From Alicyclobacillus sp. (GTDB lineage: Bacteria > Bacillota > Bacilli > Alicyclobacillales > Alicyclobacillaceae), in NCBI RefSeq assembly GCF_023511815.1, contig NZ_JAIMAV010000009.1, positions 1 to 57,808 on the forward strand: DNA of 57,808 bases, read 5' to 3'. A model generated the notes under the pieces. The model made no database searches and was not told the origin of the DNA. It saw only the letters and a program-made list of their open reading frames with translations. Positions 1 to 57,808 of this stretch are shown here, one piece after another (position 1 is the first letter of the stretch; the number at the start of each line of letters is the position of its first letter). The translations under genes and the position numbers were made by a program.

Positions 1-3
1 ACC

Positions 4-40
4 AAATCCCCTCAATCGACGGACCGATTGAGGGGATTTT
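4..40. terminator. Hairpin terminator, probably bidirectional
   Basis: A perfect 15-bp inverted repeat (4-18 with 25-39) encloses a 6-base loop. It has A residues on its left foot and T residues on its right foot, so it could end a rightward gene lying before the window as well as the leftward SDR gene. The remaining bases 41-147 show nothing else. Confidence 0.75.
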
Positions 41-147
41 GTACAGCCTTGTCATCCTCGTCACCCATTGACCCGCACGGCCCCCGGAGCGTGCAGTTCC
101 TTTTGAAAGCCGTGTCGCCCGTGTCTTCGCCTGCAACCTGCCGCCGA

Positions 148-945
148 CTAGAACATCCGGCGATTCAACCAGTTGGCGCCGTCCACCGTCAGGCATTCCC
201 CCGAGATGAAGGCCCCATACGGGGACATCAGGTAGGCGGCGGCGTGGGCGATCTCGCTGGCCTCTCCGAAGCGGCCGAGGGGGATGCCTGCGAGGACTCG
301 CTGGCGTGCCTCTTCCGTTGGCCACAGCTGCGGCGCCGCACCCGTACCGTCGACCGGTCCTGGAGCGATGGCGTTGACCCGGATGCCGTGACGGCCCCAT
401 TCCACCGCGAGGGTGCGCGTCATCGCCAGCACGCCCGCCTTGGCGCTCGCCGAGTGGACCACCCCGGGGCCGGCGCCCCACGCATACGTGGCGATGATGT
501 TCGTGATGGTGCCCGGTTGGCCCCGCTCGATCCAGTGGCGGCCGACCGCCTGGCTGAAGTAGAAGGTCCCGTCCAATACGATGCCGACCACGGCGCGCCA
601 GCCGCCCACCGAGAGCTTCTCCGCCGGGCAGATAAAGTTCCCGGCGGCGTTGTTGACCAAGTGATGGACGGCGCCGAACCGGTCCAACGTTGCCTGAAGT
701 GTGCGGGCCACCTGATCCGGATCGCGCACGTCCATCGGCACCGCCAGGGCCTGGCCGCCCTGCGCCTCAATCTCTTTGACCACCGCCTCCAGGTTCTCCA
801 GCTTTCGGCTCGCCACCACGACGTTCGCGCCGAGAGCCGCCAGTTCCAACGCGATGGCCCGGCCCAGGCCGGTGCCGCCCCCGGTCACGATGGCGGTCTG
901 GCCCGCGAATGTCCCGTCCGGCAACATGTGGGAATCTCGCGCCAT
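148..945 (-). CDS. SDR oxidoreductase, 2,4-dienoyl-CoA reductase-like
   Basis: A 265-residue short-chain dehydrogenase/reductase. The Rossmann motif TGGGTGLG lies near residue 21, and NNAAGNF, typical of the 2,4-dienoyl-CoA reductase (DECR/FadH) branch, near residue 97. As in DECR enzymes, the usual YxxxK tyrosine is replaced (HSASAK) and a Tyr sits earlier in TYAWGAGP, so I infer NADPH-dependent reduction of an enoyl- or dienoyl-CoA, or oxidation of a hydroxyacyl compound. The start at 945 is chosen for a GAGGAGGG Shine-Dalgarno 6 bases upstream; the frame stays open further upstream. It is divergent from the thioesterase-acyl-CoA dehydrogenase genes, which suggests one acyl-CoA pathway. The exact substrate cannot be read from sequence. 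Confidence 0.85.
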   Translation of the reverse strand: MARDSHMLPDGTFAGQTAIVTGGGTGLGRAIALELAALGANVVVASRKLENLEAVVKEIEAQGGQALAVPMDVRDPDQVARTLQATLDRFGAVHHLVNNAAGNFICPAEKLSVGGWRAVVGIVLDGTFYFSQAVGRHWIERGQPGTITNIIATYAWGAGPGVVHSASAKAGVLAMTRTLAVEWGRHGIRVNAIAPGPVDGTGAAPQLWPTEEARQRVLAGIPLGRFGEASEIAHAAAYLMSPYGAFISGECLTVDGANWLNRRMF

Positions 946-970
946 ATCATCCCTCCTCATCGTTGGATTG

Positions 971-979
971 AATATAGCA
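971..979 (-). promoter_or_regulatory. Extended -10 promoter for the SDR gene
   Basis: On the minus strand TGC-TATATT, an extended -10, lies 26 bases upstream of the SDR start. No good -35 is visible. Confidence 0.5.
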
Positions 980-1017
980 GACCTTCCGACCGGGAGGAAG
1001 TTTTTTGCGAGAAAGCG

Positions 1018-1047
1018 TTGACATGAGAAAGTGCGGATCGGTATGCT
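1018..1047 (+). promoter_or_regulatory. Sigma-A promoter for the thioesterase operon
   Basis: TTGACA (1018-1023), an 18-base spacer and TATGCT (1042-1047) form a good vegetative promoter upstream of the rightward acyl-CoA genes. Confidence 0.7.
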
Positions 1048-1061
1048 GATACTGTCAGATA

Positions 1062-1076
1062 TGAAACTCAATTTCA
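1062..1076 (+). promoter_or_regulatory. Possible operator downstream of the promoter
   Basis: The perfect inverted repeat TGAAA-ctcaa-TTTCA lies 15-29 bases past the -10 element, about where a repressor would block transcription. It does not match a consensus I can name. The IclR regulator of this locus (8636-9439) is one candidate for binding it. Confidence 0.3.
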
Positions 1077-1141
1077 AATGTGAAACGAAACGAAGGGCGA
1101 ATGGTGTGATGGAAGCCCGGTACAGATGCGGAGTGACGCGG

Positions 1142-1612
1142 ATGACGAGGCAGGAACTGTTGGCCGAGCTGGCACGGCTGTCCGATGAGGACCTGGCGGT
1201 GGCGCTGCAAGCCGGACGCGCCCGGGAGAAGGCTCGTCAGCGCGGCACCTATTTTTTGCATCACTTTTTGCAGGAACGTCGGGTCGAAGGGGAGGATGGG
1301 CGCGCCGTCATCACCATTCCGGTATCGGATCTGGTGATGAACCCCGGCGGGATGGTGCACGGCGGCATCACCGCCCTGTTGTGCGACAACGCGATGGGCA
1401 TGGCCAGCTACATGGAGAAGCGGCGGCCCGGTGTGACGGTGGAGATGACCGTGCGCTACCACCGGCCCGGACGGGGAGACCGGCTGGTGGCCAGCGGCGA
1501 GGTGCTGTCGGCGGGAGCTCTGTTGAATTCCGCCCGCTGCGAGGTGCGGGATGAGGACGGAACCCTCGTCGCGACCGCCACGGGCACGTTTTACCACCGT
1601 CAGTCCCGCTAG
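1142..1612 (+). CDS. PaaI-type hotdog-fold acyl-CoA thioesterase
   Basis: A 156-residue hotdog-fold protein of the PaaI/YbgC-like thioesterase family, expected to hydrolyse an acyl-CoA to free acid plus CoA in the cytoplasm. The family signature NPGGMVHGGITALLCDNAMG sits near residue 65, followed by the long hotdog helix and the VEMTVRYHRPGRGDRLVASG strand region. The start at 1142 has GGAG about 9 bases upstream; an ATG at 1109 would add 11 residues and is possible. It is 71 bases ahead of the acyl-CoA dehydrogenase gene and probably cotranscribed, perhaps to release CoA from dead-end intermediates. Confidence 0.8.
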   Translation: MTRQELLAELARLSDEDLAVALQAGRAREKARQRGTYFLHHFLQERRVEGEDGRAVITIPVSDLVMNPGGMVHGGITALLCDNAMGMASYMEKRRPGVTVEMTVRYHRPGRGDRLVASGEVLSAGALLNSARCEVRDEDGTLVATATGTFYHRQSR

Positions 1613-1683
1613 CGGGACGGGGCTGCGGGACAGGTCGGATCGGCCATTCCTTCCGAGTGGGGCCGGACGGGAGGGGGACTAGG

Positions 1684-2838
1684 ATGGATTTTCGGTTGTC
1701 GGAAGAACTGGTGGCGATGAAGGAGACGGTGGCGTCGTTCGTGGCGAACGAGGTGGAGCCGCGGGCGATGGACATCGAGCGCGAGGACCGCGTGCCGGAG
1801 GAGATCCTGGAGGGCTCCAGGCGACTGGGCCTGTTCGGGCTCAGCATTCCCGAGGCGTACGGCGGCATGGGGCTCGACATGGTCGGCAAGTGCGCCATCT
1901 TCGAGGAGCTCGGCAAGACCATCAACGGGTACACCACCATTCTCGGGGCGCACAACGGGATCGGGTCCGTGGGCATCGTGGCCCTGGGCAACGAGGAGCA
2001 GAAGCGGCGGTATCTCCCGAAGATGGCCAGCGGGGAGTGGATCGGGGCGTTCGCGTTGACGGAGCCGCAGGCGGGATCGAACGCGGCCAACCTGCAGACC
2101 ACCGCGGTGCGCCGGGGAGACCGGTACGTCCTCAATGGCCAGAAGATCTACTGCACGAATGCGCCCATCGCGCACGTGTTCACCGTGATGGCCGTGACGG
2201 ATCCGAGCAAGGGGGCCAAGGGCATCACGTCGTTCATCGTCGAACGCGACTTCCCGGGATTTCACATCGGCAGCGTGGAACGGAAGATGGGCCTGCACGG
2301 GTCTCACACGGCGCAACTGTATTTCGAGGACCTCGAGGTGCCGGTGGAAAACGTGCTCGGCGGGGAGGGAGAGGGATACGTCAACGCGCTGAAGATCCTC
2401 GCCAACGGCCGCGCCGGGTTGGCGGCGCGGTGCCTGGGGTCGTGCCAGTATCTGCTGGAGCGCTCGGTTCGCTACGCCCAGGAGCGTGTTCAGTTTGGCA
2501 AGCCCATCTTCGAACAGCAGGTGATTCAGCACTATCTGGCGGAGATGGCGATGGAGACCGAGGTCCTGCGCGCGTTCACCTACAAGGTGGCGTGGCAAAT
2601 GGATCAGGGCCAGAACGTCGTGAAGGAAGCCGCCATGCTCAAGCTGTTCGCGTCCGAAGTCTACAATCGGGTGGCGGACCGGGCGGTCCAGGTTCACGGG
2701 GGCATCGGCTACATCGCGGATTATCCGATTGAACGGTTCTACCGCGACGCGCGCATCACGCGCATCTACGAGGGGACGTCGGAGATCCAAAAGAATATCA
2801 TCGCGAGCCGGTTGAAACGGGAGTACGCGCTTTCCTGA
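1684..2838 (+). CDS. Acyl-CoA dehydrogenase
   Basis: A 384-residue FAD-dependent acyl-CoA dehydrogenase of usual family length. It has the N-terminal helical domain, the beta-domain motif AFALTEPQAGSNAANLQ near residue 124, and the C-terminal helical domain ending in the family signature QVHGGIGYIADYPIERFYRD and YEGTSEIQKNII. The catalytic Glu is probably the E of YEGTSE near residue 363, the short- and medium-chain position. The start at 1684 has AGGGGGA upstream. It lies between the thioesterase and ComB in a catabolic cluster with a solute transporter and an ACAD10/11-type kinase, so it may act on a phosphorylated hydroxyacyl-CoA rather than on ordinary fatty acyl-CoA; that is inference. 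Confidence 0.9.
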   Translation: MDFRLSEELVAMKETVASFVANEVEPRAMDIEREDRVPEEILEGSRRLGLFGLSIPEAYGGMGLDMVGKCAIFEELGKTINGYTTILGAHNGIGSVGIVALGNEEQKRRYLPKMASGEWIGAFALTEPQAGSNAANLQTTAVRRGDRYVLNGQKIYCTNAPIAHVFTVMAVTDPSKGAKGITSFIVERDFPGFHIGSVERKMGLHGSHTAQLYFEDLEVPVENVLGGEGEGYVNALKILANGRAGLAARCLGSCQYLLERSVRYAQERVQFGKPIFEQQVIQHYLAEMAMETEVLRAFTYKVAWQMDQGQNVVKEAAMLKLFASEVYNRVADRAVQVHGGIGYIADYPIERFYRDARITRIYEGTSEIQKNIIASRLKREYALS

Positions 2839-2873
2839 GCGGGCGACTCGGCCGGATACGGAGGGGGGATTGG

Positions 2874-3584
2874 ATGGAACGAGTCCACGTGTGGGCGACC
2901 TGGCAGGAGGTCGAGCCTGAACGCCTGCGACATGCCGTGGCGGTGGTGATGGACGTCTGTCTGGCCACCACCACGTTGTTGACGGCGTACGAGTCCGGGG
3001 CGCGGACGGTGCATCCAGCGGACACCGTGGAGGAGGCGATCCGGCTCTCCGCCGGCCTGCCGGGGTGCCTGCGCGGCGGGGAACAGAATGGCGAGGATAT
3101 TCCGGGGTTTGATCTCGGGCCTCTGCCCACCCTGTACACCCCGGAACGGGTGCGAGGGAGGGACGTGGTGTTCGTGACCACCAACGGAACCCGGGCCATC
3201 CGGGCCGCGGAGGGGGCGGACCGCCTGTTTATCGCCTGTCTTCGCAACGCCGACGCCACGGCCGAGTACCTGCGAACGCTGGAGGCGGACGATGTGTACC
3301 TGATCTGCGCCGGAAGCCGCGGACATCTGTCCCTCGAGGATTTCATCTGCGCCGGGTGGATCACCGAGCGCCTGTGCGCGGAGGGAACAAGGCTCAACGA
3401 TGCGGCGCGGTTGGCGCGAGCCCTGGCCAACCAGCGGGATCCGGCCGAATGGGTCGCGGACGGGCGTGTCGGGCGATGGTTGGCCCGGCAGGGGCTTGCG
3501 GATGTGGTGCGGTTCGTGGGGACGGTCGGGGAAAGCCAAACCGTCATCGAGGTGCGAGGTGGCCGGATCGCCGGCGTGCCCTGA
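2874..3584 (+). CDS. comB: 2-phosphosulfolactate phosphatase family protein (ComB)
   Basis: A 236-residue ComB-family protein. It shows VVMDVCLATTT near the N terminus, GGEQNGEDIPGFDLGPLP, the TTNGTRA motif and CAGSRGHLSLEDFICAG, all hallmarks of 2-phosphosulfolactate phosphatase, which makes sulfolactate by a Mg-dependent mechanism. The family was defined in the coenzyme M pathway; in spore formers it is linked to sulfolactate stored in spores. GGAGGGG lies just upstream of ATG 2874. It is 35 bases after the acyl-CoA dehydrogenase, and no comA or comC is visible here, so its role in this operon is unclear. Confidence 0.85.
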   Translation: MERVHVWATWQEVEPERLRHAVAVVMDVCLATTTLLTAYESGARTVHPADTVEEAIRLSAGLPGCLRGGEQNGEDIPGFDLGPLPTLYTPERVRGRDVVFVTTNGTRAIRAAEGADRLFIACLRNADATAEYLRTLEADDVYLICAGSRGHLSLEDFICAGWITERLCAEGTRLNDAARLARALANQRDPAEWVADGRVGRWLARQGLADVVRFVGTVGESQTVIEVRGGRIAGVP

Positions 3585-3723
3585 GCTCGGCCCGCGCCAT
3601 CGGTTCCACAACGTCTGCGAACAGCTCCGCAAGCTTATGGTGCGATGGGGCCCGGAGGGTTGCCCGAAATTTACAGAACAATTTGAATGGGTGTTCTCAA
3701 TTGACAATTCCGCAAGGGGGGGG

Positions 3724-4590
3724 ATGGACGTGACCCTGCTGATGCAGGAGGTGTTGGGTGGGCTTGTGCTCGGAAGCATCTACAGTCTGGTGGCGATGGG
3801 ACTCACCCTGGTCTACGGAGTGATGGAGATTCCGAACTTTGCCCATGGGCATCTGTACATGCTCGGTGCCTACATCACGTGGTTTTTGTTGGTGTCGGCT
3901 CACTTCGGCTACTGGCCCGCCACACTGGCGGCCGCGGTCGTCCTGTCGGGGATCGGCGCGTTGTTGGAGTGGGTGGTCTTTCGGCCGCTTCGAAATGCCC
4001 CACAGGTCCACGCGATGATCGCGTCCGTCGGCGTGATGCTCTTTCTGGAAGCCCTCGCCCAATGGCTCTGGGGACCCGATTTTCAACGGATGCCCACCCC
4101 GTACGGACGGGTGTTGAATGCCGGGCCGTTCACCGTTTCGGAACAACAGTTGGTCGTGATCGCCGCGGCCATTGTCTGCATGAGTCTCCTGTACCTGTTT
4201 CTCAAACACACCCCTCTCGGCATGGCCATCGAGGCGGTGGCGCAAAACCGGACCGGCGCCCGGCTGGTGGGCATTCGGACGCATCGGATCTCCCTCATCA
4301 CCTTCGGGCTCTCCGCGGCGTTGGCGAGCATCGCCGCGTCGCTCATCGCGCCGATTCACCTGATCTTTCCCGCCATGGGGACCATGGTCATCATGAAAGC
4401 GTTTGCCATCATCGTCATTGGCGGCATGGGCAGCATCCCCGGCGCGATTGCCGGTGGATACATCCTCGCTCTGGCCGAAAGCATCGGGGGTGCGTACGTC
4501 TCCACCAATTATCAGGACGTGATCGCCTTTGCCCTGCTGGCTTTGATTCTCTTCCTGCGGCCGTCCGGCCTGTTCACAAAGGGGGTGTGA
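3724..4590 (+). CDS. livH: Branched-chain amino acid-type ABC transporter permease, LivH family
   Basis: A 288-residue membrane protein of the LivH family, about eight hydrophobic segments. Family landmarks are [35 protein letters not shown] at the N terminus, [14 protein letters not shown], the cytoplasmic loop that contacts the ATPase, and [13 protein letters not shown] near the C terminus. ATG 3724 has a run of G residues as ribosome-binding site. It is the first of five genes for a complete importer (permeases, ATPases, binding protein). The substrate may be a branched-chain amino acid, an amide or an organic acid; context with acyl-CoA enzymes favours an organic acid. Confidence 0.9.
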
Positions 4591-4592
4591 CC

Positions 4593-5600
4593 ATGCGGTT
4601 GAGATGGTCGTTTCGCCGCCTGGCCTGGATGCTGGCGCTGTTGGCCGGACTGCTGGCACCCCTCGCCGTCGGCAATCCCTACTATCTTCAGGTCCTCACC
4701 CTGGGGTTGATCTGGGCCATCGGGGTGTACGGGCTGAACATCGTGCTGGGCTTCACGGGACAACTCTCCCTCGGACACGCCGGATTTTTCGGAATCGGCG
4801 CGTACACCGTCGGTCTGCTCACCCTCCGGGTGGGGCTGTCGTTTTGGGTGGCGCTGCTGGCCGCGGTGGTTCTCACAATGATCGCGGGTTGGTTGGTCGG
4901 TTGGATCTGCCTGCGCACGCGCGGTCACGCCTTCGCCATTTTCACCATGGCGGTGGGGGTGATCATCAACCTGCTCATCGATAAGTGGGACAGTCTCACC
5001 AACGGGCAGGTGGGCCTTGTGAACATTCCGGCACCGAACGCCATCGGCCCCGTCTCCTTCGACTCGGCGCAGGCGCGGTACTATCTGGTGCTGGTCTTTC
5101 TGGTGCTCGCGGCGTACGCCACCTGGGCCATCCTCCGGTCACCCATCGGGCGCGCCATGCACGCGGTGCGGCAGAGCGAGGAACTCGCGGCCGCCATCGG
5201 CATCCCGGTCATGCGGACCAAACGCCTCGCCTTCGTGCTGTCAACCGTTTTCGCGGGTGTGGCAGGGGCCCTGTTCGCAGGGTACCTCGGGTATCTCGGT
5301 CCGGACGTCACCGGTGTCGACATCACGTTCGACATGTTGCTCTATCTGCTCGTGGGCGGGATGGGAACCGTCGCCGGGCCGTTGGTCGGTGCGCTCCTGG
5401 TCGGTGCCCTCACCCAGGTTCTGCAGGCGTTCCAGCAGTACCAGATGCTCATTTTCGGCCCCGTGTTGGTGATCCTGATCCGATTTTTCCCGGGCGGCTT
5501 GGCGGGCATCCCGGCGGGGATCCGGAGGCGTCGAGAGCGCGGGCCGAATCCACCGCCGTTGGCCGCGGAGCCGATCCCCGCGGCCAGGGAGGAGGTGTAA
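4593..5600 (+). CDS. livM: Branched-chain amino acid-type ABC transporter permease, LivM family
   Basis: A 335-residue inner-membrane permease, partner of the preceding LivH protein. The LivM signature GLNIVLGFTGQLSLGHAGFFGIGAYT lies near residue 50, and the coupling loop AVRQSEELAAAIGI near residue 192. GGMGTVAGPLVGA is near the C-terminal membrane segments. It starts 2 bases after the livH stop, so translation is probably coupled. The C-terminal 25 residues are charged and cytoplasmic. Confidence 0.9.
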   Translation: MRLRWSFRRLAWMLALLAGLLAPLAVGNPYYLQVLTLGLIWAIGVYGLNIVLGFTGQLSLGHAGFFGIGAYTVGLLTLRVGLSFWVALLAAVVLTMIAGWLVGWICLRTRGHAFAIFTMAVGVIINLLIDKWDSLTNGQVGLVNIPAPNAIGPVSFDSAQARYYLVLVFLVLAAYATWAILRSPIGRAMHAVRQSEELAAAIGIPVMRTKRLAFVLSTVFAGVAGALFAGYLGYLGPDVTGVDITFDMLLYLLVGGMGTVAGPLVGALLVGALTQVLQAFQQYQMLIFGPVLVILIRFFPGGLAGIPAGIRRRRERGPNPPPLAAEPIPAAREEV

Positions 5601-5602
5601 GC

Positions 5603-6373
5603 GTGTTGAGCGTCGAGGCGTTGGGAAAGTCGTTCGGCGGATTGCAGGCGGTTCAGGATGTGACCTTCTCGGTCGAGGCGGGGTCCATCACGGCCATCAT
5701 CGGGCCCAACGGAGCGGGAAAATCCACCCTGTTCAATCTGATTGCCGGGGCGGTGCGTCCGACGAGCGGGCGAATCCGGCTCAATGGAGAGGACGTCACG
5801 GGCCTGCCCGCGCACGAGATGGCGGCCCGGGGCGTGGCCAGGACATTTCAGTCGACACACCTGTTCCAGGAGTTCACCGTGATCGACAACGTGATGGCCG
5901 CATGTCAACTGCGGGGGGGCGCTCATCTGTGGGACGCGCTCCTGAGGACCGATAAACTCCGTCGGGAGGCCGGGGCTCTGAGAGAACAGGCCATGCGGGC
6001 GCTGGCGTTCGTGGAGGTGGCGCACCTGGCCGACAGGCGGGCGGGGACCATCCCGCAGGAGGCCCAGAAGCGGGTCGCGCTCGCCATGGGCATTGCCACC
6101 CAGCCGAAGTTGGTGTTGCTCGACGAGATTGCGGGCGGCCTCAACCCGGAGGAGACGGACCGAATGATGGCACTCATCCGAAGGCTGGTGGATCACGGCA
6201 TGACCGTGTGCTTCGTCGAACACAAACTGCGAATGGTCATGCAGCTCGCGGACCAGGTGGTGGTGATTCATCACGGACGCACCATCGCAGAGGGGACGCC
6301 GGCGCAGGTCAGCCGGGACCCGGCCGTGATTGAGGCGTATCTGGGAGGTGGCGGGATTGCTGCAGGTGGTTGA
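5603..6373 (+). CDS. livG: ABC transporter ATP-binding protein, LivG family
   Basis: A 256-residue ATPase of the LivG type. Walker [10 protein letters not shown] is near residue 35, [12 protein letters not shown], the LivG Q-loop region, near residue 78, and Walker [14 protein letters not shown] near residue 171. The ABC signature is degenerate ([17 protein letters not shown] instead of LSGGQ), as is often seen in LivG. It starts with GTG 5603, GGAGGTG just upstream, 2 bases after livM. It would energise import through the LivH-LivM pore together with the next ATPase. Confidence 0.9.
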
Positions 6374-7064
6374 CCTGACGGTGTCGCACGGAGCGCTGCA
6401 GGCGGTCCGCCAGGTGTCTTTGCGGGTGGACGAGGGGGAGATCGTCGTCTTGCTCGGTGCCAACGGAGCGGGGAAGTCGACGCTCTTTCACGCCATCAGC
6501 GGCCTGGTTCGCCCGTGCGCGGGCCGAATCACCTGGCGAGGTCGTGACCTGACGGGCCTGCGCGCGGCGGACATCGTCGCGGCCGGCATCGCGCAATGCC
6601 CCGAGGGACGAATGCTGTTTCCCCGGCTGTCGGTCGAGAAGAATCTGGTGCTCGGCGCGTATCCGCACCGACGGGATCGAGCGCGCGTCGCTCGGGCGTT
6701 GGAGGACGTGTACAGCCTGTTTCCGGACCTGTACGGGAAACGCCACCAACCGGCGGGGGCGCTGAGCGGTGGACAACAGCAGATGGTGGCCATCGGCCGG
6801 GCCTGGATGGCCAATCCGAAGCTGCTTTTGCTCGATGAACCGACGCTGGGGCTGGCCCCCGTGGTCGCGGAACAGACCCTGGCCGCGGTTTCCGACATCA
6901 ATCGGCGCGGGACCACCGTGTTGTTGGCCGAGCAGAACGCCCACGCCGCCCTGTCCATCGCGCATCGGGGATACGTGATGGAAACCGGCCGGGTGGTTCT
7001 CGAGGGGACCCGTGAGGCGTTGATGGGAGACCCGCGGGTGAAGGAGGCTTATCTGGGTCTGTGA
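6357..7064 (+). CDS. livF: ABC transporter ATP-binding protein, LivF family
   Basis: A 235-residue ATPase of the LivF type. Walker [10 protein letters not shown] is near residue 34, the LivF motif [17 protein letters not shown] near residue 81, signature [15 protein letters not shown] near residue 133 and Walker [12 protein letters not shown] near residue 155. The chosen start is TTG 6357 with GGGAGGTGG immediately upstream, so the gene overlaps livG by 17 bases. It completes the two-ATPase importer. Confidence 0.88.
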
Positions 7065-7229
7065 CGCGTCCGCCATCCGGGGGTGGAAAGGGGGTGAGTC
7101 CATTCGGGGGCGATGCGGATGGAAATGCCTGTGCAAAGGGCGGGTCGATCTCGGTCTTGACCGGAAGCCGGGGCATGGCACCGAAGAAAGACAGAGCGTT
7201 GTACCTGGGGAAAATCAGGGGGGATGTGT

Positions 7230-8468
7230 ATGAAACGGTGGTGGAAACGGACGGCGGCGATTATGGCCCTGGGCCTGTTGCCGTTGGGGCTGGCCGCGTG
7301 CGGCGCCGCATCGACGTCCGCGGGGGGCGGCGGTGGTTCGGCGGGCACAGGGAACGCCGGGGGCGGCGGTGGTTCCGTGGAGGTCAACATCGGGTTCACC
7401 GGCCCGTTGAGCGGAGGCGCCGCGTTCTATGGGAAGGACGTCTTAAACGGGATCACGTTGGCCGTCAACGAGATCAATGCGTCGGGCGACATCACGGTGG
7501 GCGGTAAGAAGGTGACATTCAAGGTCGACGCACTGGATGACAAGTATCTTCCCAACGAGGCGGCCACCAACGCGAAGCGGCTGGCGCAGCAGGACCATGC
7601 GCCGATTGTGTTCTGTCCGCACAGCGGCGGGATTCTCGCGATTCAGGGATTCAACGCCAAGCAGGATCCGAAGTTCATCCTGGCCGCGTACAGCAGCGAA
7701 CCGGCCATTCTCGCGCAGAACAACGGTTTGACCGTGATGATTCCGCCCAGGTACGACGCTTACTTTGAGCCGTTTGCGAAAACGGAGATGGACAAATTCG
7801 GGAAGCGGCTCGGACTGATTCCCACCACCACGGCCTACGGGAAGGAGTGGGCCAAGGGATTCTCCGAGGTCTGGCAGAAACTCGGCGGCACGGTGTTGAC
7901 GAACAATGGCGTCGACTACAACACGACGACCGACTTCACCAGTGTGGTCAGCAAGGCGCTGTCGGAACACCCCGACGTGCTGTTTGTGGGCGGACCGTCT
8001 CAACCGACGGCCCTGGTCATCAAGGCGGCTCGGGACCAGGGGTTCAAGGGCGGTTTCGTGGTGATGGACCAGGCGAAGTTCGAGAGCATGAGCGGGATCG
8101 TCACGCAGGAGATGCTCAACGGCTCGGTGGGCGTGATGCCCCTGGAGAAGTATCCGGGTCCGGGCACCGCCGCGTTCATCGATGCTTTCAAGAAGGCTTA
8201 CGGCCAGGATAAAGTTCCGAATTCGGAGAATGCCCTCAACTACCAGGCGATGTGGGCGTTCGCCGAAGCCATCAAGCTGGCGGGGACGACCTCCGACGTG
8301 CAGGCCATCATGGCCAAGATGCCGGAGGCGGTCAAGGCGGTGCCGGCTGAGAAACAACCGTACGGATTGAGCGGGATCTCCAGCGCGGGACACCTGCAGG
8401 GACCGGTGGTGGCGGCGTACGTGGACCACGGCCAGTTCACTTCGTTGAACATCCCGTCGAAGGACTAG
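7230..8468 (+). CDS. ABC transporter substrate-binding lipoprotein, LivJ/LivK-like
   Basis: A 412-residue extracytoplasmic solute-binding protein of the Leu/Ile/Val-binding (Peripla_BP_6) family. A lipoprotein signal peptide with lipobox LAAC ends near residue 25 and is followed by a Gly/Ser-rich linker. The mature part starts [21 protein letters not shown], the classical opening of these proteins. ATG 7230 is preferred because AGGGGGG lies 6 bases upstream; an ATG at 7224 is too close. The 165 bases between livF and this gene show no clear terminator, so it is probably in the same transcript. Ligand unknown. Confidence 0.9.
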
Positions 8469-8635
8469 CCGAAGCAGGGACTGGACGCGTGAGTGCCGAT
8501 GGTGGAGAATGCATGGTGTGACAGGGGGCGCCGGCCGGGGGCGAGAAGCGCGGTCGGGTGCATCCGGCGCGGGATGGGTAAAGCCCGTCCCGCGCCGGGT
8601 CCCCGGGACCGGTCCTGGACAGGGGGTGCGCGAGC

Positions 8636-9439
8636 CTGGAGGAATACCAAGTCCCATCGGTCGCTCTGGCGGCGCGGATTCTGAAGTTGCTCAGCCGCTA
8701 CAAATACCGAAGCTGTACGCTGACCGAGATCGCGGATCGGCTCTCGGTCAACAAGACCACCTGTCTGCGCGTGTTGCGCACCCTCGAACGCGAGGATTTC
8801 ATTCGCTACCATCCGGAGACGCGGCGTTACAGTCTGGGGCCGTACCTCATTCCGCTCGGCAACCGGGCGGCCGAGTTGAACCAACGGATCGCCGGGGTGA
8901 TGGCGGAGTTGCCGATGGTCGCGCGCGCCACCGGCATGACGACGGTGTTGGTGCAGCGGTTGCGGGATGACCGGTTGATCTACATCGCTTCGGCCGAGCC
9001 GCCGGATGACCGCGTCCGCATCGCGGTCTCGATTGGCCAGCAGTTTCCTATTACCGGGGCCGCGTTCGGGAAGTGCTTTCTGGCGTACGACGAAGAGGAC
9101 GATTGGGATCGATGGATTGCGGAAGGATTGAAGGCGTTTACACCGAATACCATCACGCATCCCGAACGGTTCAAGGAGAGCCTGCGCGAGGTCCGGCAAC
9201 AGGGATACGCGGTGACGCACGCGGAATTGACGCCGGGGGTCTCCGCGGTGGCCGTCCCCATCTTCGATCGCCTGGGGCGCGTGGAATGGGTGATGGCCTG
9301 TCTGGCGTTGACGGCCCAGCTGGATGACGAACGGATTGCGCGCGCCATCGCCCGGCTGCGCGCCGGCGCGGAGCGGTTGTCGGAGTGGAGCGGTTATCCG
9401 TTGAGCCAGGAACGAAAGGATGGGGGCAGGGAGTCATGA
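8636..9439 (+). CDS. IclR-family transcriptional regulator (probable CTG start)
   Basis: A 267-residue IclR-type regulator with an N-terminal winged helix-turn-helix (LTEIADRLSVNKTTCLRVLRTLE near residue 27) and a C-terminal effector-binding domain (ITGAAFGKCFLAY, GVSAVAVPIFDRLGRV). The usual first helix (SVALAARILKLLSRY) lies upstream of the first conventional start codon, TTG 8687. No ATG, GTG or TTG occurs in frame between the stop at 8579 and that TTG. CTG 8636, with AGGGGG 9 bases upstream, is therefore the likely start. The protein probably controls the transporter and acyl-CoA genes beside it and overlaps the next gene by 4 bases. Confidence 0.8.
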   Translation: MEEYQVPSVALAARILKLLSRYKYRSCTLTEIADRLSVNKTTCLRVLRTLEREDFIRYHPETRRYSLGPYLIPLGNRAAELNQRIAGVMAELPMVARATGMTTVLVQRLRDDRLIYIASAEPPDDRVRIAVSIGQQFPITGAAFGKCFLAYDEEDDWDRWIAEGLKAFTPNTITHPERFKESLREVRQQGYAVTHAELTPGVSAVAVPIFDRLGRVEWVMACLALTAQLDDERIARAIARLRAGAERLSEWSGYPLSQERKDGGRES

Positions 9440-10503
9440 ATGTGCGGGACATCCGAGGGACCATTCCGGTGCGCCCGGGCGAGGCTTTCGACGTGGAGGC
9501 GGTTGCGCGGTACCTGGCGGAGCGCGTCGAGGGATGGCCGGAGGGGCCGCTGGAGGTCGTCCAGTTTCCCACCGGCGCTTCGAATCTCACGTATCTGATT
9601 CAGAGCGGCGAGCGCATCGCCGTGCTGCGCCGGCCACCTTTGGGGCCGCTTCCGCCCAAGGCGCACGACATGCAGCGGGAGTCCGCCATCCTGGCCCGCC
9701 TGCATCCGGTCTTCCCGCTCGCGCCGCGCCCGCTTGTGTTCTGCGACGATCCGGCGGTCATCGGGGGGCCGTTTTACGTGATGGAATACCGCCCGGGCGT
9801 CGTCCTCGACACATCGTTTCCGGACGGGGTCCCGTCCGACGCGGATGCCTGCCGGCGCATCTCGGAGGCGTTTGTCGACGCGCTGGTTCAGTTGCACGCG
9901 GTGGATCCGGCGGCCTCCGGCCTGTCGGCGTTCGGCCGCCCGGAGGGGTTTTTGCAGCGCCAGGTGACGGGATGGATTGAGCGGTACCATCGCGCCAAGA
10001 CGGACGAGATCCCGGAGATTGACCGGTTGACCCGGTGGTTGGCGGCCAACGTGCCCGAGTCCCACGCGGCGACCGTCATTCACAATGACTACAAATTGAA
10101 CAATCTCATCGTCGCCAGGGAGCGGCCGTGGGAGATCACCGCGATTGTGGACTGGGAGATGACCACGGTGGGAGACCCTCTGTTCGATCTCGGGGTCGCC
10201 CTCAGTTACTGGACGCAGGCCGACGATCCGGAGGAGTTGCGGGGGATTCTCCCGACGGTGACCCCCGCGCCCGGATTTTTCACCCGCGGTCAGCTGATTG
10301 AACGGTACGCCGCCAAAAGCGGCCGGGACGTGAGCGGCATGGAATTCTATCAGGTCTTTGCCTATTTCAAGCTCGCCGTGATCCTTCAGCAGATTTACGT
10401 CCGATGGGTGCGCGGACAGACACAGGATCCACGCTTTTCGTCCTTTGGCCATCGCGTGCGAACCCTCGTCGCACACGCGGCTGCGCACGTGAAAAACGGC
10501 TAG
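9436..10503 (+). CDS. Phosphotransferase (APH fold), ACAD10/11 or LvaA-like kinase
   Basis: A 355-residue aminoglycoside-phosphotransferase-fold kinase of the phosphotransferase group found in ACAD10/ACAD11 and in LvaA of Pseudomonas. VVQFPTGASNLTYLI is the nucleotide loop, HNDYKLNNLI near residue 216 holds the catalytic Asp and metal Asn, and VDWEMTTVGDPLFDLG near residue 239 carries the second metal Asp. Such kinases phosphorylate 4-hydroxyacids or their CoA esters, not antibiotics. ATG 9436 overlaps the IclR stop (ATGA), showing coupling. A substrate of hydroxyacid type is inferred from family and neighbours. Confidence 0.82.
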   Translation: MNVRDIRGTIPVRPGEAFDVEAVARYLAERVEGWPEGPLEVVQFPTGASNLTYLIQSGERIAVLRRPPLGPLPPKAHDMQRESAILARLHPVFPLAPRPLVFCDDPAVIGGPFYVMEYRPGVVLDTSFPDGVPSDADACRRISEAFVDALVQLHAVDPAASGLSAFGRPEGFLQRQVTGWIERYHRAKTDEIPEIDRLTRWLAANVPESHAATVIHNDYKLNNLIVARERPWEITAIVDWEMTTVGDPLFDLGVALSYWTQADDPEELRGILPTVTPAPGFFTRGQLIERYAAKSGRDVSGMEFYQVFAYFKLAVILQQIYVRWVRGQTQDPRFSSFGHRVRTLVAHAAAHVKNG

Positions 10504-10536
10504 CCGCATCGGGGCCTTTTGTCGAACGAATCGGCT

Positions 10537-10572
10537 GGGGCGCAGGGGGATGGCATGATTCCCCTGCGCCCC
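10537..10572 (+). terminator. GC-rich hairpin after the kinase gene
   Basis: A perfect 12-bp stem (10537-10548 with 10561-10572) and 12-base loop follow the kinase stop by 33 bases. There is no T-run after it, so it may be a weak terminator or an RNA-stabilising hairpin. Confidence 0.45.
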
Positions 10573-10646
10573 TGTCGTTCGGTGGTCAAGCCGAGGTGCG
10601 AGCGGTACAATCGGAGACGGTGAAAGGTTTCTCGGGACGGGAGGAG

Positions 10647-12650
10647 GTGGCCGCGGTCAAAACCGCTTCACATCGACATCGGATGCGGCTCGTTCTGTGC
10701 ATCTGGGCATGCCTGTGGTCCCTCGCCCCCGCCGTGGTCCGCCCCGCCGCCGCGGCGGCCGCGGCGCCGTCCGTCAGCATGTCGACCGTCGTTGGATTCG
10801 GCGGATACTATCATCGAAATGATTGGGTGCCGGTGCGGCTGACGCTGCACAACCGCGGGCCGGCCGCCGACGCCGAGCTTCGGGTGAATGTGCGGTTTCC
10901 CATCACGGCGCAGCGGCTGGCGGACGGGGTGCTTCGCTGGCACATCCGTCTGCCCGCCGGAGGCAGCGTGGACAAGCTCATCGCCGTGCCGGGCCAAGCC
11001 ATCAGCGACGGGGCGGTCATGGAGTGCGCCATCGGAGACCAGGTGGTGGCGACGGCGAGGTTGACCGGCACACCGCTTGGGCCGGTGTCTCTGGTGGCCG
11101 CCCTGTCGGCCCAGCCGCAGGCGGCCCAGTTCTTGACCGGCGCGACCAACGGCCCCGGTGGAAACCCCGTCCTGGCGCTGTCCATTCGCCCGGATGCGTT
11201 GCCGTCCGGCCCGGATTTGATGAGCGCTCTGGGCGCTGTGGTCGTGACGCCGGATGTGTTGGCGCGGCTGGACGCCGCGGAGGCGGCCACCCTCTCGGAT
11301 TGGGTGAAGCTCGGCGGGGTGCTCGTCGTGACCGGGGTGGGGCGCGCGGGGTCCCGCTGGGACCCATGGCTTCCGCTGACCCCCGGGCCCGCGGCCAAGT
11401 TGGACGGTGCGGAGTTGGCGGCGCTGCTCGGCGACTCGGTCAGCCCACCGGCGGATGTCACCGGGGTGCGGGCGGGATTGCGCGCCGGCGCCGAGGTCTG
11501 GGCGGGCACAGCGAGCGACCCTCTGATTGCGGCGCAGACTGTCGGGCGCGGCCTGATGGTGCAGACGGCCTTCTCCCCGCTGCAGCCGGGACTGGTGACC
11601 TGGTCGGGCAACGCCGCGCTGTGGACGGCGGTCCTCGGACGGGCCAACGCGCACGGGCGCGTGTTTCCGGATTTCTTCAACCCCAACGGCGCCCTGACGC
11701 TGGCCTCCGCGAGCGCCGCGCTGTCGCCGCTGCGGATCCCGTCGCTCGGGGTGTGGGCGCTGGTGTTCACCCTGTACGGGCTGTGCATCGGGCCCGGCGT
11801 GTTCGTGTGGCTTCGCCGGCGCAAGCGGGAGCCCTGGGCGTGGCTCGTGCTTCCGGCGCTGAGCGTGGTGACCACCGTCGCCATCTACGGGGTTGGCGCG
11901 TCCCAGCGTCCCGCCGGGGTGCTGACGGAAGGGGTCGGTGTGCTCGATCTCGTCGGCGACGGCGACGGTCACGCCTACGGCATCCGGGCCTTCATGTCGC
12001 CCCAGGTGGTGTCCGCCAAGCTGGTGACCGGCCAACCGATGCTGTCGATGCCGTTGGCGGAGCAGAACGTCCGGCAGATTGGGGATGCCGTCGTGGACTA
12101 CGGACAGCGCGCGGCCGCTCAAATGACGGGGGTCGGTCGCTGGGGCGTGCGCTATCTGTACTCCGCGGGCGCCGTCCATGGGCAGGGCGAACTGGTCCTC
12201 GCGCTGACCGCGTCGCAGGGCACCCTGTCGGGCAGCGTGCACAACGCGACGCCGTACACCCTGCACGGTACGGCCGTGTGCTGGAACGGGCGCCTGTACA
12301 CCATCGGCGACCTGCGGCCCGGCCAGACGGCCTACATCCCCACCACCGCCTCGGCCCAGAACGGGGATGGCGGGTATCTGACCGCCTACGCGAACTACAA
12401 TCGCGACCTGTCGCGGGGCATCGGGCGGACGCTCGGCAACTACGCGTCGACGGCGGGACTGTTTCGGATCGCCGACGATGTCAATCAGGCCCTGGTCGTG
12501 GCGACCGTCAGCGACGCGGACGGGCCGGCTCTCCCGGGTCTGCCGCCTCTTTACACCATGCAACGGGTGGTGTCGGACCAGACCCTGATGCTGGTGCGCC
12601 AGTTCACGGATGTCGCGGTCTATCCCGTGTCGGAGGTGACCCCGATTTGA
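10647..12650 (+). CDS. Secreted or membrane-anchored protein of unknown function, linked to an ABC exporter
   Basis: About 667 residues. A positively charged N terminus, a hydrophobic stretch (LVLCIWACLWSLAPAVV) and Ala repeats look like a signal peptide. A long beta-rich extracytoplasmic region follows, then two hydrophobic segments near residue 370-420 (VWALVFTLYGLCIGPGVFVWLRRRKRE and WLVLPALSVVTTVAIYGVG), then a second extracytoplasmic part of about 240 residues. I recognise no catalytic motif. The start is uncertain: GTG 10620, GTG 10647 and ATG 10683 are all in frame and none has an ideal ribosome-binding site. The stop overlaps the next gene (ABC ATPase) in TTGA, so the three proteins probably work as one membrane complex. 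Confidence 0.75.
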   Translation: MAAVKTASHRHRMRLVLCIWACLWSLAPAVVRPAAAAAAAPSVSMSTVVGFGGYYHRNDWVPVRLTLHNRGPAADAELRVNVRFPITAQRLADGVLRWHIRLPAGGSVDKLIAVPGQAISDGAVMECAIGDQVVATARLTGTPLGPVSLVAALSAQPQAAQFLTGATNGPGGNPVLALSIRPDALPSGPDLMSALGAVVVTPDVLARLDAAEAATLSDWVKLGGVLVVTGVGRAGSRWDPWLPLTPGPAAKLDGAELAALLGDSVSPPADVTGVRAGLRAGAEVWAGTASDPLIAAQTVGRGLMVQTAFSPLQPGLVTWSGNAALWTAVLGRANAHGRVFPDFFNPNGALTLASASAALSPLRIPSLGVWALVFTLYGLCIGPGVFVWLRRRKREPWAWLVLPALSVVTTVAIYGVGASQRPAGVLTEGVGVLDLVGDGDGHAYGIRAFMSPQVVSAKLVTGQPMLSMPLAEQNVRQIGDAVVDYGQRAAAQMTGVGRWGVRYLYSAGAVHGQGELVLALTASQGTLSGSVHNATPYTLHGTAVCWNGRLYTIGDLRPGQTAYIPTTASAQNGDGGYLTAYANYNRDLSRGIGRTLGNYASTAGLFRIADDVNQALVVATVSDADGPALPGLPPLYTMQRVVSDQTLMLVRQFTDVAVYPVSEVTPI

Positions 12651-13591
12651 TTCAGACCCAGCACCTGTGCAAACGGTACGGGTCGCACCAGGCGGTGCGC
12701 GATCTGAATCTGTTCATCCGCCGCGGGACGGTTTTCGGTCTCGTCGGTGAAAACGGCGCCGGGAAGACCACCACCCTGTCGATGCTCGCGACGCTGACGA
12801 CACCGAGCGCCGGGCGGGCTTATGTCAACGGCTTTGAGGTCATGCAGGATCCCGCCGGGGTCCGCCATTCCATCGGCTACATGCCGGACAGCTTCGGCGT
12901 GTACGACGACATCAGTTGCACGGAGTACCTGCTCTTCTACGCGGAATGCTACCGGGTGCCGCGGACGGTGGCCGAGGCTCGCGCCGACGCGTACCTGGAA
13001 TGGGTGGGGCTTGCGGACCGGCGAAACACCTACGTGAACCACCTGTCGCGGGGGATGCAGCAGCGCCTGGAGATCGCCCGGTGCCTGATGCACGACCCGC
13101 CGGTGTTGATTCTGGACGAACCGACCTCCGGGCTCGATCCCCGCTCTCGCCTGGAGGTCCGCCAGGTGCTGCGGCGCCTGCGCGAACTGGGCAAGACGAT
13201 GATTGTCAGCTCGCACATCCTTCAGGAGCTGTCCGAGGTCGCCGACGAGATTGGCGTGATGCGGCGGGGCGAACTGGTGGCGGTGGCGTCGGTGGATGTG
13301 CTTCGCCATCATTCCTCGGCCCATCGGTGGCTGCGGTTGTGCGGGGAGGCGGATGACGAAGCGTGGCGGGGAGCGCTGAAAGGCGATCCGCGCGTCGTCG
13401 AGGTCCGCCCGGTGGACGGAGGGATGGAGGTGCTGTACGCGGGCACGGTGGCCCAGCAGGCGGAGCTGCTCGAGCGTGTCATCCGGGCGGGAATCCCGGT
13501 GACGCAGTTCGTGGAACAGGCCACCGACATCGAGGAACTGTTCCTGCGGTTGACCGACGGGAGCGCGTGGGATCGGGAGGGGGCCTCATGA
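12647..13591 (+). CDS. ABC transporter ATP-binding protein (exporter type)
   Basis: A 314-residue ATPase of the CcmA/NatA class that pairs with ABC-2 permeases. Walker A GENGAGKTTT is near residue 38, signature LSRGMQQRLEIARCL near residue 132, Walker B LILDEPTSGLDP near residue 154 and H-loop SSHILQELSEVAD near residue 190. About 100 residues after the ATPase core form a C-terminal extension. It starts with TTG 12647 at GGAGGTGA, 4 bases inside the previous gene. It should drive export or membrane remodelling with the permease that follows. Confidence 0.9.
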   Translation: MIQTQHLCKRYGSHQAVRDLNLFIRRGTVFGLVGENGAGKTTTLSMLATLTTPSAGRAYVNGFEVMQDPAGVRHSIGYMPDSFGVYDDISCTEYLLFYAECYRVPRTVAEARADAYLEWVGLADRRNTYVNHLSRGMQQRLEIARCLMHDPPVLILDEPTSGLDPRSRLEVRQVLRRLRELGKTMIVSSHILQELSEVADEIGVMRRGELVAVASVDVLRHHSSAHRWLRLCGEADDEAWRGALKGDPRVVEVRPVDGGMEVLYAGTVAQQAELLERVIRAGIPVTQFVEQATDIEELFLRLTDGSAWDREGAS

Positions 13592-14427
13592 TTCACAATC
13601 CGCTGTTGCTCAAGGAATTCCGCCAGCGGATGCGGACCGTGCGCGCGCCGGTCGTGGTCTTCGGGTACCTGGCGGCGATGGCGCTGTTCACCTTCTTCCT
13701 TCTGTACGAGAACGTCCAGGGCCAGCTGACCCTTTTGTTGCCGCAGCGAAGCGAACAGGTTTTTCTCACCCTGAGCCTGGTGCAGATGACGGTGTCGGTA
13801 TTTCTCACGCCGGCGTACGCCGCCGGGTCCATCAGCGGAGAACGGGAACGCCGCACGCTGGCGGTGTTGCTCACCACGCCCCTGTCCCCGCTGGGCATTC
13901 TGGCGGGGAAGATTGTCTCGTCGACGGCGCTGCTGGTGCTGTTGGTGGTGGTGACGCTCCCCCTGTACAGCCTGGTGTTTCTCTTCGGCGGCGCGGTTCC
14001 GGCCGAGGTGGTGGAGGTCTTCGTGTTTCAGATCTTCACCATCCTCCTCGTCGCGGCTCTGAGTGTCGGCTGGTCGACTCTGGTGTTGCGCTCGGGGTGG
14101 AGCACCGTGCTGTCCTACGCGACGGTCGCCGGGATGCTGGTGTTCACCGGGGTGGCGGGTTACGGGCTGCAGCTGGTGGCGCAGCGGTATCCGCTCGATC
14201 AGTTCCTGGCCGGCTGGAGCGGGATTCTGTTCAGCCTCAATCCGCTGTGGGTGGTGGCGTGGCTGGAGGGCGCGGTGACGGGGCCGCCCCACCCGTGGGC
14301 CTGGTTCTGCGCGGTGTACGGCGCGGTGTGCCTTTTGCTGATGACGGCCAGCGTGTGGCGCCTGAGGCCGCAGATCCTGCGGTTTCTGCCGCGCCGTCCG
14401 GAGGCCGACGAGCGCGACTATCAGTGA
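13588..14427 (+). CDS. ABC-2 family transporter permease
   Basis: A 279-residue membrane protein with six hydrophobic segments. The N terminus NPLLLKEFRQRMRTVRAP and the motif SGERERRTLAVLLTTPLSPLGILAGK near residue 83 are typical of ABC-2 permeases of the ABC_membrane/NatB-like type. ATG 13588 overlaps the ATPase stop (ATGA). With the two preceding genes it forms a three-gene exporter operon with unknown cargo. Confidence 0.85.
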   Translation: MIHNPLLLKEFRQRMRTVRAPVVVFGYLAAMALFTFFLLYENVQGQLTLLLPQRSEQVFLTLSLVQMTVSVFLTPAYAAGSISGERERRTLAVLLTTPLSPLGILAGKIVSSTALLVLLVVVTLPLYSLVFLFGGAVPAEVVEVFVFQIFTILLVAALSVGWSTLVLRSGWSTVLSYATVAGMLVFTGVAGYGLQLVAQRYPLDQFLAGWSGILFSLNPLWVVAWLEGAVTGPPHPWAWFCAVYGAVCLLLMTASVWRLRPQILRFLPRRPEADERDYQ

Positions 14428-14467
14428 CGAAAGTGTGCGGCCGAGACTTTTCTTTTGCGGGAGGCCG

Positions 14468-14476
14468 TATTACAAT
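14468..14476 (+). promoter_or_regulatory. Putative -10 for the HlyD-like gene
   Basis: TACAAT at about 14471-14476 sits in an AT-rich pocket between the ABC operon and the HlyD-like gene; its -35 is poor. A start near 14484 favours ATG 14543 as the initiation codon. Confidence 0.4.
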
Positions 14477-14542
14477 AAAATCGTTTTGTGAATGAAACAT
14501 CTACAGGATAAATCATTTGCAGAGACGGGGAAGTGGGACGGA

Positions 14543-15193
14543 ATGCGCGCTCGGCAGATTTTGATCATCAACGTGATCGCCCTGATTGTGGTGGCGGCCG
14601 CCCTCATCGGCGGGTATCTGTACTTCTACAACCAGAACAACTACATCCGCGAGGAGGACGCCTACGTGGCGGCGGATACCCAGTACGTCGTCGGCACGGC
14701 CGCCGGTAAACTCACGCGGTGGACGGTGACGGAGGGGGCGACGGTGCACCAGGGGGACACCCTCGGGCAAGAGACGTTGCCGACTGGGCAAACTGTGTCC
14801 ATCACGGCGCCGATGGACGGGGTGGTGCTCAAGAACTCCGCCATTGAGGGGGAGGTCATCGCGCCCGGGACGGTGTTGGCCGCGATTGGGGATCTGGCGC
14901 ACGAGTACGTGATCGCCAACATCAAGGAGACCGATGTGCGCAACGTCAAGGTCGGTCAGACGGTCGACATCTACATCGACGCCTATCCGGGTGACACGTT
15001 CTCCGGGACGGTGCAGAGCATCGGCGCCCAATCGGCGGCCCAGCAAACTCCTCTGCCGAGCCCGGCCTCGACGACCTTCACGAAAGAGGTGCAGCGGGTG
15101 CCCGTCAAGATCTCGCTGTCCGGACAACAGGGCAAGGACATCGTGCCACGCATGAACGCGACCGTGCGGATTCACCGCAATTCGGGGACCTGA
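14543..15193 (+). CDS. HlyD-family membrane fusion (adaptor) protein
   Basis: A 216-residue protein with one N-terminal membrane anchor (IINVIALIVVAAALIGGYLYFY) and a biotinyl-lipoyl-like HlyD domain: EEDAYVAADTQYVVGTAAGKLTRWTVTEGATVHQGDTLG, then the reverse half AIEGEVIAPGTVLAAIGD and a beta-barrel VKVGQTVDIYIDAYPG. It lacks the long coiled-coil hairpin, as is common in Firmicutes. EmrA-like proteins of this sort couple to MFS or ABC exporters, and the partner could be the upstream ABC operon. ATG 14543 is preferred; ATG 14492 would add 17 residues but has no ribosome-binding site. Confidence 0.8.
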   Translation: MRARQILIINVIALIVVAAALIGGYLYFYNQNNYIREEDAYVAADTQYVVGTAAGKLTRWTVTEGATVHQGDTLGQETLPTGQTVSITAPMDGVVLKNSAIEGEVIAPGTVLAAIGDLAHEYVIANIKETDVRNVKVGQTVDIYIDAYPGDTFSGTVQSIGAQSAAQQTPLPSPASTTFTKEVQRVPVKISLSGQQGKDIVPRMNATVRIHRNSGT

Positions 15194-15229
15194 TGCGCGG
15201 CCTCTGGGTTTGAGGACGGAGGTGTTGTG

Positions 15230-16003
15230 ATGCCGGCCACGCTGCTCGTGGTGATTGCGCTGGCGCTCATCGTGTTGAGCGCCTGGGTTTGGATGAACAT
15301 CCTGTTGGTCCGCCGTCATCGGGAACGACGGGCGGAGGCGGGGGACGGGGCGGAACGCGCCGCCGAGCGCGGCAAGTCGGAACCGGATACGGCTCTGGAT
15401 GCGGCTGGGAGGCCCGGGGTGCCCTCCAAGGGCCGAACCGTCGCGCGGGAGGGGACCTTCCCCGCGCCGGATGCGGCATCCGCGCCGCCCGTCCCGTCCG
15501 AGGACGCCGCCGTCCCTCGGCCGGCCGAGGCGGGGGAGACGCGGACAAGGCGGCCGGATGTGGAAATCGTGGAAGCGGGGGACGCCTCGGCGCGCAGGCG
15601 CGTGTTTGATGCACCGAAGTGGCCGTTCGTGCTCAACGGCGTCAGCGTCCCGGCGTTCACGACCAACCCCTGGCTGGAGTGCTTTGAGCGGTTGACCGAG
15701 GATGCGCGTGTTCTCGGGTGGATCGCTTTCCAGGGGGAGACGATGGGCGCCTCCGACCGGGAATACGACCCGGCGTTTCTCGACGTTTTGCGCACCTACC
15801 GCCGAACCGTCGAGCGGGTGCGCAAGGAGGTGGGCCTCTCGCAAGTGGTGGAGACCACCATCACCGGGGAAGAGGGAAAGGTGTGGTTTCTGACCGGGGT
15901 GGACGACACCTGGTTCGCCCTGTTCGTGGAGCGTTCCACGGATGTCGGGGAGTTGAGCCGGCGCCTGTTGGCCGCGGTGACGGAGCCCGAGCCCCAAGCG
16001 TGA
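15230..16003 (+). CDS. Single-pass membrane protein of unknown function
   Basis: A 257-residue protein with an N-terminal membrane segment (LLVVIALALIVLSAWVWMNILLV), a low-complexity charged Glu/Arg/Ala/Pro linker of about 100 residues, and a C-terminal globular part of about 120 residues (WPFVLNGVSVPAFTTNPWLECFERLTEDARVLGW...). I do not recognise the domain. ATG 15230 follows GGACGGAGG. It may be cotranscribed with the HlyD-like gene 36 bases upstream and is followed by a strong terminator. Confidence 0.65.
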   Translation: MPATLLVVIALALIVLSAWVWMNILLVRRHRERRAEAGDGAERAAERGKSEPDTALDAAGRPGVPSKGRTVAREGTFPAPDAASAPPVPSEDAAVPRPAEAGETRTRRPDVEIVEAGDASARRRVFDAPKWPFVLNGVSVPAFTTNPWLECFERLTEDARVLGWIAFQGETMGASDREYDPAFLDVLRTYRRTVERVRKEVGLSQVVETTITGEEGKVWFLTGVDDTWFALFVERSTDVGELSRRLLAAVTEPEPQA

Positions 16004-16034
16004 CGCCCCCTCGCGCGGCGCCAGCGGTAGGATC

Positions 16035-16076
16035 CCGTGCGTCAGGCGGATCATCCGTCTGACGCACGGCTTTTTG
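16035..16076 (+). terminator. Rho-independent terminator
   Basis: A 16-bp stem with one G-T pair (16035-16050 with 16054-16069), a 3-base loop and CTTTTT. It ends the HlyD-like and membrane-protein transcript. Confidence 0.85.
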
Positions 16077-16178
16077 GTTCATCGGTCGAGGGGCTTGGCA
16101 TACCGGGACAGGGGACGGCGTACAGTGTAGGGACGTGCTGTGCGCCGCAGGATGGCGCGCACCCTGGGGAGGGGTAGC

Positions 16179-17273
16179 ATGCAGGTCGCCCTGTCCATGC
16201 TTTTGGCCCTGGCGATGATTCTCTTCGGGGCGGAACTGTTCACCAACGCCGTGGAGTGGCTCGGCGTCAAACTTCACCTGGGACAGGGCGCGGTCGGCAG
16301 TGTGCTGGCCGCGCTCGGCACCGCGTTGCCGGAGGCGGCCGTCCCCGTGGCCGCCATTCTCCTCGGCGGCGGCACGCATGCGGCCGAGGAGGTGGGCATC
16401 GGCGGGATCCTCGGCGCTCCGTTTCTGCTGGTGACCCTGGGATCCGCCATCGTCGCCATCTCGCTCCTGCTCGTGCGCCGGCGGGCGGACGACCGCGCGC
16501 ACCTGGCCGTGCAACGGCAATCGTTTCAGCGGGACATGACGTATTTTCTGATCGCGTATGCGCTCAGCCTGCTGGTGGGGTGCGTCCACAGCGAGTGGCT
16601 GCATCGGACCGCCCCGTTCGTCCTGGTCTGCATCTACCTCATCTTCGTGGTGCAGACGATGCGCGATAAGACGGTCTCAGGAGGCCAGGGGCACCTGTCA
16701 CCGCTGTACCTGCAGTGGAAGCACGAGCGCCCGAGCGGATTTGCCGTGCTGTTGCAGCTCATCGCGGCGCTGGTGCTGATTGTCGGCGGGGCGCAGCTGT
16801 TGGCGGGCGGAGTGGAGCGCATCGCGGTGTGGATGAGCATCCCCCCGTTCGTCCTCTCGGCGCTTTTGATCCCGCTTGCGACCGAGTTGCCGGAAACGCT
16901 CAACAGCGTGGTATGGATCCGCCAGGGCAAGGACGCGCTGGCGATGGGCAACATCACCGGCGCGATGGTGTTCCAGAGCACGCTGGTCCCGGCGCTGGGC
17001 ATCTGGATGACCGCCTGGAACCTCACCGAGCAGGCCCTGTTGACGGGCGGCCTCACCCTGGCGGCCGGCGCGCTGATCTTCGGAGCGTTCCGGCTGCGCG
17101 GACGGGTGATGCCCGCCGTCCTGTTTGCGGCGTCGCTGTTGTATTGGATCCTGCCCTTGCACACCGTGGCCGTCCGGTACGATGTGCGGATGGTGTATTG
17201 GATCGGCTGGGCCGTCGTCGTCCTCCTGATGACGGTGTTGCTCGCCATCAGCCGCCGGCCGAGCCGGGTGTGA
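16179..17273 (+). CDS. Calcium/cation antiporter family (CaCA) membrane protein
   Basis: A 364-residue membrane protein with about ten hydrophobic segments and two inverted halves. The alpha repeats are seen as SVLAALGTALPEAAVPVAAIL near residue 44 and SALLIPLATELPETLNSVVWIR near residue 226, each with the acidic Glu expected for cation binding in the Na+/Ca2+ exchanger superfamily (PF01699). Likely exchange is Ca2+ or another cation against H+ or Na+. The start at ATG 16179 has GGGGAGGGG 7 bases upstream. Monocistronic by position. Confidence 0.85.
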   Translation: MQVALSMLLALAMILFGAELFTNAVEWLGVKLHLGQGAVGSVLAALGTALPEAAVPVAAILLGGGTHAAEEVGIGGILGAPFLLVTLGSAIVAISLLLVRRRADDRAHLAVQRQSFQRDMTYFLIAYALSLLVGCVHSEWLHRTAPFVLVCIYLIFVVQTMRDKTVSGGQGHLSPLYLQWKHERPSGFAVLLQLIAALVLIVGGAQLLAGGVERIAVWMSIPPFVLSALLIPLATELPETLNSVVWIRQGKDALAMGNITGAMVFQSTLVPALGIWMTAWNLTEQALLTGGLTLAAGALIFGAFRLRGRVMPAVLFAASLLYWILPLHTVAVRYDVRMVYWIGWAVVVLLMTVLLAISRRPSRV

Positions 17274-17287
17274 TGCGGATGGCAGAT

Positions 17288-17297
17288 GTGCTACAAT
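17288..17297 (+). promoter_or_regulatory. Extended -10 promoter for trxA
   Basis: TGTGC-TACAAT (TACAAT at 17292-17297) is an extended -10 element 37 bases before trxA; the -35 is weak. Confidence 0.6.
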
Positions 17298-17333
17298 GGA
17301 GTGTGCCCTTGGTTGGGCAGGAGGAGGATGACC

Positions 17334-17648
17334 ATGGCAAAAGAAGTCACGGACGCGACCTTTGCGTCGTTTGTGCAGTCCGATAAGCCGGTGTTGATCG
17401 ATTTCTGGGCGACCTGGTGTGGTCCGTGCCGGATGATGGCGCCGGTCATCGAGGAGATCGCCGAAGAGTACGCGGATCGGCTTGAGGTCGGCAAACTGGA
17501 TGTCGACCAGAATCCGCAGACGGCGAGCCAGTTTGGCATCATGAGCATCCCGACGCTCCTGGTGTTCAAGGACGGCCAGGTGGTCAAACAGCTCGTCGGG
17601 TACCGCTCGAAGGCGGATTTGGTCAGTCAGCTCGCGGACGTCCTGTGA
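17334..17648 (+). CDS. trxA: Thioredoxin
   Basis: A 104-residue thioredoxin of normal length. The redox centre WCGPC is near residue 28, the cis-Pro is in SIPTLLVF near residue 73, and the buried Asp in VLIDFWATW is conserved. It is a general cytoplasmic disulfide reductase fed by thioredoxin reductase, which is not in the window. ATG 17334 lies 6 bases after GAGGAGG; an ATG at 17328 is too close to that site. Confidence 0.97.
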
Positions 17649-17712
17649 GGCCGCCCGCTGCGGCGGACGCTTTGACAAACACCGCCGTCATTCCATCATG
17701 AGTACATCGTGA

Positions 17713-17757
17713 AGGCCCGGGCCTGGTGGCGCCGGGCCTCTCGCTTTTCGGCTCCCC
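17713..17757. terminator. Hairpin between trxA and convergent hemL
   Basis: Stem 17713-17720 with 17732-17739 is followed by a short CTTTT. Probably the trxA terminator; it may also serve hemL weakly. Confidence 0.45.
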
Positions 17758-17843
17758 GGGGCGGGCCGGGCCGATGGCCGCCAGGGACCTGGCTTCCCGG
17801 CGGTGGCTCACTGGCCCTGCCGTGGAACCCCCGGGGCAGTGGG

Positions 17844-19145
17844 TCAATCCTTCGCGGCCATTTCGGCAAAGCTCTCGTCGACGGCGAACAGCGTCTCCTC
17901 CACGTCCGCGTCGGTGTGCTGGGCGGAGACGAACCACGCCTCGTACTTCGAGGGGGCGATGAACACCCCGCGGCGGAGCAGCGCGTGAAACAGGCGCGCG
18001 AACTGCTCGCCGTCGGTCGCCTGCGCTCCCGCATAGTCGCGGACACGGTGACGACCGAAGAAGACCGTGAATGCGCCGCCGACCCGGTTGATGGTGATGG
18101 GGATGTGATGCCGCTGCGCCGAGGCCAGGATGCCGTGCTCGAGCGCCGCGCCGAGGCGGTCCATGTGCTCGTACACCTCCGGATTGCGCAGGACCTCGAG
18201 GCAGGCCAATCCGGCGCGCATCGAGGCGGGGTTGCCCGCCATGGTGCCCGCCTGGTAGACCGGACCGAGCGGGGCGACCGATTCCATCACGTCGCGGCGG
18301 CCGCCGTACGCGCCGATGGGCAGTCCGCCGCCGATGATCTTGCCGAGGGCGTACAGGTCGGGGTGCACGCCGTACAGCTGGGCGGCGGTTCCGTAGTGGA
18401 AACGAAACGCGGTGATCACCTCGTCGAAGACGACAAGCGCCCCAGCCCGGTGTGCCCTTTCAATGACCTGGGCCAGGAAATCGGGGTCATCCGGCGGCAC
18501 GATGCCGAAGTTGCCGACAATCGGTTCCACCAGGACGCAGGCGAGATCGTCGCCGTGCGCCTGAAGCGCGGCGTCGTACGCCTCCAGGTCGTTGAACGGG
18601 ACCGTGATCACCTCCGCCGCGATGGCTCGGGTCACCCCGGCGCTGTCGGGGATCCCGATGGACGACGGGCCCGATCCGGCCGCCACCAGCACGGCATCCG
18701 AGTGGCCGTGGTAACACCCGGCGAACTTGAGAACCTTGTTGCGGCCGGTCGCCCCGCGGGCGACGCGGATGGTCGTCATCACGGCCTCCGTGCCGGAGTT
18801 GACGAACCGCACGCGTTCGAGGTCCGGGATGGCGGCGCGCAGCGTCTCCGCGAACTCCACCTCCCACGGGGTCGGCGTCCCGTACAGGATCCCGTCCTCC
18901 GTCGCCTCGCGCAGCGCGCGCATCACGTGTGGATGCGCGTGGCCCAACACCAGCGGCCCGTACGCGGCCAGATAGTCAATGTATCGGTTTCCGTCCACGT
19001 CGTAAAAGTGGGATCCCTTGGCGCGCGCCATGACGACGGGCGTCCCGCCGCCGACGGATTTGAACGAGCGGGACGGACTGTTGACGCCGCCGAGGATCAC
19101 CGCCTCCGCACGCCTGTGCCACAGGTGGCTCTGGGTGAAATCCAT
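17844..19145 (-). CDS. hemL: Glutamate-1-semialdehyde 2,1-aminomutase
   Basis: A 433-residue class III aminotransferase of HemL length, converting glutamate-1-semialdehyde to 5-aminolevulinate for haem and related pigments with PLP. Landmarks are [19 protein letters not shown] near residue 122, [16 protein letters not shown] near residue 242 with the PLP-phosphate Asp, and [15 protein letters not shown] near residue 268 with the Schiff-base Lys. The start at 19145 has GGGAGGAG upstream. It stands alone, away from the other hem genes, so it may be a second HemL copy as in Bacillus GsaB; the main hem cluster is outside this window. Confidence 0.93.
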
Positions 19146-19269
19146 CTGGTCTCCTCCCTTCGCACTCGCTCTCCATCGTATCACACTCCCGGTCCGGTGC
19201 GGCCGGGCGCGGGCGGGCCCGGTGTGGTACATTGAAATATCATGACCGGGGTGGAAAGGGGTGGATGGG

Positions 19270-20709
19270 GTGACCTTCCACAGACAGAGCGCGTTGCGCG
19301 CGCTGCCCGCCGTCCACCGGCTGCTCGCCGAGCCGGCCGTACGGGAGAAGCTTGCGGATCTCCCGTCCGCGCTGCGGGTGTCGGTCCTCCAGGAGGCGCT
19401 CGCCGAGCTGCGGGCGATGTGGGCCGGCGATGGGCCCGCCGAGGACGTCTGGGCGCGCGAGACCGGGGCGGAGGCCATTGCCGCCCGAGCGCGGCGGGCG
19501 GCGGATCGAAAGCTGTCCCCGCGCCTTCGGCCGGTGCTGAACCTGACGGGCACGGTTCTGCACACCAACCTCGGCCGAGCGCCGCTGCCTCCACGCGCCA
19601 TCCGCGCGGTGACGGCGGTGGCGGCGGGGTACAGCAATCTCGAATACGACCTGGCAAGCGGCGCGCGGGGGTCGCGGCACGAGCATGTCGAGGCGCGCCT
19701 CGTCGCCCTGTGCGGGGCGGAGGCCGCCCTGGTGGTCAACAACAACGCGGCGGCGGTGCTTTTGGTGTTGTCCGCGCTGGCGGCGGGCGGGGAGGCGGTG
19801 GTGTCGCGCGGGCAGCTGGTGGAGATCGGCGGATCGTTTCGCATCCCGGATGTGATGGCGCAGGCGGGGGTGCGTCTCGTGGAGGTGGGGGCGACCAATC
19901 GCACGCACCTCGCCGACTACGAGCGGGCCATCACGCCCGAGACCCGCGTCCTGGTGCGTGTGCACACGAGCAACTACCGGCTGATTGGGTTCACGGCGCA
20001 ACCGGCGCTCGGCGAGTTGGCGGATCTGGCGCATCGGCACGGCCTGCCGCTGTACGAGGATCTGGGCAGCGGGGCGCTGTTCGACTTCGCCGCCCGCGGG
20101 GTGGGAGACGAACCGACGGTCTCCTTCAGCCTGCGGTCGGGGGTGGATGTGGTGACGTTCAGCGGCGACAAGCTGCTCGGGTCGGCGCAGGCCGGCATCA
20201 TCGCCGGGGCGGCGCGCTGGCTCGAACCGATGCGAAAGCACCCGCTGATGCGCGCGCTGCGCCCGGACAAGCTCACCCTCGCGGCCCTGGACGCGACGCT
20301 CTCCCTGTATTTGGACGACGACCTGGCGAAGGCGGAGATCCCGGTCGTCCGCATGCTGACCGAACCGTATGAGGCGGTGGCGCGCCGCTGCCGGGAGATC
20401 GCGAACCGGCTGTCGCCCCTGTTGGCCGAGGTGGACGTGCGTCTGGAGGAGGTGGACGTCACGTCGCGGGTCGGGGGCGGCGCGCTGCCGCAGGTCGAAC
20501 TGCCGTCGCGGGCCATCCGCCTGACGAGCCCGCGGATGCGCGCGGGACGCCTGTTCGATGATCTGCGCACCGTGCCGGCGGTGCCCGTCGTCGGCCGCAT
20601 TGAACAGGACGCCGTGATCCTCGACGTGCGCACCCTCCTGCCGGGGCAGGAGGCGCAACTGGTTGACAGCGTGGCCGAGGCGGCCGGACGATGGTTTCCC
20701 GGGGGGTGA
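19270..20709 (+). CDS. selA: L-seryl-tRNA(Sec) selenium transferase
   Basis: A 479-residue PLP enzyme of SelA length, converting seryl-tRNA(Sec) to selenocysteinyl-tRNA(Sec) with selenophosphate. Seen are [22 protein letters not shown], the SelA signature near residue 88, [12 protein letters not shown], and the Schiff-base region [18 protein letters not shown] near residue 295 with the Lys. The N-terminal helical domain for the tRNA(Sec) D-arm is present. GTG 19270 has AAAGGGG about 8 bases upstream. No selB, selD or tRNA(Sec) was found in the window. Its presence implies that at least one selenoprotein is made. Confidence 0.92.
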
Positions 20710-20853
20710 CGTTGTCGATCCCGGTCGGCCACGTCCGGCCCGTCCCTCCGCGCGTTACGCGGAATCCCACGACGGAGGCGTGCATTCCCATGCCCCCCGG
20801 CGGCCACACTAGGCTGTGGGCATCTCCATCTTCGGACGAAAGGGCGATGGCCG

Positions 20854-21030
20854 ATGCGGGTACGGGAGACGGAAGGTGCGCGCATCCACCAGTTGTCTGG
20901 CGCGTTGTACACCCCGCGCCAGGAGGCGGAACAGTTCGCCGTGGACGATGAGGAATGGGATTGGCCGGAGGATTGGGAGCCGGGGCCGCGGGATTGGAAT
21001 GTGCGCGTTCAGCGCATGCGCCGGCACTGA
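20854..21030 (+). CDS. Small acidic, tryptophan-rich protein (hypothetical)
   Basis: A 58-residue open frame starting ATG 20854 with AAAGGG about 9 bases upstream. The N-terminal half reads MRVRETEGARIHQLSGALYTPRQ; the middle is acidic and aromatic (VDDEEWDWPEDWEPGPRDW), and the end is basic (RVQRMRRH). No known family is recognised. It lies between selA and the hisS promoter and ends before it. Amphipathic charge distribution and plausible initiation suggest a real small gene, but it could be chance. Confidence 0.45.
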   Translation: MRVRETEGARIHQLSGALYTPRQEAEQFAVDDEEWDWPEDWEPGPRDWNVRVQRMRRH

Positions 21031-21062
21031 TCGGGCCACACCCGGTCATCCCCGCCGTGGCA

Positions 21063-21091
21063 TTGACAAGCCGGTGGTCCTTGCGTATACT
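21063..21091 (+). promoter_or_regulatory. Sigma-A promoter of the hisS-aspS operon
   Basis: TTGACA (21063-21068), 17-base spacer, TATACT (21086-21091): a near-consensus promoter in front of the T-box leader. Confidence 0.85.
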
Positions 21092-21099
21092 CCCGGTTA

Positions 21100-21391
21100 T
21101 CGTGAATCGTGATTCGATGACGGGGAGAGTACCGCCCGCGCTGTCGCGTCCAGAGAGACCTGCCTGGGCTGGAAGCAGGTTCGCGGGCCCGGCGGGAAAG
21201 ACACCCCCGATGAACCGGTGTGAACGGGTCATTCGTGTCGGGACGAGTCCCGGAGAGGCCCCAAAGCGCCGGCGGCAGCGCCCGTTATGCGCCAATGAGA
21301 TGGACGAACCTCGGTTCGTCCAAGCAGGGTGGCACCGCGGAACCACGCCCTTTCGCCCCTGCCGTCGCGGCAGGCGAAAGGGCGTTTTTTT
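21100..21391 (+). ncRNA. T-box leader of hisS-aspS (terminator 21347-21391)
   Basis: The T-box core AGGGTGGCACCGCGG lies at 21326-21340, followed by a transcription terminator: stem from 21347 with 21371-21384 and seven T residues at 21385-21391. Upstream is a Stem I with GGGAGAGTA near 21123. The specifier region reads AAAGACACC, in which GAC (Asp, 21200-21202) and CAC (His, 21202-21204) share a base. The antiterminator bulge TGGC would pair with a tRNA ending GCCA, which fits tRNA-Asp (discriminator G73) better than tRNA-His (usually C73). Uncharged tRNA stabilises the antiterminator and turns on both synthetase genes. Confidence 0.9.
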
Positions 21392-21442
21392 ATGACGCCG
21401 GCCCTCGCATCCGGGCCGGCGAAGGACGGGAGGGAATGGATC

Positions 21443-22701
21443 ATGTTGACCCAGCGGCCGCGCGGGACGGCGGACATCCTGCCCGGCGAGGTGGAGCAGT
21501 GGCAGGCCATCGAGCGGATCATCCGCGACACGTGCGCGGTCTATCACTACGACGAGATCCGCACCCCGGTGTTCGAGCACACCGAGCTGTTCGCGCGCGG
21601 CGTCGGCGAGACGACCGACATCGTCTCGAAGGAGATGTACACCTTTGTCGATCGCGGCGATCGCAGCGTCACCCTCCGCCCGGAGGGAACGGCCGGCGTG
21701 GTGCGCGCGTTTGTCGAGAACAAGCTGTACGGGTCCGCCCAGACCGTCAAGCTGTACTACATCGGTCCCATGTTTCGCTATGAAAAACCGCAGCGGGGCC
21801 GCTGGCGGCAGTTTCACCAGTACGGCGTCGAGGTCCTCGGGGCCGAACACCCGGCCGCGGACGCGGAGGTCATCGCCATCAACGTGGACCTTCTCCGGCG
21901 CTTCGGCCTCCGGGACCTGACGGTCGAGCTCAACTCCGTCGGTTGCCCGGTCTGCCGGCCGCGCCACCGCGAGACGATGCTGGAGCGGCTTCGCCCGGTC
22001 GCCGAGCGCCTGTGCGGGGACTGCCAGCAGCGCCTGGAGCGAAATCCGCTTCGCATCTTCGACTGCAAGAACGAATCCTGCCAACGCGTGGTGGCGGAGG
22101 CGGGCGCGCCCACCATCCTCGAGAGTCTGTGCGACGACTGCCGGGGGCACTTCGAGCAGGTGCGGGCGTTCCTCGATGCCATGGGCGTCCCGTACACCCT
22201 CAATGACCGGCTGGTGCGCGGGCTCGACTACTACACCCGCACCGCCTGGGAGGTCACCGTCCCCGGGTTCAGCTCCGTCGGCGGGGGCGGCCGCTACAAC
22301 GGCCTGGTCGCCGAGGTGGGCGGTCCGGAGACGCCGGGGGTGGGGTTTGCCGGGAGCATCGAACGCGCGCTGTTGGTGTTGCGCGAGCAGGGCGCCCAGC
22401 TCCCGGACGGCGCCGCGATGGACGTGTGGGTCGCCGTCGCGGATGAGACGGCGGAAATTGCCGCGATGCGGCTGTTGCAACAGCTGCGCCTGGCGGGCGT
22501 CCGGGCGGATCGCGACTACCTCGGCAAGGGCCTCCGGGCGCAGCTGAAGGCGGCCGACCGGGTGAAGGCGCGCTTTTGCGCCATCCTCGGGGCGGATGAG
22601 GTCGCCCGCGGGGTGGTCACCCTCAAGGACCTGACCACGGGCAGGCAGTGGGAGGCCGCGGCGGACGAGGTCGTGGCGTATGTGAGAGGAGGCATGCAGG
22701 A

Positions 22702-22705
<4 letters not shown>
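21443..22705 (+). CDS. hisS: Histidyl-tRNA synthetase
   Basis: A 420-residue class II synthetase charging tRNA-His in the cytoplasm. Seen are RPRGTADILPGEVEQW at the N terminus, class II motif 2 (YIGPMFRYEKPQRGRWRQFHQ near residue 106), the histidine-specific loop LVRGLDYYTRTAWEV near residue 258 and motif 3 GGGGRYNGLV near residue 280, then an anticodon-binding domain. ATG 21443 has GGGAGGG 9 bases upstream. It overlaps aspS by 4 bases and is controlled by the T-box leader. Confidence 0.97.
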
Positions 22706-24516
<1,811 letters not shown>

Positions 24517-24519
24517 CGC

Positions 24520-24548
24520 TTGCGATCCCGATGGCGCAGTGCTACCAT
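24520..24548 (+). promoter_or_regulatory. Promoter of 6S RNA
   Basis: TTGCGA (24520-24525), 17-base spacer ending TGC, and TACCAT (24543-24548). The -35 begins 4 bases after the aspS stop. Confidence 0.75.
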
Positions 24549-24553
24549 GAGAG

Positions 24554-24785
24554 CACAGCAAAGCGGGGCGACCCGCGGCGCTCCCTGCACTGTTCGTGCG
24601 AGCCTAAAGCCGGTTATTTGAGCCAACACGAACCGAAACGGGAGCTCGGAGTCTCGCCGATGCGCACCTGCCTCAAGGGCGTCGCGCCTTTCGTGGACTT
24701 GCAAGTCGGCCGAGCAGGGCACCCACCTGCGAGCAGGCAGGTTCAAAACGGGGGCTTCACGGCAGCAGCGGGGTTTCCTCTGAAC
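24554..24785 (+). ncRNA. ssrS: 6S RNA (bsrA/ssrS type)
   Basis: A non-coding stretch directly after aspS, the same place as bsrA (6S-1) in Bacillus. It carries the conserved 3-prime-half sequence CCCACCTGCGAGCAGGCAGG then TTCAAAACGGG (about 24721-24755). Its two ends can pair (AGAG...AAA near 24553-24563 with TTT...CTCT near 24772-24780) to give the long rod with a central bubble that mimics an open promoter and binds sigma-A RNA polymerase. Ends are estimates. Confidence 0.8.
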
Positions 24786-24814
24786 ATAAGAAGGCCGGAA
24801 AATCGGCCGTCATG

Positions 24815-24842
24815 AGGCAGTCCGACACGGGCTGCCTTTTTT
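24815..24842 (+). terminator. Terminator after 6S RNA
   Basis: AGGCAG (24815-24820) pairs with CTGCCT (24832-24837), with an inner CC/GG, followed by six T residues. A smaller hairpin GGCCG-GAAAAT-CGGCC lies at 24793-24808. Confidence 0.8.
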
Positions 24843-24910
24843 GTCGCCTTCCTCGCCGCCTCTTGTGCTGCCGTTTTCGACCCCTCTCGGGTTGCGGCAC
24901 GACCGGCCGG

Positions 24911-24939
24911 TTGCCTGGCGCGGCCGGGAGGACTATAAT
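24911..24939 (+). promoter_or_regulatory. Sigma-A promoter of the ltaE-rarA-cymR operon
   Basis: TTGCCT (24911-24916), 17-base spacer and a consensus TATAAT (24934-24939). Confidence 0.8.
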
Positions 24940-24981
24940 AGGTCAATGTTGAGTAAGATACTAGGAAATGGGGCGCTGACC

Positions 24982-26031
24982 ATGCCGGAACGAGTGGACC
25001 TGCGCAGTGATACGGTGACCAAACCGACGGATGCGATGCGGCGGGCGATGGCCGAAGCCGAGGTGGGGGACGACGTCTACGGCGAGGACCCCACGGTCCG
25101 GCGTCTGGAGGAGTTGGCCGCCGAGACGCTGGGCAAGGAGGCGGGCCTGTTCGTCACCTCCGGAACCCAGGGCAATCAGGTGGCCATCGCCACGCATGCG
25201 GGCCGCGGCGAGGAGGTCATCGCGGAGGCGGAATCGCACATCTTTCTGTACGAGGCGGCGGCCGTATCGGCCATCGCCGGGGCGCAGATCCGCCAGATCC
25301 CGGGTGTCGCAGGCGCGCTGCCGCCGGAGGCGGTGGCGGCGGCCATCCGCGAGCCGAACGTCCACCATCCGCGCACCGCGCTGATTGAGGTGGAAAACAC
25401 CCACAACCGGGCGGGGGGGACGGTGATCCCGCTGGACAACCTGCGCCGGCTGCGGGAGGTGGCGGATCGGTTCGGCGTACCCATCCACATGGACGGGGCG
25501 CGGCTGTTCAACGCCGCCATCGCCGCCGGGGTCTCCGCCGCCGAATTCGCCAGGCTGGCGGACACGGTGCAGGTGTGCCTGTCCAAGGGGCTGTGCGCGC
25601 CGGTGGGATCCGTGTTGGTCGGACCGCGGGATTTCATCGAGCGGGCGCGCCAGTGGCGAAAACGGCTCGGCGGCGGGATGCGGCAGGCCGGCGTGATTGC
25701 GGCGCCGGGCATCCTCGCGTTGACGACGATGGTGGAGCGCCTCGCGGAGGATCACGAGCACGCGCGGATGTTGGCGGAGGGCCTGGCGGAGGTGCCGGGC
25801 ATCCGGGTGGACCTCGGCCGGGTGCAGACGAATATTGTGCTTGTCGACATCGCGGGGACGGGCCTGGCGGTGGAGGCGTTCCTCGCCTCGCTCGCGGCGG
25901 AAGGCGTGCTCGCGTCGGCCTTTGGCCCCACGCTGGTGCGCTTCGTCACGCACCGCGATGTGGATCGCGAAGGCATCCTGCGCGCCCTGTCCGTGATCTC
26001 CCGGGTGGTGAAGGGAGGCGTCACCGCCTGA
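24982..26031 (+). CDS. ltaE: Low-specificity L-threonine aldolase
   Basis: A 349-residue PLP enzyme of the threonine aldolase family, cleaving L-threonine or allo-threonine to glycine and acetaldehyde. Seen are VDLRSDTVTKPTDAMRRAMAEAEVGDDVYGEDPT at the N terminus, HIFLYEAAA, IHMDGARLFNA near residue 170 with the PLP-ring Asp, and the Schiff-base Lys in CLSKGLCAPVGS near residue 199. ATG 24982 is chosen from family alignment; its ribosome-binding site (GGGGCG) is modest. It overlaps rarA by one base. Confidence 0.9.
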   Translation: MPERVDLRSDTVTKPTDAMRRAMAEAEVGDDVYGEDPTVRRLEELAAETLGKEAGLFVTSGTQGNQVAIATHAGRGEEVIAEAESHIFLYEAAAVSAIAGAQIRQIPGVAGALPPEAVAAAIREPNVHHPRTALIEVENTHNRAGGTVIPLDNLRRLREVADRFGVPIHMDGARLFNAAIAAGVSAAEFARLADTVQVCLSKGLCAPVGSVLVGPRDFIERARQWRKRLGGGMRQAGVIAAPGILALTTMVERLAEDHEHARMLAEGLAEVPGIRVDLGRVQTNIVLVDIAGTGLAVEAFLASLAAEGVLASAFGPTLVRFVTHRDVDREGILRALSVISRVVKGGVTA

Positions 26032-27401
26032 TGGACCTGTTTGAGGCGCGGGCCGAACGGGAGCAGGAGCTGGAGGCGCCGCTGGCGCACCGCATGCGCC
26101 CGCGCACCCTGGATGAGGTGGTCGGTCAGGGGTACGTGGTCGGCCCCGGGTCCTCGCTGCGCCGGGCCATCGAGACGGACCGCCTGCGCTCGGTCATCTT
26201 TTACGGTCCGCCGGGAACTGGAAAGACCACGCTGGCCCACGTGATCGCCCGGGCGACGAAGGCCCGGTTCGCCTCCCTCAACGCCGTTTCGTCGGGGGTG
26301 GCGGACATCCGCCGCGTGATTGAACAGGCCAAGGAGGAACGGCGGCTGTACGGGCGGCGGACGGTGCTGTTCATCGACGAGATCCACCGGTTCAACCGGG
26401 CGCAGCAGGACGCGCTCCTGCCGTACGTGGAGCGAGGGCTCGTCACCCTGATCGGCGCGACGACGGAAAACCCGTACACGCAGGTGAACGCGGCGCTCGT
26501 CTCCCGCTCGCAGGTGTACCGCCTGGAACCGCTGCAGCCGGAGGACCTGCGCCGCCTGCTGGAACGGGCGCTCACGGACCGGGAACGGGGGCTCGGCCAC
26601 CAGGCCGCCACCGTGACCGAAGGGGCCCTCGACCTGTTGATCCGGTACGCGGCGGGAGACGCTCGGCGGGCGCTCAACGCCCTTGAGCTGGCGGTGACGA
26701 CGGCCCCCGTGGGGCCGGACGGCGGAGTGGAGGTGGACGAGGAGACGGCCCGCGCCGCCATCCAGCAGCGACAGGTGGTGTACGACACCGGCGGGGACGA
26801 GCACTACGACACCATCTCCGCGTTCATCAAGTCGGTCCGGGGATCCGACGCGGACGCCGCCATCCTGTGGTTGGCGAAGATGATCGCCGCCGGGGAGGAC
26901 CCGATGTTCATCGCTCGCCGGCTCGTGATTCTCGCGGCGGAGGACATCGGGTTGGCGGATCCGCACGCGCTGCCGCTGGCGGTGGCGGCGATGCACGCGG
27001 TTCAGGCCATCGGCATGCCGGAAGGACGGATTCCGCTCGCGGAGGCGACGGCCTATCTGGCGCGGGCGCCCAAGTCGAACGCGGCCTACCGGGCCATCAA
27101 CGAGGCGCTGGAGGAGGTCGGCCGCGGCCTTCCCCTGACGGTCCCGCCACACCTGCGCGGCACGGGATACCGCGGGGCGCAGGCGCTCGGAAGCGGCGTG
27201 GGGTACCTGTATCCGCACGACTTCCCCGGGCACTGGGTGGCGCAGAACTATTGGCCGGAGGGGGTGGCTCCCCGCCGTTATCTCCGGGAGGAGGATCCCG
27301 CATCGGATTCCGCATCGGATTCCGCGTCCGGGGACGGGGCGGGCCGCGAGGGGTTGGGCTTTGGCGGTGGGCGCGAGGACGAGGAGGAGAGAGGGACGTG
27401 A
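26031..27401 (+). CDS. rarA: Replication-associated recombination protein A (RarA/MgsA), AAA+ ATPase
   Basis: A 456-residue clamp-loader-like AAA+ ATPase that acts at stalled replication forks. Seen are LAHRMRPRTLDEVVGQ, Walker A GPPGTGKTT near residue 63, Walker B LFIDEIHRF near residue 114, sensor 1 GATTENP and sensor 2 GDARRALNALE near residue 208, then the tetramerisation domain. The C-terminal tail is acidic and repetitive (SDSASDSASG) because of a 12-bp repeat at 27298-27321. It overlaps cymR by 4 bases. Confidence 0.93.
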   Translation: MDLFEARAEREQELEAPLAHRMRPRTLDEVVGQGYVVGPGSSLRRAIETDRLRSVIFYGPPGTGKTTLAHVIARATKARFASLNAVSSGVADIRRVIEQAKEERRLYGRRTVLFIDEIHRFNRAQQDALLPYVERGLVTLIGATTENPYTQVNAALVSRSQVYRLEPLQPEDLRRLLERALTDRERGLGHQAATVTEGALDLLIRYAAGDARRALNALELAVTTAPVGPDGGVEVDEETARAAIQQRQVVYDTGGDEHYDTISAFIKSVRGSDADAAILWLAKMIAAGEDPMFIARRLVILAAEDIGLADPHALPLAVAAMHAVQAIGMPEGRIPLAEATAYLARAPKSNAAYRAINEALEEVGRGLPLTVPPHLRGTGYRGAQALGSGVGYLYPHDFPGHWVAQNYWPEGVAPRRYLREEDPASDSASDSASGDGAGREGLGFGGGREDEEERGT

Positions 27402-27808
27402 AGATCTCGACGAAAGGCCGATACGGGCTGATGCTCCTGGTGGATTTGGCGATGAACGACACGGGCGCGCCTGTGTCGCTCAAGTCCATTGCGGAGCGCC
27501 AGGGCCTGTCGGAGCACTATCTGGAACAGTTGATTGCGCCGCTTCGCAACGCCGGGTTTGTCCGCAGCATCCGCGGCGCGTACGGAGGATACGTGCTGGC
27601 CAAACCGAAGACGGAGATCACCGCGGCGGACATCATCCTGACTCTGGAGGGGCCGCTGGATCTGGTGGATGCCGATGTGGACGACGGCCTGGACGAGCTG
27701 TGGGAGCGCCTGCGCCAGTCGATTCTATCCGTGCTGCGGTCGGTGACGCTGGAGGATTTGGTGGAGATGAAACAGTCCGGAGCCGACTCGTACATGTACT
27801 ACATCTGA
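27398..27808 (+). CDS. cymR: Rrf2-family transcriptional regulator, CymR-like
   Basis: A 136-residue Rrf2 protein: winged helix KISTKGRYGLMLLVDLA, recognition region LSEHYLEQLIAPLRNAGFVRSIRGAYGGY, then the dimerisation helix. It lacks the three cysteines that bind an Fe-S cluster in IscR, so it resembles CymR, the cysteine-metabolism repressor of Bacillus that works with cysteine synthase. The next gene is a cysteine desulfurase, matching the cymR-yrvO order. GTG 27398 follows GAGAGAGGG and overlaps the rarA stop. Confidence 0.88.
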   Translation: MKISTKGRYGLMLLVDLAMNDTGAPVSLKSIAERQGLSEHYLEQLIAPLRNAGFVRSIRGAYGGYVLAKPKTEITAADIILTLEGPLDLVDADVDDGLDELWERLRQSILSVLRSVTLEDLVEMKQSGADSYMYYI

Positions 27809-27830
27809 GGGCTCATCGGAGGCGTGCACA

Positions 27831-28958
27831 GTGGTGTATCTGGACAACGCGGCGACGACGCCGCTTTTGCCCGCGGTTCACGAGGCGATGGCCCCGTATC
27901 TGGAGGAGCGGTTCGGAAACCCTTCGAGCATCCACCGGTTCGGACGGCAGGCCCGCGCCGGGGTGGAGGCCGCGCGCCGACAGGTGGCACAGGCCATCGG
28001 GGCGATGCCGGAAGAGGTGGTGTTCACCAGCGGCGGGACGGAGTCCATCCACCTGGCCCTGGTTGGCGCCTGGTTGGCCGCTGGAGAAAGGCGGCACATC
28101 GTCACCTCCCAGGCGGAACACCACGCGGTGCTGCACACCTGCCGGCTGCTGGAGCAGCTCGGCGCCGAGGTGACCCGCGTGCGCCCGCGCCCGGACGGCG
28201 GGGTGGACGCGGACGAGGTGCTGGGGGCGCTGCGGCCGGACACGGGCGTGGTCAGCCTGATGCGGGTGAACAACGAGACCGGGGCGGTGACGGCGGTCGA
28301 TGCGATTGCCCGCGCCGTCAAGGCGCGCAACCCCGATGTCGTGGTGCACTCGGACATGGTGCAGGCCTTGTCCGCCCTGCCGGTGGAATTGAAGCAGTCC
28401 GCCGTCGATCTCGCCAGTTTTTCCGCCCACAAGGTGCACGGCCCGAAGGGCGTGGGGGCGTTGTACGTCCGGCGCGGCAGTCGGTGGCAGCCGGTGCTGG
28501 TCGGGGGCAACCAGGAGCGCGGCCGGCGCGCCGGAACGGAGAACGCGGCGGGCATCGTCGGGTTCGGCGCGGCGGTGGCGCATCTGGCCGAGGACCCGGA
28601 GCACGGCGCGCGCGTGCGGCGGGCGCGGGATGCGTTCCTCGAGGGCCTCGCCGGCCTGGCCGGGGTGGTGTGGAACAGCCCCGCGTCCGGGGTGCCGACG
28701 ATTCTCAATCTGGCCTTCTCCGGGGTGCGGGCGGACATCCTTCTGATGCGGTTGGATCTCGAGGGCGTCGCGGCGTCCGCGGGTGCGGCCTGCACCGCGG
28801 GCAGCCTGGAGCCAAGTCACGTGTTGATGGCCTCGGGCCATCCCGAGGACCGGGTGAGATCCTCCGTGCGCTTCAGCTTCTCCGCCCTGACGTCGCCGGA
28901 GGACGCGGCGCGGGCGGGGCGGACGGTGCGCCGCGTGGTCGAGGTCCTGCGCGGATGA
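27831..28958 (+). CDS. Cysteine desulfurase (NifS/IscS family)
   Basis: A 375-residue PLP enzyme that takes sulfur from cysteine for Fe-S clusters or tRNA thiolation. N-terminal VYLDNAATTPL, HAVLHTCRLLEQLG, the Schiff-base Lys in FSAHKVHGPKGVGALYV near residue 201, and the catalytic Cys in SAGAACTAGSLEPSHVL near residue 321 with the short loop of the IscS group. In Bacillus the same position (yrvO) is followed by trmU/mnmA; no trmU follows here. It lies 22 bases after cymR. Confidence 0.92.
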   Translation: MVYLDNAATTPLLPAVHEAMAPYLEERFGNPSSIHRFGRQARAGVEAARRQVAQAIGAMPEEVVFTSGGTESIHLALVGAWLAAGERRHIVTSQAEHHAVLHTCRLLEQLGAEVTRVRPRPDGGVDADEVLGALRPDTGVVSLMRVNNETGAVTAVDAIARAVKARNPDVVVHSDMVQALSALPVELKQSAVDLASFSAHKVHGPKGVGALYVRRGSRWQPVLVGGNQERGRRAGTENAAGIVGFGAAVAHLAEDPEHGARVRRARDAFLEGLAGLAGVVWNSPASGVPTILNLAFSGVRADILLMRLDLEGVAASAGAACTAGSLEPSHVLMASGHPEDRVRSSVRFSFSALTSPEDAARAGRTVRRVVEVLRG

Positions 28959-29031
28959 GCGGGGGGCGGAAAGGCCATGCCGGGCTGGCGCGGGGCCCTT
29001 CACCGGCGCGCGAGGCCTGTGGGCGGACATC

Positions 29032-29060
29032 TTGCCTTTCCGGCGCCGCTGCGCTACCAT
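29032..29060 (+). promoter_or_regulatory. Promoter of the zinc-ribbon gene
   Basis: TTGCCT (29032-29037), 17-base spacer, TACCAT (29055-29060). The leader from here to the ATG is about 155 bases and holds a 7-bp GC hairpin (GACCCCC, 29110-29116, with GGGGGTC, 29129-29135) without a T-run. Confidence 0.65.
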
Positions 29061-29223
29061 GAGGAGGGCCGAACAGTGGCTCACCTTTTTTCAGCGACTG
29101 CTTCCATCGACCCCCGAAGGCCACTTTGGGGGTCGTCGTGCGCCGTCCTGCGCCAGTTTACGAATTTCCACTTCTGGATAGGCTATTGGTGACATGTCAG
29201 GTCTTCCCAAAGGAGATTGAGTC

Positions 29224-29415
29224 ATGCGCTGTCCACATTGTCATTGCAGGGATATCGGAAAGATCGGCGCGAATCAGTACTACTGCTGGGGTTGCTTCAA
29301 GGAGTTCAACGTGTCGGGCGATGACATCAAGGTGTACGAGGTCGCGGAGGACGGGTCGTTGGTCGCGGTGGAGTACTCGCCCGATTCCCTCGAGCTCGGG
29401 ACGGGCACGGTGTGA
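29224..29415 (+). CDS. Small zinc-ribbon protein of unknown function
   Basis: A 63-residue protein with two CxxC knuckles (CPHCHCRDIGKIG at residues 3-15 and YYCWGCFKEF at residues 19-28) followed by an acidic C terminus. The knuckles form a single zinc-ribbon of the kind seen in small nucleic-acid or protein-binding factors. ATG 29224 has AAAGGAG 8 bases upstream and its own promoter. No function can be named. Confidence 0.8.
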   Translation: MRCPHCHCRDIGKIGANQYYCWGCFKEFNVSGDDIKVYEVAEDGSLVAVEYSPDSLELGTGTV

Positions 29416-29454
29416 GCGCGTGGCGCGGACGGCCGGACACGAAGTTCCTCACGG

Positions 29455-29498
29455 ACGGGCTGCGGCGGACTGATTCCATTCAGTGCGCCGCAGCCCGT
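29455..29498 (+). terminator. Long hairpin after the zinc-ribbon gene
   Basis: A perfect 13-bp GC-rich stem (29455-29467 with 29486-29498) is extended by an inner ACTGA/TCAGT pair. No real T-run follows; probably a terminator or 3-prime stabiliser. Confidence 0.5.
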
Positions 29499-29579
29499 TC
29501 GCGTCTGCTCGGCCCCGCGCAGTTCACCGATGCGGGCGCGCCCCGGCGCGATGATGCCGGGGCGCCGATGAGGCGCAGC

Positions 29580-29692
29580 GCCCTCGCATGGGCGGCTTGG
29601 GCGCGCCGGACGGCGGTTGCTGGGTGGCGCCGCGACCGCCAGCGGTACTTCCCCGTGCCCTCGCATGGGCGGCTTGGGCGCGCCTGACGGCG
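29580..29692. repeat. Two copies of a 36-bp direct repeat
   Basis: Bases 29580-29615 and 29657-29692 match at 35 of 36 positions, 77 bases apart start to start. Each contains a small GCCC-TCGCAT-GGGC hairpin. They lie in the 3-prime region of the leftward crcB operon; the other bases of 29499-29693 show nothing further. Confidence 0.8.
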
Positions 29693-29693
29693 T

Positions 29694-30059
29694 CTACAGA
29701 TGAAGGCCGACCCAGGCGGCGAGCAGCCCCAACACACAGGATGCCGCCAGGTACCACAGAGCGGCCTGCGTTCGGCCCTCTCGCCACAGCATCGTGAACT
29801 CGTACGAGAACGTCGAGAATGTGGTGTACGCGCCGCACAGCCCCGTTCCGAGCAGGAGGACCGCCGCCTGGGCGTGGCCCGGGAACCAGGCCGTCGCCTG
29901 CCGCGTCACCAGGCCGAGCACAAACGATCCGCTGACATTGATGAGGAGGGTCGCCAGCGGGAACGAGACCACCCACCGCTCGGCGATCCACTTGGAGAGT
30001 TGATACCGCAGCAGCGCGCCGGCAATGCCGCCGAGACCCACCCACAGAATCCCTGGCAT
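29694..30059 (-). CDS. crcB: Fluoride exporter CrcB/Fluc (second copy)
   Basis: A 121-residue Fluc protein with four hydrophobic segments. Motifs are GGIAGALLRYQLS near residue 10, the dimer-interface region PLATLLINVSGSFVLG near residue 37 with the conserved Asn, and GLCGAYTTFSTFSYE near residue 73 with the fluoride-lining Phe and Thr residues. Two different subunits encoded in tandem, as here, are known to form heterodimeric fluoride channels in Bacilli. ATG 30059 is chosen because GAGGAG lies 9 bases upstream. Confidence 0.92.
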   Translation of the reverse strand: MPGILWVGLGGIAGALLRYQLSKWIAERWVVSFPLATLLINVSGSFVLGLVTRQATAWFPGHAQAAVLLLGTGLCGAYTTFSTFSYEFTMLWREGRTQAALWYLAASCVLGLLAAWVGLHL

Positions 30060-30061
30060 CG

Positions 30062-30475
30062 TCACATCTCCTCATCCGCGCCGTGCGCCGGGCGCACCCA
30101 GCGCAACGTCGACTGCCGCGCCGCCACCAGGTATCCGGCGGCCGCGGCCAAAAGTCCCCCGCCGAACGTCAGAAGGAGATACAGGCCCGCCCAACTGAAC
30201 AGGTCCGCCGCCGTCAAATTCCAAACATCCACCGTCAGCGTGGAGAATGTGGTGAAGGCGCCGACGAATCCGGTGCCGATGCCGAGCCTCAGGTGGGGAT
30301 GGATGGGCAGGCGTTCGAGCGTGAGGGTGTAAAACCAGGACAGAAAGGCGCTGCCCGCGATGTTGATGATCAGGGTCGCCACCGGGAACCCGTGCAGGGT
30401 GCCCAGCCACTCGCTGAACAGATAGCGCGCGATGGCGCCGAGGAAACCGCCGATGGCCACCGCGAGATACGGCAT
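30062..30475 (-). CDS. crcB: Fluoride exporter CrcB/Fluc (first copy)
   Basis: A 137-residue Fluc protein: GGFLGAIARYLFSEW near residue 9, PVATLIINIAGSAFLSW near residue 31 and GTGFVGAFTTFSTLTVD near residue 67, with a longer basic C terminus than its partner. It starts at 30475 with GAGGAGG upstream, and its stop is 2 bases before the second crcB start, so the two are coupled and probably make one channel. No fluoride riboswitch is visible in the leader of roughly 40 bases. Confidence 0.92.
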   Translation of the reverse strand: MPYLAVAIGGFLGAIARYLFSEWLGTLHGFPVATLIINIAGSAFLSWFYTLTLERLPIHPHLRLGIGTGFVGAFTTFSTLTVDVWNLTAADLFSWAGLYLLLTFGGGLLAAAAGYLVAARQSTLRWVRPAHGADEEM

Positions 30476-30522
30476 GCCCCACTCCTCCTCTCCCCGCTGC
30501 GGACAGGGTCCCGTATGTTGCC

Positions 30523-30552
30523 AGTATACGGGCTTTGCGAGGCCGGGCGCAA
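30523..30552 (-). promoter_or_regulatory. Promoter of the crcB pair
   Basis: On the minus strand TTGCGC, 18-base spacer, TATACT (complement of bases 30523-30528), about 47 bases before the first crcB start. Confidence 0.65.
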
Positions 30553-30601
30553 ACCCCTTGTTCATGAGGACTGCGGGCGCTTTTACCGGCCACCTCTGCC
30601 T

Positions 30602-30734
30602 CACACCGGCCGTGCGCACACCGGCCGTGCACATACCCGCGCTACGCACACGGGCCATGCGCACACCGGCCGTGCGCACACAGGACATGCGCACACAGGA
30701 CATGCGCACACAGGACATGCGCACACCGGCCGCG
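30602..30734. repeat. 15-bp tandem repeat array
   Basis: Nearly nine copies of a 15-base unit in head-to-tail order. The main forms are CACACCGGCCGTGCG and CACACAGGACATGCG (three identical copies of the latter at 30677-30721); units 3 and 4 are more diverged. It lies between the crcB promoter and the AI-2E-family gene. Long frames cross it on both strands but show no gene-like features, so I treat it as non-coding. Confidence 0.9.
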
Positions 30735-30828
30735 ACGCTTTTGCGCCCGGGACGCCCCGCGCAAATGTCCCGCGGGACAACTGCATATACTGGCTGTGAA
30801 TGGACACGCCGCCAAAGGGGGGAGGGGC

Positions 30829-31887
30829 GTGGACGCGTCCACCAAGTACCTGCGCACGGTGCTGTCCGTGCTGGCGACCCTCGCGTGCCTGTGGCTCATC
30901 GCCCAGCTGCGCGGATTTCTGTACGACCTGTGGCTGATCCTCAAGGTCGTGGCGATCCCGTTTCTGGCCGCGATGGTGGTCACGTACCTCCTGCAACCGG
31001 TGGTCGATCTCCTGGTGCGCCGGCGGGTGCCCCGCGGCGCCGCCATCCTGATCATCTATCTCACGTTCGCCGTGGTCGCCGTCGTCCTCATCCTTCAGGC
31101 CATTCCGGTCGTCTCGCGGCAACTGACGCAGCTCGGCCAGCACCTTCCGGACATGATTCGGCAGGCGGACGGGTGGATTGACGGGATCGCACAGCGCCGG
31201 CAGTATCTGCCCGACGCGCTGCGGCGCGGGGTCGAGACGGCGCTCAACCAGGCGGAGCAGAACGTCACCGCCTACGTCACCCGGCTGGTGTCGATGTTGA
31301 CCTCCACCGTCGCCGCGGTGTTCATGGCGTTCGTCGTACCGTTTCTGGTGTTCTACATGCTCAAGGACGGGCGGGCGCTCGGGCGCGCGCTGCTGCATCT
31401 GTTCCCCCGCCGGTACCGGGACGAGGCGCGCGAGATCCTGATGGACATCGACACCACGCTCGGGCGCTACGTGCGCGGACAGATGCTGGTGATGGCGGCC
31501 GTGGGGGTCCTGACCTACGCCGGGTATCTGGTCGTCGGCATGCCGTACGCACTCCTGTTGGCGCTGTTTCTGGCCGTCATGGATGTCATCCCGTACCTGG
31601 GTCCGTTCATCGGCGCGGCCCCCGCCATCCTGTTGGCCCTGACGGTGAGTCCTCCGCTCGCATTGAAGGTGCTGTTGGTCAACGCCATCGTGCAACAGCT
31701 GGAGGGCAACCTGATTCAGCCGCAGATCATGGGGCGCACCCTGGATCTTCACCCGATGGCCATCGTCGCGGCGGTGCTCATCGGCGGCGAGGTGGGCGGG
31801 GTCCTCGGCCTGGTGTGCGCCGTGCCGCTGTTGGCGGTGGCGAAAGTGGTGTACACCGGGATTCGCTCTCTGTTTCGCACGCCCTAG
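30829..31887 (+). CDS. AI-2E transporter family permease (YdiK/PerM type)
   Basis: A 352-residue membrane protein of the AI-2E/PerM family (PF01594) with about eight hydrophobic segments: two or three near the N terminus, a large middle loop of about 100 residues (VVSRQLTQLGQHLPDMIRQADGWIDG...), and the conserved C-terminal core PYALLLALFLAVMDVIPYLGPFIGAAPA and HPMAIVAAVLIGGEVGGVLGLVCAVPLLAV. Members are proposed exporters of AI-2, auxin-like molecules or Na+; the substrate here is unknown. GTG 30829 with GGGGAGGGG upstream is preferred over GTG 30796. Confidence 0.88.
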   Translation: MDASTKYLRTVLSVLATLACLWLIAQLRGFLYDLWLILKVVAIPFLAAMVVTYLLQPVVDLLVRRRVPRGAAILIIYLTFAVVAVVLILQAIPVVSRQLTQLGQHLPDMIRQADGWIDGIAQRRQYLPDALRRGVETALNQAEQNVTAYVTRLVSMLTSTVAAVFMAFVVPFLVFYMLKDGRALGRALLHLFPRRYRDEAREILMDIDTTLGRYVRGQMLVMAAVGVLTYAGYLVVGMPYALLLALFLAVMDVIPYLGPFIGAAPAILLALTVSPPLALKVLLVNAIVQQLEGNLIQPQIMGRTLDLHPMAIVAAVLIGGEVGGVLGLVCAVPLLAVAKVVYTGIRSLFRTP

Positions 31888-31900
31888 GCAACCGTTTATC

Positions 31901-31972
31901 GCGCTGCGCCGGCGGCTGTCCACCGCGCCGGGCCGGCAACCGCCGATCGCGCCGGGCCGGCGGCCGCCCGAG
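31901..31972. repeat. 24-bp imperfect tandem repeat
   Basis: Three 24-base units, 31901-31924, 31925-31948 and 31949-31972, each starting GCGC and rich in GCCGGC; units 2 and 3 share their first 13 bases. It lies downstream of the AI-2E-family gene. Bases 31973-32054 show nothing further. Confidence 0.6.
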
Positions 31973-32054
31973 GCGCTTGGGAGGGTGGTCGGATGCGCGG
32001 GGCGGGGTGCAGTGAGCCCGCGGATCCACCGACCGGCCCGGGGCGGGAGCCGGT

Positions 32055-32083
32055 TTGACAAGCGAGGCGGCATCTTTTAGAAT
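32055..32083 (+). promoter_or_regulatory. Sigma-A promoter of the alaS operon
   Basis: TTGACA (32055-32060), 17-base spacer, TAGAAT (32078-32083). Confidence 0.85.
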
Positions 32084-32089
32084 ACGTGG

Positions 32090-32319
32090 CAATACGAAAA
32101 AGCGATGCGAGGAACGAGTAAGCTTGCCCCCGACGGCCCAGAGAGGGCGCCCTTGGCTGTGAGGCGCCCCCGTCGACAAGCTGAAGCCAGCCTCAAGCGC
32201 GATGAGACGGGTTCGCCCGTTACAGCGAGATCGAGTGACAACCGCGCCCGAGGGGCGGGTTGTAACCAGGGTGGTACCGCGAGATGAACCTCTCGTCCCT
32301 GCCGGGGCGGGGGGTTTTT
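32090..32319 (+). ncRNA. T-box leader of alaS
   Basis: The T-box core AGGGTGGTACCGCG is at 32268-32281. A terminator follows: stem 32288-32299 with 32304-32315, including G-T pairs, then TTTT. Upstream, GAACGAGTAAG near 32111 and CCAGAGAGGG near 32139 fit Stem I. The likely specifier is GCC (Ala) at 32186-32188, in the usual GAA-GCC context. The bulge TGGT would pair with ACCA of tRNA-Ala, whose discriminator is A73. The leader raises alaS expression when tRNA-Ala is uncharged. Confidence 0.9.
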
Positions 32320-32385
32320 CTGTGGCCGCGGGATTGGCGCCAGCGGGCGCGCCGCGGCGAGGCTCACCGGTGGAGGGAGACGACG

Positions 32386-35037
32386 ATGAGACGACTGAGC
32401 GCGCAGGAGATTCGAGACACCTTCAAAGCCTATTTCGCCGAGCGCGGACATCTGGTGTTTCCAAGCGCCAGCCTGGTCCCGCACGACGATCCGACGCTTC
32501 TGTGGATCAACGCCGGGATGGCGCCGCTCAAGCCCTATTTCGACGGCCGCGAGATCCCGGAGAAGCCGCGCATTGTCAGCGTGCAGAAGTGCATCCGCAC
32601 GAACGACATCGAGAACGTCGGCCACACCGCGCGGCACCAGACGATGTTCGAGATGCTCGGGAACTTCTCGTTCGGCGACTATTTCAAGCGCGACGCCATC
32701 CGTTGGGCGTGGGGCTACCTGACCGAGGTGTTGGAGCTGGAGCCGGAGCGCCTGTACGCCACGGTGCATCACGAGGACGAGGAGGCGTACGACATCTGGC
32801 ACCGGGAGGTCGGTCTGCCGAAGGAGCGCATTGTGCTCGGGGACGAGGACAACTTCTGGGAGATCGGAGAGGGGCCGTGCGGACCCTGCTCGGAGATTTA
32901 CTACGACCGCGGCGAGGCGTTCGGATGCGGATCGGATCACTGCGGCCCGGGATGCGACTGCGACCGGTTCCTCGAGATCTGGAACCTGGTGTTCACCCAG
33001 TTCAACAAAGAGCCGGACGGCTCGTACACCCCGTTGCCGAAAAAGAACATCGACACGGGCATGGGGTTGGAGCGCATCGCGTCGGTGCTGCAGAACGTGC
33101 CGAACAACTTTGAGACGGACCTGTTCCGGCCCATCATCGCACAGGCCGAGCGGGTCGCGGGCGTTCCCTACGGCGAGGACTCCACCCGCGACGTGCACTT
33201 CAAGATCATCGCGGATCACCTGCGCACGGTGGTGTTCGCCGTCGGCGACGGGGTGTTGCCGGGCAACGAGGGCCGCAGCTACATCATCCGCCGACTGCTG
33301 CGGCGGGCGGTGCGAAGCGGCCGCAAACTGGGCGTCGAGCGGCCGTTCCTGCACGAACTCGCCCCGGCCGTCTCGCAGGTGATGGGCACGGAGTACCCGG
33401 AGGTGGTCGAGAAGCTGGAGTTCATCCAGCGCGTCATCCGCACCGAGGAGGAGCGGTTCCTCGAGACCCTGGCGGAGGGCGAGGCGCTGTTGCAATCCAT
33501 CCTCGACCGCCTGACGGAATCCGGGGAGAAGGTGCTCTCCGGCGAGGACGCCTTCCGGTTGTACGACACCTTCGGGTTCCCGATTGACCTGACCGAGGAG
33601 ATTGCGCAGGAGCGCGGGGTGACGGTCGATCGCGACGGATTCGCCCGCGAACTGGAGGCCCAACGCGAACGGGCGCGCTCGGCGCGGCAGGCGCAGGAGG
33701 GCATGAACAGCGAGCGCGGGGTGCTGGAGACGCTGACGGTTCCAAGCCGTTTCGTCGGTTACGAGGTGCTTTCCACCGACAGTCGGATCACCGCCCTGGT
33801 GCAGGGGCCGGACGCCGTCGAGGCGGTGGGTGCGGGCGAGGAGGCCGACCTGTTGCTCGACGTGACCCCCTTTTACGCGGAGAGCGGTGGCCAGCTGGCG
33901 GACCGGGGGCGCATCCTGGCGGAGGGGGCCGAGGCGCAGGTGCTCGACGTGCGCAAGGCGCCCCACGGCCAGCATCTGCACCACGTGCGCGTGCTGTCCG
34001 GTCGCCTGACCGTCGGTGGGGCGGTGCGGGCCGAGGTGGACGTGGCGTGGCGGCGCGACGTGATCAAAAACCATACCGCGACGCACCTGTTGCACAAGGC
34101 CCTGCGCGAGGTGCTGGGCGACCACGTGGCGCAGGCGGGCTCGCTGGTCGCGGACACCCGGCTTCGGTTCGACTTCTCGCACTTCGGGCCGCTGACGCGC
34201 GAGGAACTGGCGGAGGTGGAGCGGCGCGTCAACGACGCCATCTGGCGCGATGACCCGGTGGAGATCTTCGAAGCGGACCTCGACGAGGCGAGGGCGATGG
34301 GGGCCATGGCCCTGTTCGGGGAGAAGTACGGGAAGCGGGTCCGGGTCGTCAAGGCGGGGGACTACAGCATCGAGCTGTGCGGCGGATGCCACGTGCCGCG
34401 CACCGGCGTGATCGGCCTGTTCCAGATTGTGTCCGAGACCGGCATCGGTTCGGGGGTGCGCCGCATCGAGGCCGTGACCGGGCGCTGGGCCTACCGGCAT
34501 GTGCGCGATCGCGAGGCCATCCTGGAGCACCTGGCGGATCTGTACAAGGTGCCCTCGTCGGAGGTGGTGGCCCGGGCCGAGCGAGCGCTGGAGGAGACGC
34601 GGCAGCTGGAGCGGGAACTCGAGTCGGCGCGGGCGAAGCTGAGCCGCGGGCAGGCCGCGAGGCTGGCGGACGAGGCGCGGGACGTCGGCGGCATCCCCGT
34701 CATCGCGGCGGTGGTCCCGGATACGGACATCGAGGGGCTGCGGACCATCGTGGACGACCTGCGGGATCGGCTCCCCAGCCACGTGGTGGTCCTCGGGACG
34801 GTGAGCCAGGGCAAGGTGCAATTGGTCGCGGCGGTATCGAAGGATCTCCAGGAGCGAAAACTGCACGCAGGCCAATTGGTCAAAGAGGTCGCCCAGCTCA
34901 CGGGCGGCGGCGGGGGTGGACGTCCGGACCTGGCGCAGGCTGGCGGCCGCGATCCCGAGAAACTGCCGGCAGCCATCGCCAAGGTCGTGGAAATCGTCCG
35001 CGAGCGCGCAGGAATCCTGCCGACCGAAGCGAAATAG
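32386..35037 (+). CDS. alaS: Alanyl-tRNA synthetase
   Basis: An 883-residue class II AlaRS of full length. Seen are the catalytic core (RGHLVFPSASLVPHDDPTLLWINAGMAPLKPYF), the motif RTNDIENVGHTARHQTMFEMLGNFSFGDYFK, the editing-domain zinc site HTATHLLHKAL near residue 562 with CGGCHVPRTGVIG near residue 665, and the C-terminal C-Ala domain ending TGGGGGGRPDLAQAGG. ATG 32386 has GGAGGGAG upstream. It heads an operon with ireB, ruvX, mltG and a PBP gene. Confidence 0.97.
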   Translation: MRRLSAQEIRDTFKAYFAERGHLVFPSASLVPHDDPTLLWINAGMAPLKPYFDGREIPEKPRIVSVQKCIRTNDIENVGHTARHQTMFEMLGNFSFGDYFKRDAIRWAWGYLTEVLELEPERLYATVHHEDEEAYDIWHREVGLPKERIVLGDEDNFWEIGEGPCGPCSEIYYDRGEAFGCGSDHCGPGCDCDRFLEIWNLVFTQFNKEPDGSYTPLPKKNIDTGMGLERIASVLQNVPNNFETDLFRPIIAQAERVAGVPYGEDSTRDVHFKIIADHLRTVVFAVGDGVLPGNEGRSYIIRRLLRRAVRSGRKLGVERPFLHELAPAVSQVMGTEYPEVVEKLEFIQRVIRTEEERFLETLAEGEALLQSILDRLTESGEKVLSGEDAFRLYDTFGFPIDLTEEIAQERGVTVDRDGFARELEAQRERARSARQAQEGMNSERGVLETLTVPSRFVGYEVLSTDSRITALVQGPDAVEAVGAGEEADLLLDVTPFYAESGGQLADRGRILAEGAEAQVLDVRKAPHGQHLHHVRVLSGRLTVGGAVRAEVDVAWRRDVIKNHTATHLLHKALREVLGDHVAQAGSLVADTRLRFDFSHFGPLTREELAEVERRVNDAIWRDDPVEIFEADLDEARAMGAMALFGEKYGKRVRVVKAGDYSIELCGGCHVPRTGVIGLFQIVSETGIGSGVRRIEAVTGRWAYRHVRDREAILEHLADLYKVPSSEVVARAERALEETRQLERELESARAKLSRGQAARLADEARDVGGIPVIAAVVPDTDIEGLRTIVDDLRDRLPSHVVVLGTVSQGKVQLVAAVSKDLQERKLHAGQLVKEVAQLTGGGGGGRPDLAQAGGRDPEKLPAAIAKVVEIVRERAGILPTEAK

Positions 35038-35080
35038 TGTCTAGCATCAGAGGAGCCTGCGGTGAAGCGAGGTGACGATC

Positions 35081-35350
35081 GTGGAGTTCGAACAGACCAT
35101 GCGGTTCTCGCCGAAACCGGAGAACGAGGAGGCCAGGCGGGCGTTCCAATTGGCGTACCGGGCTCTGTCGGAGAAAGGCTACAATCCGGTGTACCAGATC
35201 GCCGGCTATCTCATCTCCGGGGACCCGGCCTACATCACCAACCACCTCGACGCGCGCAACACCATTCGCCGCATTGAGCGCGACGAGCTGATTGAAGAAC
35301 TGGTGCGCTCGTACGCCGAACACCACAGGTATGAGAATTCTGGGCGTTGA
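35081..35350 (+). CDS. ireB: IreB family regulatory phosphoprotein (YrzL, UPF0297)
   Basis: An 89-residue protein matching the IreB/YrzL family: [10 protein letters not shown] at the start, [30 protein letters not shown] in the middle and [20 protein letters not shown] at the end. In Enterococcus IreB is a target of the kinase IreK and affects cephalosporin resistance. GTG 35081 is chosen because GAGGTGA lies 5 bases upstream and the family starts here; GTG 35072 is in frame too. It overlaps ruvX by 20 bases. Confidence 0.9.
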
Positions 35351-35771
35351 CTACGGCAGGGCCCGGATCGGGATTGCGGTGAGCGACCCGACGGGCCTGG
35401 TGGCCCAGCAGCTGACGGTGCTGCGGCGGGAGGACGACGAACAGGCGGCGAAAGCCATCGCGGAGCTTGCGCGCGAGCACCGGGTGGACGAGATTGTCGT
35501 CGGCCACCCGAAGAACATGAACGGGTCCGTCGGAGAGCGCGCCGCCCAGTGCGAGGCGTTCGCCGACCTTCTGCGGCGCAGGACCGGGTTGCCGGTCGCC
35601 CTGTACGACGAGCGGTTGACCACCGTCGCCGCGGAGCGGATGCTCGTGTCGGCCGACGTCAGCCGCCGCCGGCGCCGGCAGGTGATTGACGCGGTGGCGG
35701 CGACGGTCCTTCTGCAGGGGTATCTCGACTGGAGACGGGCGCAGGCCCAGAAGCGAGGGGGAGGCGATTGA
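35331..35771 (+). CDS. ruvX: Putative pre-16S rRNA nuclease / Holliday junction resolvase-like YqgF
   Basis: A 146-residue RNase H-fold protein of the YqgF/RuvX family. [16 protein letters not shown] at the start carries the first catalytic Asp, [16 protein letters not shown] and YDERLTT follow, and [17 protein letters not shown] at the end holds the last catalytic Asp. It processes the 5-prime end of 16S rRNA in E. coli. ATG 35331 lies inside ireB; the alaS-ireB-ruvX-mltG order is common in Bacilli. Confidence 0.92.
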
Positions 35772-36844
35772 GCGGACAGACCCCGATGCCGGCACGCCGG
35801 GGCAGGTTAAGGCGCATCCTCGCGGCGGCGGGGGTGGTGATCCTCCTTGGCGCCGGGGCCGCCGCCGTCTGGTTGTGGCAGGTGTCCCGGCCGAGCCCGG
35901 GCACCGGTTGGGCGGACGTGACCGTCCGGCCGGGAGAATCGTTCGCCGATGTGGCGCAGGCCCTGGCCGCCGCCGGATGCGTCCGCAATGCTGAGGTGTT
36001 TCGCCTGTACGCGGCCTGGACCGGCCAGGCGCACCGGGTGCAGGCGGGCCACTACCGCATTGCGCGCGGTCAGGCGATGTCCGCCGTGCTGGATCAGCTG
36101 GTCGGTGGGCGCGTGGTGACGGACGCCGTCACCGTGACCATCCCGGAGGGCTTCACGGTCACGCAGATCGCCGATCGCCTGCAGGCTTCGGGTGTCTGCT
36201 CCCGCCAGGCGTTTCTGGACGCGGTGCAGCACGACACCTTTTCGTACGATTTTGTCCAGGCCATCCCCGCGGACAAGCGGATCAAGTGGCGCCTCGAGGG
36301 TTATCTGTTCCCGGACACCTACCGGTTCACGAAGGGCGAGGCGGCGCACGACGTGATTGACGAGATGCTCCGGACCTTCGCCGACCGGGTGACGCCCGAG
36401 ATGCGGGCCGAGGCGAAGGCGCAGGGAAAGACGCTGCACGAGGTGTTGACGGAAGCCTCGATGATTGAGCGGGAGGCGAAGGTGGCCTCCGAGCGGCCGC
36501 TCATCGCCAGCGTGATCGAAAACCGGTTGCATCGAAAACCGCCGATGAAGCTCCAGATTGACGCGACGGTGGAGTACGTGCTGGGCCACCGGGACGTGGT
36601 GACGGACAAGGACCTCGAGGTGGATGATCCATATAACACCTACCGGTACGAGGGGCTTCCGCCGGGGCCCATCGCCAATCCGGGCCTGTCCTCCATCGAG
36701 GCGGCGTTGCATCCGGCGCACACCGATTACCTCTACTACGTGGTCAAAAACGATGGGAGCGGCGAACACTACTTCGCCGCCACGTACGCGCAGCAGTTGC
36801 ACAACGAGGCGTTGAGCCGCGCGAATCTCAAGGCCCACTCCTGA
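35768..36844 (+). CDS. mltG: Endolytic transglycosylase MltG
   Basis: A 358-residue YceG-like membrane enzyme that cleaves nascent peptidoglycan strands. One membrane segment (ILAAAGVVILLGAGAAAVWLW) lies near residue 18, then a LysM-like part (VRPGESFADVAQALAAAG), the catalytic Glu in LTEASMIEREAK near residue 235 and the signature NTYRYEGLPPGPIANPGLSSIEAALHP near residue 290. TTG 35768 overlaps the ruvX stop (TTGA). It likely works with the PBP encoded next. Confidence 0.93.
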   Translation: MSGQTPMPARRGRLRRILAAAGVVILLGAGAAAVWLWQVSRPSPGTGWADVTVRPGESFADVAQALAAAGCVRNAEVFRLYAAWTGQAHRVQAGHYRIARGQAMSAVLDQLVGGRVVTDAVTVTIPEGFTVTQIADRLQASGVCSRQAFLDAVQHDTFSYDFVQAIPADKRIKWRLEGYLFPDTYRFTKGEAAHDVIDEMLRTFADRVTPEMRAEAKAQGKTLHEVLTEASMIEREAKVASERPLIASVIENRLHRKPPMKLQIDATVEYVLGHRDVVTDKDLEVDDPYNTYRYEGLPPGPIANPGLSSIEAALHPAHTDYLYYVVKNDGSGEHYFAATYAQQLHNEALSRANLKAHS

Positions 36845-36931
36845 TCTCGCCCCGGGGCGAGGCGGGCGCATGCCGGAAGGCCGGTTGGGGCACGCTGTGT
36901 CCGATGCGGTTCGGAAGGGGTGTCTGCCGCC

Positions 36932-38446
36932 TTGCGACGGCGCGTCGCCTGGCTCATCGGCCTCCATCTTCTGACGACGGCCGTCCTGTTGGGACGGCTG
37001 TTGGTGTTGACCGTCCTGCCAGACGAGGGACCCGCCGGGCGAGCGGGGCACGGGGTTCGGCTGCGCGCGCAGGCCGAACACCTTTTGACCTGGACGGTGG
37101 ATGACGGGCGCGGCCGGATCCGTTATCGCAACGGGCAACCGGTGTCCGATGCCGATCCGCTGTTCGGCGCCGTCGGGCTCCCGGACCGCTGGCCCGATCC
37201 GCACCGGCCGGTCATGGAGCAGGGGCGCTCCGGCCTTCAGCTCACCTTCGACCGGGTGCTGCAGAGCCGCCGCGCGGAGCGGGTGGGGGTGTTGGAGGAC
37301 GCGGCGGGCACCCCGCGGGGATTGGTGTACCGGGTGGCCGCGGACCCGGGGTGGGACCTTCGCACCACGCTCGATCCGGCCTGGCAGCGGGTGGCCGCCT
37401 CGGCCCTGGCGGACTACGGCGTCCGGGAGGGCGCGGTGGTCGTTCTCGATGTGGCCACCGGATCGGCGTTGGCGATGGCCAGTCGAAGCCCGCGCGGCGC
37501 CATCACCGCGGTGCGCGCGTACACCCCGGGGTCCGTGTTCAAACTGGTGACCGCGGCGGCGGCCACGGCGTCGTACCGCTACCGCGGCTCGGACCGGTTC
37601 ATCTGCCGCGGCGCCGTGGAGCAGCCGGGGATCCGGATGCGCTGCTGGCGGGTTCATGGGGAGGAGACCCTGACCGACGCCCTCGCCGCCTCCTGCGACG
37701 TGGCGTTCGCCGAGGTGGGCGCCGCGCTCGGCCGGCGGGCCTTCGAGGAGATGGCGTCAAGGCTGCGGTTGGAGGGGGTTCCGCTGCAGCGATTGTCGGG
37801 GCGTCCCGTCCTCGCCGAGGCGGAACCGGGCCGGGTGTTCGGGGCGCCGGGGGACGACCCGGGGCGGTTGGCGAACACCGCCATCGGGCAGCAGGACGTC
37901 CGCCTGAGCCCGCTTGCCGCCGCCAATCTGGTCCGGACCATCGCGGCGGGCGGGGTGGCGCACCCGGTGCGGTTGGTGGAAGGGGCGGAACGCGAGGGGC
38001 GCCTGGTGGCGTTCCCGCGCGACCCGGACCGGCGGGTGTTGTCCCCCTATGTCGCCGGGTGGTTGGCGGCGGCGATGCGCGAGGCCGTGGTCTCTCCCTT
38101 GGGGACGGCGCACGCGCTGGCGGGGCTCCCGGTGACCTGCGCGGTCAAGACGGGGACGGCGGAACGCCCCGACGGGCGCGTGAACGCCTGGGTGGCCGGG
38201 TTTATGCCCGCTGAGCGGCCGGTGGTGGCCTTCTGCGTCCTGGTCGCCGGCGAGCCCGCGGCCGTCGGGCACCGGCAGGCCTTCGGCGTCACGTCGGACC
38301 TGGTTCGGGCCATCGCGCGTTTTGACCCGCGGGCGGCGAGGCCAAAAATCGGGCGCGATGTTGAAAGAAATGCGTTGCCAAGCAGCGGGATCGACAGTAT
38401 GATGGTAAGGGGTTGGAGCCGGGAGAAACGGCTCCCAAAGGAGTGA
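36932..38446 (+). CDS. Class B penicillin-binding protein (transpeptidase), PbpI/YrrR-like
   Basis: About 504 residues with an N-terminal membrane anchor (VAWLIGLHLLTTAVLLGRLLVL) and a transpeptidase domain. The active Ser is in TPGSVFKLVTAAA (SxxK), the KTG motif is KTGTAERPDG near residue 406, and the second motif reads SCD in ASCDVAFAEVG where SxN is usual. The place after mltG recalls yrrR (pbpI), a sporulation PBP of Bacillus. TTG 36932 has GGAAGGGG 11 bases upstream; GTG 36920 is in frame but touches that site. The end of the gene carries a promoter for the DUF1003 gene. Confidence 0.85.
   Translation: MRRRVAWLIGLHLLTTAVLLGRLLVLTVLPDEGPAGRAGHGVRLRAQAEHLLTWTVDDGRGRIRYRNGQPVSDADPLFGAVGLPDRWPDPHRPVMEQGRSGLQLTFDRVLQSRRAERVGVLEDAAGTPRGLVYRVAADPGWDLRTTLDPAWQRVAASALADYGVREGAVVVLDVATGSALAMASRSPRGAITAVRAYTPGSVFKLVTAAAATASYRYRGSDRFICRGAVEQPGIRMRCWRVHGEETLTDALAASCDVAFAEVGAALGRRAFEEMASRLRLEGVPLQRLSGRPVLAEAEPGRVFGAPGDDPGRLANTAIGQQDVRLSPLAAANLVRTIAAGGVAHPVRLVEGAEREGRLVAFPRDPDRRVLSPYVAGWLAAAMREAVVSPLGTAHALAGLPVTCAVKTGTAERPDGRVNAWVAGFMPAERPVVAFCVLVAGEPAAVGHRQAFGVTSDLVRAIARFDPRAARPKIGRDVERNALPSSGIDSMMVRGWSREKRLPKE
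38375..38403 (+). promoter_or_regulatory. Promoter of the DUF1003 gene, inside the PBP gene
   Basis: TTGCCA (38375-38380), 17-base spacer, TATGAT (38398-38403), within the last 25 codons of the PBP gene. Confidence 0.7.
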
Positions 38447-38619
38447 AAAGACTCGATGGACGGTTCGTCTGTCAACAGTCCCAGTCCTGAACTGAATACG
38501 GGGAGAGGGACGACTCCGCCCGCGCCGGGCGGGCGTGGCGGGCGGCTGTCGGCATCGGGCATGCTCGCCGGGATGTGAGCGGGGTCTGTCGACTCTCCCT
38601 CGGAGGGGAGTTGATCCAC
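38412..38619 (+). ncRNA. Unassigned structured 5-prime leader of the DUF1003 gene
   Basis: About 205 bases between the promoter and the gene. Visible hairpins are GGAGCCG/CGGCTCC (38415-38434), GAGT/ACTC (38441-38454) and GACGG-TTCG-TCTGTC (38460-38475), then GC-rich arms around 38513-38545. It matches none of the riboswitch consensus sequences I know; see findings. Confidence 0.4.
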
Positions 38620-39219
38620 GTGGGGAAGAAGAACTACTACGTGAAGCCGCAGGATCTCGACCACAACGGCGTGCGACTGGAAGGCTTCGACATTCCCATC
38701 AACGAGGACGACGTCAAGCGGATTGACCGGCTGGTGAATCACTACGAGAGCCGCATCATGGCCCACCTGGACGAGGAGTACCTGCGCAGAACGACGTGGG
38801 CGGACCGATTGGCGGACCGGATCGCGAAGTTCGGCGGCAGCTGGGTGTTCATCCTCAGTTTTGCGGTCTTTCTCCTGCTGTGGATCGTTTGGAACACGGT
38901 GCGGTTCACCTGGCACTTTGACAGCTATCCGTTTCAGCTGTTGAATGTGGTCCTGTCGTTCATCGCGGCGTTCCAAGCGCCGATCATCATGATGAGCCAA
39001 AACCGGCAGGCGGCGCGCGACAAGCACGAGTCCATCATCGACTTCGCCATCAACTACAAGGCGGAGCAGGAGATTGACGATATGCAGAGCCACCTGCATC
39101 GGATTGAGGGCAAGCTGTACGAACTGGAGACTCTATTGCTGAGCCTGCAGGAGAGCGCGCGAACCGGGGAAGCGCCGGTGGCGCTGCGCTCGGGGCGGGC
39201 GTCGGGCGGCGTCGAGTAG
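38620..39219 (+). CDS. DUF1003 membrane protein
   Basis: About 199 residues. A charged N-terminal part, then the DUF1003 core: RTTWADRLADRIAKFGGSWVFILSFAVFLLLWIVWN and FDSYPFQLLNVVLSFIAAFQAPIIMMSQNRQAARDK, giving two membrane helices, then a coiled-coil-like tail (HLHRIEGKLYELETLLLSLQ). The family has no proven function. GTG 38620 is preferred (GGGGAG 9 bases upstream); TTG 38611 and GTG 38575 are also in frame. The stop codon lies in the loop of the terminator. Confidence 0.85.
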   Translation: MGKKNYYVKPQDLDHNGVRLEGFDIPINEDDVKRIDRLVNHYESRIMAHLDEEYLRRTTWADRLADRIAKFGGSWVFILSFAVFLLLWIVWNTVRFTWHFDSYPFQLLNVVLSFIAAFQAPIIMMSQNRQAARDKHESIIDFAINYKAEQEIDDMQSHLHRIEGKLYELETLLLSLQESARTGEAPVALRSGRASGGVE

Positions 39220-39232
39220 ACGCCGCTTTTTT
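39206..39232 (+). terminator. Terminator overlapping the DUF1003 stop codon
   Basis: GCGGCGTC (39206-39213), loop GAGTA containing the TAG stop, GACGCCGC (39219-39226) and six T residues. The last codons of the gene thus double as the terminator stem. Confidence 0.9.
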
Positions 39233-39256
39233 CGTTCGGCGGTTTTCGTTTGGCGG

Positions 39257-39285
39257 GCAGATTCTTCTCGCCTTCGTCATACGTA
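39257..39285 (+). promoter_or_regulatory. Sigma-E/sigma-K-type promoter of sigK
   Basis: GCAGATT (39257-39263), exactly 14 bases, then CATACGTA (39278-39285). This fits the sporulation sigma-E -35/-10 pattern (KMATATT, N14, CATACAHT) well and is 26 bases before sigK. Confidence 0.7.
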
Positions 39286-39310
39286 TGGAGAGTGTGTATG
39301 ACGGGGGGCG

Positions 39311-40021
39311 ATGCGCATGACCGGATTGTTCACCCTGTTGGCGCTCATCCTCAAGGACGTCTCCGTATTCGTCTCCTACGTGAAAAACCAGTCCTTCCCT
39401 CAGCCGCTGTCGGCGGAGGAGGAGGCGGACTGCATTCGCCGCATGCGGCAGGGCGACCAGAGTGCGCGCAACACCCTGATTGAACACAACCTGCGCCTCG
39501 TCGCCCACCTCGCCAAGAAGTTCGAGGCATCCGGCGAGGAGATGGACGACCTCATCTCCATCGGGACCATCGGCCTCATCAAGGCGGTGGAGAGCTACAC
39601 CTCGGACCGCGGCACGAAACTGGCCACCTACGCCGCGCGCTGCATCCACAACGAGATCCTGATGTATCTGCGCAGCACGAAGCGTCACCGCCGCGACGCC
39701 TCTCTGCACGATCCCATCGGCGTCGACAAGGATGGAAACGAGATGACCCTCGCCGATCTGCTCGGGTCGGACCCGGACGACGTGGTCAACGAGGTCGACC
39801 TGTCGTGGGAAAAGCGCAAGGTGTTTGAGTTCCTGCCGCAGCTGCCGGACAGGGAGCGGGAGGTGCTGTGCAAACGGTTCGGCATCCCCGACGGGGAGGA
39901 GCGGACCCAGCGCGAGATCGCCGCCGAGATGGGCATCTCGCGTTCCTACGTGTCGCGCATCGAGCGCAAGGCGCTCAACAAGCTGTACGCGAAACTTCGC
40001 AGCGGCAAAGGATTGACGTGA
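39311..40021 (+). CDS. sigK: RNA polymerase sigma-K factor precursor (pro-sigma-K)
   Basis: A 236-residue sigma-70 family factor for late mother-cell sporulation. The N-terminal hydrophobic pro-sequence (GLFTLLALILKDVSVFVSYVKN) matches the segment removed by SpoIVFB. It is followed by PQPLSAEEEADCIRRMRQGD, region 2 (NLRLVAHLAKKFEASGEEMDDLISIGTIGLIKAVESY) and region 4 (EREVLCKRFG...REIAAEMGISRSYVSRIERKAL). The gene is continuous, with no skin-like element. ATG 39311 follows GGGGGGCG; ATG 39317 is the alternative. Confidence 0.97.
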   Translation: MRMTGLFTLLALILKDVSVFVSYVKNQSFPQPLSAEEEADCIRRMRQGDQSARNTLIEHNLRLVAHLAKKFEASGEEMDDLISIGTIGLIKAVESYTSDRGTKLATYAARCIHNEILMYLRSTKRHRRDASLHDPIGVDKDGNEMTLADLLGSDPDDVVNEVDLSWEKRKVFEFLPQLPDREREVLCKRFGIPDGEERTQREIAAEMGISRSYVSRIERKALNKLYAKLRSGKGLT

Positions 40022-40024
40022 GCT

Positions 40025-40053
40025 TTGCCTCCCCCGCCCCGGTGTGCTACAGT
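40025..40053 (+). promoter_or_regulatory. Promoter of the yqeG operon
   Basis: TTGCCT (40025-40030), 17-base spacer ending TGC, TACAGT (40048-40053), starting just after the sigK stop. Confidence 0.75.
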
Positions 40054-40129
40054 GGGAATCACGGCAGCGGCTGGCAGCGTCGCTCCGGACGGGCCTGCCG
40101 GCCGAGAACGGTGTGGGACGGGGTGTGGG

Positions 40130-40702
40130 ATGTCGAGTTTTTGGGAGCGGTGGATGCCCAATGAGTTTGTCGCTTCGGTCCACGAGATTGACCTGACGCG
40201 GTTGCGCCGGGCGGGCCGCCGCCTGATCCTGTGCGACCTGGACAACACCCTCGTCCCCTGGAACGATCCCGATGTGCCGGAGGATCTGCGCAGCTGGATT
40301 GCGCGCGGGCAGGCCATGGGATTCACCTTCTGCATCGTCTCCAACAATCGCGGACCGCGCGTCCAGCGCTTCGCCGAGAAGACCGGGCTGCCGCACATCG
40401 CGGCGGCCCGCAAACCGAAGCCGGAGGCGTTCGAGGAGGCCATGCGGCGGTTCAGCGCGCGTCCGGAGGAGACGGTGATGGTGGGAGACCAGCTATTGAC
40501 CGACGTGCGCGGGGGTAACCGCTGCGGTGCGTACACCATCCTGGTGGCGCCCATCCATCCGCGGGAGTGGTGGGGCACCCGGTTGGTGCGCATCGCCGAA
40601 CGCTTTGTGATGCGCCGGCTGCTCCGGCGCGGACTGCAGGTGCCCCACCGCGGCGGCGGGAGGATGGAGGGGAGCGGATCGTCGTGGAAGAAGCGAACGT
40701 GA
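40130..40702 (+). CDS. yqeG: YqeG family HAD-IIIA-type phosphatase
   Basis: A 190-residue HAD-superfamily protein. Motif I is LCDLDNTLVPW near residue 34, with both catalytic Asp residues, motif II VSNN near residue 68, motif III KPKPEAF near residue 90, and the metal motif VMVGDQLLTDVRGGNR near residue 114. The family is fixed as the first gene of the yqeG-yqeH-aroE-yhbY-nadD operon in Firmicutes; the substrate is unsettled. ATG 40130 has GGGGTGTGGG upstream. It overlaps yqeH by 19 bases. Confidence 0.92.
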   Translation: MSSFWERWMPNEFVASVHEIDLTRLRRAGRRLILCDLDNTLVPWNDPDVPEDLRSWIARGQAMGFTFCIVSNNRGPRVQRFAEKTGLPHIAAARKPKPEAFEEAMRRFSARPEETVMVGDQLLTDVRGGNRCGAYTILVAPIHPREWWGTRLVRIAERFVMRRLLRRGLQVPHRGGGRMEGSGSSWKKRT

Positions 40703-41886
40703 CCCGGATCTGCACCGGGTGCGGCGCGGCGTTGCAGACGGAGGCGGAGGACGCGCCGGGATACGTGCCGCCGGGCGCCCTCGAGCGGGACGAGCCGTTG
40801 TGCCGGCGGTGTTTTCGCATCCGCCACTACGGAGAGGTGACTCCGGTTTCGGTGCCGGCCTCCGCCTACCGGGAGGTCGCAACGGGCATCTCGCGGCGGC
40901 CCGGCCTGGTGCTGTACGTGTTGGATGTGTTCGATCTCGCCGGTTCACTGTTGCCGGGCATCGGGGAATGGCTGCGGGATAGCACGGTTTGGGCGGTGGT
41001 GAACAAGGTCGACCTGCTGCCGCAGGATGTCCGCACCGAAGCGCTCGGCCGCTTTGTAGGACGCCTGTTGGCGCGGCACGGGGTGCGCTGTGACGCGGTT
41101 TGGCTCGTGAGCGGCCGCACCGGTGCGGGGCTTCGGGAGATGATGGACGCGCTCGGAGCCCGCGCGGAGGAGCGGGTGTACGCGGTCGGGACGGCCAACG
41201 TCGGGAAGTCCACGTTGCTCAACCGCCTGCTTCAGAGCGGCAAAAACCCCGTGCTCACAGAGTCGCGCATGCCCGGCACGACGCTCGGCGTGGTGGACAT
41301 CCGGGCGACCCTGCCCTCCGGGCGCGAGATCGCGTTGGTGGACACCCCGGGGTTGGAGCGCGAGGGCCGGTTGATTGATCTTCTTTGCCCCGACTGCCTC
41401 AAACGCGCGGTGCCTTCGAGCCGCCTGCGCCCGCGCGTGTATCAGCTCGACCCGAGACAGTCGCTGTGGATCGCCGGATTCGCCCGGTTTGACTTTCTCG
41501 CGGGGGTGCACCAACCGGTCGTGGTCTATGTCAGCAACGACCTGGTGGTGCACCGGACAAAACTCGAACGGGCGGAGGTCATCGGCGAGCTTCGGCATGA
41601 CGAGGTCCTGCAGGTCCCGTGCGCCGCGTGCCGGGCCCGCCTGGGCGAGTTTACGGAGCACGCCGTCGGGGCGGGCCGCCACCGAGGCCGGCCGGGGACC
41701 GTGGAGATTGAGGTTCCGCGTGAGGGATGCGACGTGGTGCTGGCGGGCTTGGGGTGGATCACCCTGTTCGGCCGCGATCTCGCCGGCCGCGTCCTCGCGC
41801 CCCCGGGTGTGGAGGTGTCGGTGCGCGAACGGATGATCGGCGGCGTCACTCGGGAACGGATGCGCCGGATGCCCCACCATTCATGA
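40684..41886 (+). CDS. yqeH: Ribosome biogenesis GTPase YqeH
   Basis: A 400-residue circularly permuted GTPase for 30S ribosome assembly. An N-terminal zinc finger (CTGCGAALQ and LCRRCF) is followed by the permuted order G4 NKVDLL near residue 107, then G1 GTANVGKST near residue 170, G2 and G3 DTPGLE near residue 220, and a C-terminal RNA-contacting domain. GTG 40684 has GGAGGGGAG 10 bases upstream. Confidence 0.95.
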   Translation: MEEANVTRICTGCGAALQTEAEDAPGYVPPGALERDEPLCRRCFRIRHYGEVTPVSVPASAYREVATGISRRPGLVLYVLDVFDLAGSLLPGIGEWLRDSTVWAVVNKVDLLPQDVRTEALGRFVGRLLARHGVRCDAVWLVSGRTGAGLREMMDALGARAEERVYAVGTANVGKSTLLNRLLQSGKNPVLTESRMPGTTLGVVDIRATLPSGREIALVDTPGLEREGRLIDLLCPDCLKRAVPSSRLRPRVYQLDPRQSLWIAGFARFDFLAGVHQPVVVYVSNDLVVHRTKLERAEVIGELRHDEVLQVPCAACRARLGEFTEHAVGAGRHRGRPGTVEIEVPREGCDVVLAGLGWITLFGRDLAGRVLAPPGVEVSVRERMIGGVTRERMRRMPHHS

Positions 41887-41972
41887 TCTCGGCCGCCCCC
41901 GAATACACCTAGAGTACAACACATTCGGCGCTGGGCGGCCGCCGCGGCGCCGGGGGTTCGGGTGGTGGCAGA

Positions 41973-42188
41973 ATGGGGGAAGCAGCGAGAAGACATGTCG
42001 TGCTGCCGGTGTTGAGCGAGCGGTCGTCTTCCTGCACGCTGTCGGTGGAGGGGTTGATCGGCCGGTTGCAACACGTGGTGCGGGAGGCCCGCGCACAGCA
42101 TCCGGATCTGCAGGACTATCACCTGCACGATGTCAACCTCCGGATTGAGGGCGGTGAGCTGCGGGCGGTGCTGGACTTTCGCAAGTGA
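41973..42188 (+). CDS. Small conserved-looking hypothetical protein
   Basis: A 71-residue frame between yqeH and aroE that ends just before a strong terminator. The C-terminal part (LSVEGLIGRLQHVVREARAQHPDLQDYHLHDVNLRIEGGELRAVLDFRK) looks like a helix then a beta-hairpin and has a natural protein composition. The start is unclear; ATG 41973 is the longest choice, with GTG 42000 also possible. Family unknown. Confidence 0.6.
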   Translation: MGEAARRHVVLPVLSERSSSCTLSVEGLIGRLQHVVREARAQHPDLQDYHLHDVNLRIEGGELRAVLDFRK

Positions 42189-42200
42189 GCGCACGGATTT

Positions 42201-42239
42201 GCAGCGCGCGGATGGGTCCGCCTGCGCTGCTTTTTTTTT
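42201..42239 (+). terminator. Strong Rho-independent terminator
   Basis: GCAGCGC-GC-GGA pairs with TCC-GC and GCGCTGC (two-base bulge), then nine T residues at 42231-42239. It separates yqeG-yqeH from the aroE operon. Confidence 0.92.
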
Positions 42240-42241
42240 GT

Positions 42242-42269
42242 TTGCGATCGCGCGCGGTTGTGCTATATT
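42242..42269 (+). promoter_or_regulatory. Promoter of the aroE operon
   Basis: TTGCGA (42242-42247), 16-base spacer ending TGC, TATATT (42264-42269). Confidence 0.75.
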
Positions 42270-42311
42270 GCCGAATGACGAGGGACGGACGGTCCGGGGG
42301 AGGAATGGGCA

Positions 42312-43187
42312 GTGCGGTTGTACGGGGTGTTGGGGTGGCCGATTGGCCACTCCGCGTCACCGGCGATGATGAACGCGGCCTTCGAGGCGGAGGGGCGCGA
42401 GGCAGTGTACCTGCCGTTCGCGGTGCGGCCGGCGGACATCCGGGCGGCGGTGGCGGGGCTGCGCGCGCTCGGCGCTGGGGGATTCAACGTCACGATCCCG
42501 CACAAGCAGGCGGTGTTCGAGCTGCTCGACGAGGTCAGCGAAACCGCCCGCACCGCCGGCGCGGTCAACACAGTCGTCATCGGCGCGGACGGCCGGCTCT
42601 TCGGGCACAATACGGATGTCGACGGGTGGTGGGCGAGTGTCCGGCCGCATCTGCCGGGCGCTCCCCATCGGGTCGCGGTGCTCGGCGCGGGGGGCGCGGC
42701 GCGCGCCGTCCTCACCGCGCTGTCGGTGCACGCGCCCGGTGCGGCCGTCAGCGTGATCGCGCGCAGGCTGGAACAGGGCGAGGCCCTCGCCGAGCGTTTC
42801 TCGGAAAGCCTCCGGGTGACGGCGCGGGCCTGGGCGGAACGGCACGAGGCGGTCGCGGAGGCGGATCTCGTGGCGCAGACCACGCCCATCGGCATGTGGC
42901 CGAACCATGACGCATCCGCGGTGGAGGACCCGGCGTGCTTTTTCCCGGGGCAGGTGGTGCAGGACGCCGTCTACCGCCCGCTGAAGACCCGTTTGCTCAC
43001 CCAGGCGGCCGAACGGGGGGCGACCATCGTCGACGGTCTGTCCATGCTGGTGGAACAGGGGGCGCTCGCCTACGAACGCTGGTTTGACGCGCCCGCCCCG
43101 AGGGATGTGATGCGCCGGGCGGCGGAGCGGGCGGTGGGACCTTTGGAGACTCCGTCGCCGGACGCGACGGCCGAGGGCGCACACTGA
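42312..43187 (+). CDS. aroE: Shikimate dehydrogenase (NADP+)
   Basis: A 291-residue AroE that reduces 3-dehydroshikimate to shikimate in aromatic amino acid synthesis. Seen are YGVLGWPIGHSASPAMMNAAF at the N terminus (shikimate-binding Ser residues), NVTIPHKQAV near residue 59 with the catalytic Lys, NTDVDGW near residue 99 with the catalytic Asp, NADP-binding GAGGAARAVL near residue 129 and DLVAQTTPIGMWP. GTG 42312 follows GGGGGAGGAAT. Confidence 0.95.
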   Translation: MRLYGVLGWPIGHSASPAMMNAAFEAEGREAVYLPFAVRPADIRAAVAGLRALGAGGFNVTIPHKQAVFELLDEVSETARTAGAVNTVVIGADGRLFGHNTDVDGWWASVRPHLPGAPHRVAVLGAGGAARAVLTALSVHAPGAAVSVIARRLEQGEALAERFSESLRVTARAWAERHEAVAEADLVAQTTPIGMWPNHDASAVEDPACFFPGQVVQDAVYRPLKTRLLTQAAERGATIVDGLSMLVEQGALAYERWFDAPAPRDVMRRAAERAVGPLETPSPDATAEGAH

Positions 43188-43197
43188 GGAGGATGGC

Positions 43198-43506
43198 ATG
43201 ACGGAGAAGCCGTTGAGTGGAAAACAGGTGCGTGCGCTGCGTGCGCTCGCGCACCATTTGAAGCCGGTTGTTCAGGTGGGCAAGTCGGGGGTCAGCGCCA
43301 CCCTGATTGAGCAGGTGGAGGAGGTCCTGGACGCGCGGGAGTTGATCAAAGTCTCCGTGCTGGAGACGAGTCCCTTGACGCGGGACGAAGTGGGCGAGAT
43401 CCTGGTGGAGGAGACGGGTGCGTCGTGGGTGCAGTCCATCGGCAGGACGGTGGTCCTGTACAGGCGGTCCCAGGAAAACCCGCAGATCGAACTGCCGCCC
43501 CGGTGA
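43198..43506 (+). CDS. yhbY: Ribosome assembly RNA-binding protein YhbY (YqeI)
   Basis: A 102-residue single CRM-domain protein. LSGKQVRALRALAHHLKPVVQVGKSGVSATLIEQVEEVLDARELIKVSVLE is typical, with the GxxG-like loop KSGVS, and it ends with IGRTVVLYRRS. It associates with pre-50S particles in E. coli. ATG 43198 has GAGGAGG upstream; the stop overlaps nadD (GTGA). Confidence 0.95.
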   Translation: MTEKPLSGKQVRALRALAHHLKPVVQVGKSGVSATLIEQVEEVLDARELIKVSVLETSPLTRDEVGEILVEETGASWVQSIGRTVVLYRRSQENPQIELPPR

Positions 43507-44093
43507 GGCGCGTGGTGCTGTTCGGCGGCACGTTCGATCCGCCGCACGTCGGCCACCTGACGATGGCGCAGCTGGCCTTCGAGCAGACCGGTGCGGACGA
43601 GGTGTGGTGGCTGCCCGCGCCCGCGCCGCCTCACAAGCTGGACCGCGACGTGGATGCGTATGCGGGCCGGGTGGCGATGGTCGAGGCCCTGATTCAGGGC
43701 TGTCCGCACATGCGGCTGTGCGAGATTGAGGCGGAGTTGCCGCGCCCGTCCTTCACGGTCGACACCGTGCGCGCGCTGCGCGGCCGGTATCCGGGGGTGG
43801 CGTTTTCGTTCCTCATCGGGTCCGACAGCCTGGCCGGGTTGCCCACCTGGGGGCGGGCCGACGAGTTGACGAAATCCATCGGATTCTACGTGGCGTCCCG
43901 AAGCGGGTTTCCGTTTGACGAGACGTACGCCGCGGCGCGCCGGCGGCTTCCGGCGCTGACCGCCGAACGGCTGGAGATGCCGCTGTTGGACGTGTCGTCG
44001 ACGTTTCTGCGGGATCGACTGGTTCGCGGCCTGCCCACGTGCGGCCTGATCCCGGGGCCGGTCCTCGAGGTCTGGCATACGATCCATGGGTGA
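43503..44093 (+). CDS. nadD: Nicotinate-nucleotide adenylyltransferase
   Basis: A 196-residue NadD that joins ATP and nicotinate mononucleotide in NAD synthesis. GGTFDPPHVGHL near residue 8 is the nucleotidyltransferase GxFxPxHxGH motif, PPHK follows near residue 41, and the ISSTxIR equivalent reads VSSTFLRD near residue 164. GTG 43503 overlaps the yhbY stop. Confidence 0.95.
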   Translation: MRRVVLFGGTFDPPHVGHLTMAQLAFEQTGADEVWWLPAPAPPHKLDRDVDAYAGRVAMVEALIQGCPHMRLCEIEAELPRPSFTVDTVRALRGRYPGVAFSFLIGSDSLAGLPTWGRADELTKSIGFYVASRSGFPFDETYAAARRRLPALTAERLEMPLLDVSSTFLRDRLVRGLPTCGLIPGPVLEVWHTIHG

Positions 44094-44126
44094 GGGGGAC
44101 ACCGATCCCCCGAAGGAGGTGGACGT

Positions 44127-44726
44127 TTGCGGGAAGCGGACATCCGGGAGCGGGTGCGGCGGGAGCTGAGCCCAGCCCGGTTTCGGCACACCGAGGGCGT
44201 GGTGGAAACGGCGGAGCGCTTGGCCCTGCGCCACGGGGTGGATCCCGAAAAGGCGCGGCTGGCCGCCTGGATCCACGATGTGGCGCGGGAGTGGGACTGG
44301 CCCCGGCTGGCGGAGGCCGGGCGGCGCCACGGGGTGGACCGGGTGTTTTTCGAGGTCCCTGCGGTGCTGCACGGGCCGGTGGCGGCCGCGCTGGCGAAGG
44401 AGTGGTTCGGGATTGACGACGAGGACATCCAGAACGCCATCCGCCACCACACCAGCGGCCGGCCCGGGATGTCGCCCCTGGAGATGGTGGTCTGCCTGGC
44501 GGACGCGGTGGAGCCCGGGCGCCACTATCCGGGCGTGGACGATCTGCGCCGCACCGCCGAGCTGGACCTGGTGCGCGCCCTGGCGGAGTCCTTCGACTCG
44601 ACGCTCATCTACCTGATTGAACGCCATCAACCGATTTTCGAGTTGACCGTCCGGGCGAGAAACGATCTGTGGCGGCGCGTGCAGGGCGGGCCGCACGAAT
44701 CACGGACACGGGAGGAACGCGAATGA
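44127..44726 (+). CDS. yqeK: Bis(5'-nucleosyl)-tetraphosphatase (symmetrical), YqeK HD-domain type
   Basis: A 199-residue HD-domain hydrolase. Metal ligands are seen in RFRHTEGVVETA near residue 19, AAWIHDVARE near residue 46 and LHGPVAA plus IRHHTSG near residues 80-110, ending with VCLADAVEPGR. YqeK proteins split Ap4A into two ADP. TTG 44127 follows GAAGGAGGTGG. It overlaps rsfS by 4 bases. Confidence 0.92.
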   Translation: MREADIRERVRRELSPARFRHTEGVVETAERLALRHGVDPEKARLAAWIHDVAREWDWPRLAEAGRRHGVDRVFFEVPAVLHGPVAAALAKEWFGIDDEDIQNAIRHHTSGRPGMSPLEMVVCLADAVEPGRHYPGVDDLRRTAELDLVRALAESFDSTLIYLIERHQPIFELTVRARNDLWRRVQGGPHESRTREERE

Positions 44727-45079
44727 CCCAATCGGTGGACCACATCGCGATGGAAGCCGCGTCAGCCGCGGCGGACAAGAAGGCCAAGGACATTGTGGTG
44801 CTCGACATCCACGACCTGACGCCGGTGGCCGATTACTTCGTCATCTGTTCGGCCAACTCCGGCACCCAGGTGGAGGCGGTCGCCCGTGCGGTCACGGATA
44901 AGCTGGAGTCCCTGGGGGTGCGCTGCCGCGGGATGGAGGGCATGGATGAAGCCCGGTGGGTGTTGATGGACTTCGGCGATGTGGTGGTGCACGTGTTCCG
45001 GCCGGAGGAGCGGGAGTTCTACCACCTCGAGCGGTTGTGGGGGGACGCTCGCCAGATCCCGTTTGAAATGGCACAATGA
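44723..45079 (+). CDS. rsfS: Ribosome silencing factor RsfS
   Basis: A 118-residue RsfS/YbeB protein that binds ribosomal protein L14 and blocks subunit joining. Hallmarks are DIVVLDIHDLTPVADYFVICSANSGTQVEAVARAV and WVLMDFGDVVVHVFRPEEREFYHLERLWGDA. ATG 44723 overlaps yqeK (ATGA). It ends the operon; yqeM and comER, which follow in Bacillus, are absent, and mntR lies convergent instead. Confidence 0.95.
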   Translation: MTQSVDHIAMEAASAAADKKAKDIVVLDIHDLTPVADYFVICSANSGTQVEAVARAVTDKLESLGVRCRGMEGMDEARWVLMDFGDVVVHVFRPEEREFYHLERLWGDARQIPFEMAQ

Positions 45080-45160
45080 CCATGGCGGCGGACGGGCGGG
45101 GCGGCGGCCAAAGACCCGGGCCAAAGCCCATCGAACCGACGGCCGGATGTCCGGGGGTGG

Positions 45161-45589
45161 TCAGTCCTGCTCGTCCGCCGCGCGCGTGAGATAGGTCTGA
45201 AAGACCGCGAGCTGGTCGGGGTTCTCGCTGAAGTACAGGACGAGGGCCTGGAGAGCGCCGAGGGTGCTCGGGCTCACATGATGCTCAATCCCCTCGACAT
45301 CCCGGCGGATGACGTCCTCCTGAACACCGAGCATGCGCAGGAAGTCCTCCAGCATATGGTGGCGTTCCTTGATCCGTTTGCCGGTCTTCTGACCGCGGGA
45401 CGTCAGCACGATGCCGCGGTACTTCTCGTACGACACGTAGTCGTTCTCACCGAGTTTCTGCAGCATCTTGGTCACCGAGGAGGGTTGGACGTCGAGCGAG
45501 GACGCGATGTCCGAGACGCGCGCGTACCCTTTCTCTTTCATCAGTTCGTAGATCTTCTCGAGATAATCCTCCATGCTCGGTGTCAACAC
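45161..45589 (-). CDS. mntR: Manganese transport regulator MntR
   Basis: A 142-residue DtxR-family repressor very like Bacillus Mnt[65 protein letters not shown] and [14 protein letters not shown]. Mn2+ ligands expected in the family (Asp8, Glu11, His77, Glu99, Glu102 and His103 in Bacillus) have equivalents here ([21 protein letters not shown]). GTG 45589 lies 8 bases after GGAGG. It is divergent from comEA. Confidence 0.94.
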
Positions 45590-45660
45590 GAGCAAAACCT
45601 CCGCACGTTGATTCTTTTATCTTAGCCCAGTTCCCGGCCGCCCGCCAGATCCGATTTCCA

Positions 45661-45689
45661 TTGTCAAAATCATCAAGAGTTCGTACAGT
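45661..45689 (+). promoter_or_regulatory. Promoter of the comEA operon
   Basis: TTGTCA (45661-45666), 17-base spacer, TACAGT (45684-45689), in the divergent mntR-comEA region. Confidence 0.7.
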
Positions 45690-45749
45690 AGCAAACAGGA
45701 AGCCCCGCGCGCATCGGAGAAGGTGTTGCGCAAAAAGGGGGCGTTGGCC

Positions 45750-46862
45750 ATGTCCAGTGAACCGTCGCACACCGCATCCCTGTGGCCGGATCCCGTCTCG
45801 CCCGTTCGGTCCGGCCTTTCGTGCGCCGTGGACCCATGCGCGGTGGATCCATGTGCCGTGGACCCGTGCGCTGAGGTTCCGTGCGCTGAGGATCTATGCG
45901 CCGTGGACGAAACGGATCGAGACGGGGAACCGGTGCCGGCTCGGGATTCGAGCGGCCGGCTCCAGGTCCCAACGGTCTCCGGCGACTTGGAGATCGCCCG
46001 AGGGCCGGATCTGCCTTCTGTCGCCGACGATGGTCCGGGTGGTGTCGGCTCACCGCGTGGGGCTCAAGGCGCGTGGGCGCGCTGGCTGCTCGCGGTGCTC
46101 TGCAGCGCGAGCCTCGGTTGGTTGGCGCATCGGATTGTGGCCGAATCCACACCGTGGAACGGGACGGCCCGCTCCATCCAGGCGGCGGGATCGCCGACGC
46201 ACACCGCTCCCGGCGCAGGGGCACGGGCGTCCGGTGCAGGTGCCGCGCAATCCGGCGGCGAGCTTGGGGGCAACGCGGCGCAACCCGATGGGCCGGTGGT
46301 CGACGTCCAGGGGGACGTCCGGAACCCGGGCGTGTACCGGCTGTCGGCGGGGGCGCGCGTGGGCGACGCGGTTCGGGCGGCCGGGGGATTTCTCCATCCG
46401 GAAGACGCCCGGTGGTTGAACGAGGCCGCGCCGCTCGACGACGGCCAGGAGGTGGTCGTCCCCGGCCCCGGCCACCTCCCGGGCGGGACCGCGGGTTCGG
46501 CCGACCCGTCGGAGACAACCGGCGCCGGCGGGGGTACGGCGCCCCCGCGGGCGGGCGACAGCGCCGGTCACACCCCGGCTCCGGGCGACGAATCTTTTTC
46601 TACAGCGGCCACGGTGCAGGGCGGGGCGGCACCCGCAGAGGCGGTCCCCGCTCCCGCGGCCGGTGCGAAGATTGACCTCAACACGGCGGATGAGAAGACG
46701 CTCGAGACCCTGCCCGGAATCGGACCCACGCGGGCGAATGCCATCCTCACCTGGCGGCAGCAGCACGGCCGGTTCCACACCGTGGCGGAATTGCAGAACG
46801 TGCCGGGCATCGGGACCGTGTTGTACGGGCGGATCGAACCCTTTGTGACGGTGCTCCCGTAG
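45750..46862 (+). CDS. comEA: Competence protein ComEA with repeat-containing N-terminal extension
   Basis: About 370 residues, against about 200 in Bacillus. Order: a cytoplasmic N-terminal part of about 105 residues with six pentapeptide repeats (CAVDP-like) and clustered Cys; one membrane segment (WARWLLAVLCSASLGWLAHRI); a linker; an SLBB domain (VVDVQGDVRNPGVYRLSAGARVGDAV); a long Gly/Ala/Pro/Thr linker; and the C-terminal double helix-hairpin-helix (DLNTADEKTLETLPGIGPTRANAI...NVPGIGTVLYGRI) that binds incoming DNA. ATG 45750 has AAGGGGG upstream; GTG 45723 is an alternative. It is the DNA receptor for transformation. Confidence 0.93.
   Translation: MSSEPSHTASLWPDPVSPVRSGLSCAVDPCAVDPCAVDPCAEVPCAEDLCAVDETDRDGEPVPARDSSGRLQVPTVSGDLEIARGPDLPSVADDGPGGVGSPRGAQGAWARWLLAVLCSASLGWLAHRIVAESTPWNGTARSIQAAGSPTHTAPGAGARASGAGAAQSGGELGGNAAQPDGPVVDVQGDVRNPGVYRLSAGARVGDAVRAAGGFLHPEDARWLNEAAPLDDGQEVVVPGPGHLPGGTAGSADPSETTGAGGGTAPPRAGDSAGHTPAPGDESFSTAATVQGGAAPAEAVPAPAAGAKIDLNTADEKTLETLPGIGPTRANAILTWRQQHGRFHTVAELQNVPGIGTVLYGRIEPFVTVLP
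45822..45911 (+). repeat. 15-bp in-frame tandem repeat in comEA
   Basis: Six 15-base units beginning TGCGC or TGTGC (45822, 45837, 45852, 45867, 45882, 45897), encoding CAVDP, CAVDP, CAVDP, CAEVP, CAEDL and CAVDE. Confidence 0.9.
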
Positions 46863-46934
46863 CCCTGTAACCTATGCGAGACGACCGATGTGTGACAGGG
46901 ACAGCCGTGCGAAGCGGACGAAAGGAGGAGGGCG

Positions 46935-48053
46935 ATGACCATCAATTGGGTGACGGCCGGCATCGCGGCGGTGCTCCTCGGGTCGGCGTGGGCCGGGTAT
47001 CGCCGCGGCGCGGCGGTGCAGCTGGGCCATCTTGTGCGGCAGGCGCAGAACCTGGTGATCATTGTGGTCTGCCTGTGGGCCGGTTGGCGGCTTGCCGCGG
47101 CGCTGGGCGACTGGGTCCGGACCGCGAATCTCGGCGCCTGGCCGCCGGCCGTCCGCGCCCTGGCGCAAGCCTGGCGCCAGTCGCCGCAGACGGGGGGCGC
47201 CGTGGCGTTTTTGGCGCTGTACGCGGTTCTCGCGGCCTGTTTGCAGCGCGTGCTGCGCCAGGTGCCGGGCAGCCTGGTGAACCGAACCGTCCCGCGGTTC
47301 GGCCGGGCCCGCCTTCTGGGATTGGCCCTGGGGGCGGCGGGCGGCGCGGTGCGCGCGGTGCTGTACGGGGCGCTCCTGTTTCTCGCTCTCCAGTATTTCA
47401 CGCTGCCGGCCATCGGGCGGGAGGCGGGGGCGTCCCGGCCGTACCAGTGGTTGGCCCAGCGCGTGTACAGTCCCTTTGTGCGCCCGTTCGTCGCCCGCGA
47501 ATTGCCGGTGTTGGCGGAGGGCGCGCTTCAGCCGCTGGCGAACAACATCAATCTGTTTGTCGTGCCGAGCCCGACCGGGCAAGCCCAGGGGGTCGTGGTG
47601 GTCCCGAAGGACATCGCCGATCTCGCCCGGCGCATCACCGCCGGGCAGACGACGGCACGCGGCAAGGCGCGCGCGCTCTACGAGTGGGAGATCCATCACA
47701 TCACCTATGACTGGAAAAAGTACGATGACTTTGTGTACCGCGGACGGTGGGATCAGCAGTCGCCGGAGCAGACCCTGCGCACCGGCCGCGGCGTCTGCGC
47801 CGATTACGCCCTTCTGTACGCGAATCTGGCCCACGCCAGCGGACTGACCGTTCGGATTGACGAAGGCATCGGGGACAGCGGCGGCGCGGCCGGGTCCCAC
47901 GCCTGGAACGAGGTGTGGGACGGCGAGGCGAATCGGTGGATCCCGCTGGATACCACCTGGGGCAGCGCGCAGGACGCCTGGTTCGATCCTGCCGGATTCT
48001 GGAACACCCATCATCTGCAGACGGCGATCCTCATCAAGGGGGAGGAACGCTGA
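46935..48053 (+). CDS. CvpA-like membrane domain fused to a transglutaminase-like domain
   Basis: A 372-residue protein. The first 170 residues have four hydrophobic segments in a CvpA (colicin V production)-like arrangement (INWVTAGIAAVLLGSAWAGYRRGAAVQLGHLVRQ). Residues about 230-370 form a transglutaminase-like fold with the Cys in TGRGVCADYALLYANLAHASG, the His in GSHAWNEVW and the Asp in IPLDTTWGSA. It is probably an extracytoplasmic Cys protease or peptidoglycan-linked enzyme. ATG 46935 has AAAGGAGGAGG upstream. It sits between comEA and comEC, where Bacillus has comEB. Confidence 0.82.
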   Translation: MTINWVTAGIAAVLLGSAWAGYRRGAAVQLGHLVRQAQNLVIIVVCLWAGWRLAAALGDWVRTANLGAWPPAVRALAQAWRQSPQTGGAVAFLALYAVLAACLQRVLRQVPGSLVNRTVPRFGRARLLGLALGAAGGAVRAVLYGALLFLALQYFTLPAIGREAGASRPYQWLAQRVYSPFVRPFVARELPVLAEGALQPLANNINLFVVPSPTGQAQGVVVVPKDIADLARRITAGQTTARGKARALYEWEIHHITYDWKKYDDFVYRGRWDQQSPEQTLRTGRGVCADYALLYANLAHASGLTVRIDEGIGDSGGAAGSHAWNEVWDGEANRWIPLDTTWGSAQDAWFDPAGFWNTHHLQTAILIKGEER

Positions 48054-49663
48054 TCCGCCTCTGGGTGTGGCAGGCGGTGGTCTGGTCGCTGACGTTCACC
48101 ATCGTATGCGGTGATCTCCTCGAGGCGAGAACGCCCGGCCGTTGGCCGTACCTTCTGGCGGCGGGCGCGCTGATCGGGCTGGCCGTGGATCGGGTTTGGA
48201 CCGTCTGGGCGCGACGGGCCGGCCGAATCCCAGCCGGCCGGGGCCGATTCCGGGAGTGGCCGGGCAGGTGGTTCCTTGGCGCCGCGTGGGTGTCCGCCTT
48301 TCTGTACGGGGTGTGGGTGGGTCACCGGGTGCCGGAACGGGTGGACGGCTGGTGCGGCGTGACGCTTCAGGCCCAGGCGTCGGTTGAGGCGGTGGTGGGA
48401 GGCCGAGGCGGTATGGGGTATCACCTGCGCATCGGGCGGATCGCCACCGCGGCGGGCGACGAGCGCTGCGACGTCGACGCGGTCTGGTTTCCCGCCGGGC
48501 GGACGGCGTGGGCTCCGGGATCGGCCCTCCGGTTGAACGGTGTGCTGTTTCCCGATCCGCCGAAGACACCGCAGGGACCGTTGGCTCGGCCGCAGTACCG
48601 TTTCGAGGGCACGGCGGAGCGGGTGGACGGGGGGAGGGGATTCTCCCGGGCGAGAGGCGCCATCCTCGAGGACCTGGAGGCCGCGGGCGGGCTCGATGCG
48701 GACACCGCGGCGCTCGCGGTGAGTATGCTTGTCGGCGGCGGGACGGTTGCCCCCGATGTGGAGGAGGCGTTTCTCGCCGCCGGGCTCCTGCACGTTCTGG
48801 CGGCCAGCGGAGCGAACGTCGTGATCCTCGAGCGAACCTTCGCATGGTCCCTGGGGCGCCTGTGGCGATGGATTCGTCTGCCGGGGTGGACCCAACTGGC
48901 CGTGTGGACGGCGGGCCTGTGGGGATTCGCCGGGCTGTGCGCGTTCTCCCCGTCCATCGTCCGGGCTTGTGCCATGGCCCACTACCGGATGTGGGCCGAG
49001 TGGTTCGGGCGTCCGGTGCGAGTCTCCACCGCCCTGGCCGCCGCGGGGCTGTGGATGGCGGTGGCGGACCCCGGCCAGTGCCGCACCCTCTCCGGCGTAC
49101 TCTCCTTCGCCGCCACCGGGGCGGTGGCGAGCGTGGCCCAGGTGGCCGCGGAGCCGGTGGCGGCAGGCCGGCCGCGGTGGCGGGCGCTGGTCCACCGGGT
49201 GCGGCGGATGGCCATGGCCACCACCCTCACCGCCTGCTGGGTGGAGGCGGTTTTGTTGCCGTTCTCTCTGTGCGCCTTCGGTCAGCTCGCACCGTACGCG
49301 CCCGTGTCCAACGCGGTGATGGACCCGGTGTTGGCCCTGTCGTTGCCGTTGGTGGCCATCGCCACGGGGATGGGCGTCGCGGCGGAGCACATCCCCGCCC
49401 TGCGCCCGTTGGCGGAGGGCGCCGGCCTTCTCGCCGCGGCGGCCATTCACGGCATCGTCCATTGGGCGCAGTGGGTGCGGACCTGGCCCGGATCGCTTTG
49501 GCGCATCCCCCGCTGTTCATGGCTGTGGGCCGTCCCGTACTACACCCTGTTGCTGCTCATCGCGTGGCGCCTTTCTCGCGGGAGGCGAGGCGCCGGGGGG
49601 AGATGGGCGCGGGCCGGGAGAGGACGGCCGCCGTACGGACGGCGTCCTCCGCGTATGGTATAA
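48050..49663 (+). CDS. comEC: ComEC/Rec2 competence membrane protein lacking the metallo-beta-lactamase domain
   Basis: A 537-residue protein with N-terminal membrane segments, a soluble OB-like region (VTLQAQASVEAVVGGRGGMGYHLRIGRI...FEGTAERVDGGRGF) and the Competence domain with about eight membrane helices (ALAVSMLVGGG...AAGLLHVLAASGANVVI, then SPSIVRACAMAHYRM). These match the DNA channel of ComEC. The usual C-terminal metallo-beta-lactamase domain is missing; the protein ends in a basic tail. The start is inferred as CTG 48050, overlapping the previous stop (CTGA) with GGGGGAGG upstream; no ATG, GTG or TTG is better placed. Confidence 0.85.
   Translation: MIRLWVWQAVVWSLTFTIVCGDLLEARTPGRWPYLLAAGALIGLAVDRVWTVWARRAGRIPAGRGRFREWPGRWFLGAAWVSAFLYGVWVGHRVPERVDGWCGVTLQAQASVEAVVGGRGGMGYHLRIGRIATAAGDERCDVDAVWFPAGRTAWAPGSALRLNGVLFPDPPKTPQGPLARPQYRFEGTAERVDGGRGFSRARGAILEDLEAAGGLDADTAALAVSMLVGGGTVAPDVEEAFLAAGLLHVLAASGANVVILERTFAWSLGRLWRWIRLPGWTQLAVWTAGLWGFAGLCAFSPSIVRACAMAHYRMWAEWFGRPVRVSTALAAAGLWMAVADPGQCRTLSGVLSFAATGAVASVAQVAAEPVAAGRPRWRALVHRVRRMAMATTLTACWVEAVLLPFSLCAFGQLAPYAPVSNAVMDPVLALSLPLVAIATGMGVAAEHIPALRPLAEGAGLLAAAAIHGIVHWAQWVRTWPGSLWRIPRCSWLWAVPYYTLLLLIAWRLSRGRRGAGGRWARAGRGRPPYGRRPPRMV
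49655..49663 (+). promoter_or_regulatory. Extended -10 promoter for ndh
   Basis: TGG-TATAAT (TATAAT at 49658-49663) at the very end of comEC. The leader of about 135 bases up to ndh has no structure I can name. Confidence 0.65.
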
Positions 49664-49802
49664 TGATGCAGGTGAACCGAACGGATTGTGCGGCGGGAGG
49701 AACTGGAGGCCGGTATCCGGATGGACGTGCCGCAAGTGGGCATCGTATAACCATGATCCATGTCCGCCGTCAGACACAGAGGGGTTGGGAGAGGGAGGAG
49801 CC

Positions 49803-50987
49803 ATGGCAGACATCCTGATTCTGGGTGGCGGTTATGCGGGCATGATGGCCGCCACCGGCTTGGACCGGATCTCCGAGCCGTTCACGTTGATCAACAACCA
49901 CGATTACCACTATTTCACCACGCTTTTGCACGAGGCGGCCGGTGGGCGGGATGAGCCGATGAAGTACACGGTGCCCATCCGGGATATGTTGAGGAAACCG
50001 TCCTCTCGCTTCGTCCAGGACGAGATCGTGCGGCTCGATCGCGAACGGCGGGTGGCCGTGGGCCGAGCGGGCGAATACCCGTACGAATGGCTGGTGGTCA
50101 CCCTCGGCTGGGTGCCCGAGTACTTCGGCATCCCCGGCCTGGCCGAACACAGCCTGGTGTTGCGCAACATCGACACCGCGATTCAGATCCGGCGTCACAT
50201 CGAGTCGCAGTTCGAGGCCTACAAGGACGACGGGGACCCGACGCACCTTCGGATCGTCGTCGGCGGGGCGGGGCTGACGGGCATTGAACTGGTGGGCGAA
50301 CTGGTCGACTGGGTGCCGCAGCTGTGTCTGCGCCACGGAATTGACCGGTCCTTGGTCGACATCCAAAACATCGAGGCGATGCCCACCATTCTGCCGCAGG
50401 TCTCGGAGGATTTGCGCGAGGTGGCATCCCGTGTCCTGACCGAAAAGGGCGCCCGGTTGCGGACGAACACGAAAATCGTCAAGGTCGAGGCGGGCGAGGT
50501 CCACGTGGAGGGCGACGAGCCCGTTCGGGCGGGGACCATCATCTGGACCGGGGGCGTGCGCGCCAACCCGCTGTTGAGTGACGCGGGCTTCACGGTGGAT
50601 CGGCGGGGCCGCGCCAAGGTGGACGCGTACCTGCGCTCGGTCGACGACGATCACGTTTTCATCGGCGGCGACACGGCCTGGTTCGAGGACGAGCAGGGCA
50701 AACCCCTGCCGCCGACGGCACAGGTGGCGACGCAGATGGGACAGTGCATCGCGGAGAATGTCAGCTCGGCCGTCCACGGGCACGCGCTGAAGCCGTTCCA
50801 CGCGAGCCTGAAGGGGACGCTGGCGTCCCTGGGACGGGAGGCCGGCGTGGGCAACGTCGGGAAGATCCCGGTCAAGGGATTTCTGGCGAGCTTCTTCAAG
50901 GAAGCGACCAAGGTCAAGTATTTCTGGGAACTTGGCGGATTGCGGTTGACGGCGGAGAAGACGGGCGAAATTGTCCACATCACCTGA
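49803..50987 (+). CDS. ndh: Type II NADH dehydrogenase (NDH-2)
   Basis: A 394-residue FAD-containing membrane-associated oxidoreductase that passes electrons from NADH to menaquinone without pumping protons. The FAD motif LILGGGYAGMMAA is at the N terminus, the NADH motif IVVGGAGLTGIELVGEL near residue 157, and the second FAD motif HVFIGGDTAWF near residue 285; AQVATQMGQCIAENV follows. The amphipathic C terminus (FLASFFKEATKVKYFWELGG) should bind the membrane. ATG 49803 has GAGGGAGGAG upstream. It is inserted between comEC and holA. Confidence 0.93.
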   Translation: MADILILGGGYAGMMAATGLDRISEPFTLINNHDYHYFTTLLHEAAGGRDEPMKYTVPIRDMLRKPSSRFVQDEIVRLDRERRVAVGRAGEYPYEWLVVTLGWVPEYFGIPGLAEHSLVLRNIDTAIQIRRHIESQFEAYKDDGDPTHLRIVVGGAGLTGIELVGELVDWVPQLCLRHGIDRSLVDIQNIEAMPTILPQVSEDLREVASRVLTEKGARLRTNTKIVKVEAGEVHVEGDEPVRAGTIIWTGGVRANPLLSDAGFTVDRRGRAKVDAYLRSVDDDHVFIGGDTAWFEDEQGKPLPPTAQVATQMGQCIAENVSSAVHGHALKPFHASLKGTLASLGREAGVGNVGKIPVKGFLASFFKEATKVKYFWELGGLRLTAEKTGEIVHIT

Positions 50988-50993
50988 ATCGGG

Positions 50994-51018
50994 CCCCGGG
51001 GAAACCCGGGGTTCTTCG
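50994..51018 (+). terminator. Terminator after ndh
   Basis: CCCCGGG (50994-51000), GAAA tetraloop, CCCGGGG (51005-51011), then TTCTTCG. Confidence 0.6.
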
Positions 51019-51041
51019 TGTCGGGCGGGGAGGCGGGCGCG

Positions 51042-52076
51042 GTGTTGGATTGGATGCGCGCGATGGAGGCGTTGGAGCAGGCGGAACCGGGCGGGGTGTA
51101 CACCCTCGTCGGAGAGGAGCACGCCTTGGTGGAGGCATTCCTCGAACGGCTGCGGGCCCGTGTGGGGGATGCGGAGGGGCCGGCGGAGCTGCTTCGGTTG
51201 GACTTCGAAGAAGAGGGATGCGAGGGCGCGGTGTTCGCCCTCGAGAGCCTGAGCCTGTTCCAGGTGCAGCCGGTGGTGGTTCTCCAACGGTGCACCGCCA
51301 TGACGTCCGGTTCGCGGGTCCGGCACACGACGGATGCGCTCGAGGCGTATCTGGAGCGGCCCGCGCCGGGGCGGGCGCTGGTCATCACGGTTGAGGCGGA
51401 CAAGCTGGATGAGCGCAGACGGCTGGTCAAACTGGCCAAGAAGCACACCATGGTGGACTGCCGGATTCCGAAGGAAGCGCAGGGCCTTCAGATCCTCCGG
51501 CGCCTCGCCGCGGCGGAGGGACTCCAGGTGGAAGGGACGGCCCTGCGGGAGCTTTGGCGGCGGTCCGGGTCGGTCTCCGTGGGGTTGCAGGAGCTGCGCA
51601 AACTGTGGATGTTCACAGACGGGCGGTCCATCACACCGGCGGATGTGGAGGCGGCCGTCGCGCCACCCCTGGAGGACGATGTGTTCGCCTGGATTGACGG
51701 TGTGGTGCAGGGACGGGCGGAGCGGGCGATGCGCGCCCTGGCGGACGTGGAGCGCGCCGGGGAGGATCCGCTCAAGCTGTTCGCACTGATTGCGCGGCAG
51801 GTGCGGCTGATGTGGTACGCCCGGGTCATGGAGGCGCGGGGCATGACGCAACAGCAGATCGCCGCCGAGGCGGGCGCGCACCCGTACGCGGTGCGGGTCG
51901 CGTCCAACCAGGCGAAGCGAGTCCGCCCCGAACATCTGGAGCGGCTGCTGGTGGTCCTGGCCGATCTCGAGTACGAGGTGAAATCCGGCCGTCGCGAGGC
52001 ACGTCACGCGCTGGAACTGGCGGTGCTCTCCTGTTGCGGACCCGCTGTTGAACCGGGCGCCCGCGGCGCATGCTAA
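51042..52076 (+). CDS. holA: DNA polymerase III subunit delta
   Basis: About 344 residues. HolA clamp-loader subunit: GGVYTLVGEEHALVEAFLERLRA near the N terminus, LDFEEE..., FALESLSLFQVQPVVVLQR, RALVITVEADKLDERRRLVKLAKKH, and the C-terminal helical domain (DDVFAWIDGVVQGRAERAMRALADVERAGEDPLKLFALIARQVRLMWYAR). GTG 51042 with GGGGAGG 7 bases upstream is preferred; GTG 51018 lacks a site. It loads the beta clamp with DnaX and HolB. Confidence 0.92.
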   Translation: MLDWMRAMEALEQAEPGGVYTLVGEEHALVEAFLERLRARVGDAEGPAELLRLDFEEEGCEGAVFALESLSLFQVQPVVVLQRCTAMTSGSRVRHTTDALEAYLERPAPGRALVITVEADKLDERRRLVKLAKKHTMVDCRIPKEAQGLQILRRLAAAEGLQVEGTALRELWRRSGSVSVGLQELRKLWMFTDGRSITPADVEAAVAPPLEDDVFAWIDGVVQGRAERAMRALADVERAGEDPLKLFALIARQVRLMWYARVMEARGMTQQQIAAEAGAHPYAVRVASNQAKRVRPEHLERLLVVLADLEYEVKSGRREARHALELAVLSCCGPAVEPGARGAC

Positions 52077-52094
52077 TCCCGGAGGTGCTGGGGG

Positions 52095-52625
52095 ATGGCG
52101 AGAAGACGGTTGTTGGTGCCGGAGGCGCGGCGGGCGCTGGACGCGCTGAAGGAACAGGTGATGGAGGAGAAGGCGCCGGACACATCGGACATGAGGGACG
52201 CGACCACGCCTCGTCCGGTTGCCACGGCCACGGCGGGCGGTGGTCCGGCGGCTACGCCGGGTCGGGTTTCGACCGCGGTGCGGGGTGGGGCCCAGGCGGC
52301 CCCCGCGCGATCGGCCGCGGTGCCACTGCCGCAACACCCGGGGATGGCCGGGCCTCCCCGCGGGGCGGCCGGGGGGAACGACAAGGACGCGGCCAAAGCG
52401 CGTGTGGCGGCCCGGGTGGGGGTGCCCTACGCCGCCGGACGGACGGATCACGGAGAGATGACGGCCCGGCAGGCGGGGAAGCTCGGTGGCGAGATCGGCG
52501 GAGCGATGGTGCAGCGTCTGGTGGAAATCGCCAGGCAGGAGCTGTCCAAACAGCCGCCGCTGGTGTCACCGCTGCAGGTCCGGCAATTGCTCGGCCGCGG
52601 GGGCAGGTCCGCTCCGCGGCCCTGA
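52095..52625 (+). CDS. Alpha/beta-type small acid-soluble spore protein-like, with a central insertion
   Basis: A 176-residue protein in which the two halves of an alpha/beta SASP are separated. Residues 1-25 (RRLLVPEARRALDALKEQVMEE) match the N-terminal half and residues 101-155 (RVGVPY...EMTARQAGKLGGEIGGAMVQRLVEIARQEL) the C-terminal half; normal SASPs are 60-90 residues. Residues 26-100 are a Pro/Ala/Gly/Thr-rich low-complexity insertion. The Glu before the Phe-Gly-Val-like GPR cut site is not present in its usual form. SASPs coat spore DNA. ATG 52095 has GGAGGTG 8 bases upstream. The GPR protease is encoded about 520 bases away. Confidence 0.75.
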   Translation: MARRRLLVPEARRALDALKEQVMEEKAPDTSDMRDATTPRPVATATAGGGPAATPGRVSTAVRGGAQAAPARSAAVPLPQHPGMAGPPRGAAGGNDKDAAKARVAARVGVPYAAGRTDHGEMTARQAGKLGGEIGGAMVQRLVEIARQELSKQPPLVSPLQVRQLLGRGGRSAPRP

Positions 52626-52676
52626 GGCGCCGGGGTGGGACGACCACCGGGGTTCCTCTGCGACTCGAAGCCATAC

Positions 52677-52707
52677 AAAAAACGACCCGTCACGGGTCGT
52701 TTTTTTC
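52677..52707. terminator. Bidirectional terminator between the SASP-like gene and rpsT
   Basis: A perfect 13-bp stem (52677-52689 with 52693-52705), loop TCA, six A residues on the left and seven T residues on the right. It serves both converging genes. Confidence 0.92.
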
Positions 52708-52724
52708 TCCACCTGTAGGGTGGC

Positions 52725-53000
52725 TCAGGCCTGGGCCTGATTCGCTGCGTTGAAGCGCCGGGTAAGCCGGGATTTCTTGCGGTTGGCCGCGTTGCGGTGG
52801 ATGATGCCCTTCGTCGCGGCTTTATCCAACGCGCGCGTGGCGATGCGCAGGGTCACCTGCGCCTGGCTCAGGTCGCCTTGCGCGAGGGCGCGCTCAAACT
52901 TCTTGATGGTCGTGCGCAGCGCGGACTTGAGCGAGGCGTTGCGCAGCGTGCGCCGTGCGGATGTGCGGACGCGTTTCTCTGCGGACTTGATGTTCGGCAC
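52725..53000 (-). CDS. rpsT: 30S ribosomal protein S20
   Basis: A 91-residue basic S20 of usual length: PNIKSAEKRVRTSARRTLRNASLKSALRTTIKKFERAL, then ALDKAATKGIIHRNAANRKKSRLTRRFNAA. It binds 16S rRNA early in assembly. It starts with GTG at 53000 with AAGGAGGTGG upstream. The gene is opposite in direction to holA and gpr, as in Bacillus. Confidence 0.97.
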   Translation of the reverse strand: MPNIKSAEKRVRTSARRTLRNASLKSALRTTIKKFERALAQGDLSQAQVTLRIATRALDKAATKGIIHRNAANRKKSRLTRRFNAANQAQA

Positions 53001-53040
53001 AGTGCCACCTCCTTGCCACCCTCAATTGCAGACAAAGGTC

Positions 53041-53069
53041 AGTCTATCATATCGGCGGTGGAACTGCAA
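53041..53069 (-). promoter_or_regulatory. Promoter of rpsT
   Basis: On the minus strand TTGCAG, 17-base spacer, TAGACT, 41 bases before the rpsT start. Confidence 0.65.
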
Positions 53070-53142
53070 TCTCATTCCCGTATAGCGCGCCTGGCGGCGC
53101 GACAGGTTAAAGGATGCAACCACACGGACGGGAGGCGGTCGG

Positions 53143-54183
53143 ATGACAACACCAAAGGCCTGGCCGGTGCGGGGACAAAGGTCCATGGAGGATGACGGCT
53201 GGGGCGCAATGGACAGTTACAGTCCGCGCACGGATCTCGCCATCGAGGCGCACGAGATGGCGCGCCGCAAGGTCCAGACGGTGCCAGGCGTCGTGGAGGA
53301 GACCGAGGAGTTTGACGGGATCCGCGTCTCCCGCGTGCATGTGCAGAACCGGCAGGGAGAACAGGCTTTGGGCAAGCGCGTCGGCCATTATGTGACCATC
53401 GAGGTGCCTGGCTTGCGGCGGCGGGACCCGGATCTGCAGCAGCGGGTCGCGGAGCAGTTCGCGAAGGAGTTCGAGCGCCTGTTGCGCGTTCCGGAGAATG
53501 CCACGGTCCTGGTGGTGGGGTTGGGCAACCAGCAGGTCACGCCCGATGCCCTGGGCCCAAAGGTCGCGCAGCGACTGTTCGTCACAAGGCATCTGTTTCA
53601 GTACTTCCCCGAACTGCTGGGTGAGGGATACCGGACGGTGGCGGCCGTATCTCCCGGCGTGCTGGGCGTCACCGGGGTCGAGACGAGCGAGGTGGTCAAG
53701 GGCATCGTGGAGCACGTCAAGCCGGATCTGGTCGTCGCGATTGACGCGTTGGCGTCCCGTTCCCTCAACCGCGTCAACGCGACCATTCAGATCTCGGACA
53801 GCGGCATCCAGCCGGGCGCCGGGGTCGGCAACAAGCGCAGGGCGCTGGACGAGGAGACGCTCGGCTGCAAGGTGCTCGCGGTGGGCGTGCCGACGGTGGT
53901 GGATGCCGCGACCATCGCCAACGACGCGATGGAGCTGATTCTGGAGAAGTTGCGGGTCAGCGTGCCCAACAACGGGGCGAGCCAGATCTTTGACCACTTC
54001 ACACCGCAGGAGAAGTGGCAGCTGATCAAGGAGGTGCTGGAGCCGCTCGGCAACAACCTGATGGTGACGCCGAAGGAGATTGACGAGTTCATCGACGACG
54101 TGGCGGAGGTCGTCGCGCAGGGGTTGAACCTGGCCCTCCATCCGTCGATGACGATGGAGGAGGCGAGCCAGCTCACCCATTGA
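53143..54183 (+). CDS. gpr: GPR endopeptidase (spore germination protease)
   Basis: A 346-residue aspartic-type protease that degrades SASPs at germination. The propeptide is followed by RTDLAIEAHEMA; the zymogen is cut just before such a segment in Bacillus. Seen are VVGLGNQQVTPDALGPKVAQRLFVTRHLF near residue 124 with active Asp candidates, VVAIDALASRSLNRVNATIQISDSGIQPGAGVGNKR near residue 194 and GVPTVVDAATIA. ATG 53143 follows GGGAGGCGG. The N-terminal extension is about 20 residues longer than in Bacillus. Confidence 0.95.
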   Translation: MTTPKAWPVRGQRSMEDDGWGAMDSYSPRTDLAIEAHEMARRKVQTVPGVVEETEEFDGIRVSRVHVQNRQGEQALGKRVGHYVTIEVPGLRRRDPDLQQRVAEQFAKEFERLLRVPENATVLVVGLGNQQVTPDALGPKVAQRLFVTRHLFQYFPELLGEGYRTVAAVSPGVLGVTGVETSEVVKGIVEHVKPDLVVAIDALASRSLNRVNATIQISDSGIQPGAGVGNKRRALDEETLGCKVLAVGVPTVVDAATIANDAMELILEKLRVSVPNNGASQIFDHFTPQEKWQLIKEVLEPLGNNLMVTPKEIDEFIDDVAEVVAQGLNLALHPSMTMEEASQLTH

Positions 54184-55465
54184 ATCGGCGGCGCAGGGCG
54201 GCACGGTACAGGCGCCAAGCGGTATGCGCCACGGCGGCCAGACCCGCGCCGACACCGAGGAACAGATACGGCATGAACGGTTCGCTGTACCGTCCGTAGG
54301 CGAAGTAGGCGGCATACAGTGCCGTGTAGTACACCAGCGTCAGGATGAAAAACAGCGTCTCGCGGCGGCGGCGGCCAAGGATCAGCGCCACCGCCCAGCC
54401 GATGCACCCCAACTGAATCAGGATCGGCTGCACCCACCGCATGGTGTCCTGCTTGACACGGAGGATGGGCTTCCAGTAAAACGGCCGGTTCCACAGGATC
54501 TGCGGCTTGATGGACAGGAAGCTGCGCAGAAACGCCGATCGATCCTCACGCCACCAGGTCTTCAGCCGCTGTTCGGCCGCCTGCTTTTCGAGCGTCGACA
54601 GGTGGAATGCGTCGACGCCCGGGTGGGCGGCCTTGATGGCGTTGAGCGTGTCCTGGTACGTGCCGGGCGGGAAACCCTCCCCCTGGAAGGTCCCGAGCAG
54701 CAGCGGGTCGCCCTGGCCGTTGGTCAAGGGCACGAAGCGGTGAAAGGTCACCTCGTTGCGCACCCACCAGGGCGCGAGCAGAAGGCATACCACGACGGCG
54801 CCAAGACCGGCGTGGCGTACCAGTTTCCGCCAGGGATAGCGGTGTGACAGGAGGTAAATGAGGATCACCAACGGAAAGAGGGCGACGGTCGGCCGGAAAT
54901 AGAGCGCGACCAGATAGCAGCCGACGGCCGCGAGCAGATCTCGCGTTTGCCGGGTGCGGACAAGCCGCAGCGTGAAATACATGAGGAACGCGAAGGCGGC
55001 GGCAAACGGGGGCTCGGTCAACAGCAGGGTGTCGGTCAACACGCCGGGGACGTAGATGGCCGCGCCCAGTGCCGCAATCAGTCCGGCAAACACGCCGAAC
55101 GCCTCGCGGCCGCACAGATAGACCCCGTAGACCGCCGCCACTCCGAAGAGCGTCATGACCCCTTTGGCGATCATCACGCCCCACGGACCCCAGCCGAACA
55201 CGGCGAATACGGCCGCCAACAGCAGGGTGATCCCCGGCATCATGTGGGCCGTCGGCTCATCCGGCGCATGATAGGTGAAGCGCCCGTACTGGAGCAACCA
55301 GATGGCGCTGTGCATGTACCCCACATCGTCGCTGTTGAGCGTCAGGCTCAGCCGATACCGCACAAGGACCGCCGCCCGGATGGCGAACGCCAGCCCGAGG
55401 ACGAGGAAAATCCACCGATCCCGATTTGCCAGCAACCACCGCCATCCCCGCCTGATCAGGTGCAC
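54173..55465 (-). CDS. ArnT/PMT-like (GT39/GT83) membrane glycosyltransferase
   Basis: A 430-residue membrane protein with about ten hydrophobic helices. The first loop carries LTLNSDDVGYMHSAIWLLQYGRFTY with the DD pair typical of ArnT/PMT-type transferases that use polyprenyl-phosphate sugars. A second landmark is LTEPPFAAAFAFLMYFTLRL, and a soluble loop of about 100 residues follows (FVPLTNGQGDPLLLGTFQGEGFPPGTYQD). It would glycosylate a cell-envelope product. GTG 55465 with GGGGAGGGA upstream is preferred over GTG 55510. It converges on gpr with an 11-base overlap. Confidence 0.82.
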   Translation of the reverse strand: MHLIRRGWRWLLANRDRWIFLVLGLAFAIRAAVLVRYRLSLTLNSDDVGYMHSAIWLLQYGRFTYHAPDEPTAHMMPGITLLLAAVFAVFGWGPWGVMIAKGVMTLFGVAAVYGVYLCGREAFGVFAGLIAALGAAIYVPGVLTDTLLLTEPPFAAAFAFLMYFTLRLVRTRQTRDLLAAVGCYLVALYFRPTVALFPLVILIYLLSHRYPWRKLVRHAGLGAVVVCLLLAPWWVRNEVTFHRFVPLTNGQGDPLLLGTFQGEGFPPGTYQDTLNAIKAAHPGVDAFHLSTLEKQAAEQRLKTWWREDRSAFLRSFLSIKPQILWNRPFYWKPILRVKQDTMRWVQPILIQLGCIGWAVALILGRRRRETLFFILTLVYYTALYAAYFAYGRYSEPFMPYLFLGVGAGLAAVAHTAWRLYRAALRRRFNG

Positions 55466-55501
55466 CGCGCTGTGTCCCTCCCCGTCCCATTTCCCAGAGG
55501 A

Positions 55502-55511
55502 GTATAACACA
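55502..55511 (-). promoter_or_regulatory. Extended -10 promoter for the glycosyltransferase gene
   Basis: TGT-TATACT on the minus strand about 37-46 bases before the start; no clear -35. Confidence 0.45.
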
Positions 55512-55525
55512 CCCGGCCAAGGGGA

Positions 55526-56380
55526 TCAGCGAAGGGGGCCTTCGCCGCTCCATGCCGCCAGGACGCTCTGCACGTACGCCCGTGTCTCGGGGTAGGGCGG
55601 GATGCCGCCATGGGCGTCGACGGCCGCGGGTCCGGCGTTGTAGGCGGCGAGCGCCAGGGCCGCGTCGCCCCCGTACCGGTCGAGCAGCTGGGCTAGATAG
55701 CGCACACCGCCGTCGAGGTTCTGCGCCGGATCCCACGGATTGGCGATCCCGAGGGCGGCCGCGGTGGAAGGCATCAGCTGCATCAGACCGATGGCGCCCG
55801 CCGGGCTGTGCGCGGCGGGATTGAATCCGGACTCGTGTTGGATGACGCTCATCACCAGACCCACGGGAACCCCGTACCGCTTTGCCGTCTGGGCGGCGAG
55901 TTCCGCAACGGCCGCGGTCGAGGCGGCTGCGCCCGATGCCCCCTGGACGCCGCCGGAGGCCGAGGGCGCGGATGCGAGCGAAGACGTCGCGGACGAGGTC
56001 CAGAAGGATTCCTGCGATGGCGTGTCGGACGGAGGTTCGTCCGCTTTGGCTGTGCCGAGGGCCTCCATCAGGGCCAGCCACACGGCCGTGGTGACATTCG
56101 GGAGGGAGGGCGCCGACGGATCGGACGACACGCCACCCCCGTCACCCGCCGCGAACCCGGACGGGCCGGCATCCATCCCGGGCATCGGCAACCCGGCCAG
56201 CAGTTCGTTGGCGAGCAGTCGCCAGAACAAAGGATCGGCCGTTGAGGCGGTCTGGGCGGCCCGCGCCACCGCCGGGTTGGCCGACGTTGGGTTGTTCGAC
56301 ACAGGGGCACGCTCCGCCCTCGAGGTCCAACCCGCCTCCGGGGTCAACGGGGCGGCGGTGGGCCGGATGCTGGATGTCAT
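55526..56380 (-). CDS. Lytic transglycosylase (SLT domain)
   Basis: A 284-residue protein. The C-terminal half is an SLT/goose-lysozyme-like domain: [44 protein letters not shown] with the catalytic Glu in QHESGFN near residue 185, then [39 protein letters not shown]. The N-terminal half is low-complexity and has no signal peptide, so export is unclear. The start at 56380 has GGGAGGGG upstream. It resembles YjbJ of Bacillus in layout. Confidence 0.88.
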
Positions 56381-56586
56381 CGAACCCCTCCCGCTGTCGT
56401 GAAGGTTGGCGCCGACGCTGGAGGTCTCCCAAGCGCCGTGCGGGGATGAAATTCGCCGCTCGGGCGGGGATTCCTGCAGCCATCGCGATGGGCGGCGAGA
56501 TACGGCAGCCCGGCCGGAGCAACGGCTGCGGTCAGGCGAATGGGCAGGAGTTTGGTCTCGTAAATCTGCCAACCGAATCGGTAGAG

Positions 56587-56615
56587 TGATAATCTGCTCC
56601 GGCTCGTCATATACA
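56587..56615 (+). promoter_or_regulatory. Possible sigma-E/K-type promoter
   Basis: TGATAAT (56587-56593), 14 bases, CATATACA (56608-56615), 35 bases before the next gene. The match is partial. The remaining bases of 56381-56649 show no other feature. Confidence 0.35.
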
Positions 56616-56649
56616 TGGCACCAAAGCGAGCATAGGAGCGGGGATTTCG

Positions 56650-57162
56650 ATGGATCAGGCGTGGGTGCACATTCGACGGTATCTCAAACGGGGGTTGGCC
56701 GCGGTGCTGTTCAGCCTCCTGGTGTTGGGCGCGACCGCCGCGGCGCTGTCCATGGTGGCGGCGGGGATCCGGGCGCTGTCGGGATCGGCGGGTCCCGTGC
56801 CGGGGGGCATGCCGGTGTCGGCGGCATCCGGGTCCACCCAGGGGATGCGGGCCGCGGCGGGCGGTGCGGGAACAACGGGTGTCGCGACCTCGGAGGTGGG
56901 TACGGCCGCTCCCGGGATGGCGGGCGGGGTGGGGGTTCAGGCGCCGCCGGGGGCGTCTCAGGACACCGTGCCGGCCCAGGGGCCCCTGGACGGGTGGGAT
57001 CACCGGCTCGATGAGATGCAGAGTCCGATTGCCCATACGCTCGATCGCGGCGGCGTCGTCATCGGCATGCAGGTCCAGCGGACGTTCGGCCAACTGCTCT
57101 CCGGGCTCCTTGAAACCCTGTTCCTGGAACGGCCAACCGACGCATCCGGAGGTCAACGGTGA
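56650..57162 (+). CDS. Single-pass membrane protein of unknown function
   Basis: A 170-residue protein with one N-terminal membrane segment ([29 protein letters not shown]), a Gly/Ala/Ser-rich linker of about 70 residues and a C-terminal segment ([44 protein letters not shown]) that looks amphipathic. No family recognised. The start has GGGGAT upstream. It overlaps the next gene by 1 base, so the two are cotranscribed. Confidence 0.7.
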
Positions 57163-57808
57163 TGGGCCTGGAGCGGGACGAGCGGCGGGCGTCCTGGTTG
57201 ACGCTGGCCCTGTGGGTGGAGACGGCGTCCCTGTTGTGGATCCTGACCGAGGCCCTGGTCAGCGGTCTGGCCGCGGCGCGGGCGGGGAGCCTGGCCCTGT
57301 CGGCGTTCAGCGCGGACAGTGCCATCGAGTTTCTCTCCGGTCTGGTCCTGTGGTTTCGCCTGGGCTGGGAAGCCCGGCGTCCGGCCGCGGCGGGGGTGGC
57401 GCGGGTGGAACGGGTGGCGGCCGGGGTGGTGGCGGGATGCCTGTTCACCCTGGCGGGGTTGATCGCGTTTCACGCCGGGCAGGCGCTCGCGCTGAGGCCG
57501 GCGTGGGTGCCCAGCCCGCTCGGCCTGGGGATTGCGGTGGCGACGAGCCTGGTCACGCCGTGGCTCGCCATTGTCAAGCGCCGCCTGGGCCGCAAACTGC
57601 ACAGCCACGCCCTGCTCGGCGACGCCGCCTGCAGCATGACGTGCGCCTGCATGGCCTGGTCGCTGTTGGCGGGCCTCCTCCTGCAGTGGGCGTTCGGTTG
57701 GTGGTGGGCCGATGTGGCGGCGGCGATTCTGATTGTCGGATTCGTCCTGCGCGAGGCTTGGGAATCGGGCCTCTCGGCCTGGACCGGCGCGCCCCACGTG
57801 CACGAGAC
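57162..57808 (+). CDS. CDF-family-like cation transporter (cut by window end)
   Basis: At least 215 residues, with the frame open to the window edge. Five or six hydrophobic segments are visible. SLALSAFSADSAIEFLSGLVLWFRL near residue 45 and GDAACSMTCACMAWSLLAGLLLQWAFGWWWADVAAAILIVGFVLREAWE near residue 150 resemble helices 2 and 5-6 of cation diffusion facilitators (ZitB/FieF), including the Asp and Trp-Asp positions. The metal-site HxxxD pair is altered (SADSA, LGDAA), so it may be a divergent member. ATG 57162 has GGAGG upstream. Confidence 0.75.
   Translation, partial: MGLERDERRASWLTLALWVETASLLWILTEALVSGLAAARAGSLALSAFSADSAIEFLSGLVLWFRLGWEARRPAAAGVARVERVAAGVVAGCLFTLAGLIAFHAGQALALRPAWVPSPLGLGIAVATSLVTPWLAIVKRRLGRKLHSHALLGDAACSMTCACMAWSLLAGLLLQWAFGWWWADVAAAILIVGFVLREAWESGLSAWTGAPHVHE

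What the first reader, a model, noticed from the sequence alone, without database searches (positions are those of the whole stretch)
52095..52625. Alpha/beta SASP split by a 75-residue low-complexity insertion, next to gpr
Residues 1-25 and 101-155 match the two conserved halves of alpha/beta-type small acid-soluble spore proteins, but about 75 Pro/Ala/Gly/Thr-rich residues lie between them, near the position where GPR normally cuts. The acidic residue that marks the usual cut site is not seen. The gene is in the holA-rpsT-gpr interval. A SASP that binds DNA with two separated helices, or one resistant to GPR, would be a new variant of the spore DNA-protection system.
Basis: partly seen in the sequence, partly recalled or inferred. 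Interest (0 to 1): 0.62.

Follow-up and report, generated by a model that had tools for sequence, protein, structure and literature searches.

The report
Spore DNA-protein lacking its cut site
A spore-former related to Alicyclobacillus has an unusual relative of the small proteins that coat spore DNA: its two conserved parts are joined by a long floppy tether and it lacks the site at which such proteins are normally cut when the spore wakes up, so it may stay on the DNA longer.

Summary
ORF 52095-52625 (176 aa) matches PF00269 (46.4 bits, cut-off 22) in two stretches, residues 4-25 and 101-150. Residues 26-100 match nothing and are predicted mostly disordered. At the GPR cut position stand Gln21 and Arg103, not Glu. 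The gene lies between holA and rpsT-gpr.

It is not a one-off split SASP. It belongs to a distinct, mostly single-copy SASP lineage found in 160 of 398 sampled genomes of its class. Two traits mark it: a doubled Gly-Gly motif (GGxxGG, 77 of 77 members read, 0 of 81 paralogues) and, usually, a 12-24-residue spacer after helix 1. Relatives from other classes often show two helix-1 copies, so the 'insertion' is probably an expanded linker between duplicated helix-1 segments.

The cut-site Glu is kept in 81 of 81 paralogues and 29 of 30 lineage members away from this locus, but in 2 of 30 holA-rpsT copies of the window's family. There the spacer ranges from 0 to 82 residues; the window's is the longest measured.

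Best reading: a DNA-binding SASP relative that GPR cannot cut at the usual place. DNA binding, GPR resistance and forespore expression are inferred, untested. New variant of a known kind.

The parts
52095..52625 (+). SASP-lineage gene, 176 aa (P0001)
   Evidence: PF00269 46.4 bits
52081..52087 (+). Shine-Dalgarno-like GGAGGTG, 7 bases before the ATG
   Evidence: read by eye
52046..52075 (+). weak sigma-G-like pair TGTTGA-17-CATGCTA overlapping the holA stop; inconclusive
   Evidence: 1 of 100 mononucleotide shuffles scores as well; only 5 of 27 orthologues at <=5/100 against 12 of 21 paralogues; consensus recalled
52119..52193 (+). helix 1 (residues 9-33 in the model), with the LVPEAR..AL motif's end and the first helix-1b segment LKEQVMEEKAP (residues 18-28), Gln21 at the cut position
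   Evidence: p=0.020 against shuffles
52194..52376 (+). Pro/Ala/Gly/Thr-rich linker (residues 34-94), predicted disordered
   Evidence: linkers of congeners no more alike than shuffles allow
52377..52424 (+). second helix-1b segment (residues 95-110; KARVAARVGV is 101-110), Arg103 where GPR substrates have Glu
52485..52502 (+). doubled Gly-Gly motif GGEIGG (residues 131-136)
   Evidence: 77 of 77 lineage members read, 0 of 81 paralogues
52494..52550 (+). helix 2 (residues 134-152 in the model)
   Evidence: orthologue profile aligned to SspC 33-56 in 2Z3X
52677..52705 (.). 13-pair hairpin ending in A and T runs between the convergent SASP gene and rpsT: probable bidirectional terminator
   Evidence: folded as DNA; z -6.02, 0 of 200 shuffles; not reported by the consensus scan
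51018..52076 (+). holA, immediately upstream
52725..53000 (-). rpsT, convergent
53143..54183 (+). gpr, germination protease

Best explanation
The gene encodes a SASP-lineage protein of a separate branch of PF00269 (GGxxGG plus spacer; probably a duplicated helix-1 segment). Shown by sequence: homology of both helical parts to SASPs, doubled GG motif, no Glu at the GPR position in either helix-1 segment, a long linker predicted disordered, dN below dS in both conserved parts. Inferred: it is made in the forespore, binds DNA through the same helices as SspC with helix 1 tethered by a flexible linker, and is not cut by GPR at the usual bond at germination. It would then stay longer on DNA than the four classic SASPs of this genome (C113, C32, two on C121), or be removed by another route, for instance general proteolysis of the exposed linker.
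For: PF00269 46.4 bits and 49.3 bits when the halves are joined. GGxxGG in 77 of 77 lineage members read and 0 of 81 distinct paralogue ORFs from 15 genomes (members were found with a profile whose sequences have the motif). Cut-site Glu: 81 of 81 paralogues, 29 of 30 lineage members elsewhere, 6 of 11 at this locus in other families, 2 of 30 in the window's family (24 have another residue, 4 lack the segment), 0 of 6 in the next family of the order (5 lack the segment). PMC8452069 (passages): the conserved EIA is cleaved by GPR. Tree: lineage on one side of a branch, 96/89; the main paralogue group 100/96 (only 59 columns). dN/dS of G000 against G001: N-terminal 27 codons 0.204/1.288, C-terminal 45 codons 0.218/1.112. 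Model: helices 9-33, 95-108, 124-130, 134-152 with disorder between. Relatives from other classes of the phylum: 12 of 18 fetched rows have two helix-1b copies by pattern, 16 of 18 have three GG units.
Against: No experiment shows DNA binding, expression or GPR resistance, and GPR of this family was not examined for its specificity. Sigma-G-like promoter evidence is weak. The AF2 model is poor (mean pLDDT 63.7, pTM 0.26). The gene is missing from the interval in 8 of 37 family genomes and a remnant in one, so it is dispensable there. In one genus (14 of the 30 family members read) the LVPEA N-terminus is replaced, and in three other members the spacer is 0. Between G001 and G002 the N-terminal part gives dN 0.050 and dS 0.112, little constraint in few changes. 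The duplication test is significant in only part of the rows (13 of 29 elsewhere, 8 of 21 at the locus), with a PWM of classic SASPs in only 6 of 29 and 6 of 36, and the L-K-x-x-V part of the first segment is expected from an ordinary helix 1.
Confidence: 0.55

Rival explanations
1. A decaying paralogue: after a relaxed requirement for GPR cleavage, the copy in the window's family drifts, gaining low-complexity linker in a GC-rich genome, and is being lost.
For: Missing from the interval in 8 of 37 family genomes, remnant in G013 (L079); spacer 0-82 residues in the 12 members measured; linkers of congeners no more alike than shuffles allow (27, 35 and 34 of 300 shuffles score as high); N-terminus replaced in 14 of 30.
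Against: Present with an open frame in 27 of 37 family genomes; GGxxGG in all 30 family members read; dN well below dS in both conserved parts between G000 and G001 or G002.
Confidence: 0.2
2. An ordinary minor SASP: binds DNA like the others and is removed at germination by another protease or by GPR at another bond.
For: A disordered linker is an easy target for general proteases (inference). YyaC is reported to cleave SASPs (title of Wetzel and Fischer 2015 seen in reference lists; paper not read).
Against: In the 15 genomes surveyed every paralogue keeps the Glu (81 of 81) and only this gene lacks it, which suggests that loss of GPR cleavage is tolerated or selected here.
Confidence: 0.18
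3. A pseudosubstrate or regulator of GPR: SASP-like, uncleavable, encoded beside gpr.
For: Location next to gpr and no Glu at the scissile site.
Against: No gpr hit in the 30 lineage loci read elsewhere (flanks of +/-1.5 kb for 11, about +/-2.5 kb for 19). At the same locus other families keep the Glu in 6 of 11. The gene is in line with holA, not in an operon with gpr (rpsT lies between, on the other strand).
Confidence: 0.05

Closest known systems
Classic alpha/beta-type SASPs (PF00269; SspA-SspD, SspC structure 2Z3X)
   Same: Two helical parts in the same order; helix-2 Gly-Gly motif; the profile of the orthologues finds SspC at E 6.2e-06 with both halves aligned.
   Different: 176 aa instead of 60-75; 82-residue spacer; probable extra helix-1 segment; GGxxGG instead of GG; no Glu at the GPR site.
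GGxxGG SASP lineage of the window's class (unnamed; no NCBIfam match at E<=1 for the four members tried)
   Same: The window gene lies inside it.
   Different: The 30 members read away from this locus keep the Glu in 29 cases and have a spacer of 13-20 residues in the 29 measured.
Clostridium perfringens Ssp4 (PMC2323104, passages and one section read)
   Same: A long (90 aa) alpha/beta-type SASP, about 20% identical to the 59-60-aa SASPs, with variant residue 36 in the GPR-cleavage region: size and site position would fit an N-terminal helix-1 copy. Membership in the same lineage is inference; its sequence was not compared.
   Different: Reported to bind DNA and to raise spore resistance; the paper places residue 36 in the region cut by GPR.
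SspF-type SASP (C84 of the same genome, L007)
   Same: A minor PF00269 paralogue.
   Different: Keeps Glu at the cut site, single helix 1, no GGxxGG; separate branch in the tree. Named by recalled resemblance to B. subtilis SspF.

Membership tests
PF00269 (SASP homology) | Score above the curated cut-off | tested here: met
   46.4 bits against 22; 49.3 joined
Classic alpha/beta-type SASP | GPR cut site (E-I/V-A) | tested here: not met
   Gln21 and Arg103; Glu in 81 of 81 paralogues. So it is filed as a SASP homologue, not as a classic GPR-degradable SASP
Classic alpha/beta-type SASP | Small size (60-75 aa according to PMC8999374) | tested here: not met
   176 aa
Classic alpha/beta-type SASP | Helix-2 Gly-Gly motif | tested here: met
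   GGEIGG, residues 131-136; doubled
Classic alpha/beta-type SASP | Sigma-G-dependent forespore expression | tested here: inconclusive
Classic alpha/beta-type SASP | Binds and protects DNA | not testable with these tools
   needs EMSA or footprinting
GGxxGG SASP lineage | GGxxGG, groups apart from the other PF00269 genes | tested here: met
GGxxGG SASP lineage | Spacer with a second helix-1 segment | tested here: inconclusive
   spacer present (82 residues); duplication probable (p=0.020 for this protein; p=0.651 with the classic PWM)
Ssp4 | Sequence relation to Ssp4 | not tested
   Ssp4 sequence not compared; only text read

The most novel reading that the evidence does not exclude
The window's family has evolved a GPR-proof SASP from a duplicated-helix SASP lineage. 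Its conserved parts, joined by a disordered tether, hold separate sites or two duplexes together in the spore nucleoid, and it persists on DNA after the classic SASPs are destroyed, marking or condensing chosen regions during outgrowth.
Probability: 0.13. Interest if true: 0.75.

Novelty: new variant of a known kind. Interest (0 to 1): 0.48.

Why it matters
Cleavage by GPR is treated as the general fate of alpha/beta SASPs at germination. A conserved gene that keeps the SASP core but lacks the cut-site Glu, in genomes where all other SASP genes surveyed keep it (81 of 81 in 15 genomes), gives a direct test of whether some SASPs are meant to outlast germination. The wider lineage (GGxxGG, probable tandem helix 1; matches in 160 of 398 sampled genomes of the class at E<=1e-6) matched no NCBIfam model here and was not met in the papers searched, yet a long SASP of similar build (Ssp4) is reported to raise spore resistance.

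Tried and rejected
The sigma-70/terminator scan and Rfam gave nothing useful for the gene. Sigma-G-like sites: only weakly better than shuffles, so left inconclusive. A helix-1 duplication test with a PWM from classic SASPs was weak, also for the window protein itself (p=0.651); with copy 1 of relatives from other classes it improved. The idea that the linker is a known domain was rejected: no Pfam match, low pLDDT. The AF2 model was judged too weak for a fold search, which was not run. An attempt to find a C. perfringens genome by a published primer sequence searched only one genome and found nothing. phmmer of P0001 against the PDB gave SspC only at E 0.5, below an unrelated chain.

Paper searches: (listings with the starts of abstracts). 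Passages read in PMC3533761, PMC7985256, PMC8452069, PMC8999374, PMC8745062 and PMC2323104, and one section of PMC2323104. None that I saw describes this gene or lineage; most subscription journals are not in the library.

Full report
OBSERVATION. The ORF at 52095-52625 (+) is real, 176 aa, its ATG 18 bases after the holA stop (TAA at 52074-52076), with GGAGGTG ahead of it. Pfam finds only PF00269, 46.4 bits against a cut-off of 22. Neighbours are holA, rpsT (opposite strand) and gpr. A strong hairpin with A/T ends lies between the gene and rpsT (52677-52705, z -6.02). The genome has seven PF00269 genes, this one included.

NAMES. Genomes in the genome search are unnamed. 'Family' is the tool's f1; L039 (A. 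macrosporangiidus DSM 17980) has the contig length of G002, a genome of the window's genus. NCBI places Tumebacillus in Alicyclobacillaceae too (shown), but the tool puts such genomes in other families; I count them there. That the class is Bacilli, and that relatives from other classes are clostridial, is my inference.

ORTHOLOGUES. Searching 61 genomes with the protein gave matches in 42. Of the 30 loci returned, 29 have holA beside the gene, 28 rpsT and 27 gpr (two contigs end early); one (L031) has none. Among the 37 family genomes in that search, 27 have the gene there. Of the other 10, 8 lack it in the interval (whether it lies elsewhere was not settled for all), G013 has a remnant, and in G018 rpsT was not found. 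Three more family genomes have it between holA and rpsT, giving the 30 family members used below. Three Tumebacillus species have the gene in the same interval.

A SEPARATE SASP LINEAGE. A profile of 17 orthologues (A1) found matches at E<=1e-6 in 160 of 398 genomes of the class, one match in 144 of the 160 by my count of the table; at most 10 candidates per genome were scored. I read 30 members away from holA-rpsT: 11 from the best loci and 19 fetched, picked to span families. All 77 members read carry GGxxGG; none of 81 distinct paralogue ORFs of PF00269 from 15 family genomes does. The A1 sequences all have the motif, so the search favours it. In a tree of 141 rows (65 lineage members; 12 without a recognised second segment left out) the lineage is one side of a branch with support 96/89 and the main paralogue group 100/96, but only 59 columns were used and many forks are unresolved; the holA-rpsT members as a group have no support (42/0).

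THE 'INSERTION'. Counted from the Val of the first segment to the Val of the second, the spacer is 13-20 residues in the 29 members elsewhere that could be measured, 12-24 in 11 members at this locus in other families, 7 in the one measurable member of the next family of the order, and 0, 0, 0, 15, 19, 23, 30, 39, 40, 44, 77, 82 in the 12 measurable family members; the window has 82. The extension is thus about 60 residues on a spacer that looks ancestral. A phylum-wide search gave 26 of 299 genomes at E<=1e-10, 23 of them outside the class; 18 of these 23 were fetched. Of the 18, 12 have two helix-1b copies by pattern (10 of the 12 with Glu in both copies) and 16 have three GG units. A PWM of their first copy finds its best window in the expected register in 28 of 29 members elsewhere (13 with p<=0.05) and 18 of 21 at the locus (8 with p<=0.05; the window protein p=0.020). 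The L-K-x-x-V part of that window is expected from an ordinary helix 1, so register alone does not prove a duplication. With classic SASPs as PWM the signal was weak (6 of 29, 6 of 36; window p=0.651). I take a duplicated helix-1 segment as probable, not proven.

THE CUT SITE. PMC8452069 (passages) says that the conserved EIA of SASPs is cleaved by GPR. The Glu is present in 81 of 81 paralogues, 29 of 30 lineage members elsewhere (the exception has Lys), 6 of 11 at this locus in other families, 0 of 6 in the next family of the order (5 lack the segment, 1 has Gln) and 2 of 30 in the window's family; there 24 have Leu, Arg, Met, Gln, Gly, Asp, Pro or Ile and 4 lack the segment (three rows that the pattern missed were set by eye, checked). 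That the Glu is essential for GPR is recalled, not tested here.

LINKER AND SELECTION. The window linker is 65% Pro/Ala/Gly/Ser/Thr. Linkers of the three congeners are no more alike than composition allows (27, 35, 34 of 300 shuffles reach the observed score), while the N-terminal 27 and C-terminal 45 codons have dN 0.20-0.28 and dS 1.1-1.6 between G000 and the other two; between G001 and G002 dN/dS is 0.050/0.112 and 0.096/0.458. The AF2 model has helices 9-33, 95-108, 124-130, 134-152, 159-167 and disorder between, with low overall confidence (mean pLDDT 63.7, pTM 0.26). The profile A1 finds SspC of 2Z3X at E 6.2e-06 with both halves aligned; that 2Z3X is a DNA complex is recalled.

EXPRESSION. 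A sigma-G-like pair (TGTTGA-17-CATGCTA, 52046-52075; consensus recalled) overlaps the holA stop; 1 of 100 shuffles does as well, but only 5 of 27 orthologues reach <=5/100 against 12 of 21 paralogues. The gene may also be read with holA. Inconclusive.

MECHANISM. Shown: homology, architecture, no Glu at the cut position, dN below dS. Inferred: DNA binding as in SspC, flexible tether, no GPR cut at the usual bond, longer stay on DNA or removal by another route. Rivals are a decaying paralogue, an ordinary minor SASP cleared by other proteases, and a GPR pseudosubstrate.

KNOWN OR NEW. The protein is a SASP homologue but fails the GPR-site and size features of classic alpha/beta SASPs. C. perfringens Ssp4 (90 aa, variant residue in the GPR region) may be a clostridial relative of the lineage; not compared. 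No NCBIfam model matched the four lineage proteins tried, the window's among them (one of the four typed with altered first residues). No paper seen describes the lineage, within an open-licence library.

Noticed in passing
L213, L214, L218, L221, L222, L224, L225: A third PF00269-like group in 7 of 15 family genomes: a short SASP-like core (M-R-x-E-V/I-A-x-E-L/V-G, then mostly a C-G-x-F/Y/L-G motif), most with long charged or Ser/Arg-rich tails, no GGxxGG, cut-site Glu kept; own branch in the tree.
   Followed up: partly
L232-L242, L244-L246, L248, L249: SASPs from other classes of the phylum with three GG units (GGxxGGxxGG, 16 of 18 loci fetched); 12 show two helix-1 copies by pattern, 10 of them with Glu in both.
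   Followed up: partly
L019, L022, L023, L025, L026, L029, L030, L032-L035, L227-L229: In one genus (g5) the LVPEA N-terminus is replaced by a stretch around 'I-G-x-D/N-G-x-L/I'; function unknown.
   Followed up: no
L079 1828-2109: Remnant in G013: N-terminal MARRRRKLLVPGAREGLERW kept, GGxxGG core lost.
   Followed up: no
window 52677-52705: Strong A/T-ended hairpin between the convergent SASP gene and rpsT, not reported by the consensus scan.
   Followed up: yes
L031 1365-1650: G060: lineage member split over two frames in the assembly (frameshift or assembly error), with no holA, rpsT or gpr hit in its flanks.
   Followed up: no
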